Source: Bacteroidota bacterium
GTDB taxonomy: Bacteria; Bacteroidota; Ignavibacteria; Ignavibacteriales; Ignavibacteriaceae
DNA length: 41,654 nt
NCBI GenBank assembly: GCA_021813585.1
Contig: JAKAJV010000013.1
Coordinates: 1 to 41,654 of the forward strand
Direction of reading: 5' to 3'
Positions 1 to 41,654 of this stretch are shown here, one piece after another. The notes beneath the pieces are model-generated. The model was not told where the DNA came from and made no database searches. It was given only the letters and a program-made list of their open reading frames with translations. The position numbers and the translations under genes are program-made. Within the stretch, counting starts at the first letter, position 1, and every line of letters begins with the position of its first letter.

Positions 1-75
1 GTCATACCCGCGAAAGCGGGTATCCAAGATGCGAAAATATGATAAAAAATGGATTCCCACTTTCGTGGGAATGAC
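1..75. repeat. REP-like double palindrome (two inverted hairpins)
   Basis: Two 25-bp arms at 1-25 and 51-75 are imperfect inverted copies of each other, and each arm is itself a hairpin. The left arm contains CCCGCGAAAGCGGG and the right arm CCCACTTTCGTGGG. The four differences between the arms are mostly paired changes that keep each hairpin intact, which suggests selection on structure. This layout is typical of REP/BIME-type dispersed intergenic repeats. The window begins exactly at the left arm, so further copies could lie outside. Nothing else recognisable is seen up to the lysA start at 204. Confidence 0.75.
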
Positions 76-203
76 AATGCGGACATCAAAATGTATTCCT
101 GCGTAACATGAGTAACTAATTACAATACTGCAAATTATTAAAATAAAAGTAAAATTTATTTATTTTAGCACGTTCGGAATTTCAATTATAATTCGGGTGA
201 AAG

Positions 204-1466
204 ATGCAGTACTTAGATTCAGCTTATTTTAAATACAAAGGGAATAACCTATATTGTGAAGGAGTGCCGGTCTCCAAAATTGCGGAAGAATACGGAACGC
301 CGGTCTATATTTACAGCAGGAACTTTTTTATAGACAGCTACAGAAAGTTTAACAACGCGTTCAAAGGCGTTAGACATTCGGTCTTCTTTGCATGCAAATC
401 GAATTTCAATCTAAGCGTAATAAAAACATTTGCAGACCAGGGCTGCGGTGTGGATGTAAACTCCGAAGGCGAGCTGCTGAGGGCGCTTAAAGCAGGAGTT
501 AAACCGGAAAAAATAATTTTAACCGGAGTAGGCAAAACCGAACGCGAAATAATGCTGGGACTTGAGTACGACGTGCTGATGATTAAAGCCGAATCGCCGC
601 AGGAGATTGAGCTGATAAACAGTACTGCAGCATCGATGAACAAAACCGCGCCAGTAGCAATAAGGGTTAACCCGGATGTGGATGCACAGACGCATCCTTA
701 CATTTCCACCGGACTGGCGGAAAACAAATTCGGTATTGAGGCAAAGACGGCGCTGGAAATATTCAGCGATTACCGGAGCTACAAGAATATCAGGTTTACA
801 GGCATAGACATGCACATCGGCTCTCAAATTACAAAGGTAGAGCCGTTTGCAGCCGCGGTTGAGAAACTTGCCGAGCTGTTTCTGCAATTAAAATCAATGG
901 GCGTTCCGCTTGAGCATTTTGATATGGGCGGAGGCATAGGAGTTACTTACAACAGCGAAAAGACATTCGAGCTGGAAGAGCTTGCCGGGCGCCTCTTCCC
1001 CACCTTTAACAAGCTCGGCTGCGATATATTTTTCGAACCTGGAAGATACCTAACCGCTAACGGCGGAATTCTGGCGGCACAGGTGCTTTATACCAAAAAG
1101 AACCACGATAAAAATTTTATAATAATAGACGGCGCAATGACGGATCTTATCAGGCCCAGCATATACGGCGCTTACCACCATATTCAGCCGGTTGTACTGA
1201 ACGGCGCCAATGAGTTAATCGCAGATATAGTCGGCCCGGTTTGCGAGAGCGGCGACTTTCTGGCAAAGAACCGCGAGTTAATAGAATGCAAGCATGGTGA
1301 TTACCTGGCCGTTATGTCTGCTGGTGCTTACGGAATGGTTATGGCCTCAAATTACAACTCGAGAAGGAGGCCTGCGGAAGTGCTTGTAGACGGAGACAGC
1401 TGCAGGCTTATCCGGAGCCGCGAGACATTCGATCATTTAATGTTCGACGAAGAAAAATTATTGTAA
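204..1466 (+). CDS. lysA: Diaminopimelate decarboxylase
   Basis: Pyridoxal-phosphate enzyme that decarboxylates meso-2,6-diaminopimelate to L-lysine, the last step of lysine synthesis, in the cytosol. The 420-residue length is normal for the family. The fold-type III signature is visible: the PLP lysine lies in FACKSN (K65), followed by HIGSQI near residue 205, the phosphate-binding GGGIG near 245, EPGRYL near 278, the catalytic cysteine segment CESGDF near 345, and a C-terminal GAYG near 375. The ATG at 204 puts the normal N-terminus in frame. A TATAAT box lies at 187-192, but it is too close to the start to assign firmly as a promoter. It is the first gene of a tight run; the LD-carboxypeptidase starts 8 bp after its stop. 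Both act on diaminopimelate-related metabolism. Function is assigned with high confidence. Confidence 0.96.
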   Translation: MQYLDSAYFKYKGNNLYCEGVPVSKIAEEYGTPVYIYSRNFFIDSYRKFNNAFKGVRHSVFFACKSNFNLSVIKTFADQGCGVDVNSEGELLRALKAGVKPEKIILTGVGKTEREIMLGLEYDVLMIKAESPQEIELINSTAASMNKTAPVAIRVNPDVDAQTHPYISTGLAENKFGIEAKTALEIFSDYRSYKNIRFTGIDMHIGSQITKVEPFAAAVEKLAELFLQLKSMGVPLEHFDMGGGIGVTYNSEKTFELEELAGRLFPTFNKLGCDIFFEPGRYLTANGGILAAQVLYTKKNHDKNFIIIDGAMTDLIRPSIYGAYHHIQPVVLNGANELIADIVGPVCESGDFLAKNRELIECKHGDYLAVMSAGAYGMVMASNYNSRRRPAEVLVDGDSCRLIRSRETFDHLMFDEEKLL

Positions 1467-1474
1467 GAGAAGAA

Positions 1475-2536
1475 ATGCAGAGAAGAAATTTTTTAAAGAC
1501 CGTTACATCTGCAGCGGCTTTAACTGCGGTAAACCCATTTAAGGGATTCGCAAACTACAAGGTAAAATATCCGCAAGAGGGAATAAAAATTATTAAGCCG
1601 CCCAGGCTTAAAGCAGGCGATACAATAGGACTAGTAGCGCCGGGCAGCTTTATAAACGAAGACGAGCTTAAGGAATCGAAGGACAACCTGGAGGCGCTGG
1701 GATTTAAGGTTGTGTATACCGATAATATCCTGGCAAAGGACGGATACCTTGCCGGCACAGATAAACAGCGCGCGGACGACCTTAACGGGATGTTCGCACG
1801 CAAGGATGTAAACGGTATTGTTGCCGCACGAGGAGGATACGGCTGCACGAGAATCCTTCCTATGCTGGACTATGCGACGATTAAAAATAATCCAAAGATA
1901 ATTGTTGGCTACAGCGATATAACCGCGCTGTTGTTCGGGATATTCAAAGAGACCGGGCTGGTTTGCTTTCACGGCCCCGTAGGAATTTCAACCTTCAATA
2001 AATTCTCCGTAGATAATTTTACCGATGTGCTTATCAAGCCGAAGGACAGGCTTACTTTATACGATGCAACCGAGACGGGTAAGGATGAGGCATATAAGCC
2101 CGTAACAATAAGGACGGGCAAGGCAAGAGGAAAACTTGTGGGCGGCAACCTTTCGCTCGTCGTCTCGGTAATCGGTACTCCTTACGACGTTGATACCGAA
2201 AACAAAATAATATTTTTGGAAGAAGTGGGCGAAGAGCCTTACAGGGTTGACCGGATGCTGACGCAGATGCTTGAGGCAGGAAAATTTAATAAGGCTGCCG
2301 GTGTAATGCTGGGCGTATTTTCAGGGTGCAGGCCCAAGCCGAACGAGTCGGGTATTATAAGCTCGTTCTCGGTGGAAGAAGTACTGTTCGACCGTTTGTT
2401 TAATCTGAATATTCCTGTAGTTTACGGTATGTCGTTCGGCCATATAACAAACAAGTTCACTCTCCCGTTCGGAATTGAAGCCGAGCTAGATTCTCTTGAA
2501 CAAAAAATAACATTACTAGAACCCGCAGTAATTTAA
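1475..2536 (+). CDS. LD-carboxypeptidase (peptidase family S66) with Tat-type signal
   Basis: Serine peptidase of the LdcA/MccF family. LdcA-type members cut the terminal D-alanine from murein tetrapeptides during cell-wall recycling. The N-terminus MQRRNFLK followed by an alanine-rich stretch matches a twin-arginine signal, so the enzyme is probably periplasmic, unlike cytosolic E. coli LdcA. The visible active-site set is the nucleophile in GYSDIT (S147), the acidic segment FLEEVGEEPYRVDRM (about 248-261), and the histidine in SFGHITNKFTLPFG (H323). At 353 residues it is slightly longer than cytosolic homologues because of the leader. It lies 8 bp after lysA and 14 bp before the next gene, so it is probably co-transcribed. 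MccF-like peptide-antibiotic resistance is an alternative role that sequence alone cannot exclude. Confidence 0.88.
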   Translation: MQRRNFLKTVTSAAALTAVNPFKGFANYKVKYPQEGIKIIKPPRLKAGDTIGLVAPGSFINEDELKESKDNLEALGFKVVYTDNILAKDGYLAGTDKQRADDLNGMFARKDVNGIVAARGGYGCTRILPMLDYATIKNNPKIIVGYSDITALLFGIFKETGLVCFHGPVGISTFNKFSVDNFTDVLIKPKDRLTLYDATETGKDEAYKPVTIRTGKARGKLVGGNLSLVVSVIGTPYDVDTENKIIFLEEVGEEPYRVDRMLTQMLEAGKFNKAAGVMLGVFSGCRPKPNESGIISSFSVEEVLFDRLFNLNIPVVYGMSFGHITNKFTLPFGIEAELDSLEQKITLLEPAVI

Positions 2537-2550
2537 CTTAAAGGATTTTT

Positions 2551-3114
2551 ATGAACAGGACTTTAACACTTCTGCCGGCTGTTTTAGCTGCCGCCGTGCT
2601 GTCAAGCTTTTACGGCTGCTTAACATTCCACAAAGTTTCTTACGATGTAACGCTGGTTAGCCCCAACGAAGGATCTGTGGTTGTAACAGCGTACGATTTA
2701 AGATCCACAGCAAAGACGAAAACGGAATTTGAACAGGACAAGAGCAATCTTTTCGACTATATGCTTAAAAGCAGCGAGTTCCTGAAAGACCAGAAAGAGC
2801 AGGGCAAGGATATAGTGGCCAGGAAACTCTTCCTTGAGAACGGGATGCTGGTGGGACAGGGCGAATACAAGTTTACCGATGTAAGCAAAGTTGAAGGCTT
2901 GCGCTACGACGGAGGTTTCCATTATTTAAACCTCAATCTGGACGACAGCGTAATTTCCACCAACGGCGAGATAATAAGATCGAAAGATTTTAAGCGAATA
3001 GTATGGGACAGTACTTTCAAGGAGCTTAAGTTTACAATGCTGGGCAACCCGTTTACAGATAAAAGCAAATTCAAAAGCCTGGCGCCTTACTTCAATCAAA
3101 AGAAGAAGAAATAA
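2551..3114 (+). CDS. Putative lipoprotein or exported protein of unknown function
   Basis: I do not recognise this 187-residue protein. It starts with a hydrophobic leader that ends in SSFYGC, with C23 as a plausible lipid-attachment cysteine, although the position before it is not an ideal lipobox. The mature part is hydrophilic and has a central lysine- and glutamate-rich stretch (about 50-85). Its C-terminus is very basic (QKKKK). No catalytic motif is visible. A weak AAGGA precedes the ATG. It sits 14 bp after the LD-carboxypeptidase and 5 bp before priA, so it belongs to the same transcription unit. Envelope location is inferred from the leader only. Confidence 0.7.
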   Translation: MNRTLTLLPAVLAAAVLSSFYGCLTFHKVSYDVTLVSPNEGSVVVTAYDLRSTAKTKTEFEQDKSNLFDYMLKSSEFLKDQKEQGKDIVARKLFLENGMLVGQGEYKFTDVSKVEGLRYDGGFHYLNLNLDDSVISTNGEIIRSKDFKRIVWDSTFKELKFTMLGNPFTDKSKFKSLAPYFNQKKKK

Positions 3115-3119
3115 TTAAA

Positions 3120-5585
3120 ATGTATGTCGAGGTTGTATTCCCGCTTCCTTTCAGAAACTCATTCACATATTCGGTACCTGCAGAGCTGGAGCCCTTTGCA
3201 AAGGCCGGTGTAAGGGCTGTAGTCCCGTTCGGCAAAAGAACACTTACCGGATTTATAATAAATAAAACCACTACTACGAAAGTTAAAGACAAGATTAAAC
3301 CGATCCAGGATATACTGGATGAAAAGCCGGTCTTTACAAAAAGCTCCTTTAAGTTTTATGAATGGCTATCCGAATATTATCTTTCATCTTTGGGCGAGGC
3401 GCTCAGGCTAGCGGTTCCGCAGGGCACCGACGTAGAGACAAAGAGAAAGATAATTCCCAACGCCGACAGGTGCGAAGAGTTGCTTGAGAGCGAGAGCAAA
3501 AAAAATACAATTAAAGCGAGGATACTGGAAATACTTTCAGAAAAGGAAGAGATTACTCTCTCCCATCTTCAAAAGGCAGCGGGAAAGAAAAACATTTACT
3601 CTACTCTAAGGACGCTAGAGAGCGCAGGCGCGCTGAACATACTTGATGAAATTGATGAAGGCAAGGTTAGGGTAAAAACGGCAAAATATGTAAGGCTGGC
3701 CAAAAGCGTTGCGGAAGTATATGCTTACCTGCCGGAGCTAGACAGCAGGAGTCCTAAGCAGGTAAAAATAATTTTAGAGCTCATAAATAAAAAAGACAGA
3801 TCGCTTGCCGAAGCCGAACTACTGAAGAAGACTGAGGCCTCGCAGTCTTCAATCGAATCGCTAGAGAAGAAAGGCATGGTAGAAGTATTCGAGAAAGAAG
3901 TTGAAAGACGCTACCTTGAAGAATATAAAGAGGACCATAATGAATTCAATTTGACTGCCAGGCAGCAGGAAATAACTGATGAGATAACGCCGGAAATTAT
4001 TAACGGAGAATTCAAGCCTTACCTTCTACATGGAGTAACAGGCAGCGGAAAGACGCAGGTATATATTGAGCTGATAAAAAAAGCATTAGACTGCGGCAAA
4101 ACGGCTTTGATACTTGTGCCGGAAATTTCTCTCACTCCGCAGATTACTTCCAGGCTGTACAATAATTTCGGCGACCATGTAACGGTAATCCACAGCAGAA
4201 TGTCCCTAGGAGAAAGGTACGATTCGTGGAGGAGGATATTAAAAGGAAAATCGAAGGTAGTAATAGGAGCCAGGTCTGCCTTGTTTGCGCCGATGGAAGA
4301 CCTGGGCATTATAGTAGTGGATGAAGAGCACGATGCAAGCTACAAGCAGTTCGAGTCGGTTCCCAAATATAATGCACGGGATTCGGCGGTGATGCTAGGG
4401 AGTATAAATTCTTGCCCTGTAGTCCTGGGCTCGGCCACACCTTCAATCGAAAGCATGCACAACGCATTATCCGGCAAGTTCAAGTTGCTTACTCTGCCGG
4501 AGAGAGTAGACAACGCCAGGCTGCCTGCAATAAGCCTTGTTAACATATCCGCCGAAAGAAAAAAGAAAAGGATGGAGAACGTCTTTTCCAAAATACTCCT
4601 CGACAAAATAGAAGACAGGCTAAAGAAGAAGGAAGGAATAATTATTCTGCAGAACCGGCGCGGCTTTTCTACACAAATATACTGCCAGGACTGCGGCGAA
4701 ATAGAGACGTGCGAGAACTGCTCTGTGCCGATGGTGTACCACATAAATCAAAATATTATTCAATGCCATTACTGCGGGCTTGTAAAGAAGGTGCCTAATG
4801 CATGCACTCATTGCGGATCGCTCTCAATTAAATACTTTGGAACGGGCACGGAAAGAGTTGAAGATGAACTAGGATATTATTTCCCGGGCATAAAAGTAAA
4901 GCGGGTCGATTCGGATTCGATTACAAGAAAAAGCTCGCTTAGCAGGATATTATTCGAGTTCGGCAAGGGCGATATAGATATCCTCGTCGGCACGCAGATG
5001 GTATCCAAGGGACTGGATTTCCCCCGCTTAACACTGGTCGGCGTTATCTCTGCAGAGACTACACTGTGGCTGCCAGACTTTAGGGCAGACGAGAGAACAT
5101 TCCAGCTTTTAACGCAGGTAGCCGGCAGGGCCGGCCGCAGCAAGGTTGAAGGCGAGGTAATTATACAGACCGAGAACGAAAAGCACTTCGCTCTGCAAAA
5201 AGTGCTGCACAACGATTACCGGGGATTCTTTAACAAGGAGATAGCAGACAGAGAGAAACTCGGCTATCCCCCGTTTACGCGCATTTGCCTTATTGAAGCA
5301 AAGGACACGGATGAAGAGAAAGCCAGAGGCGCGATAATTGAATTCCATAAGGAGCTGACTTCGTTTAGAAAGTGGCTGAGCATCTCTTCACCGTCGACTG
5401 CCATAATTTCCAAATTAAAGGGCAGCTACAGGTTCCATATCCTGATAAAAAGCTCAAAGGCTGTAGACCCAGGCGGCGCAATATTAAGGAAGGCCGTACA
5501 GGACTCGTTCATTAATTTTAACCGGAAGTCCAGGTTCAGGGATGTAAAATTAATCTTCGATATAGATCCCCAGAGTATTCTTTAA
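3120..5585 (+). CDS. priA: Primosomal protein N' (replication restart helicase PriA)
   Basis: Superfamily 2 3'-to-5' helicase that recognises abandoned forks and reloads the replicative helicase. The 821-residue chain shows the family order: an N-terminal 3'-DNA-binding domain beginning YVEVVFPLPFRNSFTY, a winged-helix-like region (about 130-280), Walker A GVTGSGKT with K311, and the Walker B box DEEH (401-404). Next come GSATP in motif III, a zinc module starting at C522 and C525 with eight cysteines in CxxC pairs to about residue 565, then GTQMVSKGLDFP and AGRAGR in the C-terminal helicase lobe. It is longer than E. coli PriA (about 730), as is common in Bacteroidota relatives. The ATG is 5 bp downstream of the previous stop. 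It is the last gene of the lysA cluster, with a convergent terminator for the opposite-strand gene immediately beyond. Confidence 0.97.
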   Translation: MYVEVVFPLPFRNSFTYSVPAELEPFAKAGVRAVVPFGKRTLTGFIINKTTTTKVKDKIKPIQDILDEKPVFTKSSFKFYEWLSEYYLSSLGEALRLAVPQGTDVETKRKIIPNADRCEELLESESKKNTIKARILEILSEKEEITLSHLQKAAGKKNIYSTLRTLESAGALNILDEIDEGKVRVKTAKYVRLAKSVAEVYAYLPELDSRSPKQVKIILELINKKDRSLAEAELLKKTEASQSSIESLEKKGMVEVFEKEVERRYLEEYKEDHNEFNLTARQQEITDEITPEIINGEFKPYLLHGVTGSGKTQVYIELIKKALDCGKTALILVPEISLTPQITSRLYNNFGDHVTVIHSRMSLGERYDSWRRILKGKSKVVIGARSALFAPMEDLGIIVVDEEHDASYKQFESVPKYNARDSAVMLGSINSCPVVLGSATPSIESMHNALSGKFKLLTLPERVDNARLPAISLVNISAERKKKRMENVFSKILLDKIEDRLKKKEGIIILQNRRGFSTQIYCQDCGEIETCENCSVPMVYHINQNIIQCHYCGLVKKVPNACTHCGSLSIKYFGTGTERVEDELGYYFPGIKVKRVDSDSITRKSSLSRILFEFGKGDIDILVGTQMVSKGLDFPRLTLVGVISAETTLWLPDFRADERTFQLLTQVAGRAGRSKVEGEVIIQTENEKHFALQKVLHNDYRGFFNKEIADREKLGYPPFTRICLIEAKDTDEEKARGAIIEFHKELTSFRKWLSISSPSTAIISKLKGSYRFHILIKSSKAVDPGGAILRKAVQDSFINFNRKSRFRDVKLIFDIDPQSIL

Positions 5586-5586
5586 C

Positions 5587-5622
5587 AAAAAAAAGTGAGA
5601 CCTGCATTTACGCAAGCCTCAC
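5587..5622 (-). terminator. Intrinsic terminator of the minus-strand Yip1-type gene
   Basis: Read on the minus strand, a stem of GTGAG with CTCAC plus an inner TGC/GCA closes a short loop and is followed by eight T residues (A run at 5587-5594 on the given strand). It lies 35 bp past the stop of the 5658-6500 gene. On the + strand there is no T run after the stem, so it terminates priA only weakly if at all. Confidence 0.8.
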
Positions 5623-5657
5623 CATCAAATATTAATACCGCAGCTTAAACCGTGCTG

Positions 5658-6500
5658 CTAGGCTCCAAAGAATCTTAAGAACGGAACAGCCTTGGTAATG
5701 AAGAATAGCAGCAGTCCGCCTATAAGCCAGATACCGAATACCAGCGCATAGTATTTTCCGGTAGTTGCTGATTTGAACATTTTAGCCAGTCCTATACTTA
5801 AGACAACGTATCCCCATATTGAGAAGATATCCAGCTTAGCCAGAATAAAGCCGACGAAGGTTGAGCGGTCAGAATCCAGGAAGGCGGCAACGCTGGTGTC
5901 GCCGAGTATTCTTCCCATTGCAAATGCAAGTATAGCAGCAAGGACAATCTGGATCATTGCAATATAAGCGGTTAAGCCGCTGGCGACAAGGACAGAAGCA
6001 TAAGGCCCGTCGCCCTTAAGAACAAACTTAACAAACAAGAAATAGATACCGGCCATGATAAAGAAGAATATAAAACCGAAAATTAATATGCCAACCGATT
6101 GAAGGATCATTTGAACCGGTGAAAAGCCCTGACCCATTCTATCTTCAATCTCGTTCAGTCTCTGGTTAGCCTGTTCGCGGGTCATTTGTCCCTTAGCCAC
6201 CATTTCATTAAAGCTTTTCTCCATCTTTTCAATTTGTTTCTGCTGAATCTGGTAGTAAATTTCCTTGTTGCTCATCATTAAGAACTGGGAAATAATAACG
6301 AGCACCAGCATAATAATAACCGGCAGAAACCAGTCAACCGTTTTAGGCGGAAACTTTGCTATTCTATCAAACGTCCTGGAAGGCTCTGTAAAGATACCAA
6401 TAAACTTATCGGAATGACTAAGTTCCGTTTCCATATCTGGCTCTTGCTGCGCACCAGCAGGTTGAGAGGAAGTTGTTTCCTGGGTATCATTATTGTCCAT
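5658..6500 (-). CDS. Yip1-family integral membrane protein
   Basis: Predicted polytopic inner-membrane protein with a charged, Gln/Glu/Ser-rich cytosolic N-terminus of about 45 residues. After the motif FTEPSRTFDRIAKFPPKTVDWFLPV, typical of bacterial Yip1-domain proteins, come about five hydrophobic segments. A charged, Gln/Glu/Met-rich helical stretch (about 75-120) separates the first from the rest. The function of the bacterial family is not established. I chose the ATG at 6500 because a GGAG site at 6508-6511 is 7 bases away; the ATG at 6506 would leave only 1 base. The gene is divergent from tryptophanase and has its own terminator, so it appears monocistronic. Confidence 0.75.
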   Translation of the reverse strand: MDNNDTQETTSSQPAGAQQEPDMETELSHSDKFIGIFTEPSRTFDRIAKFPPKTVDWFLPVIIMLVLVIISQFLMMSNKEIYYQIQQKQIEKMEKSFNEMVAKGQMTREQANQRLNEIEDRMGQGFSPVQMILQSVGILIFGFIFFFIMAGIYFLFVKFVLKGDGPYASVLVASGLTAYIAMIQIVLAAILAFAMGRILGDTSVAAFLDSDRSTFVGFILAKLDIFSIWGYVVLSIGLAKMFKSATTGKYYALVFGIWLIGGLLLFFITKAVPFLRFFGA

Positions 6501-6686
6501 GTACATTCTCCTTAAGGTTAATAGTTAATAGAATTGACTCCAAAGAAATTATTCATAGTTTGTACAAAAGGCAATAAAAAAATTATTAAAATTCCATATT
6601 TTAAAACATAGCAAATAAATATTTTCTTTTTGCCGCAAAACGGTAAAGGGAATTATTGGATTTAATAAATAAATCAAATAAACTTT

Positions 6687-8060
6687 ATGAAAACAATAAT
6701 AGAACCATTTAAGATAAAATCGGTAGAGCCCATCCGTTTTACAACAAAGGATGAGAGGATAAAGCTGATACAGCAGGCCGGTTACAATCCGTTTATGCTG
6801 CACGCGGATGATGTATTGATTGATCTGCTGACAGACAGCGGCACTTCGGCAATGAGCTCAAAGCAGTGGGCAGGTATAATGGACGGCGACGAGTCATATG
6901 CCGGATCGAAAAGCTTTTACCGCTTTGAAGATGCGGTAAAAAAAATTACCGGGCTGAAATACATAATACCAACCCACCAGGGAAGAGCAGCCGAGAAAAT
7001 TCTTTTTTCAACCGTGGGCGGTCCCGGTAAATACTTCCCGAACAATACTCACTTCGATACTACGCGCGCAAACATAGAATTTACAGGCTCGGAAGCAGTA
7101 GACCTGCTGAATGAGACTGGTAAGCATCCGGAAATAAGGGCGGACTTTAAGGGTGATATGGATGTGGAAAAGCTTGAAGGCTTTATAAAAAAGACCGGAG
7201 CCGAAAATATTCCCATCTGCTTCCTTACCGTAACTAACAACTCGGGCGGCGGCCAGCCGGTTTCCATGAAAAACATAAAAGAGGTAAAATCCGTCTGCAA
7301 AAAATACGGCATCCCGCTTTTCCTAGATGCATGCAGGTTTGCGGAGAACGCATACTTTATTAAAAAGAGAGAAAAGGGATACGCAGATAAATCGATCCTT
7401 GAGATTGCCCGCGAGATGTTCTCTTATGCGGATGGAGCGACTATGAGCGCCAAGAAAGACGCGCTTGTTAATATCGGCGGGTTCCTGGCGGTGAATGATG
7501 CGAGCCTGGCACAGCAGTGCAGAAACCTTTTGATTGTTACCGAAGGATTCCCAACATACGGCGGCCTTGCCGGCAGAGACCTGGAAGCAGTTGCACAGGG
7601 ACTGGAAGAGATACTGGATGAGCATTATCTGCAGTACCGAATTAGAAGCATAGAATACATGGGAGATAAGCTTGTGGCGGCCGGAGTGCCGATTATCGAG
7701 CCCCCGGGAGGGCATGCAATATACATCGATGCGAAGAGATTTTTACCGGAGATACCGCCGGAACAATTCCCCGGTCAATCAATAGTATGCGCCTTATACA
7801 TAGAAGGCGGCATACGCAGCGTTGAGATAGGGAGTGTAATGTTCGGGAAGTATGACAAAGACGGCAAGCTGATTCCTCCGCCGATGGAGCTTGTAAGGCT
7901 GGCAATTCCAAGAAGAGTATATACTCAGAGCCATATCGATTATGTAATAGAAGTTATAATCGAAGTATTTAAAAACCGTCATTCGCTTAAAGGATACAAA
8001 ATAATTTACGAGGCACCGATGCTTAGGCATTTTACAGCACAATTTGCTGAGTTAAACTAA
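6687..8060 (+). CDS. tnaA: Tryptophanase (tryptophan indole-lyase)
   Basis: PLP-dependent beta-eliminating lyase that converts L-tryptophan to indole, pyruvate and ammonia. The 457-residue protein follows the tryptophanase/tyrosine phenol-lyase family throughout: DLLTDSGT (about 46-53), PTHQGR (95-100), DACRFAENAYF (214-224), the PLP lysine in MSAKKD (K256/K257), FPTYGGLAGRD (288-298) and IPRRVYTQSH near the end. The two enzymes are told apart by residues equivalent to tyrosine phenol-lyase T124 and R381. Here they are D124 and I381, the tryptophanase pattern. No tnaC-like leader is present: the 180 bases upstream contain no ATG other than the gene's own. There is no clear Shine-Dalgarno site. 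The following gene starts 17 bp later. Substrate preference is inferred from the two diagnostic positions. Confidence 0.88.
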   Translation: MKTIIEPFKIKSVEPIRFTTKDERIKLIQQAGYNPFMLHADDVLIDLLTDSGTSAMSSKQWAGIMDGDESYAGSKSFYRFEDAVKKITGLKYIIPTHQGRAAEKILFSTVGGPGKYFPNNTHFDTTRANIEFTGSEAVDLLNETGKHPEIRADFKGDMDVEKLEGFIKKTGAENIPICFLTVTNNSGGGQPVSMKNIKEVKSVCKKYGIPLFLDACRFAENAYFIKKREKGYADKSILEIAREMFSYADGATMSAKKDALVNIGGFLAVNDASLAQQCRNLLIVTEGFPTYGGLAGRDLEAVAQGLEEILDEHYLQYRIRSIEYMGDKLVAAGVPIIEPPGGHAIYIDAKRFLPEIPPEQFPGQSIVCALYIEGGIRSVEIGSVMFGKYDKDGKLIPPPMELVRLAIPRRVYTQSHIDYVIEVIIEVFKNRHSLKGYKIIYEAPMLRHFTAQFAELN

Positions 8061-8077
8061 GCCGAATACACAATCCG

Positions 8078-8899
8078 ATGAAAATAAAAAAGCTATACAC
8101 CTATAGTAACAAAAGACAGATCTGGCGGCTCATTCCAACCGCTTCCGGTAAACTGGTGATAGAGGAAAGGGATGCAGCCACCAAGGAAGTTTTCTTTGAG
8201 TGCATCGATATCCCGACCGGCAAAAAGATTTTTCACTCCCTGCAGCCGGGAGAGAAATACTGGATCGGGATAGAGACTATACACGACGACATAATATTCT
8301 TTCATAAATACGCCAACCGCGAAATGCCCGTTCATTCCGGGATAATTGCGTACGATATAAGCGTGCAAAAAGAGCTGTGGCAGAATGACGAATATGTTTT
8401 CCTTTTTATCTGGGAAGACAGAATATACTGTTATAAGTCCACATTCGAAGGGAGGAATTATTTTACGGCTGATACCCGCACGGGAAAATTTATTGAAGAG
8501 CTGGGTGAGAATTCCGGTAGTATAAACCAACTGCGCGAAAAGTCATTCAATTCGGCAGACTACAGCAGTTACGGTTTTCCCGAACAGTACGAAGATGGGC
8601 AGCCGGATGATAAGCTGCAAAATATAATAAGCGGGTTTAAAGAAGAGCACGTAATAGCCGGAAAGATCGATTTAATCCGGTTCGGCACTCTGGCTTTGAT
8701 AAGCGCACACGAGGTGCTTGCCGATGGATTTTTGAAGAACAGCTTTTGGGGACTTGATATTTTATCTAAAAAGGTTATTTTTGAAGAAGTGTTGAATTCC
8801 AAAACTAAAACATTTATCCCGGATTCTTTCTTTACAAAAAACAATTTCCTTTTCCTGCTGAAAGAAAAAAGTATTCTTAGCGTTTGTTTAATTAAATAA
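8078..8899 (+). CDS. Conserved protein, probably DUF4905 family
   Basis: A 273-residue soluble protein with no signal peptide. It is rich in beta-strand-like segments with repeated patterns such as GKLVIEERD, GIIAYDISVQKELWQND and FWGLDILSKKVIFEE, resembling blades of a PQQ/WD-like propeller. Its start, KLYTYSNKRQIWRLIPT, resembles the Bacteroidota DUF4905 family from memory; a profile search would settle this. No catalytic motif is visible and the role is unknown. It begins 17 bp after tnaA and is followed 18 bp later by the AMMECR1 gene, so it may be in either transcription unit. Confidence 0.7.
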   Translation: MKIKKLYTYSNKRQIWRLIPTASGKLVIEERDAATKEVFFECIDIPTGKKIFHSLQPGEKYWIGIETIHDDIIFFHKYANREMPVHSGIIAYDISVQKELWQNDEYVFLFIWEDRIYCYKSTFEGRNYFTADTRTGKFIEELGENSGSINQLREKSFNSADYSSYGFPEQYEDGQPDDKLQNIISGFKEEHVIAGKIDLIRFGTLALISAHEVLADGFLKNSFWGLDILSKKVIFEEVLNSKTKTFIPDSFFTKNNFLFLLKEKSILSVCLIK

Positions 8900-8917
8900 T
8901 AAAAGCGAGGAGAATAA

Positions 8918-9499
8918 ATGAATCTATCTGAAGAATCTAAGGGAGTGTTAATGCTTGCGGCAAGAGACTCAATTCAGTCTTTATTTGGGGGGAACCTTCC
9001 GCCGGTAATTGATTACACATATTACCCCGAGCTCTCACAAGTTGGACCGGGTGCTTTCGTAACCTTGCTATCGGATAATGAGCTTAGAGGCTGCATCGGT
9101 TATATTACTTCCGAAATGACTATATTCGATACCGTATGCGAATCGGCAAGGCAGGCAGCCACAAACGATCCGCGTTTCTATCCGTTAATGGAAGATGAGG
9201 TTTCAAAAATCGATATTGAGATATCTGTTCTCTCTGCTCTAACTTCCATTTCGAGCTACAGCCAGATACAAATAGGCGTGCACGGGCTGGTGCTAGACGA
9301 AGAACTTAACCGCGGATTGCTGCTGCCGCAGGTTGCAGTTGAAAACCATTTCGACGTACCTCAATTCTTATCTGCTTTGTGTGAAAAGGCAGGGCTGAAC
9401 CCGTACGCATGGGAAGAAAGAGTACTTAACATACAAACTTTTACTGCCGATGTTTTTTCCGAGGCGGGAAAGAGAAAGAGGCTTTATGAGCAAGGTTAG
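8918..9499 (+). CDS. AMMECR1-domain protein (AmmeMemoRadiSam system protein A)
   Basis: A 193-residue AMMECR1-family protein. The invariant LRGCIG motif is at 56-61 and is followed by the family's RFYPL and ISVLS segments. The C-terminal part, including GLLLPQVAVE and WEERV, matches the bacterial form. The family is usually encoded with Memo and a radical SAM protein, and its biochemical role is not firmly established. A GAGGAG ribosome-binding site precedes the ATG. The 3' end overlaps the Memo gene by 14 bp, which implies coupled translation. No radical SAM partner is in this window. Confidence 0.9.
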   Translation: MNLSEESKGVLMLAARDSIQSLFGGNLPPVIDYTYYPELSQVGPGAFVTLLSDNELRGCIGYITSEMTIFDTVCESARQAATNDPRFYPLMEDEVSKIDIEISVLSALTSISSYSQIQIGVHGLVLDEELNRGLLLPQVAVENHFDVPQFLSALCEKAGLNPYAWEERVLNIQTFTADVFSEAGKRKRLYEQG

Positions 9500-10304
9500 A
9501 AGACCGTCTGCAGCGGGATATTTCTACCCGTCGAACCCGAAGCAGTTGAAAGAAGAGATCAATCTGCTTTTAACTGTCTCCAAACCCGAGATGAAACTCT
9601 CAAATCTCGTAGGGATAGTATCGCCGCACGCCGGATATATTTATTCCGGCCGCACTGCAGCCTTCGGCTATAACCTGCTGAGGAATAAGAATTATAAGAC
9701 GGTAATAATCATTTCTCCCAGTCATAAAGAATACTTTCCCGGAATTTCGATATACGACGGCGACGCATATGAGACTCCGCTCGGCAAGGTTCCGGTAAAT
9801 AAGGATGCCGCGCTAAAATTAGCCGAGGGAAGCAAGATTATTTTCTTGGGCACTGCAGGCCATAACGAAGAACACGCGGTGGAAGTTCAGTTACCGTTTC
9901 TTCAAACCGTCCTTTACAATTTTTCTATTGTACCCGTGGTAATGGGAGACCAGGGTAAAATATTTATCGATGAGCTGGCAAACAAGCTGGCCGGAGTAAT
10001 GAACGACAGCACAGTAATCGTCGCGAGCTCAGATCTCTCTCATTACCACAACAAGATTGAGGCATACAACCTCGATTCGATAGTTGAGAAAAGAATTGAG
10101 CAGTTCGATTTTGAAGGACTTCAGAAGGATCTTGAACGAGGCAATTGCGAAGCATGCGGCGGAGGCCCAATAATAGCCATGATGAAAGCATCTTCCATCC
10201 TCGGTAAAAAGCAGGCTGCGCTGCTGGATAGAAGCGATTCCGGAGACAGCACCGGAGACGATCTGGAGGTTGTGGGATACCTTTCCGCTGCAATTTACGG
10301 CTGA
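9486..10304 (+). CDS. Memo-like protein (AmmeMemoRadiSam system protein B)
   Basis: A 272-residue member of the Memo family, which is related to class III extradiol dioxygenases and non-heme metal proteins. The start at 9486 gives the usual N-terminus MSKVRRPSAAGYFYPS; the in-frame ATG at 9450 would only add residues read from inside the previous gene. Visible motifs are SPHAGYIYSG (H48), ISPSH (H80), NEEHAVEVQLPFLQ (127-140), SSDLSHY (181-187) and CEACGGGP (C221 and C224). H48, H80 and C224 align with metal-binding positions described for human MEMO1. The start overlaps the AMMECR1 gene by 14 bp, and the stop overlaps the next start as TGATG. A shared function with AMMECR1 is inferred from context; no substrate can be named. 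Confidence 0.9.
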   Translation: MSKVRRPSAAGYFYPSNPKQLKEEINLLLTVSKPEMKLSNLVGIVSPHAGYIYSGRTAAFGYNLLRNKNYKTVIIISPSHKEYFPGISIYDGDAYETPLGKVPVNKDAALKLAEGSKIIFLGTAGHNEEHAVEVQLPFLQTVLYNFSIVPVVMGDQGKIFIDELANKLAGVMNDSTVIVASSDLSHYHNKIEAYNLDSIVEKRIEQFDFEGLQKDLERGNCEACGGGPIIAMMKASSILGKKQAALLDRSDSGDSTGDDLEVVGYLSAAIYG

Positions 10305-11260
10305 TGCTTCGAGGCAGGAAATTAAATATAGCTGTCATCGGTGCGGGAAAAATTGCGTATTCTTTAACCGGTGCTTTGGCAAAAAACGGTTATAATGTTT
10401 CAATAGCTATAAGCAGGGAAATCGGTTCCGCAAAAAGACTGGCGTTAAAAAATAATATCAAAAAGTATTCTTCTAAGCTCGAAGATATTCCTGCCGGATG
10501 CAATTTATTTATACTTGCCGTGCCGGATAATCAAATAAAGATAACAGCAGGTAAGCTGTTAAAATTAAAATTGAACTTTAAGGAATCAATTTTTGTTCAT
10601 CTTTCCGGCGCGCTTGATATTTCAGTTCTGAGTTCACTTAAGAGAAAAAAAGCGCAGACAGCCTCGCTTCACATAATGCAGACTTTCCCCTCCAAAAAAG
10701 TAATCGGCATAAAAAATTGTTACGCGGCGGTAGAGACCGATAGTCGTGTTACCAAAGCTTTATTATTCGAGATCTCTGAAAAGCTAGGATTGAATCCTTT
10801 TTTATTAAAGAGTAAAGATAAACCTCTATACCATGCGGCGGGTGTATTCGCATCAAACTTTTTAGTCGGTTTGCTCTTTAGCTCGCAAAGAATTCTTAAA
10901 TACGCGGAGATTAAGGATTCCGATTTTTTCAAAATAATGGAGCCGATAATATATTCCACTCTGTCCAACATAAAAAAAGCAGGCATCTCTGCCGCTCTGT
11001 CAGGTCCCGTGGAAAGAGGGGATATTCAAACAGTAAAGGGTCATGTTTCTTCTTTTAAAAAATTAATAAAGAAAGACAAAAGCGGTATAATTTATTATTT
11101 ACTTCTTATCAATTACATCACTCAATCGATGAGCCTGGAACCGGTAGTTGAAGAAAAAGCCGGCAGACTTACAGAGAGACATCTTGAGTTGAGAGAGTAC
11201 CTTCTAAAAGAGCTGAAGTCCGCATCTGTCCGCCTGGAAAGCATTATGCGGCAGAGTTAA
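10304..11260 (+). CDS. Rossmann-fold and DUF2520-domain protein
   Basis: A 318-residue protein. An N-terminal NAD(P)-binding Rossmann domain begins NIAVIGAGKIAYSL (glycine motif about 11-18) and contains FILAVPDNQI (about 67-76). It is followed by a helical C-terminal DUF2520 domain with HAAGVFASNFLVGL (about 180-193) and ALSGPVERGD (about 231-240). The organisation resembles 3-hydroxyisobutyrate/6-phosphogluconate-type dehydrogenases, but the substrate is unknown. Its ATG shares a base with the stop of the Memo gene, so translation is coupled. Codon usage is more A-rich than in the neighbours, with many lysines. It ends the AMMECR1-Memo unit; glyS follows after 88 bp. Confidence 0.85.
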   Translation: MLRGRKLNIAVIGAGKIAYSLTGALAKNGYNVSIAISREIGSAKRLALKNNIKKYSSKLEDIPAGCNLFILAVPDNQIKITAGKLLKLKLNFKESIFVHLSGALDISVLSSLKRKKAQTASLHIMQTFPSKKVIGIKNCYAAVETDSRVTKALLFEISEKLGLNPFLLKSKDKPLYHAAGVFASNFLVGLLFSSQRILKYAEIKDSDFFKIMEPIIYSTLSNIKKAGISAALSGPVERGDIQTVKGHVSSFKKLIKKDKSGIIYYLLLINYITQSMSLEPVVEEKAGRLTERHLELREYLLKELKSASVRLESIMRQS

Positions 11261-11348
11261 GTCTTATCAAGCGGGTCATGCGGTCAATTTAATTTTCCTA
11301 CCTTTTTACTATATTTGTACTCATTTTTTGAACTTTAATTAAGGAGAA

Positions 11349-12845
11349 TTGGTCATCGAAAAGCAGAGCAAAAACCAGAATGATGTAGTTGAAAAAATTG
11401 TATCACTAGCAAAGAGGAGAGGTTTCGTATTTCAATCGAGCGAGATTTACGGCGGCTTGAACGGCTGCTGGGATTACGGTCCGCTAGGTGTTGAGCTGCT
11501 AAAAAACGTAAAAGAAGAGTGGTGGAAATTTATGACTTACCGCGAGGATGTTGAAGGTCTTGATGCTTCTATACTGATGCACCCGCGGGTATGGCAGGCT
11601 TCTGGCCATGTTGAAAACTTTACCGATCCGATGGTAGACTGCAAGCAATGCAAGGCCCGTTTTAGAGTGGATGTACTTGGCGATATGCTTAACGAAAAGA
11701 AGAAGCAGAAAGCGCTGGAGGCCTTGCAGCAGAAGATAAAAGACGATGAGACCTTAAAAAATACATACCAATCGATTTCATCGGCCTCCGAAGATTTGTT
11801 CTTGGGGCTGCTGGAAAATTCTGAAATGAGCAAGCTGCTTCTTGATGAAATCAACTGTCCGCAGTGCGGAAACAAAAACACATTCACCTCCGCCAGGCAG
11901 TTTAATTTGATGTTTAAAACTTTCATAGGTCCGGTGGAAGACGCGGGCGCGGTAGTATATCTTAGACCGGAAACAGCCCAGGGAATTTTCGTTAATTTCC
12001 TCAACGTCCAAAGCGCATCCAGGCAAAAGCTCCCGTTCGGTATTGCTCAGATCGGGAAGGCATTCAGGAACGAAATAAATACTAAGAACTTCCTGTTCCG
12101 GACGAGAGAGTTCGAACAGATGGAGATGCAGTTCTTCGTTAAGCCATCGGAAGATAAGAAATGGTACGACTACTGGAAGCAGCAGCGGCTCGAATGGTTT
12201 TATTCCCTGGGGATGACGAAGGAAAAATTAAGATACCACGATCATCCCAAAAACAAACTGGCGCACTATGCAAAAGAAGCTACCGACATCGAATACGAAT
12301 TCCCGTTCGGCTGGGGCGAGATTGAAGGGATTCATAACAGGACGAATTTCGATTTAAGCAGGCACGAGGAATACTCAGGCAAGTCGTTAAAATATTTCGA
12401 TGAAGAATCAAAAGAGAAGTTTGTTCCGTACATTATTGAAACTTCAGCCGGGGCAAGCAGATCATTTATGGCGTTTTTTGTAGATGCATATTACGAAGAG
12501 GAAGTAAACGGCGAGACAAGATCGGTGCTTAAATTCCACCCGAGACTGGCACCTATAAAGGCCGCAATTTTCCCGCTCGTAAATAAAGACGGCATGCCGG
12601 AAATAGCCAGGAAAATAGAACAGGACTTGAGGCGGAGTATAAAAGTATTTTACGACGACAAAGGCGCCGTAGGCAGAAGATACAGAAGGCAGGACGAAGC
12701 AGGAACCCCGTTCTGCATTACTGTAGATACCCAGACTCTGACCGATCAAACAGTTACTGTAAGGGAACGCGATTCGATGGAACAGGTAAGAGTATCTTCG
12801 GATAAGATACTTTCGTACCTTCTGGACAAATTAAATTCTTTTTAA
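11349..12845 (+). CDS. glyS: Glycine-tRNA ligase, dimeric (alpha2) type
   Basis: Class II aminoacyl-tRNA synthetase that charges tRNA-Gly in the cytosol. At 498 residues it is the single-chain type found in eukaryotes, archaea and many bacteria, not the E. coli alpha/beta type. It has GGLNGCWDYGPLGVELLKN near 35-53, a four-cysteine zinc insert (C98, C101, C170, C173), motif 2 around FRNEI and FLFRTREFEQMEMQFF (about 240-265), and RYRRQDEAGTPFC in the C-terminal anticodon-binding domain. The start is odd: AAGGAG (11341-11346) is only 2 bases from the TTG at 11349, while an in-frame ATC at 11355 has an 8-base spacing. A TATATTTG at 11310-11317 resembles the Bacteroidota -7 element, but no clear -33 box accompanies it. 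Confidence 0.95.
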   Translation: MVIEKQSKNQNDVVEKIVSLAKRRGFVFQSSEIYGGLNGCWDYGPLGVELLKNVKEEWWKFMTYREDVEGLDASILMHPRVWQASGHVENFTDPMVDCKQCKARFRVDVLGDMLNEKKKQKALEALQQKIKDDETLKNTYQSISSASEDLFLGLLENSEMSKLLLDEINCPQCGNKNTFTSARQFNLMFKTFIGPVEDAGAVVYLRPETAQGIFVNFLNVQSASRQKLPFGIAQIGKAFRNEINTKNFLFRTREFEQMEMQFFVKPSEDKKWYDYWKQQRLEWFYSLGMTKEKLRYHDHPKNKLAHYAKEATDIEYEFPFGWGEIEGIHNRTNFDLSRHEEYSGKSLKYFDEESKEKFVPYIIETSAGASRSFMAFFVDAYYEEEVNGETRSVLKFHPRLAPIKAAIFPLVNKDGMPEIARKIEQDLRRSIKVFYDDKGAVGRRYRRQDEAGTPFCITVDTQTLTDQTVTVRERDSMEQVRVSSDKILSYLLDKLNSF

Positions 12846-12860
12846 TTTAACCGAGAAAAT

Positions 12861-14003
12861 TTGAAAAAGATATTTGCGTTTGTATTAATCTTATTCTGCA
12901 GTGTAAGGGTCTACCCGCAGGGAGCGTCATTCGATTCTACCGTGGTAACAGGCATTAAGGAGATTTATAATCTTCAGTTCAATGATGCAGAGAAGTTATT
13001 TAAGGGGCTGATTGCCGACTATCCGCAAAAGCCCCAGGGTAGATTCTTTCTGGCTATGATCGACTGGTGGAAGATTCTAGTGAATCCAGAAAATGAATCG
13101 TATGACGATATCTTTTACCAGAAGCTTGAAGACGTTATTTACCAATGCGATGAAATATTAAAGAGAGACCCGAATAACGAAGACGCGCTTTTCTTCAAAG
13201 GCGGCTCTATCGGATTCCGGGGAAGACTTAGAGCCTACCGGGACAGCTGGCTTAAAGCAGCCGACGACGGCAGGCAGGCCTTGCCTATTGTAGAGAAGGC
13301 TGCAAAGATAAATCCGTCCAATGTCGATGTACAGCTCGGCTTCGGCATTTACGATTATTACGCAGCCGTTATACCGGAAGAAAACCCGCTCATCAAACCA
13401 CTGATGATCTTCTTCCCTCCGGGAGACAAAAAGAAAGGCATCAAGGAATTAACGAACGTTGCAGTAAACGGCAGGTATGCAAAGTACGAGGCAATGTACT
13501 TCTTAATGAGCTTGTACTTCAGCTACGAAAATAATCCGTTCAAAGCCGATGAGTGGGCAAGGCTATTAACCACAGGTTTCCCCAACAACCCGGTCTTCGA
13601 AAGATGGCGCGGCAGGATTGCGGCCAAAAGAGGCGATTACTTTGCAGCCGATTCCATCTTTAAAGACGTAATGAAAAAAGCTGCAGGCAATTTTTTCGGG
13701 TATAACTTTCCGGGTATTAAGCGTGAGGCAACTTATTACATTGCTTACCAGTACAAGCTGCTCGGCAAGCCGGATTCGGCAAAATATTTTTTTGACCAAT
13801 GCGTTAAGTATTCCAAAATGGTAGATAAGAAAGAAGACTCGGGTTTTATAATTAACTGCTACTTATACCTCGGCATGATAAACGACCAGCAGGGTAACAG
13901 AAGCCAGGCTGTGGAATATTATAAGAAGCTTCTAGATATGAAGGAATTCGGGAATTCGCATGAACTTGCCGAACAATACTTAAAATATCCTTATAAGCGC
14001 TAA
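12861..14003 (+). CDS. Exported TPR-repeat protein
   Basis: A 380-residue protein with a classical signal peptide (MKKIFAFVLILFCSVRVYPQG, cleavage near residue 20) and tetratricopeptide-like helical repeats through the rest. Examples are NLQFNDAEKLFKGLIADYPQKPQGRFFLAMI (about 38-68), ILKRDPNNEDALFFKG, and a C-terminal repeat ending QAVEYYKKLLDMKEF. The segment GIYDYYAAVIPEENP between repeats recurs in related unannotated TPR proteins of this group, from memory. The start is a TTG. TPR proteins of this type usually hold complexes together, but no partner is visible. It follows glyS by 15 bp and converges with the PorV/PorQ-type gene, leaving only 3 bp between the stops. Confidence 0.8.
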   Translation: MKKIFAFVLILFCSVRVYPQGASFDSTVVTGIKEIYNLQFNDAEKLFKGLIADYPQKPQGRFFLAMIDWWKILVNPENESYDDIFYQKLEDVIYQCDEILKRDPNNEDALFFKGGSIGFRGRLRAYRDSWLKAADDGRQALPIVEKAAKINPSNVDVQLGFGIYDYYAAVIPEENPLIKPLMIFFPPGDKKKGIKELTNVAVNGRYAKYEAMYFLMSLYFSYENNPFKADEWARLLTTGFPNNPVFERWRGRIAAKRGDYFAADSIFKDVMKKAAGNFFGYNFPGIKREATYYIAYQYKLLGKPDSAKYFFDQCVKYSKMVDKKEDSGFIINCYLYLGMINDQQGNRSQAVEYYKKLLDMKEFGNSHELAEQYLKYPYKR

Positions 14004-14016
14004 GGCCTATAAGGAT
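13987..14016. terminator. Shared hairpin over two convergent stop codons
   Basis: A perfect 9-bp stem (ATCCTTATA at 13987-13995 with TATAAGGAT at 14008-14016) spans the ends of the two convergent genes, including both stop codons. Neither strand has a strong T run after the stem; the minus strand continues with ATATTTTA. It may act as a weak bidirectional terminator or 3'-end stabiliser. Confidence 0.4.
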
Positions 14017-14948
14017 GTTGAAATACTAATTCTATGCAAAGCGCCTATTAAGCCGAGCGATGAAAATCCGTAATCGAACCTGTAATTAGAAATTACTGCG
14101 CCTAAACCCACATTAAAACCGGCCAGGCCGGCAAATCCGCCTACCGTTAATTCGGAACGCTGCTCGTTATCGTAGCCGAATCTTAGTTTCAAGACCTTGC
14201 TTAAGCTAAACTCTGCGCCTAAGCTGAATGCTTTAAACTTCTGTAAGAAATTATCTCTCTGCTCATTCAGGTTATGAAAATCGAGAGAAAGCCTTACCGG
14301 TATATGCTGCATTTTTTTCGATACACCGAAAACAATATCAAGAGGCAGGTTTTCTTTTGTAGAATAATAGGAAGCTATTTGAGTACCGGCATTAAGAATT
14401 GAAAAGCCGAAATCGGTTTCTTCTTCAGGTAAAGAGTAGTGAAGGCCGACATCGAAAGCGAAGGCAGTAGAATACCTGTCTGCAATTTTGGAATAAATAA
14501 ATTCTAAATTGGCACCGTAAGAAAAATTTTTATCCAGCAGGTTAGCGTAGCCGGCAATAAAAGCAACTTCGCCTGCGCCGTATTCGCCGGTTTTATTTCC
14601 GAATTCGTCGGCTGCGGTAAACTTGCCGTAGTTAATATATCTTACCGCCGCGCCAATTCTTCCTATTCCATTTAAATTAGTTGAATAGGAAAGGCTTGCT
14701 AGATTTATATCCAGTAGATGCTTTACAAAGGAAAAGGATACCGGATTATTCTCAAGGAATTCAATGCCGGCAGGATTGTAGAAGATAACATCCGGGTCAT
14801 CGCTGTTGGCAACGTAGCTGCCGCCCAGTGCCGCCGCACGCGCACTCATATCCAGTTTTAAAAACTGGTAGGTCTGACTGAAGGATTTATTTATTAATAG
14901 AAGTGATAAAAAAACTGTTATAAAAAATAAACGGATAGTATTCTTCAT
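14007..14948 (-). CDS. PorV/PorQ-family outer-membrane beta-barrel
   Basis: A 313-residue exported protein with signal peptide MKNTIRLFFITVFLSLLLINKSFSQ. The PorV/PorQ signature follows: FLKLDMSARAAALGGSYVANSDDPDVIFYNPAGI, a FadL-like N-terminal element. The remainder is alternating strands with a final segment typical of an outer-membrane barrel. In T9SS-bearing bacteria, family members are components (PorV, PorQ) that shuttle or anchor cargo at the outer membrane. The overall length and the LLDINLASLSYSTNL segment look more like PorQ than PorV, but I would not assign it firmly. It stands alone on the minus strand. T9SS tails on the metalloproteases at 20-23 kb are consistent with a T9SS in this organism. 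Confidence 0.82.
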   Translation of the reverse strand: MKNTIRLFFITVFLSLLLINKSFSQTYQFLKLDMSARAAALGGSYVANSDDPDVIFYNPAGIEFLENNPVSFSFVKHLLDINLASLSYSTNLNGIGRIGAAVRYINYGKFTAADEFGNKTGEYGAGEVAFIAGYANLLDKNFSYGANLEFIYSKIADRYSTAFAFDVGLHYSLPEEETDFGFSILNAGTQIASYYSTKENLPLDIVFGVSKKMQHIPVRLSLDFHNLNEQRDNFLQKFKAFSLGAEFSLSKVLKLRFGYDNEQRSELTVGGFAGLAGFNVGLGAVISNYRFDYGFSSLGLIGALHRISISTSL

Positions 14949-15171
14949 AAATTTCCTAAAATTCCGGCTCTTATTTAATTATAATATAAAATAAAGGCAA
15001 GACAAATAAGCGTTCCTTAATTTTTTTTGAAAACCTTTTAAGCAAATTTAACTATAAATTAAAAGCTTTCACAACAATAAATAACCGCAGGCGCTGTTAT
15101 GCCAATTTCGTCTGCCTTGATAAAAGAATGGTGATTATTTAATTTTCATTTAAAATAAAAATAATTTTGGA

Positions 15172-16029
15172 ATGAAAATGAATACGCTTAAAACAGCATT
15201 TTTAATGACGGTAATGATGATCTTGTTCCTTTTGGTTGGATATCTGGTTGGCGGCGATACGGGAATGGCCGTTGCGTTTATCTTCTCTTTGGTCATGAAT
15301 TTCGGCTCGTACTGGTTCTCCGGCAAAGTTGTCTTATCAATGTACAAAGCAAGAGAGGTGAATAAAGAAACTGCACCCGAGCTTTATGCAATAGTAGAAC
15401 ATCTGGCGCAGAACGCCGGGCTGCCGGTACCCAGAATATATATTATTGACGATCCGACTCCCAACGCTTTTGCAACAGGCCGGAACCCGGAACACGCCGC
15501 AATAGCTGCGACCACCGGAATTATTAGAGGGTTGAACTCGCAGGAATTAGCCGGAGTGTTAGGACACGAGCTGGCCCATATTAAGCACAGGGATATTTTA
15601 ATCGGAACTATAGCTGCAACATTAGTGGGAACCATAACGTTTATTGCACAAATGGCCGGATGGGCTATGATGTTCGGCGGCAGAGGCGGAAGCAGAGATG
15701 ACGACAGCGGACTTGGCTCGCTCTTTTTAATAATCCTTGCACCGATAGCCGGTACACTCTTGCAGCTTGCCGTTTCAAGATCGAGGGAATACTTAGCCGA
15801 CCAGGGAGGCGCGCAGTTTTCAGGCAATCCTCTTGCGCTGGCTTCAGCATTAGGAAGGATTTCCGAAGCCAACCAAATAAAGCCTGTAAACAATTCCGGC
15901 CCGGCGTCGGCACATATGTTTATCGTTAATCCGATGGGCAGAAAATCTTTGATGAAATTATTTTCAACTCATCCGCCGATTGAAGAAAGAATAAAAAAGC
16001 TTCAAATGATGGCCGGGGGAAGAGCCTAG
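15172..16029 (+). CDS. htpX: Membrane zinc metalloprotease HtpX (M48)
   Basis: Inner-membrane M48B protease that degrades damaged membrane proteins alongside FtsH. The 285-residue length is standard. There are two N-terminal membrane segments (about 7-25 and 30-50), the active site GHELAHIKHRD (HExxH near 137-141), two more hydrophobic segments (about 150-170 and 190-205), and SRSREYLADQGGA carrying the third zinc ligand glutamate. The family end STHPPIEERIKKL is intact. Either ATG (15172 or 15178) would serve. The gene is divergent from the PorV/PorQ-type gene, with 223 bp between them. A TAATTTTG sits at 15162-15169, but too close to the ATG to be assigned as a normal promoter. Confidence 0.95.
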   Translation: MKMNTLKTAFLMTVMMILFLLVGYLVGGDTGMAVAFIFSLVMNFGSYWFSGKVVLSMYKAREVNKETAPELYAIVEHLAQNAGLPVPRIYIIDDPTPNAFATGRNPEHAAIAATTGIIRGLNSQELAGVLGHELAHIKHRDILIGTIAATLVGTITFIAQMAGWAMMFGGRGGSRDDDSGLGSLFLIILAPIAGTLLQLAVSRSREYLADQGGAQFSGNPLALASALGRISEANQIKPVNNSGPASAHMFIVNPMGRKSLMKLFSTHPPIEERIKKLQMMAGGRA

Positions 16030-16152
16030 CTAAAGCTAATATTTTATCCGGAATATTAGGATTGATAGAAGAATAAGAGTGCTTATTAAAATGCATGTGC
16101 TTATATTTCCGCTTAGGAACTTAAGCTTTAACATAAGAGATTACCGGAATTA

Positions 16153-16794
16153 ATGTCTAAGAAAACAAAAGAAATAAATATCATAAAAAGGTTAAACATC
16201 CCGGTTTTTATTTTTTTGTTGATAGGCTTGGTTCCGTCCATTCTTTTACACGCCCAAACAAAAAGCAATCTACAGATTTTCTACGATCTAGCAGATTCCG
16301 CTGCCGGTATGGTTCTAAAGCAGATTCCACCGCAGGAAAATGAATGCAAGTTAAATCTGAACCTTGGTAGTTCATATTCGGTTTTAAGAGACAAAATTTT
16401 AAACAGGTTTATTGGGGGAGGCAAAAAAGTTATTCAAGGCAGTACGCCGGACAGCAGCACTGCTGTTGTAGATATTACCATAGACAAAGCCGATGTTACC
16501 TATGGTGAAATGTATAGGAAGAGCATATTCGGAAATTTTTATGTGCCCCGCATCGTAAAATTATCCGGCAATTTCCTAGTTCTTCCATCGGGCACCGCAA
16601 TGCACGATTTTAATTTTTCTTATTCGGACAGTATAAAGGTTGACGATGTAAAATCGCTGGAAAATACTTCTTATCCATTTACCATGGGCCAATTACCCCC
16701 CGAGCCGTTTTTTGCAAGCCTGTTTGAGCCGGTTATTGCAGTCGGGGCAACTGCATTAGCTGTAATATTATTTTTCACTATCAGGAGTAAGTAG
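16153..16794 (+). CDS. Hypothetical protein with N- and C-terminal membrane segments
   Basis: An unrecognised 213-residue protein. It has a basic N-terminus, then a hydrophobic segment (about 18-35) ending in LLHAQ, which could be a signal peptide or anchor. A second hydrophobic segment lies near the C-terminus (about 190-209, FEPVIAVGATALAVILFFTI) and is followed by RSK. The middle is predicted to be extracytoplasmic and includes an early NLQIFYDLADSAAGMVLKQIPP helix. A tail-anchored periplasmic domain would fit. It sits upstream of the BamD-like gene with 76 bp between them, so co-transcription is possible but not certain. No function can be assigned. Confidence 0.6.
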   Translation: MSKKTKEINIIKRLNIPVFIFLLIGLVPSILLHAQTKSNLQIFYDLADSAAGMVLKQIPPQENECKLNLNLGSSYSVLRDKILNRFIGGGKKVIQGSTPDSSTAVVDITIDKADVTYGEMYRKSIFGNFYVPRIVKLSGNFLVLPSGTAMHDFNFSYSDSIKVDDVKSLENTSYPFTMGQLPPEPFFASLFEPVIAVGATALAVILFFTIRSK

Positions 16795-16870
16795 CAATAT
16801 TTACCTTTGATGCCTATAAGTTTTTAATTATTATTGTAACTCAATTTTCAAGGAAATCACCGTAAAAAGA

Positions 16871-17629
16871 ATGAAATATCTTTTAATTATTCTTACAGCA
16901 TTAACCGGAATATGGGGATGCGCAACTTCAGTAAATACATCGATGATGGGACCAAGCCAAAGACTTGACTATGCCATGAAATTATACAACGACAAAGATT
17001 ATGAAGAAGCCATTAAAGAGTTCCAGGCTATTACCTTGCAGTATCCTGGCAATCTGGTTGTAGACAGCGCCCAGTTCTACCTGGGTATGTGCCACTTTAA
17101 CCGGACGGAATATATTTTGGGCGCGTACGAGTTCAGCAAGCTGATAAAAAATATGCCTTCCAGTAAATTCGTACCGCAGGCTCAATATATGCTTGCAGAC
17201 TGCTACTATGAATTATCTCCCTATTACGAACTGGACCAGAAGTATACTAAGAAATCGATTGAAGAATTCCAGGCTTTTATTGATTTCTTCCCAACCGATT
17301 CTAAAGTACCGGAAGCAGAAAAAAAGATATCCGAGATGAATGATAAGCTGGCTCATAAGGAATACCATACCGCATACATTTATGAAAAGCTCGGCGACTA
17401 TAAGGCCGCATTAATGTATTACGAATTTGTACTTGATACTTACCACGATACAAAATATGCGCCGCTGGCTCTTTACGGAAAAATAAACATGCTTGTGTTG
17501 ACCAAGAAAGATAACGACGCTCTTTCCGAGATACCCAAGTTCATTGAAAAATATCCCGGTGATCCTAATGTTAAGTCCTTGGAGAAACTGAAATCTACGC
17601 TGGAAGAAAAGTTATCAATAGCTAAGTAA
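16871..17629 (+). CDS. BamD-like outer-membrane assembly lipoprotein (TPR)
   Basis: A 252-residue lipoprotein: a signal peptide ends at the lipobox IWGC (C17), and tetratricopeptide repeats follow. The repeats include RLDYAMKLYNDKDYEEAIKEFQAITLQYPGN (about 32-61), FYLGMCHFNRTEYILGAYEFSKLIKNMPSSKFVPQAQYMLADCYY, and LGDYKAALMYYEFVLDTYHDTKYAPLALY. Order, length and the first TPR match BamD/ComL/YfiO, the essential lipoprotein partner of BamA in inserting barrel proteins. The following thioesterase starts immediately after the stop. Other YbgF/CpoB-like TPR lipoproteins are the main alternative. The many barrel genes in the window would depend on such a factor. Confidence 0.85.
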   Translation: MKYLLIILTALTGIWGCATSVNTSMMGPSQRLDYAMKLYNDKDYEEAIKEFQAITLQYPGNLVVDSAQFYLGMCHFNRTEYILGAYEFSKLIKNMPSSKFVPQAQYMLADCYYELSPYYELDQKYTKKSIEEFQAFIDFFPTDSKVPEAEKKISEMNDKLAHKEYHTAYIYEKLGDYKAALMYYEFVLDTYHDTKYAPLALYGKINMLVLTKKDNDALSEIPKFIEKYPGDPNVKSLEKLKSTLEEKLSIAK

Positions 17630-18106
17630 ATGCAAAACGCCAAAAGAGTAAGCGATTCGGTAATAATAAAAACAGAGCTTGTATTACCCAACAATACCAA
17701 CCAGCTGGGAAAGCTTTTGGGCGGACAGCTTATGCACTGGATAGATATTTGTGCGGCATTGTGTGCAGCTAAACATAACAACAGGATTTGTGTTACTGCC
17801 TCGGTGGACAGAATAGATTTCCATCATTCGATTAGCCTAGGCGATGCAGTAATTTTAGTAGCATCGGTAAACAGAGTTTTTAATACATCAATGGAAATTG
17901 GCGTTAAGGTTTTTGCCGAATCATTTAAAAACGGAACCAAGGTTCATACAAATACGGCATACTTAACTTTTGTTTGTGTTGATAGCAACGGTAAGCCGGT
18001 TAAAGCAACCGCTTTAATTCCCGAATCAGAAGACGAAAAAAGAAGGTATGAAGAAGCTTTGCAAAGAAGAGAGAATAGGCTTAAGAATAGAATTAAAGAA
18101 AGTTAA
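17630..18106 (+). CDS. Acyl-CoA thioesterase, hotdog fold (YciA/BACH-like)
   Basis: A 158-residue hotdog-fold enzyme that hydrolyses acyl-CoA to fatty acid and CoA in the cytosol. Key segments are ELVLPNNTNQLGKLLGGQLMHWIDICAALCA (about 16-46), which contains the family's conserved N, G and D positions, and VTASVDRIDFHHSISLGDAVILVASVNR (about 55-82). The C-terminus is rich in Lys/Arg/Glu. The ATG directly abuts the stop of the BamD-like gene. Its 3' end overlaps the following FG-GAP protein by up to 59 bp if that gene starts at its first ATG. Chain-length preference cannot be read from the sequence. Confidence 0.9.
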   Translation: MQNAKRVSDSVIIKTELVLPNNTNQLGKLLGGQLMHWIDICAALCAAKHNNRICVTASVDRIDFHHSISLGDAVILVASVNRVFNTSMEIGVKVFAESFKNGTKVHTNTAYLTFVCVDSNGKPVKATALIPESEDEKRRYEEALQRRENRLKNRIKES

Positions 18107-20195
18107 TATTTTAATTCTCGCTTTTTTTTTATCGAATGAATTGTTTTCTCAAGTACCAATAAACGGCTTCTGCCAATACGGCAGCTTTAAGGTGGAACCC
18201 GGGTTTAACAACTTATTCTCATTAAACTTCAACAACGATTCATATACCGACTTGGTATTATTTAATACCGATACAAATAAAATCGTATCAATTGCCGGTG
18301 AGAAGAACGGGGGCTTCGGTACGCCCCGCATATCTAGAATCCCCCTGCCTATTACCAACATCCAGAGCTTAATTGAAGCGAACAAGGTGATAAAAAGATA
18401 TGCATTTACAAGCAGGCAAGCCCGGAAGGTCGGAATTTATTCTTTTACTTCTACAGGGAGAGCAATTTTATCCGGCGTTTATAAATTTAAATCGTACCCG
18501 GAAAACATTAGTACGGCCGACGTAAATAAAAACGGCAGAGACGAAATATTGATTTCAGGTATCGCGTTCAACGGACTTTCCATTCTTTACAGGCAGGGGA
18601 CAGCTTTTAGAGAAAGAAAGATAGTCGACAATACAAATTTCTCGCAGGCAGTCTTTGCCGATCTGAATAACGACGGCTACAGCGATATTGCTGCATTTAA
18701 TGCTTTAACTAATTCATTAGAATTCTACTATAACAACAGCGAAGGTACGTTTTATAAAGTAAGAACAATTAAGGAAGACCGGCCGGTTTCTCTTTTACGT
18801 TCAGTAGATTTAAACCTGGATAACTACGCAGATCTGCTCTTTGTAAAAGGCAATTCAATTAACATAATTTACGGAGACTTCGCTTCTTCATATAAAAACC
18901 AAATAACTCTCCCTACCGAATACTTCCCGGATCAGATAATAACCGGCGACTTTAATAGAGACGGTAAAATTGACATCGCTTATATAAATTATAAGGCCAA
19001 TGTCTTATCGGTAATTTTCGGTAAAACCAATAACAGCTTCTATCCAGAGATGATTTACCTTCTTAAGGACGGCTTGAGGAACTTAATACCTTTCTACAGC
19101 AAATTTATTACGGGCATTGCATCCGTAAGCAAAGGAGGAGAGTTATACACTGTAACAAATCTGCCGTCAATATCCAACAACGTAAGTATAACAACCGGCG
19201 CAAGGCCCACAGCTATTTCTTTTTTTGATGACGGCAATAACGGAATAAACGATATATGTTATATCGACAGCTTTACCAGGTCGTTAAATCTGATTGTAAG
19301 GAACACGGCGGGCATACCAAACCTTTTCTATTCTTTCGGCTTGTTTGAAAATCATTCCGATATACTTGTAGATAATACGGACCCAAGAATAAAAATTTTC
19401 TATTGCTTTACTCCCGGGAAAAAATTAATTGAAATTGTAAAAGAGGACTTCAAGACGAATAAAGCCGAGAAGCTTTCCATTTATGCGCCCGGTGTAATAA
19501 ACGATTTAAAGATAAAAAGAACCGCCGGCAGTTATGACGACATCTACGCTGCTTATACGAAGAATAGAGAGCTGGGCTTTTGCCTTATGGAGTATAAGGA
19601 TTACAGGTATACTGTTTCAAACTATCCGAATATTGCACAGGGCACTATGGGACCGAGTCTGATTATTCAAAATTATGCAGGCATTGTTTACTGGAAAAAC
19701 ACAGGTAACGCCGCAAACATGTACAGAATAATAATAGGCAACGGCGCCAATACAAGCCAGCAATTGTATTCTTACACCAATTCAAATATGTCCCAGGTTA
19801 TTTCTTTCAGCGGCGATTTATTGAATAACGACAATGACGCCACGGTAAGCTTTGCAGAAACAGGGAATAAAAACGTGACTTTGGTTTCTACCTATAAATC
19901 GACTTATTTAATTAAAAATAAATTTTTAAATTCATTTGAGAACGATAGCCAGAACGTTCAACTTTTTTTCGGCGAAACGAAAATTAACGGATTGAAGAAA
20001 ATCTTTGTCTATGTACCGTCAAAAAAAGTAATCGATAGGCTGGACTTTATAAATAAAGGGAAAGAACTGATCGCTACCAAGGTAACAGAAGTAAGTGATA
20101 TCTCGGATTTTTTTGTAAAGAATATGAGCTTTAGAAATTATCACCTAGTTTACACAAATAAGGCAAACGACTGTATTACAATTAAACTATTATAA
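18048..20195 (+). CDS. Secreted FG-GAP/VCBS-repeat protein
   Basis: A 715-residue exported protein. From the first ATG it has a basic, unusually long n-region of about 18 residues, then NILILAFFLSNELFSQ as signal core and cleavage site. No closer ATG, GTG or TTG lies in frame, so this overlapping start stands unless a rare codon is used. Calcium-loop-like FG-GAP motifs recur about every 48 residues: NFNNDSYTDLV (about 60), DVNKNGRDEIL (about 157), DLNNDGYSDIA (about 205), DLNLDNYADLL (about 253) and DFNRDGKIDIA (about 301). This indicates an integrin-alpha-like propeller. The second half has no recognised motif, and the end lacks a T9SS tail. It is followed 2 bp later by the first metalloprotease and is probably co-expressed with it. 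Confidence 0.82.
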   Translation: MKKLCKEERIGLRIELKKVNILILAFFLSNELFSQVPINGFCQYGSFKVEPGFNNLFSLNFNNDSYTDLVLFNTDTNKIVSIAGEKNGGFGTPRISRIPLPITNIQSLIEANKVIKRYAFTSRQARKVGIYSFTSTGRAILSGVYKFKSYPENISTADVNKNGRDEILISGIAFNGLSILYRQGTAFRERKIVDNTNFSQAVFADLNNDGYSDIAAFNALTNSLEFYYNNSEGTFYKVRTIKEDRPVSLLRSVDLNLDNYADLLFVKGNSINIIYGDFASSYKNQITLPTEYFPDQIITGDFNRDGKIDIAYINYKANVLSVIFGKTNNSFYPEMIYLLKDGLRNLIPFYSKFITGIASVSKGGELYTVTNLPSISNNVSITTGARPTAISFFDDGNNGINDICYIDSFTRSLNLIVRNTAGIPNLFYSFGLFENHSDILVDNTDPRIKIFYCFTPGKKLIEIVKEDFKTNKAEKLSIYAPGVINDLKIKRTAGSYDDIYAAYTKNRELGFCLMEYKDYRYTVSNYPNIAQGTMGPSLIIQNYAGIVYWKNTGNAANMYRIIIGNGANTSQQLYSYTNSNMSQVISFSGDLLNNDNDATVSFAETGNKNVTLVSTYKSTYLIKNKFLNSFENDSQNVQLFFGETKINGLKKIFVYVPSKKVIDRLDFINKGKELIATKVTEVSDISDFFVKNMSFRNYHLVYTNKANDCITIKLL

Positions 20196-20197
20196 AT

Positions 20198-21862
20198 ATG
20201 AAATCATCTTTAATCCTATTTTTCTTGCTTAGCTGTGTTGCAATAGTTTCCGCCCAGGAACTAAGCAGCAGTCGTCTAGATTCCCTCTATAATCAATTTC
20301 TAAGAATAAGGGGCTATACACCGGACGGTGTAAAGCTTACAATCCAATCCGCCGACACTGTGCATATTAAGTGCGCCTTCGGTATTGTAAATGAGATTAA
20401 ACTTAACTACAACAGATTTCCACTTAAGCAAAGAACTATTTTAAAATCTTTACTCAGCAGGCCAACTACCGACACCAGCTTTGTTACGCCCAACGGATTT
20501 TTCCGGGTTCACTACGATTTAAGCGGCAGCGACGCACCCAAATATAGTCTCGATTCCCTCGCCATTGCTCTGGATTCCGCCTACAACTTCGAGGTTAATT
20601 ATCTCGGTTATCCGCCGCCACCACCGGACAACGGCAACGGCGGAGATAATAGGTACGACATTTATATTCTCAACCTGGGAGATACTTACGGTTATACTGA
20701 AGTAGAAGACGAAGTAATTCCCGGCAGCAACAGGTTTACTTCTTACATGGTTATTGATAATGACTTTGCCGGATTTTATACAACCGGAATTAACGCTGCC
20801 AGGGTAACTGTAGCGCATGAGTTCCACCACAGCATACAAGCCGGGAACTATATATACAGGTACGATAACGACGGCTTTTTTTATGAGCTGACTTCGGTTT
20901 CCATGGAACATTTTGTCTATCCTTCGATCCACGATTATTACCAGTACCTGCCTAGCTACTTTAACGAAACTCAGAACAGCTTCGGCCAGAACCAAACTAC
21001 CAATGAATATGCGCTCGGCATATGGAATATATTCTTAAAAGATAAATACGGTTACGATATTATAAAACAACAATGGCAGCTAATGCCCCAGATGAGGGCT
21101 TTGCAAGCTATTGCAAACAGCCTGGCAGATTATAATACTTCTTTTGGGGAAGAATTAAATGAGTTTGGTATTTGGACCTACTTTACAAACTACCGTGCAA
21201 TTCCAGGCAAGTATTTTACAAACGCTGCAGATTACCCTCTAATAAGGCCGGTCACTTCGCTTCAATACTCACCGCCGGCAAAAACAGTTCAATTATCCAC
21301 GCAGCCCGTAACCAATTCGTTTATACAGTTTGTTAATTCCATAAACCAGGACACACTGGTCTCTCTAATTACGAACGCAGATATTGCCGAAGGGATAGAC
21401 AGCACGAATGCAGTTCTTCCATTTGAGTACAGTCTGCTAAGTCAATCGCAGGACGGGGCAGTAAAATTAACAAATGATTACTACCAGAAATTTGTGGTTG
21501 ATAAGCCGTCCTTCTGGCTAAACGGAGAATTCCTTAACAACCAAATCCTTGAAGCGGGAAAATACGTCGCTTCCAACATAGACTATGCATTCCCTTCTCC
21601 ATTTTATTATACAAAGGATGCATACGTTTACATACCTGCTCAGCCGGATGCATTCGGCTATGCAGATATAAATATTTATTCTTCCAGTATGAAATTAGTA
21701 TTCTCCGCTTATAAGCATGTAATTTTAATATCGGGGCAAAAGGTAATAAGATGGGATGGGATTGACATGCACAACGCCAAGCTTTCGTCCGGAGTTTATT
21801 TGTTTATCACTAAGTCCGGTAATAATTCTACGAAGGGAAAACTAGTAATCTTTAATGATTAA
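20198..21862 (+). CDS. Secreted zinc metalloprotease with T9SS sorting tail (MXAN_6640-like), copy 1
   Basis: A 554-residue exported protein with a signal peptide ending AIVSAQ (residue 20). The catalytic region holds HEFHH (H207, E208, H211) in VTVAHEFHHSIQAGN, followed by an acidic segment FYELTSVSMEHFVYPS (about 228-243) that probably contributes the third zinc ligand. Upstream, NGNGGDNRYDIYILNLGDTYG (about 145-165) is aspartate/asparagine-rich. This arrangement matches the MXAN_6640-type putative metalloproteases, as I recall the family. The last 70-80 residues have the type A T9SS pattern, ending SSGVYLFITKSGNNSTKGKLVIFN, so export by T9SS and cleavage or anchoring at the surface are expected. 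It overlaps the paralogue downstream by 8 bp. Substrate unknown. Confidence 0.85.
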   Translation: MKSSLILFFLLSCVAIVSAQELSSSRLDSLYNQFLRIRGYTPDGVKLTIQSADTVHIKCAFGIVNEIKLNYNRFPLKQRTILKSLLSRPTTDTSFVTPNGFFRVHYDLSGSDAPKYSLDSLAIALDSAYNFEVNYLGYPPPPPDNGNGGDNRYDIYILNLGDTYGYTEVEDEVIPGSNRFTSYMVIDNDFAGFYTTGINAARVTVAHEFHHSIQAGNYIYRYDNDGFFYELTSVSMEHFVYPSIHDYYQYLPSYFNETQNSFGQNQTTNEYALGIWNIFLKDKYGYDIIKQQWQLMPQMRALQAIANSLADYNTSFGEELNEFGIWTYFTNYRAIPGKYFTNAADYPLIRPVTSLQYSPPAKTVQLSTQPVTNSFIQFVNSINQDTLVSLITNADIAEGIDSTNAVLPFEYSLLSQSQDGAVKLTNDYYQKFVVDKPSFWLNGEFLNNQILEAGKYVASNIDYAFPSPFYYTKDAYVYIPAQPDAFGYADINIYSSSMKLVFSAYKHVILISGQKVIRWDGIDMHNAKLSSGVYLFITKSGNNSTKGKLVIFND

Positions 21863-23525
21863 AATTATTTTTCCAATTATACTCATTTCCATTACCACTG
21901 CTTTTTCTCAAGAACTAACTCCACCACAGTTGGATTCAATTTACTATTCCTATTTAAGTGTACGTCAGCTTGATCTAGATAAAAAAGGAATAGTGCTGCC
22001 CCGGTATATGTTAAAGCAAAGATATTTAAAATGCGGAACTCTTCTTGCTGCAGAGGTTAAAAGAAATTTAAAAAATTTTCCCCCGGATAAGCAAAAAATA
22101 TTAAAAGAACTATTTACCAGGCCTATAACAGATACCAGCATAGTTTCGCCTTCGGGATTCTTCAGAATTCACTACGATACTGCAGGAGTTCTTGCGCCTA
22201 CCTACAGCGTTCAAGAGCTGGCTTACGCATTTGACTCCAGCTATAATTTTGAAGTAAATTATTTGGGGTACCCTCCCCCGCCTTCAGATTTAGGCGCAGG
22301 CGGTGATGATAAATATGATATATATATCGGTATTGGGAATACTCTTGATAAGGAATATGGAGAGACAGATCCTGAAAATTATTCAAGCAATCATACCTGT
22401 ACCTCATATATTTTAATTAATAATGATTTTACAGGTTTTTATACAAACGGAATTAATGCTGCCAGAGTAACTGCCGCACACGAATTTCACCATGCAATTC
22501 AATTGGGAAATTATATAGACCGAACCGATGTGGACGGTTATTTTTACGAAATTACTTCTACTTCCATGGAACATTTCGTATATCCGTCGATTAAAGATTA
22601 TTACGGTTATCTGCCAGCTCTTTTCTATTCTCTCGATTTACCTTTTACTACTAAAAACGGATTGAGAGAGTATGCCCTATGCATCTGGAATTTTATGCTT
22701 AAGAATAAATTCGGTTACGGTATTATAAAAAGGCAATGGGAACTTATGCCGAAGATGAGGGCATTAAACGCCGTAGCCCAAAGCTTAATTGAAAACGGTT
22801 CATCATTCGGGCAAGAGCTGAAAAATTTCGGGATATGGTGTTATTATACAAATTACAGAGCGATAACAGGAAAATATTTTACCGATGCAGCAAATTATCC
22901 CTTGGTTATTCCAGTATCGGTTATTCCTTTCAATTCATCTGTTAAAACAGTACAGTTTTATGCTAATGCTAATTCCGACAACTATATCACTTTCGTCAAT
23001 AATAATATTTTTGATACGCTAACTACTCTACTTACAAACTTTAATACTAAAGACGGAATTGACACTTCAACTGCGAAGTACCCGTTTAATTATACTCTGG
23101 CCGACCATAAAATAGATAACGGTAATAATCTTTCCGATAAATATTTTTCAAAGTTTTCAGCGCCGGATAATTCAATCTGGTATGTTACCGAGATTCTAAA
23201 CAATCGGATAATAAATGAAGGCAGCCCGGTCATCGCTGCATTAAATTATGCTTTCCCTTCGCCCTTTATTTACGGTAAGAACCAGTATTTATATTTTCCC
23301 ATAAACCCGAATCCTTCCGGCACAGTTGAGCTAAATATCTATTCCCCGGCGATGAAATTGTTTTTTTCATCTAATTTAAGTATTGTTTATGTTAACGGGC
23401 AGAAAGCCGTCAAATGGAATGGTCTTAAAAATAATTATGAAAAACTCCCCTCAGGGATTTATATTTACATCACTAAATCCGGAGATAATACCACAGAAGG
23501 AAAACTGGTAATTTTTAATGAGTAA
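21855..23525 (+). CDS. Secreted zinc metalloprotease with T9SS sorting tail (MXAN_6640-like), copy 2
   Basis: A 556-residue paralogue of the preceding protein, collinear over its whole length. It has a signal peptide ending TTAFSQ (residue 19), RIHYDTAG and NFEVNYLGYPPPP segments, HEFHH (H209, E210, H213), YFYEITSTSMEHFVYPS, and the same terminal sorting pattern SGIYIYITKSGDNTTEGKLVIFN. The DNA is more AT-rich than copy 1, so the duplication is not recent. It starts inside the end of copy 1 (8-bp overlap), and its own last 8 bases contain the start of the ccmA-like gene. All three are therefore translationally linked. The active site is intact in both copies, which argues for two working enzymes of different specificity. 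Confidence 0.85.
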   Translation: MIKIIFPIILISITTAFSQELTPPQLDSIYYSYLSVRQLDLDKKGIVLPRYMLKQRYLKCGTLLAAEVKRNLKNFPPDKQKILKELFTRPITDTSIVSPSGFFRIHYDTAGVLAPTYSVQELAYAFDSSYNFEVNYLGYPPPPSDLGAGGDDKYDIYIGIGNTLDKEYGETDPENYSSNHTCTSYILINNDFTGFYTNGINAARVTAAHEFHHAIQLGNYIDRTDVDGYFYEITSTSMEHFVYPSIKDYYGYLPALFYSLDLPFTTKNGLREYALCIWNFMLKNKFGYGIIKRQWELMPKMRALNAVAQSLIENGSSFGQELKNFGIWCYYTNYRAITGKYFTDAANYPLVIPVSVIPFNSSVKTVQFYANANSDNYITFVNNNIFDTLTTLLTNFNTKDGIDTSTAKYPFNYTLADHKIDNGNNLSDKYFSKFSAPDNSIWYVTEILNNRIINEGSPVIAALNYAFPSPFIYGKNQYLYFPINPNPSGTVELNIYSPAMKLFFSSNLSIVYVNGQKAVKWNGLKNNYEKLPSGIYIYITKSGDNTTEGKLVIFNE

Positions 23526-24168
23526 TTATTCTGTAGAAGCTGTTGAACTAAACAAAACTTTCGGAAGAAGGCTTATATTTAAAAACCTTAATTTCGAATT
23601 TGAAGATAAGGGGATATTCGGAATTTCCGGCGCGAACGGCTCGGGTAAGTCCACGCTGGTTAAAATAATAGCTGGTGTAATTTCGCCGACTCAAGGTAAA
23701 ATTATTCACAAAGAAGACCATAAAGAAATTCCCCCGGAAAATCTGCACAATTATATCGGCTTTGTATCTCCTTACCTTGTTTTATACGAAGAATTTTCTG
23801 CATATGAAAACTTATCCTACTTTGCCCGGATAAGGGGCGTTGAATTAAATAAAGAGAAGATAGATTATTTACTAAATGAATTCCTTCTTTTTGACAGAAG
23901 AAATGATTTCGTTAAAGCCTATTCTTCCGGGATGAAGCAGCGCCTGAAGTTTATTTTTGCGCTGATGCATTCCCCCAAGTTAATAATTCTCGATGAGCCC
24001 ACTTCCAATTTGGACGATAAGGGTAAAGAATCGGTGTATAAAATAATTGAAAGTGAAAGTAAGACAAGCATTGCGGTCATTGCCTCAAATGAAAAGTCTG
24101 ATCTTGCAATTTGTGAAAGCATAATCGAACTGGAAAAGTTCAAGAATAACAAAATGAACCATAGCTAA
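23518..24168 (+). CDS. ccmA: ABC transporter ATPase, probably CcmA (heme/cytochrome c maturation)
   Basis: A 216-residue ATPase subunit with Walker A GANGSGKST (38-46), the signature YSSGMKQR (135-142), and Walker B LIILDEPTSNLD (155-166). It has the short length of CcmA. With CcmB and CcmC, CcmA drives release of heme-loaded CcmE. The assignment rests on length and on ccmB-ccmF following in order; the chain alone would fit other small ABC ATPases. The D-loop histidine region is poorly conserved (IAVIASNEKSDL), lacking the usual switch histidine. Many short CcmA proteins also diverge here. The start overlaps the metalloprotease stop as ATGAGTAA. A 282-bp AT-rich gap separates it from ccmB, so ccmB may have its own promoter. 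Confidence 0.78.
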   Translation: MSNYSVEAVELNKTFGRRLIFKNLNFEFEDKGIFGISGANGSGKSTLVKIIAGVISPTQGKIIHKEDHKEIPPENLHNYIGFVSPYLVLYEEFSAYENLSYFARIRGVELNKEKIDYLLNEFLLFDRRNDFVKAYSSGMKQRLKFIFALMHSPKLIILDEPTSNLDDKGKESVYKIIESESKTSIAVIASNEKSDLAICESIIELEKFKNNKMNHS

Positions 24169-24450
24169 AATTGCCCATAACAACCATTTCGACACATCAG
24201 AAAAAAATTTCGCCCGTTGAATTTATTACCTTTAACCTGACTTTTTAATTCTGCAATATAAATTATTACTGCGGCATAAATGTTGTAATTATTTATAATG
24301 ACGTGCAAGTTTAATTTTATTGAATGACAAAATGGTAAATGGATTTAACAAAATCCTAATTTTATAAATAATTTTAATATTTTAATTTTATCATTGTTAA
24401 AAATTTTCATTAATGCACAACTAAAATTCCCAAAGCTGAGAATCTGATTG

Positions 24451-25116
24451 ATGAATACAAAAGCATACGCACTATATAAAAAGGATTTTAATTCGGAACT
24501 TAGAACCCGGTATGCAGTAAATTCCTTGGCTATGTTTATTATTGTAGCTATTAGTGTTATTTTGTTTTCTATTGGAAATGAGAAAATATCTCAGAGCTTA
24601 ACAGGGGGATTGTTCTGGGTAGTTATATTTTTTTCAGCAATGTCCGGCTTGTCGCGTGTCTTTGTTTCAGAAGAAGAAAGAGGCACAAGCTTAGCATTGC
24701 ATTTGGTAGCAGCGCCTTCAACAATATTTTCGGGCAAGCTGCTATTTAACGTAATACTGGTATTTTGTATGAATATAATTATTGCCTTCTTATATTCAAT
24801 GCTGTTCGAGGCTTTTATTATAAGAAATTTTTCGTTGTTTGCAGTATCGTTTATACTTGGAAATATAGGGCTTGCGGTTGCATCAACAATTATAGCGGCA
24901 ATCATATCGAAGGCAGGAGCCAAAGGTACATTATACCCTGTACTGTCATTTCCAATTTTATTACCTTTAATTTTAACATCGGTACAGCTAACTTTGTTAG
25001 CGAATCAAGGTGCGGGTTTTGGAGATGCAAAGTTTGAATTGGCGATTGTCTTTTGTTATGATGTCATAATCCTCACAGGCTCTTATATGTTGTTCGATTT
25101 TGTATGGAAAGATTAG
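24451..25116 (+). CDS. ccmB: Heme exporter membrane protein CcmB
   Basis: A 221-residue integral membrane protein with six hydrophobic segments and the CcmB pattern: an early KDFNSELRTRYAVNSLAMF, then SGLSRVFVSEEERGT on a cytosolic loop (about 67-81), and the PVLSFPILLPLIL region (about 166-178). It is the permease partner of CcmA. The ATG at 24451 is preferred to the TTG just before it. The 282 bp upstream contain no gene; they are very AT-rich and probably include a promoter, although no confident -35/-10 pair is seen. ccmC begins 30 bp downstream. Confidence 0.9.
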   Translation: MNTKAYALYKKDFNSELRTRYAVNSLAMFIIVAISVILFSIGNEKISQSLTGGLFWVVIFFSAMSGLSRVFVSEEERGTSLALHLVAAPSTIFSGKLLFNVILVFCMNIIIAFLYSMLFEAFIIRNFSLFAVSFILGNIGLAVASTIIAAIISKAGAKGTLYPVLSFPILLPLILTSVQLTLLANQGAGFGDAKFELAIVFCYDVIILTGSYMLFDFVWKD

Positions 25117-25146
25117 TAATTTTACAAATATTCAGCGGATAATTCT

Positions 25147-25875
25147 ATGGCTTGGAAAATATTTCTTTTTATTTTATTGGCATTTGTATCTGTAGCCGGC
25201 GTAGCGTTTCCTATTGTGCCGGTTCCGCATACATGGTACGAATTTCCATTAATTCCGGGCTTAAAAGAGAATGCAAAGATAATCTTTTTCCATGTGCCTA
25301 CAGCATGGCTTTCCGTAGTAGCGTTTCTGATGTCGACTATCTATAGTTTTAGATATCTCAAAAATAAAAACCTGGATGATGATGCAAAATCGTATGCTGC
25401 CGCTCAGCTGGGAATAATTTTTACCGTGCTGGCTACGGTAACCGGCGCGGTTTGGGCTAAATTTGCATGGGGTTCCTTTTGGAGCTGGGACCCGCGGCAG
25501 ACAAGTATTTTTGCTTTACTGCTAATTTACGGCGCCTGGTTTGCACTAAGGTCTTCCATAGAGTCTGAAGAAAAGAAGGCAACTCTTTCTGCTGTGTACT
25601 CTATTATAGCATTCCTTACTGTGCCCTTCTTCGTTTTTATTATGCCCAGGATAATGCTAGGGTTGCACCCCGGCGCAGAGGAAATTGATCCATCCAAAGG
25701 TAGAATAGTTCAGAGCTCCAGCCCGGTAGTTGACTTTAAAATGAATGCGAATATGCAGCTGATATTTTTCTTATCCTTAATCGGATTCACTATTCTTTAT
25801 TTCTGGATGTGGCAGCTTGGCTACAAATCTATTTTATATAAAGACAGAATTAATAAACATTCAATAAGGGATTAA
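25147..25875 (+). CDS. ccmC: Cytochrome c maturation protein CcmC
   Basis: A 242-residue member of the heme-handling HHP family with six membrane segments. The tryptophan-rich WWD motif is visible at about 103-120 (WAKFAWGSFWSWDPRQTS). The two conserved external histidines are H49 (FFHVPTAW) and H174 (LGLHPG). CcmC presents heme from the inner membrane to CcmE in the periplasm. It sits between ccmB and a ccmD-like small gene that starts 3 bp after its stop. Confidence 0.95.
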   Translation: MAWKIFLFILLAFVSVAGVAFPIVPVPHTWYEFPLIPGLKENAKIIFFHVPTAWLSVVAFLMSTIYSFRYLKNKNLDDDAKSYAAAQLGIIFTVLATVTGAVWAKFAWGSFWSWDPRQTSIFALLLIYGAWFALRSSIESEEKKATLSAVYSIIAFLTVPFFVFIMPRIMLGLHPGAEEIDPSKGRIVQSSSPVVDFKMNANMQLIFFLSLIGFTILYFWMWQLGYKSILYKDRINKHSIRD

Positions 25876-25877
25876 CA

Positions 25878-26036
25878 TTGCAAGGCTTATACCAATTTCT
25901 AAACAACAACGCGATTTACATCGTAGTAATTATTGTCCTAATTGTCTGGACGGGAATATTTTTGTACCTGTACAATTTGGATAAAAGAATCAAAAGTGTT
26001 GAGAAGGAACTAGACGGAGTGAAAGATGAAAAATAA
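25878..26036 (+). CDS. ccmD: Small CcmD-like membrane protein
   Basis: A 52-residue reading frame beginning at a TTG, 2 bp after the ccmC stop, and overlapping the ccmE start by 11 bp. It encodes one membrane span (IYIVVIIVLIVWTGIFLYLY, about 13-32) and a charged cytosolic tail ending EKELDGVKDEK. Size, topology and position between ccmC and ccmE match CcmD, which holds CcmC and CcmE together and helps release heme-loaded CcmE. The sequence itself is too short and variable for proof. It is easily missed in automatic annotation because of the TTG start and length. Confidence 0.75.
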   Translation: MQGLYQFLNNNAIYIVVIIVLIVWTGIFLYLYNLDKRIKSVEKELDGVKDEK

Positions 26037-26424
26037 ATATATTTTCGGCGCTTTTATTATTGTGGTATTCCTCGGGTTTATGGTTTACCTTTTTACCCAG
26101 AGCAATATCAAATATGAAAGCAATTTTGCAAAAGTAATGAATGAGAATAAAATTGTTAGAGCTACCGGTACTTGGGTAAAAGATAAAAATTATGTTATAG
26201 ACAGGAACAACCAGACTTTTACATTTTATATTACCGATTCAAACGGAAACCAGATGAAGGTAATTTATGACGGCATGATGCCGAATAATTTTGAATCGGC
26301 AAAAAGCGTAGTTGTTACCGGGCAATATAAGGACGGCTACTTCCATGCTAGCAGCATTTTAACCAAATGCCCAAGCAAATATGAAGGCCAGAATACACCA
26401 GATGTTAAGACATCAAATTTGTAA
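26026..26424 (+). CDS. ccmE: Cytochrome c maturation heme chaperone CcmE, cysteine (CxxxY) type
   Basis: A 132-residue periplasmic heme chaperone tethered by one N-terminal membrane segment (about 6-23). The OB-fold core is recognisable: KIVRATGTWVKDKNYVIDR, FTFYITDSNGNQMKVIYDGMMPNNF, VVVTGQYKDGYFHASSILTKCPSKY. In classical CcmE the heme-binding motif is HxxxY. Here it is C115-P-S-K-Y119, the variant CxxxY form described in archaea and some sulfate reducers. In those organisms the variant goes with loss of CcmH. The start lies inside the ccmD-like frame. ccmF follows after 128 bp. Confidence 0.92.
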   Translation: MKNKYIFGAFIIVVFLGFMVYLFTQSNIKYESNFAKVMNENKIVRATGTWVKDKNYVIDRNNQTFTFYITDSNGNQMKVIYDGMMPNNFESAKSVVVTGQYKDGYFHASSILTKCPSKYEGQNTPDVKTSNL

Positions 26425-26552
26425 TACGGCAATTCAATAAATTCTTTTCGAAGACGTTTCGACTGATTAAACCAGGTATAGCTCAGCTTAATAATTTAGT
26501 GTATTTTAATTTTGAACATGTTATTTGTATAAACCAGATTTTAGAGGCATAA

Positions 26553-28955
26553 ATGATCGGCAGTATTATTTTAACAATCGCGCTAGCAAGCAGTATAATT
26601 GCGATGGTAATGTATTACCTCAGTTACAGAGGTTACAATAATGCTTTAACATTCGGAAGGCTGGCATACCATACAATGGCTATGCTGGTAATTGTTGCAG
26701 CTGCATTATTGGAATATTTACTACTAACGCACCAGTACGGCTTCAAATATGTTTATGAATACAGCAGCAACGAACTTCCCAAGGGAATACTGATGGCAAC
26801 CTTTTGGGCCGGCCAGGAAGGCAGTTTTATGCTGTGGCTCTTATTAACCTCAATCGTCGGATTGATCCTTCAATCTTATGCTTCCAAGCGCGGAGACCTT
26901 GAGCCCAGAGTAATGTCTGTATTTGCTCTAGCCACATCGTTTATTCTCATCATGGTTTCTCCAATGTTCAAAAATCCGTTTGTATATATCTGGAGCGAGC
27001 CTATCTTTATCAGCATAAAAGATATAAATGCTTCGCTGGTTCATTTGCCTATAATCCAAAATTTTCTGTTCAGCGACGGTTCTTCCGGACAGGAATTTGT
27101 AAAAATGAATTCCAGCCTTTTCGGTATTTTAACTTCCAACGGAATACCGATTAAAGAATTTATAGTTAACGGAAGAGGCTTGAACCCGCAGCTTACAAAC
27201 TTCTGGATGCAAATTCATCCGCCTATTCTCTTCACCGGATTTTCGATGTCAACCGTTCCGTTCTGCTTTGCAATGGCAGCAATGATGAAGAACGATTACA
27301 AAGACTGGGTTAGACAGGCTTTTCCCTGGCTGCTGGCCACCGCAGGTATACTTGGATTGGGAATTATGCTCGGTGGCTACTGGGCATATGAAATGTTAGG
27401 CTGGGGTGGATACTGGGCATGGGACCCCGTTGAAAACTCGAGCTTAATACCCTGGCTGGTAGGAGTAGCGGGAATTCATACTCTGCTGGTTCAAAGGAAG
27501 AGCCAAGCCAAGGGAGACAACGTAGGCAAGTTTGCAAAGACGAACTTAATACTTGCAATAATGATGTACGTCCTGGTCATCTATAGTACCTTTTTAACAC
27601 GCAGCGGCGTTTTAGGCGACGCATCGGTTCACTCTTTTGTTAATCCGGGAACTATGGTCTATCTGTTTCTAGTAATATTTGTCGGAACCTTTCTACTGTT
27701 GGGGCTAGGCACTTTGGCTTACCGGTGGAAATTTTTAACGTTGCATGAAAAGTCTGAAGAAAACTTATTATCCAGGGAGCTGTCCTTATTCACTGCTGCA
27801 GTTGTATTATGCGCATCGGCTACGATAATTCTCGTCGGCACATCAGCTCCAATCTTCGGCCACTCGGTTGATGCTGCATTCTATAATCAAATGCATATCC
27901 CTATCGCTATAATTATCGGCTTGTTGAACGGCGGAAGCTTGCTGCTTAAATGGAAGACTACCAAGCCGCAGGAGCTGTTAAAAAAATCCTTGTTCTCCGT
28001 CTCAGCTACAATAATCGTAACAGCATTAATAATTGTACTGGGCGGGATAAGCGATGTTCTTGTTATGCTTTTAACTCTTACAACTACATTCGCTTTAATA
28101 GTTAATCTGGAGATTGCGGTTAAGATAATTCGCGGCAATAAGAAAATGCTCGGAGCTTATGTTTCTCACATAGGAATCGCTTTGTTTTTACTAGGTGTAA
28201 TCAGCTCTTCTATATACAGCCGCGAAAAGGATTTGGATCTTGTAAAGAACCAGACTAAAGATGCCTTCGGCTATCAAATGACATTTACAGGCTACCGATC
28301 AATTGATAACGATACTAAATATGCGTTCGATATAAATGTTAAAAAGGGAGATAAGGAATTTACAATAAGCCCGGTTATGTATATAAGCGATTTTAATAAC
28401 GGCTTAATGAGAGAACCGGCAATATTATCTATGCTTACAAAGGACTTTTACATTTCACCCCTCGGCTATGATAACGGCACATCCTCCGATCAAGCTACAC
28501 AGGGACAGACAATTTCTTTAAATCTCGGAGATGAAACTAATTTTGACGGGGCCAAAATATCATACACTAATTTTGTAGCCCCGGATATGAGCGTAATGAC
28601 GAGCGGAGGAGATTTCCAGATGGGTGCCGATCTTACAGTTATGAAGGGTGGCAAAACATACAGTGTTGAGGCTCTAATGAAAAAGGAAGGAAGGGATGTT
28701 CACTTCGTTCCTATCGAGCTGAAGGATGCTAATCTAAAAATTCAGCTTCAAAAGATTGATCCTACATCAAAGAATGCTCAAATAATTTTCAGTAAGCTCA
28801 GCGGCGATAATACTGCTGTTTCGAAGCCAAAAGAAGTACTTTCAATTTCGGCAAGCACCAAACCGTTTGTAAACTTAGTCTGGTCCGGCGTTGTTATTAT
28901 GGTCTTCGGTTTCTTCATATCTGTTTCAAGGAGATTAAAGGAAAGCATAATTTAA
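26553..28955 (+). CDS. ccmF: Cytochrome c heme lyase subunit CcmF
   Basis: An 800-residue polytopic membrane protein that transfers heme from CcmE to apocytochromes. It begins with an uncharged membrane helix, and hydrophobic segments occupy most of the first 550 residues. The WWD signature GGYWAYEMLGWGGYWAWDPVENSSLIPWL lies at about 274-302. An external loop with histidines (LQFNPQ-like, here FWMQIHPPILFTGF) precedes it. A large soluble segment (about 560-770) follows before the last helix. At 800 residues it is longer than E. coli CcmF (about 650), the extra length lying in the C-terminal soluble domain. The strong terminator at 28978-29005 closes the cluster, so no ccmG or ccmH follows. 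Confidence 0.95.
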   Translation: MIGSIILTIALASSIIAMVMYYLSYRGYNNALTFGRLAYHTMAMLVIVAAALLEYLLLTHQYGFKYVYEYSSNELPKGILMATFWAGQEGSFMLWLLLTSIVGLILQSYASKRGDLEPRVMSVFALATSFILIMVSPMFKNPFVYIWSEPIFISIKDINASLVHLPIIQNFLFSDGSSGQEFVKMNSSLFGILTSNGIPIKEFIVNGRGLNPQLTNFWMQIHPPILFTGFSMSTVPFCFAMAAMMKNDYKDWVRQAFPWLLATAGILGLGIMLGGYWAYEMLGWGGYWAWDPVENSSLIPWLVGVAGIHTLLVQRKSQAKGDNVGKFAKTNLILAIMMYVLVIYSTFLTRSGVLGDASVHSFVNPGTMVYLFLVIFVGTFLLLGLGTLAYRWKFLTLHEKSEENLLSRELSLFTAAVVLCASATIILVGTSAPIFGHSVDAAFYNQMHIPIAIIIGLLNGGSLLLKWKTTKPQELLKKSLFSVSATIIVTALIIVLGGISDVLVMLLTLTTTFALIVNLEIAVKIIRGNKKMLGAYVSHIGIALFLLGVISSSIYSREKDLDLVKNQTKDAFGYQMTFTGYRSIDNDTKYAFDINVKKGDKEFTISPVMYISDFNNGLMREPAILSMLTKDFYISPLGYDNGTSSDQATQGQTISLNLGDETNFDGAKISYTNFVAPDMSVMTSGGDFQMGADLTVMKGGKTYSVEALMKKEGRDVHFVPIELKDANLKIQLQKIDPTSKNAQIIFSKLSGDNTAVSKPKEVLSISASTKPFVNLVWSGVVIMVFGFFISVSRRLKESII

Positions 28956-28977
28956 CTTGCTTAATCTATATTTTAAG

Positions 28978-29005
28978 GCCCGGTAAAATCCCGGGCTTTT
29001 TTTTT
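28978..29005 (+). terminator. Intrinsic terminator after ccmF
   Basis: A GCCCGG/CCGGGC stem with a 7-base loop is followed by nine T residues, 22 bp after the ccmF stop. On the minus strand the stem is followed by only a weak T run, so the element acts mainly on the + strand. Confidence 0.92.
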
Positions 29006-29033
29006 ATCAAATATAATTTAAAGAAGCTAAAGG

Positions 29034-30659
29034 TTAGCTGCGGCTGGCTAGTTTGCTTTTTGCTTTTTCCATCAATGGCAATAAAATGCTCTCATAATTT
29101 TTATCAAGCTTAATAGCCGCTTCGCAATCGTAAATTGTCTGTTTAAAATCCCACATTTCGAAACTAATTAGTGCTCTTAGAAAATATCCTTCGGTAAAAT
29201 TAGGATTGATGTTTAATGCGATTGAAATATCGTGTTCGGCATCCTTAAAGTTTTCCATATTCTTGTATGCCTTTGCCCGGTTAAAATATGCTATAACGCT
29301 TTTAGGATTTAATTTTATAGCTTTGGTAAAGTCCAGGCTTGCCCCGTAGTCATCTTTAGTTTCCAGTTTTATATATCCCCTAAACAAATAAGCGTTGAAG
29401 TAATCTGGATTTTGAAGCGCTGCGTTTATATCGGCCATTGCGCCGTGGTAGTCTTTCAATTTTTGTTTGGCTCTAGCGCGGAAATAAAATGTTTCCGGGT
29501 CCTTGGGATTAATTTCAACAGATTTTGACAGATTTATAATTGCATCGTTATACGCTTCCTGGTTGAATTTGTTAATGCCAATTAATTTATATGCTCTTCC
29601 GGAAGAAAAGCGGCCGGAAATTATTTTATCAAGATATTTATTCGAGGCTTCGATGTCCTTCATCTCGATGGTCAGTTCGGCAAGCTGAAAATAATTTTCC
29701 TCGTCATCCGGCGCTAGTTCGGCAGCTCTTGTAAAATCCTCAACTGCGCCTTCAAAGTCCATAAGCTTCCTCTTCAAATAGCCGCTTGCCCTAAATGCAT
29801 TAACGTTGTCAGGTTGGAGCGCTTGAACTTTTGCATAATCCAGAAGCGCTTCATCCGGCCTATCAAGCTCGGAATGTGCTTTTGCCCGTAGCAGATAGGC
29901 TTCGGAATAATTATTATTAATGGTTAATGATTGATTTAACAACTGAACAGCTTCATCAACTTTATTTAATTCGTATTTTATATTTGCCAGATTATAATAT
30001 GCGCTTTCAGCGCCAGGGTTAAATTCAATTGCGGTAACTAAATCCTTTTCAGCTTCCTTTATTTCCTTAAGCAAGAATTTTGCTACTCCCCGGCCTTCAA
30101 AGGCAAGGGCGTTGTTGGGCTTTATTTTAACGGCGGCATTAAAATCAATAATAGCCTGCTTATAATCTTTTAATTTTATTTTCTCCATCCCACGGCGCAC
30201 CAGGTAATCCGAATTTGTGGGATTTATTTCAATTGCGGTTGTAAGATCATATATAGCGGCTTCCGGTTCATTCATAAGCGATCTTATTTTTCCCCTTATA
30301 AAATAGGCCTCCGGGTCATTGTTAACTCTTTGCAGGTATCTGTTAATGTATGCTAATCCCTGCGGAAGCATTTTTAATTCAAGACAAATATCCCCAAGAT
30401 ACAGAAGAATTCTAGACTGGAAATTTTCATTAAGCTTTAGAAGAGTTTCAAAATCCGTTTTGGAATTAACCAGGTCGCTAACAGCCAGATATGAGAGAGC
30501 GCGGCCGTAATAGGCTTGTAATAGGCCGGCGTCAAGCGCAACAGCCTTTGAAAATTCTTGTATCGCCGAATTATATTCTTTCTGATTATAATAATCATTA
30601 CCCGCTTTTAAAATACTTTCGCATTCGTTCTTCGAAAAAACTTTTGAAAATAAACCCAT
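29034..30659 (-). CDS. Tetratricopeptide-repeat protein
   Basis: A 541-residue soluble protein made almost entirely of about 14 TPR units of 34 residues. Typical consensus elements recur: YNSAIQEFSKAVALDAGLLQAYYGRALSYL, EAAIYDLTTAIEINPTNSDYLVRRG, and DAIINLSKSVEINPKDPETFYFRARAK. There is no signal peptide or enzyme domain, so it is presumably a cytosolic scaffold. It begins MGLFSKVFSKNECESIL and ends KAKSKLASRS. It stands alone on the minus strand, with its stop 29 bp from the ccmF terminator. A TAAATTTG box lies 74 bp upstream of the ATG (30733-30740 on the given strand), but no matching -33 element supports it. No specific partner is known. Confidence 0.88.
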   Translation of the reverse strand: MGLFSKVFSKNECESILKAGNDYYNQKEYNSAIQEFSKAVALDAGLLQAYYGRALSYLAVSDLVNSKTDFETLLKLNENFQSRILLYLGDICLELKMLPQGLAYINRYLQRVNNDPEAYFIRGKIRSLMNEPEAAIYDLTTAIEINPTNSDYLVRRGMEKIKLKDYKQAIIDFNAAVKIKPNNALAFEGRGVAKFLLKEIKEAEKDLVTAIEFNPGAESAYYNLANIKYELNKVDEAVQLLNQSLTINNNYSEAYLLRAKAHSELDRPDEALLDYAKVQALQPDNVNAFRASGYLKRKLMDFEGAVEDFTRAAELAPDDEENYFQLAELTIEMKDIEASNKYLDKIISGRFSSGRAYKLIGINKFNQEAYNDAIINLSKSVEINPKDPETFYFRARAKQKLKDYHGAMADINAALQNPDYFNAYLFRGYIKLETKDDYGASLDFTKAIKLNPKSVIAYFNRAKAYKNMENFKDAEHDISIALNINPNFTEGYFLRALISFEMWDFKQTIYDCEAAIKLDKNYESILLPLMEKAKSKLASRS

Positions 30660-30829
30660 CTACTCTCCATAGCATTAAATACGCAGTTAAGTTACCATAA
30701 ATAATCCCGCAAAATTAAAATCAATATTGGCACAAATTTACCGCGAAGAAATATTTCTACACTCTATTATCGAATATCCCGTATTTTTTTTAACAGCAAC
30801 AGAGAATTTATTTATTCTTTATCGCTCAA

Positions 30830-31051
30830 ATTGGGGAAGGAAAGCATCAGCCAAGTTTTTGCATCTATTATAAATAAGATAAAATATGCAGCATGAGCCC
30901 CTGGATATTAATGGATTTTAGATTACCCAGAAAGCCGCTGCCTAGTATCCAAAACTTTTTTAACCGTAAAGGATTAATTTCCAACCGAAGAGAAAAAAAA
31001 GAAGCTTTTTATGTCTTGAAAGATTTTTACGACAGTTTCAAATCACACTGA
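30830..31051 (+). pseudogene. Remnant of a glycoside hydrolase family 2 gene (C-terminal end)
   Basis: The frame from 30878 to the TGA at 31049-31051 encodes DKICSMSPWILMDFRLPRK, then PSIQNFFNRKGLI and EKKEAFYVLKDFY, the C-terminal consensus of GH2 beta-galactosidase/beta-glucuronidase enzymes. No start codon plus catalytic domain precedes it. Just upstream, another frame reads KESISQVFASIINKIKYAA before a TGA, resembling the helix that normally precedes this end, so a frameshift separates the two. The catalytic barrel is missing altogether. The 5' limit given is approximate. A small 52-residue ORF beginning at 30893 could still be translated, but I read it as debris. The 595-bp gap between the TPR gene and the response regulator otherwise holds nothing recognisable. 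Confidence 0.78.
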
Positions 31052-31254
31052 AAATTAAAATTAAATTTTATATTTATTTTAAAGTTTCATATTCTCGTAG
31101 AGATTTTAACATTACTAAAGTTAAGTGGATTAACTTTTACAATCATAGTTTGTTTTTAGAACGGTGCTAAAGATTTTTTTATTCCTATTAGTTATTAATG
31201 CCAGGAAAGCATTATTTTTAAAGTGGTAATTCTATAAAATATTATGGGAGAGTA

Positions 31255-31629
31255 ATGCATAAAGCGTTAATAATAGAAGACGATGCCACAGTAAGGGGGT
31301 ATCTTAAAAGGATAATTCAACTTAAATTTTCATTTAATATTGCCGAAGCGGAAAACGGAAGTGAGGGATTGGAGGCGCTTCAAAAGTCAAAACCCGATAT
31401 TATTTTTTTAGATATCTCAATGCCCGTTATGAACGGAATAGAATTCCTTCAGAAAATAAAAGTCGAACCTGAATTTTCTTCAATACCTATACTTGTAATA
31501 ACAGCCCATAACGATAAGGACTCAATTCAGAAAATGATTGAGCTTGGCATTAGCGATTACATTTTAAAACCAATTAATCCTGAGATTACTTTCAACAGGA
31601 TTCAATCAGTTCTTAATAACATCCAATAA
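31255..31629 (+). CDS. Stand-alone response regulator receiver (CheY-like)
   Basis: A 124-residue single receiver domain with no output domain. The acidic pocket E8-D9-D10, phospho-acceptor D53 (IIFLDISMPVMNG), switch T83 (LVITAHN) and K105 (ILKPINP) are all present, so it should be phosphorylated in the usual way. GGGAG lies before the ATG. No histidine kinase is near. It is not clearly in an operon with the TonB-type receptor 209 bp downstream. Single-domain receivers act by protein-protein contact, and the target cannot be told from here. Confidence 0.93.
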   Translation: MHKALIIEDDATVRGYLKRIIQLKFSFNIAEAENGSEGLEALQKSKPDIIFLDISMPVMNGIEFLQKIKVEPEFSSIPILVITAHNDKDSIQKMIELGISDYILKPINPEITFNRIQSVLNNIQ

Positions 31630-31838
31630 AATTATTTCCGTTAAAGCTCATTTAGAGTTTAAGAGTATTTCATCCCATAAAAAAATTTCTTCCGGACCAA
31701 CATCAAAACTATTGGCCGTATACATATCTTATTTACCGCCCGTCATTACAGCAAGAGAACATTAAACTACCTTCGATAGCGCAGTGTCAAAGAGTCGAAT
31801 TAAAAATAAAAAATATTGTGAATTTTTACGGAGAGAAT

Positions 31839-34301
31839 ATGAATAAATATTTTATTTTATCGTTAATTATTTTGATGAATATGATCTTGTTCGGACAAGA
31901 TGATAGGCGTGAAATTAACAGGGGAAGTTTTACCGGAACAATTAAAGGGAAGGTTATCGATTCTTCTACAAACAAACCTATAGACTATGCAAATGTTACT
32001 TTATTTAGAGCAAGCGACTCAACAACAGCCACAGGAGGAATATCCAACGAGAAAGGAGAATTCCAAATTGGCGATATTAGACCGGGTAATTATTTTGCAA
32101 AAGTTTCTTTTATCGGGTATAAGACAAATGTAATTAAAAACATTTCGATCACCCAGCAAAATAAAACATTGGAGCTGGGTATTATAAAAATTTCTTCTAC
32201 TTCAATTAAAATGGGCGCTGTAGTTGTTAAAGGCAGCAGCGATATGGTAGTAACAAACCTTGACAAACAAGTTATAAATGTTGAAAAAGATCTCTCAAGC
32301 GCAGGCGGCACCGCACTGGATGTTATGCAGAACATCCCCGCTCTTACTGTCGATATCGACGGGAATATTAGTCTTAGAGGCAACAGCAATGTAACTATTT
32401 TAATTGACGGCAAGCCGACCGGCCTAGCGGGATTGAACAGCAGCGACGTTCTTACAAGCATACCTGCCAGTTCCATAAAGTCTGTAGAGCTTGTAACTAA
32501 TCCTTCCGCAAAATATGACCCTGACGGGACAGCCGGGATAATCAATATCGTATTAAAGAAAAGGACAAATCTAGGATTTAACGGCATCTTTAATTTGAAC
32601 GCAGGCACCGGTGATAAATATACCGGCGGTACTAACTTTAATTATAGGACCGGTGATTTAAATTTCTTCGGCGATATAGCCGGCAGAATTTTTCAGTTTA
32701 ACAGAACAGGAATATCCAACAGGACGAATTTTCTTCAAAGCGGTACATCGTATCTAAACCAGAACTCTTCATCCGGATACAATTTTAATATGGCTAATAT
32801 AAATTTAGGCTCCGAGTATTTATTCGACGATTACAATACGCTATCATTATCCGTACAGTATAGAAAGTTTCATGTAAATAATTCCGGCGGAATAAACAAT
32901 TATTTATTAAACGACCAGTCCTCGCTTCAAAATTATTTTATCGATAACAGCACCGGCGATAGAAATGTTCATGCACTTAATTATACATTAAGCTATAAAA
33001 GAGATTTTGACCGGAAGGAACAGCAATTTACAGCTGATGTAATGTATAACGATATTTCGATGCAAAGCTTAGCCGGAACGGATTACAATTATTTCACAAT
33101 CAACGGCAATCCGGCCAATATTCCTCCCTCACAGATAAACAATACTTACGATAACGGCCACAAGGAATTTATTGTGCAGTCCAATTACATTCAGCCGTTT
33201 GATGATAATAACAGGCTGGAAGCAGGATTCAAAAGCTCGTTCAGCGATTTAGGAATGAATTATAACTTTTATAATTTTGATCCGTCGTTAAACGAATGGA
33301 CAAACAATTACTTAAGAAGCAACAACTTCGACTATAAAGAGCAAATACACGCCGTCTACGGAATTTATACCGGCGGAATCGGAAATCTTAAATATCAGGC
33401 CGGAGTAAGAGCAGAAGATGCAATTACAAATTCAAAGCTTATTACAAGCGGTGTTTCATATGATTCGAAATACTTCAGCCTTTACCCATCTTTTTATTTT
33501 GCCTATGATTTTACGCCGCTTGAAGAATTTAAAATAAGCTACAGCAGAAGGGTAGATAGACCGAAGCCCTGGCAGTTGAATCCGTTTACAAATTATTCCG
33601 ACTCGCTGAATCTTACTTACGGTAATCCCGGTCTGCAGCCGGAATATACAAACTCCTACGAAATGGGATATAGTACCATCTTCTTCGACTTTAATATCTA
33701 TTCTTCGCTGTTCTTAAAGCAGACCAGCGGCTTAATTACCCAAATAAGCACGCTTACAAATAATAATATAACTGAATCAACTTTTGAAAATGTATCGAGT
33801 GAAAAAAACTACGGTATAGAGCTGGTTGCCAACGGAAGTCTGTTTAAATGGTGGAGATTAAACGCAAATGCTTCCTACTTTAGAGCCGATATCACCGATC
33901 CAATTTTAGTTACCGGCACTTCAAATTACAGCTATAGCTGGACCGGCAGAATAAATTCTACTTGGATGCTTGATAAGACTCTATCACTGCAAATATCTTC
34001 TACATACAATTCGCCGGTAGTAAGACCTCAAGGCAGAACAGATGCAATTTATTTTACAGACGTTGCCGTTAAAAAGGACTTCCTGGATGGCAGACTTTCG
34101 GCTACGTTAAGGCTAAGTGATATTTTCAATACAATGAAATACAGCTCTGAAACTTATGGGAACGGCTTTACCCTATTCAATACAGGACAGAGAGATTCGC
34201 GTATTCTTTATTTAGGGATTACTTATAACCTTAATAACTTTAAGCAGCAAAAAGATAGGTCCAAGGACATTAATGTAGATGATGAAATGAACGCAGATTA
34301 A
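31839..34301 (+). CDS. TonB-dependent receptor-like barrel (CarboxypepD_reg, plug, OMP_b-brl_3)
   Basis: An 820-residue outer-membrane receptor. The start at 31839 is preferred over an upstream GTG because GGAGAG lies at the right distance and the signal peptide MNKYFILSLIILMNMILFGQ begins there. Domains in order are a carboxypeptidase-regulatory-like beta-sandwich (about 30-115, TIKGKVIDSSTNKPIDYANV), a TonB plug (about 125-230, with NIPALTVDIDGNISLRGNSNVTILIDGKP and NPSAKYDPDGTAGIINIVLKK), and a barrel of the OMP_b-brl_3 type. The closing strand ends in YLGITYNLNNF, followed by a charged tail. There is no SusD partner, so a glycan-uptake pair is not supported. The ligand is unknown. Confidence 0.88.
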   Translation: MNKYFILSLIILMNMILFGQDDRREINRGSFTGTIKGKVIDSSTNKPIDYANVTLFRASDSTTATGGISNEKGEFQIGDIRPGNYFAKVSFIGYKTNVIKNISITQQNKTLELGIIKISSTSIKMGAVVVKGSSDMVVTNLDKQVINVEKDLSSAGGTALDVMQNIPALTVDIDGNISLRGNSNVTILIDGKPTGLAGLNSSDVLTSIPASSIKSVELVTNPSAKYDPDGTAGIINIVLKKRTNLGFNGIFNLNAGTGDKYTGGTNFNYRTGDLNFFGDIAGRIFQFNRTGISNRTNFLQSGTSYLNQNSSSGYNFNMANINLGSEYLFDDYNTLSLSVQYRKFHVNNSGGINNYLLNDQSSLQNYFIDNSTGDRNVHALNYTLSYKRDFDRKEQQFTADVMYNDISMQSLAGTDYNYFTINGNPANIPPSQINNTYDNGHKEFIVQSNYIQPFDDNNRLEAGFKSSFSDLGMNYNFYNFDPSLNEWTNNYLRSNNFDYKEQIHAVYGIYTGGIGNLKYQAGVRAEDAITNSKLITSGVSYDSKYFSLYPSFYFAYDFTPLEEFKISYSRRVDRPKPWQLNPFTNYSDSLNLTYGNPGLQPEYTNSYEMGYSTIFFDFNIYSSLFLKQTSGLITQISTLTNNNITESTFENVSSEKNYGIELVANGSLFKWWRLNANASYFRADITDPILVTGTSNYSYSWTGRINSTWMLDKTLSLQISSTYNSPVVRPQGRTDAIYFTDVAVKKDFLDGRLSATLRLSDIFNTMKYSSETYGNGFTLFNTGQRDSRILYLGITYNLNNFKQQKDRSKDINVDDEMNAD

Positions 34302-35641
34302 TGATAATTTAACGAACTTCCCCCGATAAATTCGCGTAGTACGGAATCGCCGGGAATGGGCGAAGTATCCGCAACCGGTTCAATAGCTTCCAGCATTTCC
34401 TTTATTCTAGCAGCACGTTTGTATGCGTCTTCTCTTAAAGGATCGTTTGCATATTTTCTCTCCCACTCGGTAAACTGGGATAAAAGGAGAGGTCTGTAAA
34501 TCGGCACTTCGAACGGCATCGATGTATTAACGATATAGTCGGCGCTGTTGCAATACGGCAAAATATTCCTTTTCTCGGATGACCTGACATAATGCCAGTG
34601 CAGCAATGTTTGTTCGGGGTTATAGGCCCGGAAGGCCGAATCACGCAGCATACGCCTGATCAAACGTAAATCCGTCCAGCGTATGTACTCATTATTATTT
34701 TGCTTCATCTGCAGCAAAGGCTCCAGATAGAGTTTGAATTTTTGTGAAGCCGGGATTTCTATGCTGAACTCGGGATACAAGCCGTGCAGGCTGTCAATCA
34801 AAAGTACTTCGTTCTTATGTATCTGCATTGGCGTTCTATCGAGAAATCTTTTTCCGGTTTTAAAATCATAGAACGGAATTTTTACTTCTTCGCCGGCAGC
34901 AAGTTTTTTTAAGTGAATATTTATCAACTCAAGATCAAGCGCCTGCGGCGTTTCAAAATCGTAGTCTCCGAACTCATCTTTAGGATGCAGCTCGAGATCA
35001 AAGAAATAATGATCAACAACCAGTGGGACAAAGCTCATCCCCATTTTCTTCAAGCGCTGTTCCAGCTTTAGCGTAGTAGTTGTTTTGCCCGAAGAAGAAG
35101 GTCCGCTTACCATTACCATCTTAAGATCGTTAGCCCTTCCCTTAATCAGCTCTGCAGCAGTATCCAACTGTATTTCATAAGCAGTCTCCGATTCATGTAC
35201 AATCTGCGGAAAATCTCCTTTGCGAATTCTTTGATTGACCGATTCAATAGTGTGGAGGTTATGGGAAACAGCCCAATCTAGCGAGCGCCAGACCTTTGCC
35301 CACGGAATAAATTCAGAAGGCTTTGAAAAGTGCATCGAATCGGACTGCCTTCTGCGCGCTGCTTCCTCCCTGTAAAGGATATATTCTTTAGCTACTTTTG
35401 CATGACCGTTTTCTATAAGCACCTTCTCAACAACGTCCTGTATTTCTTCTATGTGAGGCTTATAGCCCTCTTCAAATTTTTCTTCCAGAACTGCAATAAC
35501 TTGCTTGCTCAGCTCTTCGGCTTTTTCTTTATCCCGCCCGCCAACCGCAACAGCGGCTCTGTATATTGCGTTTGTTATTCTGTCTGGATTAAACGGTACA
35601 ACCGCTCCTGTCCTCTTAATTACAAATTTTAATTTGTACAT
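34298..35641 (-). CDS. ATP-cone and uridine-kinase-like P-loop fusion protein
   Basis: A 447-residue protein with two parts. Residues 3-95 are an ATP-cone (VIKRTGAVVPFNPDRITNAIYRA, ending VAKEYILYREEA), the nucleotide-sensing module usually found on ribonucleotide reductases and NrdR. The rest is a P-loop kinase of the uridine kinase/phosphoribulokinase type: SGPSSSGKTTTT at about 179-190, VDHYFFDLELHPKDEFGDYDFETPQALD (about 210-237) and VLLIDSLHGL (about 284-293). The kinase part has the acidic uridine-kinase-like substrate loop. I chose the ATG at 35641; a GTG sits one codon upstream. Its 3' end overlaps the receptor gene by 4 bp. An allosteric nucleoside kinase is inferred; the substrate is unproven. 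Confidence 0.85.
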   Translation of the reverse strand: MYKLKFVIKRTGAVVPFNPDRITNAIYRAAVAVGGRDKEKAEELSKQVIAVLEEKFEEGYKPHIEEIQDVVEKVLIENGHAKVAKEYILYREEAARRRQSDSMHFSKPSEFIPWAKVWRSLDWAVSHNLHTIESVNQRIRKGDFPQIVHESETAYEIQLDTAAELIKGRANDLKMVMVSGPSSSGKTTTTLKLEQRLKKMGMSFVPLVVDHYFFDLELHPKDEFGDYDFETPQALDLELINIHLKKLAAGEEVKIPFYDFKTGKRFLDRTPMQIHKNEVLLIDSLHGLYPEFSIEIPASQKFKLYLEPLLQMKQNNNEYIRWTDLRLIRRMLRDSAFRAYNPEQTLLHWHYVRSSEKRNILPYCNSADYIVNTSMPFEVPIYRPLLLSQFTEWERKYANDPLREDAYKRAARIKEMLEAIEPVADTSPIPGDSVLREFIGGSSLNYH

Positions 35642-35782
35642 CACTATGCCTACCGGTAATAGATTAAAACAATCAAGATTTCAATTTCCAAATTAATCTA
35701 TGTAAATGTTTTTTCAAATTATAAATCACTTATATTTTCTACGCATTCATCTTTCGCTAATGAATGTTTAATTGTGAAATGA

Positions 35783-36802
35783 TCAAAGTATGTTAAACCC
35801 CAGTCCCAAAGAAAGGACATTTATTTTCGAAATGTTATAATCCAAATTAACGTTAAAAATTCCAAGGCTTACCGACACGCCTGTAATAAGTCTAAAAGTA
35901 TTTTCGCCTTTTAAACTAAAATTTATATTCGTCGTAAATGAATTGCTGTTTGAATTCTGCGGTATGTATTTATAGTTTACATCAAGGTTCTCGGATTCAT
36001 ATTGAACAGCGCCATAAACATTTACAATTCCTAAAGCTTTATTTACCAATGCATCAACGGCAAGTGCATTAAGGTTAATAAACCTGTAGCCGGTCGTATC
36101 GGTTATGCCCATATTTTGATATGAAAACAGCAAATCTATATTAACAGGCAGACCGGGCAAGTATTGATTTAAATTATGCTCAATACCAAACCCGATGAAA
36201 CTTGTATTCCCATAGCTTCCAAGTTTAATAGAAGGAAGCCATCGTAAAAAAATGTCTGTCCCCATATAGGTACCGATATTTAATTGTGGGACGACTAGCG
36301 GTACAAAATCCGTCGGGACTAATCCTCCAATAGTTTTTTCTTGCCTTGTTTCGTGAATAGGATATGCAATTAAAGCAGCATAAATAGTATCATTTATTTC
36401 CACAGTAGCATTTGCCGGGTCTGCGCTCCCGAATATTGTCGGTGCGTCTTTTACAGTCGCTTTTCCAGATACCGGATATTCCTGTCCGTAAAGGTTGTAC
36501 ATAACGGTATCATAATAAACGGCACTGAACGTCTTTTCATTTGCAGGTACAAATGCACCGATTGTTTTAAGACCGAAAGATAGATGGAAACCTGTTTGTC
36601 TGTCGGCCAACGAGCTGGTTGCACTGTAAAATCCCGAATTTAAATCCGCACCGAAAGAATTTATAAAAGGCTGCAGATAAGACTGTGCGTATTCACCTGC
36701 TACTCTGCTTAAGTTATAGCTTAAGTTTTGGGGGTATAAATCGTTTATGAAAATTATAAACACTGCTATTGTTGTTATAGCTAACCGCTTCTTTATCATC
36801 AT
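35783..36802 (-). CDS. DUF6588-family outer-membrane protein
   Basis: A 339-residue exported protein with signal peptide ending DLYPQN (near residue 26). It opens with AGEYAQSYLQPFINSFGADLNSGFYSA (about 36-62), the element I associate with DUF6588 proteins of Bacteroidota relatives. Then alternating strands follow to an end of FNVNLDYNISKINVLSLGLGFNIL, as expected for a barrel. An insertion of about 60 residues (about 105-165) rich in Ala/Thr/Asp lies in an early loop. No catalytic motif is visible. The gene is alone on the minus strand, and the function of the family is unknown. Either of two adjacent ATGs could be used. Confidence 0.78.
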   Translation of the reverse strand: MMIKKRLAITTIAVFIIFINDLYPQNLSYNLSRVAGEYAQSYLQPFINSFGADLNSGFYSATSSLADRQTGFHLSFGLKTIGAFVPANEKTFSAVYYDTVMYNLYGQEYPVSGKATVKDAPTIFGSADPANATVEINDTIYAALIAYPIHETRQEKTIGGLVPTDFVPLVVPQLNIGTYMGTDIFLRWLPSIKLGSYGNTSFIGFGIEHNLNQYLPGLPVNIDLLFSYQNMGITDTTGYRFINLNALAVDALVNKALGIVNVYGAVQYESENLDVNYKYIPQNSNSNSFTTNINFSLKGENTFRLITGVSVSLGIFNVNLDYNISKINVLSLGLGFNIL

Positions 36803-37060
36803 ATTATCTTAACCCCAAAAAATGTTATCATCAATTCTATTTAACCATGCGTGTAATTTAATATAACATACAGGTAATATTTGTAAAGATAAAATTTTTA
36901 ATTTTAATATAAAGCCCGCTTCTTTATTTTTCTTTACCGATAATGAATTATGATAGCAAAATCACATATAATACGATAATAATTTTGCTTTAAACAGGTT
37001 GAGTAAATCATGCATTATTCCGTTCAGTTAAAATTAAAGCAAAGTATCGGGAAGACTGTA

Positions 37061-37128
37061 TTTAAAATTAAAAACCCCAATTTGTTTTGGGGTTTTCTTT
37101 AGCTCCGCGAGCAGGGCTCGAACCTGCA
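37061..37128. repeat. Direct repeat of 68 bp, left copy (terminator plus tRNA 3' end)
   Basis: Matches 37420-37487 with two mismatches. It contains a terminator hairpin and the T arm plus acceptor 3' part of tRNA-Asn. The two copies are 359 bp apart and enclose the GIY-YIG gene. Confidence 0.92.
37071..37096 (-). terminator. Terminator hairpin, left copy
   Basis: A 10-bp stem, AAAACCCCAA with TTGGGGTTTT, downstream of the tRNA-Asn remnant on the minus strand and followed there by TTAATTTTAAA. It is part of the duplicated 68-bp segment and may end transcription of the whole tRNA/GIY-YIG unit. Confidence 0.65.
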
Positions 37129-37160
37129 TCCCGATAGCTATCGGGATAACAGCCGAATGC
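37104..37160 (-). pseudogene. Broken tRNA-Asn, 3' portion
   Basis: On the given strand, 37104-37127 matches the T arm and acceptor 3' strand of the intact tRNA (37463-37486). Bases 37148-37160 match its anticodon loop and the 5' strand of the anticodon stem (37499-37511). Between them a 20-bp palindrome at 37128-37147 replaces the other anticodon strand and the variable loop. Beyond 37160 homology stops and the GIY-YIG stop codon follows at once. It cannot fold as a tRNA. Confidence 0.9.
37128..37147. repeat. 20-bp perfect palindrome inside tRNA remnant
   Basis: ATCCCGATAGCTATCGGGAT is a perfect palindrome located exactly at the break in the 3' tRNA remnant. The related sequence at 37576-37593 shares the same 8-bp arms. 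Confidence 0.95.
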
Positions 37161-37161
37161 C

Positions 37162-37419
37162 CTAAAACTGTATCTCTCCTCTTACCAATTTCTCTACCAT
37201 CTCTTTACTCTTCCAACTCTTAACCTTTAATTCTGCCTGATGTGCTTGTTCCCTATTCTCATATTCTTTTGTGAACTCTACTGCCCACGGACGATACCGC
37301 GACGTGAATCCTCTTTCTATCGAGTTATGATAAGTCAGTCTTCTTTCAGGATTTTGTGATATTCCGGTATAATATTTATCTGCTGTTTTTGATTTTAATA
37401 TGTATAAATAATATTTCAT
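37162..37419 (-). CDS. Small GIY-YIG nuclease-family protein
   Basis: An 85-residue single GIY-YIG domain of the UvrC N-terminal/YhbQ type. It shows YLYILKS (4-10), the YYTG variant of the second motif (16-19), the arginine segment NPERRLTYHN (23-32), and the expected glutamate in QAELKVKSWK (E63). I place the start at 37419 (MKYYLYIL). An in-frame ATG upstream at 37488 would translate part of the tRNA gene and is rejected. The start codon touches the right copy of the 68-bp direct repeat, and the stop codon touches the tRNA remnant, so the gene fills the whole space between the repeats. Such small proteins lack the DNA-binding tail of known homing enzymes. Nuclease activity and mobility are inference. 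Confidence 0.88.
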   Translation of the reverse strand: MKYYLYILKSKTADKYYTGISQNPERRLTYHNSIERGFTSRYRPWAVEFTKEYENREQAHQAELKVKSWKSKEMVEKLVRGEIQF

Positions 37420-37487
37420 TTTAAAATAAGAAACCCCAATTTGTTTTGGGGTTTTCTTTAGCTCCGCGAGCAGGGCTCGAACCTGCA
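37420..37487. repeat. Direct repeat of 68 bp, right copy
   Basis: Second copy of the segment at 37061-37128. This copy runs into the intact tRNA-Asn and ends at the base before its variable loop. Confidence 0.92.
37431..37454 (-). terminator. Terminator hairpin after intact tRNA-Asn
   Basis: A 9-bp stem, AAACCCCAA with TTGGGGTTT, 7 bp past the tRNA discriminator on the minus strand and followed there by CTTATTTTAA. It would end the tRNA transcript just before the GIY-YIG start, so the nuclease gene would be expressed only by read-through or from a promoter within the repeat. Confidence 0.65.
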
Positions 37488-37533
37488 ACCCTTCGGTTAA
37501 CAGCCGAATGCTCCACCATTGAGCTATCGCGGA
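37462..37533 (-). tRNA. tRNA-Asn (anticodon GTT)
   Basis: Intact cloverleaf on the minus strand: 7-bp acceptor TCCGCGA/TCGCGGA, D arm GCTC/GAGC, anticodon arm TTCGG-CTGTTAA-CCGAA with GTT, and T arm GCAGG-TTCGAGC-CCTGC. The discriminator is G, and no CCA is encoded. It is the only complete copy at this locus and lies between two broken copies. The promoter candidate at 37646-37675 would read through the 5' remnant first. Confidence 0.97.
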
Positions 37534-37564
37534 ATAATTTTCTTTTTTTTTATTTCCGTTTACT

Positions 37565-37614
37565 CTTCGGTTAACATCCCGATCAATCGGGATCCACCAT
37601 TGAGCTATCGCGGA
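37565..37614 (-). pseudogene. Broken tRNA-Asn, 5' portion
   Basis: On the given strand, 37594-37614 matches the acceptor 5' strand and D arm of the intact tRNA (37513-37533). Bases 37565-37575 match its anticodon loop and 3' stem strand (37491-37501). An 18-bp near-palindrome (37576-37593) replaces the 11 bases between. It is the mirror image of the other remnant: together their outer parts make a tRNA without an anticodon arm. Confidence 0.9.
37576..37593. repeat. 18-bp palindrome inside tRNA remnant
   Basis: ATCCCGATCAATCGGGAT has 8-bp arms identical to those at 37128-37147 but a 2-base centre. It sits exactly at the break in the 5' tRNA remnant. Confidence 0.95.
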
Positions 37615-37645
37615 ATAATATTTTTATCCTCTTTTAAAGATTTTT

Positions 37646-37675
37646 ATTATATAATCTCTCTAAAACGGAGATCAA
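37646..37675 (-). promoter_or_regulatory. Candidate sigma-70 promoter of the tRNA-Asn locus
   Basis: On the minus strand, TTGATC (37675-37670) and TATAAT (37651-37646) are 18 bases apart. Transcription would begin near 37639, about 25 bp before the 5' tRNA remnant and about 105 bp before the intact tRNA. This lies in the 331-bp gap before the MacA-like gene. Confidence 0.45.
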
Positions 37676-37682
37676 AAATAAA

Positions 37683-37701
37683 GACAAATGCCAAATTTGT
37701 C
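37683..37701. promoter_or_regulatory. Inverted repeat, possible operator
   Basis: GACAAAT and ATTTGTC flank a 5-base centre, between the divergent tRNA promoter candidate and the MacA-like gene. It could bind a dimeric regulator. No regulator gene is adjacent, and the remaining gap up to 37945 shows nothing else. Confidence 0.3.
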
Positions 37702-37945
37702 AAGCTTTATTAAGTCATAAAACATTTAATTTTTTAGTAATTAAAAATCATCCTGCGCATTAAGCCAAAAGTATATATGCATAATTATTACCTATAAACA
37801 ATGTGTACCAGAATACATCGATTTATTTTTATTAAACTGGACAAAAATAAATCATGTCAAAACCAGTACAAGGAAACGAAAGGAAAACAGAAATAATTGT
37901 TTATGGAACCTCATTATCTTCGCTACAAATATTAAGGTAAATCAA

Positions 37946-39223
37946 ATGAAAAAGAAAATAATCTTTACCGGCGTTATAGCAATTTTGTTAATCGCTGCCG
38001 CAGTTATATTTATAAAAAGCAAAGATGCGCCTAAAGTCAACTTCAGGACAACAGAAATCAAATCCGGAAACATAAATTTAACTGTAACGGCAACCGGCCA
38101 ACTTAGCGCCGTTACTACTGTCGATGTAGGTACTCAAGTTTCCGGCACGATAGTAAAGCTTAATGCCGATTTCAATTCTAAAGTTCATAGAGGTGAGATT
38201 ATAGCCGTACTCGACACTACAACACTTTACGCTGCAGTTGAAGATGCTGAGGCAAATCTAAATCATATTAAGGCACAAATTATTGCAGCCAAGAGCAATT
38301 ATAAAACAGAAAAATCCTTATACGAAAAGAAACTTGACTCGCAGATAAATTATGATTTAGCGCTTTCAAATTACAAATCCCTAATCGCTCAGGAACAACA
38401 GGCAAAAGCAGACCTGCAGAAAGCGCAAATAAATCTTAAATATGCTACCATAAAAGCTCCGATAAACGGAATAGTAATTTCCAGGAACGTGGATGTGGGT
38501 CAGACCGTTGCCGCCAGCCTTTCTGCACCAACGCTTTTTACAATTGCGAACGATCTTAAGAATATGCAGGTACAGGCTGAAGTAGATGAATCCGACATAG
38601 GAAAAGTGAAAGTTGGTCAGGAAGTTAGCTTTACCGTCGACGCATATCCGGATCAAACCTTTCATGGAATAGTTTCCCAGGTAAGATTAGCTCCACAGGA
38701 AATTCAAAATGTTGTTAACTACACTGTAATTATAAATGTAAATAACGATAAATTATTACTGATGCCGGGAATGACTGCAACGGTGTCAATCTACGTTGCT
38801 CATAAGGACGACGTTTTGGAGATACCGGATATAGCATTCTATTTTCAGCCTTCTGAAAATATTATTGAGCATTCTTATACTTCTAATAATGAAAACAACA
38901 ATAGTGCAAATCCCGATAAGCAGCAGATGACAAGAGGAAAAAGATTCGGCGCAGGCAATAACAAACATTTCCGCGGCAAAAATGATTCTTTGGTTCAAGA
39001 GAATAAACAGACCATTTGGCTGCTGGATAAAAATCAGAAAGTTTATCCGGTAAAAGTAAAAACCGGATTAGACGACGGGACATATACTCAAATTGAAAAC
39101 CAGAATTTAAAAGCAGGCGAGGAAGTTGTTCTAGGCACTTTAAGTGCCAGCGTTCCACAGTCGAAAAATGTGAATCCTTTTGCACCGCAAAACAGATTTC
39201 GCGGTAGAAACAAAGGCAGGTAA
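37946..39223 (+). CDS. Periplasmic adaptor (membrane fusion) protein, MacA-like
   Basis: A 425-residue HlyD/RND-type adaptor. It has an N-terminal membrane anchor (about 5-23), a lipoyl half-motif beginning LTVTATGQLSAVTTVDVGTQVSGTI (about 45-69), an alpha-helical hairpin (about 92-150), the second lipoyl half IKAPINGIVISRNVDVGQTV (about 167-186), then beta-barrel and membrane-proximal domains. A linker of about 40 residues (about 312-350) rich in Asn, Lys and Arg interrupts the membrane-proximal part and is unusual. The C-terminus is also basic (FRGRNKGR). It heads a three-gene MacAB-type unit; the ATPase starts 4 bp after its stop. The outer-membrane TolC partner is not in the window. Confidence 0.9.
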   Translation: MKKKIIFTGVIAILLIAAAVIFIKSKDAPKVNFRTTEIKSGNINLTVTATGQLSAVTTVDVGTQVSGTIVKLNADFNSKVHRGEIIAVLDTTTLYAAVEDAEANLNHIKAQIIAAKSNYKTEKSLYEKKLDSQINYDLALSNYKSLIAQEQQAKADLQKAQINLKYATIKAPINGIVISRNVDVGQTVAASLSAPTLFTIANDLKNMQVQAEVDESDIGKVKVGQEVSFTVDAYPDQTFHGIVSQVRLAPQEIQNVVNYTVIINVNNDKLLLMPGMTATVSIYVAHKDDVLEIPDIAFYFQPSENIIEHSYTSNNENNNSANPDKQQMTRGKRFGAGNNKHFRGKNDSLVQENKQTIWLLDKNQKVYPVKVKTGLDDGTYTQIENQNLKAGEEVVLGTLSASVPQSKNVNPFAPQNRFRGRNKGR

Positions 39224-39227
39224 AATT

Positions 39228-39995
39228 ATGGAATCCGAAAATTCAAATGATTCGATTATAAAAGTAGAAAACCTGGTAAAGGTTTATAAAGTAGGAGAAA
39301 TAGAAATACCTGCAATTAGAGGTGTTTCTTTAGAAGTTACCAGGGGAGAATTTGTTGCGATAATGGGTGCTTCCGGCTCGGGTAAATCTACGTTCATGAA
39401 CATCCTTGGCTGCCTGGATGTTCCTACATTGGGCAGTTACGCTTTAGAAGGAACCCAAATAAGTAAGCTAACAAGGGATCAACTGGCAAAAATCAGAAAT
39501 AATAAAATCGGATTTGTCTTCCAGGGATTTAACCTTTTATCTAGAACAACGGCCATTGAGAATGTTGAGCTCCCGTTATATTATAAGCGCATTGGTACAA
39601 AGCTGAGAAGAGAGCTGGCAATGCAGGCTCTAGAATCGGTTGGATTGAAGGACCGGGCTCACCATACTCCCAACCAGTTATCGGGTGGACAGCAGCAGAG
39701 AGTTGCTATTGCACGCGCCCTAGCAACACAGCCGTCTCTTATTTTAGCCGATGAACCGACCGGAAATCTGGACAGCCGCACCAGTGTCGAAATTATGGAA
39801 ATATTTCAGAAGCTAAACGACAACAATATTACAATTGTATTGGTAACTCATGAAAAGGATATTGCCGAGTTTGCTAAAAGAAACGTGTTCTTTAAAGACG
39901 GCAGGATTAACTTGGATATGCAGGTTAATCCTAGGAAAAATGCAAACCTTGTCTTAGAATCGATGCCGGTTAACATTGAAGAGGAAGTAGTATGA
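39228..39995 (+). CDS. ABC transporter ATPase, MacB/LolD type
   Basis: A 255-residue ATPase with Walker [10 protein letters not shown] (47-55), Q-loop FVFQGFNLL (about 97-105), signature LSGGQQQR (151-158), Walker [13 protein letters not shown] (171-182) and switch H208 (LVTHEKD). I chose the ATG at 39228, just after the adaptor's stop; an earlier in-frame start would lie inside the adaptor gene. The C-terminus carries about 25 extra residues beyond the family core. It overlaps the permease start by 4 bp (ATGA). With the neighbours it forms a MacAB-like exporter in which ATPase and permease are separate chains rather than fused as in E. coli MacB. Confidence 0.95.
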
Positions 39996-41212
39996 ATATA
40001 CTAAATGTAATTAAGGTAGCAATACTTTCCCTGGGAAGAAATAAAATGCGTTCCTTCCTTACTATGCTTGGAATTATAATTGGCGTTGCGGCTGTAATAG
40101 CAATGCTTGCAGTGGGACAAGGTGCAAAATCTGCAATACAAACGCAGATACAAAGCCTTGGTACCAATATGATCATAGTTTTCCCGTCGGCTGTTTCGCA
40201 GGGCGGTGTAAGTACGGGTGCCGGCACCAGCATTAAGCTAACGCCTGAAGATGCTGCTGCCATAGCTAACGAATGCCCATCGGTTGAATATGTTTCTCCG
40301 GTCATTCATACTTCCGCACAGACAATTTATAAGAACATGAACTGGAGAACCGAGATTCAAGCGGGCAATACAAATTATTTTCAAATTAGAAATTGGACTC
40401 TTCAATCAGGCAATTTTTTCAATGAGAATGATATTAAGAGCGATGCCAACGTATGCCTGCTTGGGCAGACAGTAGTACAGAATTTATTCGGCACAAGCGT
40501 TAATCCTGTAGGCCAGTTAATAAGAATAAATAACCTGCCATTTAAAGTTATCGGGGTTTTAAATGCAAAAGGTCAAACGGCAATGGGTAATGACCAGGAT
40601 GATATTATAATAGCCCCTTTTACTACAGTGCAGACAAAAATGCTGGGATGGACGTGGGTTAATGTAATCCTGGCTTCGGCTCAATCTTCGGCGGCTATTA
40701 ACGACGCAGAGCAGCAGATAACTGAGGTCCTACGCTCGCGGCATCATTTGCAAACATGGGAGCCGAACGATTTTACTGTTAGGACTCAAACCGATATAGC
40801 AACCGCCGCCGAATCGACATCGAGGGTATTAACAATTCTCTTGGCAAGCATTGCGTCCGTCTCACTTATAGTAGGAGGCATTGGTATAATGAATATTATG
40901 CTTGTTTCGGTAACAGAGAGGACGAGGGAAATCGGCATCAGGATGTCTATAGGAGCCAGAGGGAAAGATATACTATACCAGTTTTTAATAGAGGCCATTA
41001 TGCTGAGTCTTTTGGGTGGCTTAATAGGAGTGCTGCTGGGGATAACAGCCTCGGATTTAATCTCTTCTATAGCAAAATGGACAACACTGATTTCACCGGA
41101 ATCAATAATTCTATCTTTCGGTTTTTCAGGCGCAGTGGGAGTGTTCTTCGGTTTTTACCCGGCAAGAAAAGCCGCAATGCTTAACCCGATTGATGCATTA
41201 AGGTACGAATAA
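39992..41212 (+). CDS. ABC transporter permease, MacB/FtsX type
   Basis: A 406-residue permease with four membrane segments: one near the N-terminus (about 20-42, within MRSFLTMLGIIIGVAAVIAML), then a large periplasmic MacB-PCD domain (about 50-245). Three C-terminal segments follow in the FtsX domain, which contains the typical VGGIGIMNIMLVSVTERTREIGIRMSIGA and ends FYPARKAAMLNPIDALRYE. It is complete. Substrates of the family include antibiotics, peptides and lipoproteins; the sequence does not tell which. It ends the operon, and a strong hairpin terminator follows 9 bp later. Confidence 0.95.
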   Translation: MNILNVIKVAILSLGRNKMRSFLTMLGIIIGVAAVIAMLAVGQGAKSAIQTQIQSLGTNMIIVFPSAVSQGGVSTGAGTSIKLTPEDAAAIANECPSVEYVSPVIHTSAQTIYKNMNWRTEIQAGNTNYFQIRNWTLQSGNFFNENDIKSDANVCLLGQTVVQNLFGTSVNPVGQLIRINNLPFKVIGVLNAKGQTAMGNDQDDIIIAPFTTVQTKMLGWTWVNVILASAQSSAAINDAEQQITEVLRSRHHLQTWEPNDFTVRTQTDIATAAESTSRVLTILLASIASVSLIVGGIGIMNIMLVSVTERTREIGIRMSIGARGKDILYQFLIEAIMLSLLGGLIGVLLGITASDLISSIAKWTTLISPESIILSFGFSGAVGVFFGFYPARKAAMLNPIDALRYE

Positions 41213-41220
41213 AAATTAAA

Positions 41221-41245
41221 GCCGTTAGTTTCCTAACGGCTTTTT
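41221..41245. terminator. Terminator of the MacAB-like operon, possibly bidirectional
   Basis: An 8-bp stem, GCCGTTAG/CTAACGGC with loop TTTC, is followed by five T residues on the + strand. On the minus strand the stem is followed by TTTAATTTTT, so it may also end the convergent barrel gene whose stop is at 41314. Confidence 0.9.
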
Positions 41246-41313
41246 ATGCTGTATTAGGAGAGGGGTATGAACAAATTCAAAGTTTCAGCAGTGAAGACCG
41301 CGCTTTTAAATTT

Positions 41314-41654
41314 TTAGTAAGCGAAGCCGACCGATATATAATGGACGTTTCCGAAAAGTCCGAAGGGCTCGATTGCATAATCGACTCTAAGCGGAATACC
41401 GGAAACATCGGCTTTAACGCCAACGCCTGCCGTCCAGCTTCTTTCATCGTAATTAAACATATACCCTGCACTCGCGGTAAAGTAATCCAGAAAATGATAC
41501 TCGACCCCGAACTTTGCCTTTTCTCCAAAGTCCCTCGGATGCCTGGACTCGAAGCTTACAATAATTGATTTGGCGGTTTCATCATCTAATAAAAATTGAA
41601 GCGGCTTTACCGTAGCGCTAAAGCTGACTTCAAACGTCAGCTAGAAATCCGAAT
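41314..41654 (-). pseudogene. PorV/PorQ-type barrel protein, C-terminal part, truncated by the window edge; in-frame TAG near the edge
   Basis: The minus-strand frame ending at 41314 reads LTFEVSFSATVKPLQFLLDD (from 41640), ESRHPRDFGEKAKFGVEYHF, SAGYMFNYDERSW, and a closing strand VDYAIEPFGLFGNVHYISVGFAY. This is the C-terminal barrel pattern of PorV/PorQ-like proteins, with final aromatic residue as expected. Going upstream, an in-frame TAG occurs at 41643-41641 after SDF, with no start codon between, so the frame is broken there. This could be a real pseudogene, a sequencing or assembly error at the contig end, or a frameshift. It converges with the MacAB-like operon. Confidence 0.65.

Follow-up and report, generated by a model that had tools for sequence, protein, structure and literature searches.

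How does a bacterial gene for a transfer RNA come to lie among broken copies of itself, with a nuclease gene lodged between them? The question is raised by a single tRNA-Asn locus in the 41,654 nucleotides of DNA analysed here, a stretch that we call the window. A sequence-only reading of this DNA had proposed that a small cassette, bounded by palindromes and carrying both a GIY-YIG gene and a whole tRNA-Asn, had been inserted in the anticodon arm of another tRNA-Asn. The parts that it named, tRNA pieces, palindromes, GIY-YIG gene, terminator and intact tRNA-Asn, are all present in the window; their arrangement, and that of similar loci in related genomes, points to another history.

The tRNA-Asn locus and its empty site

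All the features of the locus lie on the reverse strand, and are described here in the direction of transcription. The unit begins with a probable promoter at 37673..37703, recognised by eye from its two elements, TTGACA at 37698-37703 and TATTTTTG at 37673-37680; promoters of Bacteroidota have the consensus TTG..TAnnTTTG. Next comes the outer dead 5' piece of a tRNA-Asn (37562..37614), detected by repeat search and tRNA-fragment comparison: it holds tRNA nucleotides 1-43, with a perfect 18-nt hairpin, ATCCCGATTGATCGGGAT, at 37576..37593 in place of the 5' strand of the anticodon arm. It is followed by the intact tRNA-Asn(GTT), found at 37461..37533 with both ARAGORN and Rfam, and the only tRNA that ARAGORN calls in the window; by a terminator-like repeat at 37431..37455; and by the nuclease gene, an open reading frame at 37162..37419 that matches PF01541 and encodes 85 amino acids (protein P0001). 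The stop codon of this gene directly adjoins the outer dead 3' piece, at about 37102..37160, which holds tRNA nucleotides 23-73 and in which a perfect 20-nt hairpin, ATCCCGATAGCTATCGGGAT, at 37128..37147 takes the place of the 3' strand of the anticodon arm and of the variable region. A second copy of the terminator-like repeat, at 37071..37095, closes the locus.

The two dead pieces overlap across tRNA nucleotides 23-43, about 21 nucleotides, and each retains one strand of the anticodon arm. Therefore, they do not add up to one gene cut in two. Repeats within the locus go beyond the tRNA itself: a direct repeat of 72 nucleotides, with copies at 37061..37132 and 37420-37491 that are 96% identical, contains the tRNA 3' end, the terminator and neighbouring bases, and a stretch of 33 nucleotides that includes the tRNA 5' end is repeated 81 nucleotides apart with 94% identity. 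Judging from these sequences, the two outer pieces look like two partial duplications. Relatives, for their part, carry the parts separately: L168 has the downstream part alone, L145 and L147 have a downstream dead piece at tRNA-Asn on a contig with no listed nuclease match, and L159 has, by eye, an upstream dead piece, also on a contig with no listed nuclease match. The overlap in the window and the separate parts in relatives lead us to reject, for the window, a single insertion that split one tRNA, and with it the single cassette in an anticodon arm.

Two other candidates can be set aside at this point. The first is a group I intron in a tRNA gene: in a scan of positions 36900-37800 with Rfam, the tRNA alone scores above the gathering score and no intron family appears up to E 1, and the functional tRNA is uninterrupted. 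With no host protein around it and no intron family, the 85-aa reading frame is free-standing. The second is an integrase-borne element at a tRNA gene: no recombinase gene was recognised between the tRNA pieces of the window, where the GIY-YIG gene is the sole recognised gene.

An empty site in relatives, which the cassette proposal had called for, was found in a genome of the same genus, G004, which has one intact tRNA-Asn and no nuclease match at E 0.001. Positions 37562-37754 of the window, which take in the outer dead 5' piece and the promoter region, align with its locus L138 at 80% identity; further sequence of L138 aligns at about 73% with positions 40538-41227 and 41312-41625 of the window, and the downstream flank of the window locus gives no alignment with L138. 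Since the alignment runs through the promoter and the dead 5' piece, this piece occupies the place that the functional tRNA has in G004, and the functional tRNA-Asn of the window's genome is located 81 nucleotides beyond the ancestral position. On this alignment, the two can be taken as occupied and empty alleles of one locus. The tRNA-Asn loci of four other genomes (G003, G005, G006 and G008) have no dead copy, and the listed nuclease matches of these genomes are on other contigs or absent.

Nuclease genes and tRNA genes in relatives

Homologues of the nuclease were detected in 52 of 59 genomes at the level of the order, and in 176 of 296 at the level of the phylum, the window's own genome being included in both. 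The order-level loci consist of four own matches, 29 automatic loci, and regions fetched from listed places, with one-contig genomes first and the others mostly in order of E-value, so that the counts concern the stronger matches among those listed; the phylum-level loci consist of 25 automatic ones and 20 chosen by hand from the list, with arrays favoured. Duplicate loci L247 and L214 are excluded from the counts.

At the order level, 67 of the 90 loci, the four own loci included, are at most 300 nucleotides from an intact tRNA. Among the 85 loci with a near-full domain, that is, at least 60 of the 77 model positions, 63 are near an intact tRNA, and all 63 are on the strand of the tRNA; the five partial-domain loci (L177, L178, L200, L201 and L212), four of them near a tRNA, count in the 90 and not in the 85. 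The phylum-level loci give the same picture, with 36 of 45 within 300 nucleotides of an intact tRNA, and 36 of 36 on its strand. Of the 23 order-level loci that have no intact tRNA nearby, five lie 3' of the tmRNA gene, on its strand and within about 440 nucleotides; eight others include six that adjoin dead tRNA pieces; nine form the separate clade described below; and one is the decayed copy L212. At the phylum level, eight of nine such loci adjoin dead pieces. No tRNA piece was found near L167 and L197, which belong to tRNA-type clades, near L212, a decayed Asn-type copy, or near L381, a phylum-level locus at a contig end.

In these order- and phylum-level loci, GIY-YIG genes are tied to tRNA genes and their remnants far beyond chance, which supports the sequence-only reading on this point. 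That reading had kept tandem duplication with decay as its main alternative: the form of the event is partly borne out, and the idea of the nuclease as an ordinary neighbour is not. Adjacency to tRNAs is not a property of all small GIY-YIG genes either. In a separate clade of homologues (SH-aLRT 97), which serves as an internal control, none of nine loci has a tRNA piece within 300 nucleotides, and no tRNA was called around the small GIY-YIG genes of 18 records from Gastranaerophilales or Cyanobacteria.

The 85-aa protein itself matches PF01541 (GIY-YIG) with E 2.9e-16, and no NCBIfam model at E 0.01. The nearest solved chains, 1ywl (E 4.6e-6) and 1zg2 (6.1e-4), are UPF0213 proteins. The window's nuclease belongs to the same sequence family as UPF0213 and small GIY-YIG proteins; what distinguishes it is the tRNA, since the related clade of the same genomes has no such association (0/9 loci). 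The catalytic-type residues of GIY-YIG enzymes are Tyr, Arg and Glu, and Y6, Y17, G19, R27, H31 and E63 are kept in 69-70 of the 70 tRNA-associated sequences; the window's protein has these conserved residues too. In 11 comparisons with Asn-type relatives, pN ranges over 0.18-0.31 and pS over 0.59-0.95. Among tandem copies, the five of L203 present 32 synonymous and 0 nonsynonymous pairwise changes, and the five nuclease copies of L195 are identical. Judged by these substitution counts, the nuclease is under purifying selection. Against it stand the three copies of L202, with 16 synonymous and 10 nonsynonymous pairwise changes, and the internal stops of some nuclease copies. A phage origin was considered and rejected: a search of 50,697 phage records, with a threshold of E 1e-5, gave no match to P0001, and 23 pattern matches in viral contigs yielded no confirmed relative, in a search that reaches close relatives only.

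Does the nuclease follow the tRNA, or the genome in which it is found? On a tree of 98 sequences, computed from 76 columns and with many forks unresolved, 69 rows could be labelled with a tRNA. The isoacceptor label, with 15 isoacceptors, changes 20 times along the tree, compared to a mean of 47.6 for shuffled labels, and none of 200 shuffles is as low; the genome label, with 36 genomes, changes 57 times, compared to a shuffled mean of 58.7, and 31 of 200 shuffles are as low. Keeping one row per genome and isoacceptor (64 rows) gives the same result. By these counts, the nuclease tree follows the tRNA and hardly the genome.

Dead copies can also be compared between genomes. We call a genome “without nuclease” when a search with P0001 finds nothing in it at E 0.001. 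There are seven such genomes; in five of them (G004, G034, G037, G042 and G048), dead copies occur at 2 of 86 tRNAs, and in five genomes with many nucleases (G013, G030, G031, G050 and G056), at 26 of 86, the tRNAs being the best-scoring loci only. The difference has a Fisher p of 4e-7, a correlative value that ignores kinship and concerns ten chosen genomes.

Within the window's genome, dead partial copies are found near 16 of 41 tRNAs, using ARAGORN on the regions around Rfam tRNA matches; tRNA-Ala(CGC), for example, has four of them, and tRNA-Gly(GCC) has three. This genome has four nuclease homologues: one at tRNA-Asn, one at tRNA-Pro(CGG), one 3' of the tmRNA, and one in the non-tRNA clade. 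Most of its dead-copy arrays thus have no nuclease gene in cis, and the seven dead 3' pieces of a tRNA-Thr array in G030 adjoin none of the 16 nuclease matches of that genome. Both observations are what one would expect if tRNA loci duplicated for other reasons, a resident GIY-YIG gene being merely copied along. However, such hitch-hiking does not sit well with a nuclease tree that is faithful to the isoacceptor, with the common strand in 63 and 36 near loci, with purifying selection among the tandem copies of L203, or with the near absence of dead copies in the five genomes without nuclease, and we consider it quite improbable.

Geometry of the arrays and their hairpins

A dead piece is present at 92 of the 103 loci that have an intact tRNA. 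In 82 of the 103, the nuclease has the intact tRNA on one side and a dead piece on the other (downstream 65 of 83, upstream 17 of 20), with a median gap of 27 nucleotides between nuclease domain and dead piece. The pieces are polar. Upstream, 59 of 69 keep the 5' end of the tRNA and 3 keep the 3' end; downstream, 86 of 112 keep the 3' end and 4 the 5' end. This is the polarity expected from partial duplications with one endpoint inside the tRNA. That endpoint is not a single site: the starts of downstream dead copies are spread, 69 of 112 falling at nucleotides 8-26 and 30 of 112 at nucleotides 33-49. A cut in the anticodon loop as a general rule is not supported, since breakpoints vary over the tRNA, although the arrays of L179, L189, L195 and L203 break in or near the anticodon arm.

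The order of these loci recalls the mORFs of Glomus mitochondria, in which an endonuclease ORF is reported to be accompanied by a gene end that is found twice, as a working end and as a displaced native one, with a GIY-YIG case at atp9 (PMC3630166). The likeness lies in the endonuclease ORF between a working gene and a displaced end, here in 82 of 103 loci. If the tRNA loci arose by a homing insertion of that type, the element would bring a replacement half and the native half would be displaced beyond the nuclease gene. The empty site agrees with this, since it shows that the outer 5' piece of the window stands where the ancestral tRNA stood. So do the loci whose dead and intact copies have dissimilar flanks, 17 of 66 on the downstream side and 18 of 40 on the upstream side, where an imported half may be involved. 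On the other hand, 28 of 66 downstream loci have, 3' of the dead copy, a flank that matches the one 3' of the intact tRNA with 80% identity or more (95% in the window), a level attained by none of 323 unrelated flank pairs, of which the highest reaches 75%; these duplicated flanks, terminator included, point to a local duplication. Upstream flanks are duplicated in 6 of 40 loci, the highest control being 70%. Moreover, the window's pieces overlap by about 21 nucleotides and do not complement each other, and tRNAs may be too conserved to reveal a foreign half. Contrary to mORFs, the genes concerned are bacterial tRNA and tmRNA genes, both gene ends are affected, and the new end looks like a local copy in the 28 downstream loci. 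We hold a mORF-type insertion to be unlikely, and return to local duplication by way of the arrays.

In L076, L206, L224, L226, L228 and L250, the duplicated flank includes, by eye, the start of the nuclease gene. In some loci, units follow one another in arrays: there are five units at tRNA-Asp in G013 and at tRNA-Leu in G030, both of which are one-contig genomes, and eight at dead tRNA-Met pieces in G105. The length of a unit goes from 73 nucleotides, for tRNA-Thr in the window's genome, to 450 nucleotides in L203. Could the dead pieces be left-over att sites of elements with tyrosine or serine recombinases? Fragments of tRNA are a common result of element integration (PMC9897764), and a stretch of about 20 kb in G040, which includes a serine recombinase, separates a tRNA-Asn from its dead 3' copy and a GIY-YIG gene. 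However, units of 73 to 450 nucleotides hold at most the nuclease gene, up to eight of them follow each other with the GIY-YIG gene, and the pieces stand on both sides of the tRNA, with opposite polarity and with hairpins that replace their inner arms; such left-overs are thus a most improbable source.

The hairpins have a distribution of their own. The 20-nt palindrome pattern, with two mismatches allowed, has 1 match in the window and 0 in 100 shuffles, and CCCGATN{0,10}ATCGGG occurs at 67 places in the whole genome, versus 1 for the reversed control. Among 57 CCCGAT hairpins examined, 36 adjoin fragments of the genome's own tRNAs, as do 24 of 300 positions drawn at random within these loci; the remaining ones include sites in terminator-like stems, in the RNase P RNA and in a TPP riboswitch. 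The hairpin pattern is present in 56 of 59 genomes, own included, with controls of 0 or 1. Its sequence tracks the genome more than the tRNA: the window's genome has TCCCGATNNNATCGGGA, G030 has TCCGTTAGCTAACGGA, TCCCGACAAGTCGGGA and TCCAAAGGATCCTTTGGA, and G056 and G013 have others. Palindromes that are dispersed genome-wide, that lie inside dead tRNA arms, and that are replaced by other sequences in other genomes are not the ends of an element, and the cassette with palindromic ends is rejected on these grounds.

Perfect hairpins, with a stem of at least 7 and a loop of 2-8, occur in 105 of 181 dead copies and in 17 of 103 intact tRNAs, a count that favours dead copies by granting them alone 15 extra bases per side; not every dead copy has one. 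From their positions, the hairpins look like dispersed palindromic repeats that landed in dead tRNA arms, in the tips of terminators and in loops of structured RNAs. They resemble the Rickettsia palindromic elements, which are also short dispersed palindromes found in RNA genes, and differ from them by a length of 14-20 nucleotides, by their proximity to tRNA fragments in 36 of 57 cases, and by a genome-specific sequence. They might also bring a benefit, for example by removing the target of the nuclease or by preventing misfolding. Two hairpin-bearing copies in L007 are called as tRNA-Asn by ARAGORN.

Might the arrays rather be functional, the dead pieces giving rise to regulatory RNAs or to decoys, such as could divert toxins that cut tRNAs, with the nuclease as part of the defence? 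In the window, transcription from the probable promoter would pass through the dead 5' piece before it reaches the intact tRNA; the hairpin is retained when either dead piece is folded by prediction; and amplification of phage tRNAs driven by the SegB nuclease is reported to counter a tRNA-cutting defence (PMC13096335). Yet truncation points are variable, the hairpin sequence follows the genome and not the tRNA, and G004, of the same genus, has dead pieces at none of 33 tRNAs examined. We give little credence to such a function.

A proposed mechanism and its significance

The closest parallel that we know for tandem units comes from phages. In T4 and T6, SegB is a free-standing GIY-YIG endonuclease beside phage tRNA genes (PMC2988022, PMC13096335); in T6, it is reported that DNA containing tRNAs is cut, and that tandem units composed of tRNA and a truncated nuclease gene form in a recombination-dependent way (PMC13096335). 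The likeness with our loci is twofold: a GIY-YIG nuclease beside tRNA genes, and tandem units of tRNA and nuclease. The differences are that the loci are here in bacterial chromosomes, with many isoacceptors that each have their own nuclease lineages, and that the proteins are UPF0213-like, with about 85 amino acids, accompanied by half-tRNA remnants with hairpins. By analogy, we favour a SegB-like mechanism.

Each nuclease lineage would tend to remain with one tRNA gene, tRNA-Asn in the window, and would cut within this gene or at its edge. Recombination or end-joining would then repair the break and duplicate part of the locus in tandem, one end of the duplicated stretch lying within the tRNA. 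Survivors would be the products that retain one complete tRNA, so that dead 5' pieces would accumulate upstream and dead 3' pieces downstream; the nuclease gene would be trapped, with the working copy on one side and a dead piece on the other, and could be amplified in this setting. Hairpin repeats of the genome itself would later scar the dead pieces. An intact target remains in all 103 loci counted, which a simple homing model leaves unexplained.

Anatomy, recurrence, strand, polarity, fidelity to the isoacceptor, purifying selection, the duplicated flanks of part of the loci and an empty site come from the sequences themselves; cutting and its target site, the passage from cause to effect, mobility, transfer and any benefit of the hairpins are what we infer. 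We lean, by a small margin over even, towards a free-standing, selfish GIY-YIG endonuclease that is faithful to its isoacceptor and whose cutting drives partial tandem duplication of the tRNA. Somewhat more tentatively, and just short of an even chance, we conjecture that the family is a selfish one throughout the Bacteroidota, that each of its lineages cuts one tRNA or tmRNA gene, and that arrays of hairpin-scarred half-tRNAs are its fossils.

A keyword search of the open-access literature returned, among the matches listed, no description of bacterial arrays of this kind. The combination of bacterial tRNA and tmRNA hosts, lineages that are faithful to an isoacceptor, and polar arrays of hairpin-scarred half-tRNAs looks new.

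Transfer RNA genes are known as docking sites of integrases; if the proposed mechanism is true, they would also host a different parasite, a bare nuclease gene that can do without a recombinase. It would explain arrays of half-tRNAs that annotation can mistake for tRNA genes, and would provide a bacterial counterpart to the amplification driven by SegB, together with natural nucleases sorted by tRNA isoacceptor. Essential RNA genes would then be permanent hosts, which raises a question that can be tested: how does an essential gene survive repeated cutting?

Serine recombinases beside tRNA-Asn

At positions 187900-211100 of contig C2 in genome G040 (loci L213, L420 and L214), about 20 kb, including the gene of a large serine recombinase, separate a tRNA-Asn from its dead 3' copy, a partial and non-functional one that is accompanied by a GIY-YIG gene. 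Read by eye, the 3' flank of tRNA-Asn is alike in six other loci, L137, L143, L144, L158, L163 and L150, and runs approximately AGGGATTTATGGT...GTAAGTCCCTT. In L150, this flank is followed by a serine recombinase; the likeness of the other five loci to L150 suggests that integrative elements of a related kind lie at tRNA-Asn.

Arrays of dead pieces and tmRNA neighbors

In genome G105 (L400, 700-4200), dead 3' pieces of tRNA-Met with hairpins alternate with eight GIY-YIG genes, and no intact tRNA was called in the 4.6 kb examined around the array. In genome G030 (L286, 1500-2395), tRNA-Thr(TGT) is represented by seven dead 3' pieces at a period of 111 nt, with a terminator in every unit and an insert in the T loop; G030 has 16 matches to the nuclease, but this array contains none of them.

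Downstream of tmRNA in the window's own genome, a GIY-YIG gene is accompanied by another copy of it that is truncated (L052, 1030-2109). A GIY-YIG gene also lies downstream of tmRNA in loci L199, L231, L243 and L249.

Hairpins within structured RNAs and their annotation

The CCCGAT hairpin, a dispersed palindrome of the window's genome, is also found there in other structured RNAs: twice in the RNase P RNA (RF00010; L060, 1245-1708), at 1481 and 1659, and once in a TPP riboswitch (RF00059; L067, 1541-1645), at 1562. In locus L007 (60-313), ARAGORN calls two tRNA-Asn genes, both with the hairpin 3' of the anticodon, that are probably dead copies and so easily misannotated.
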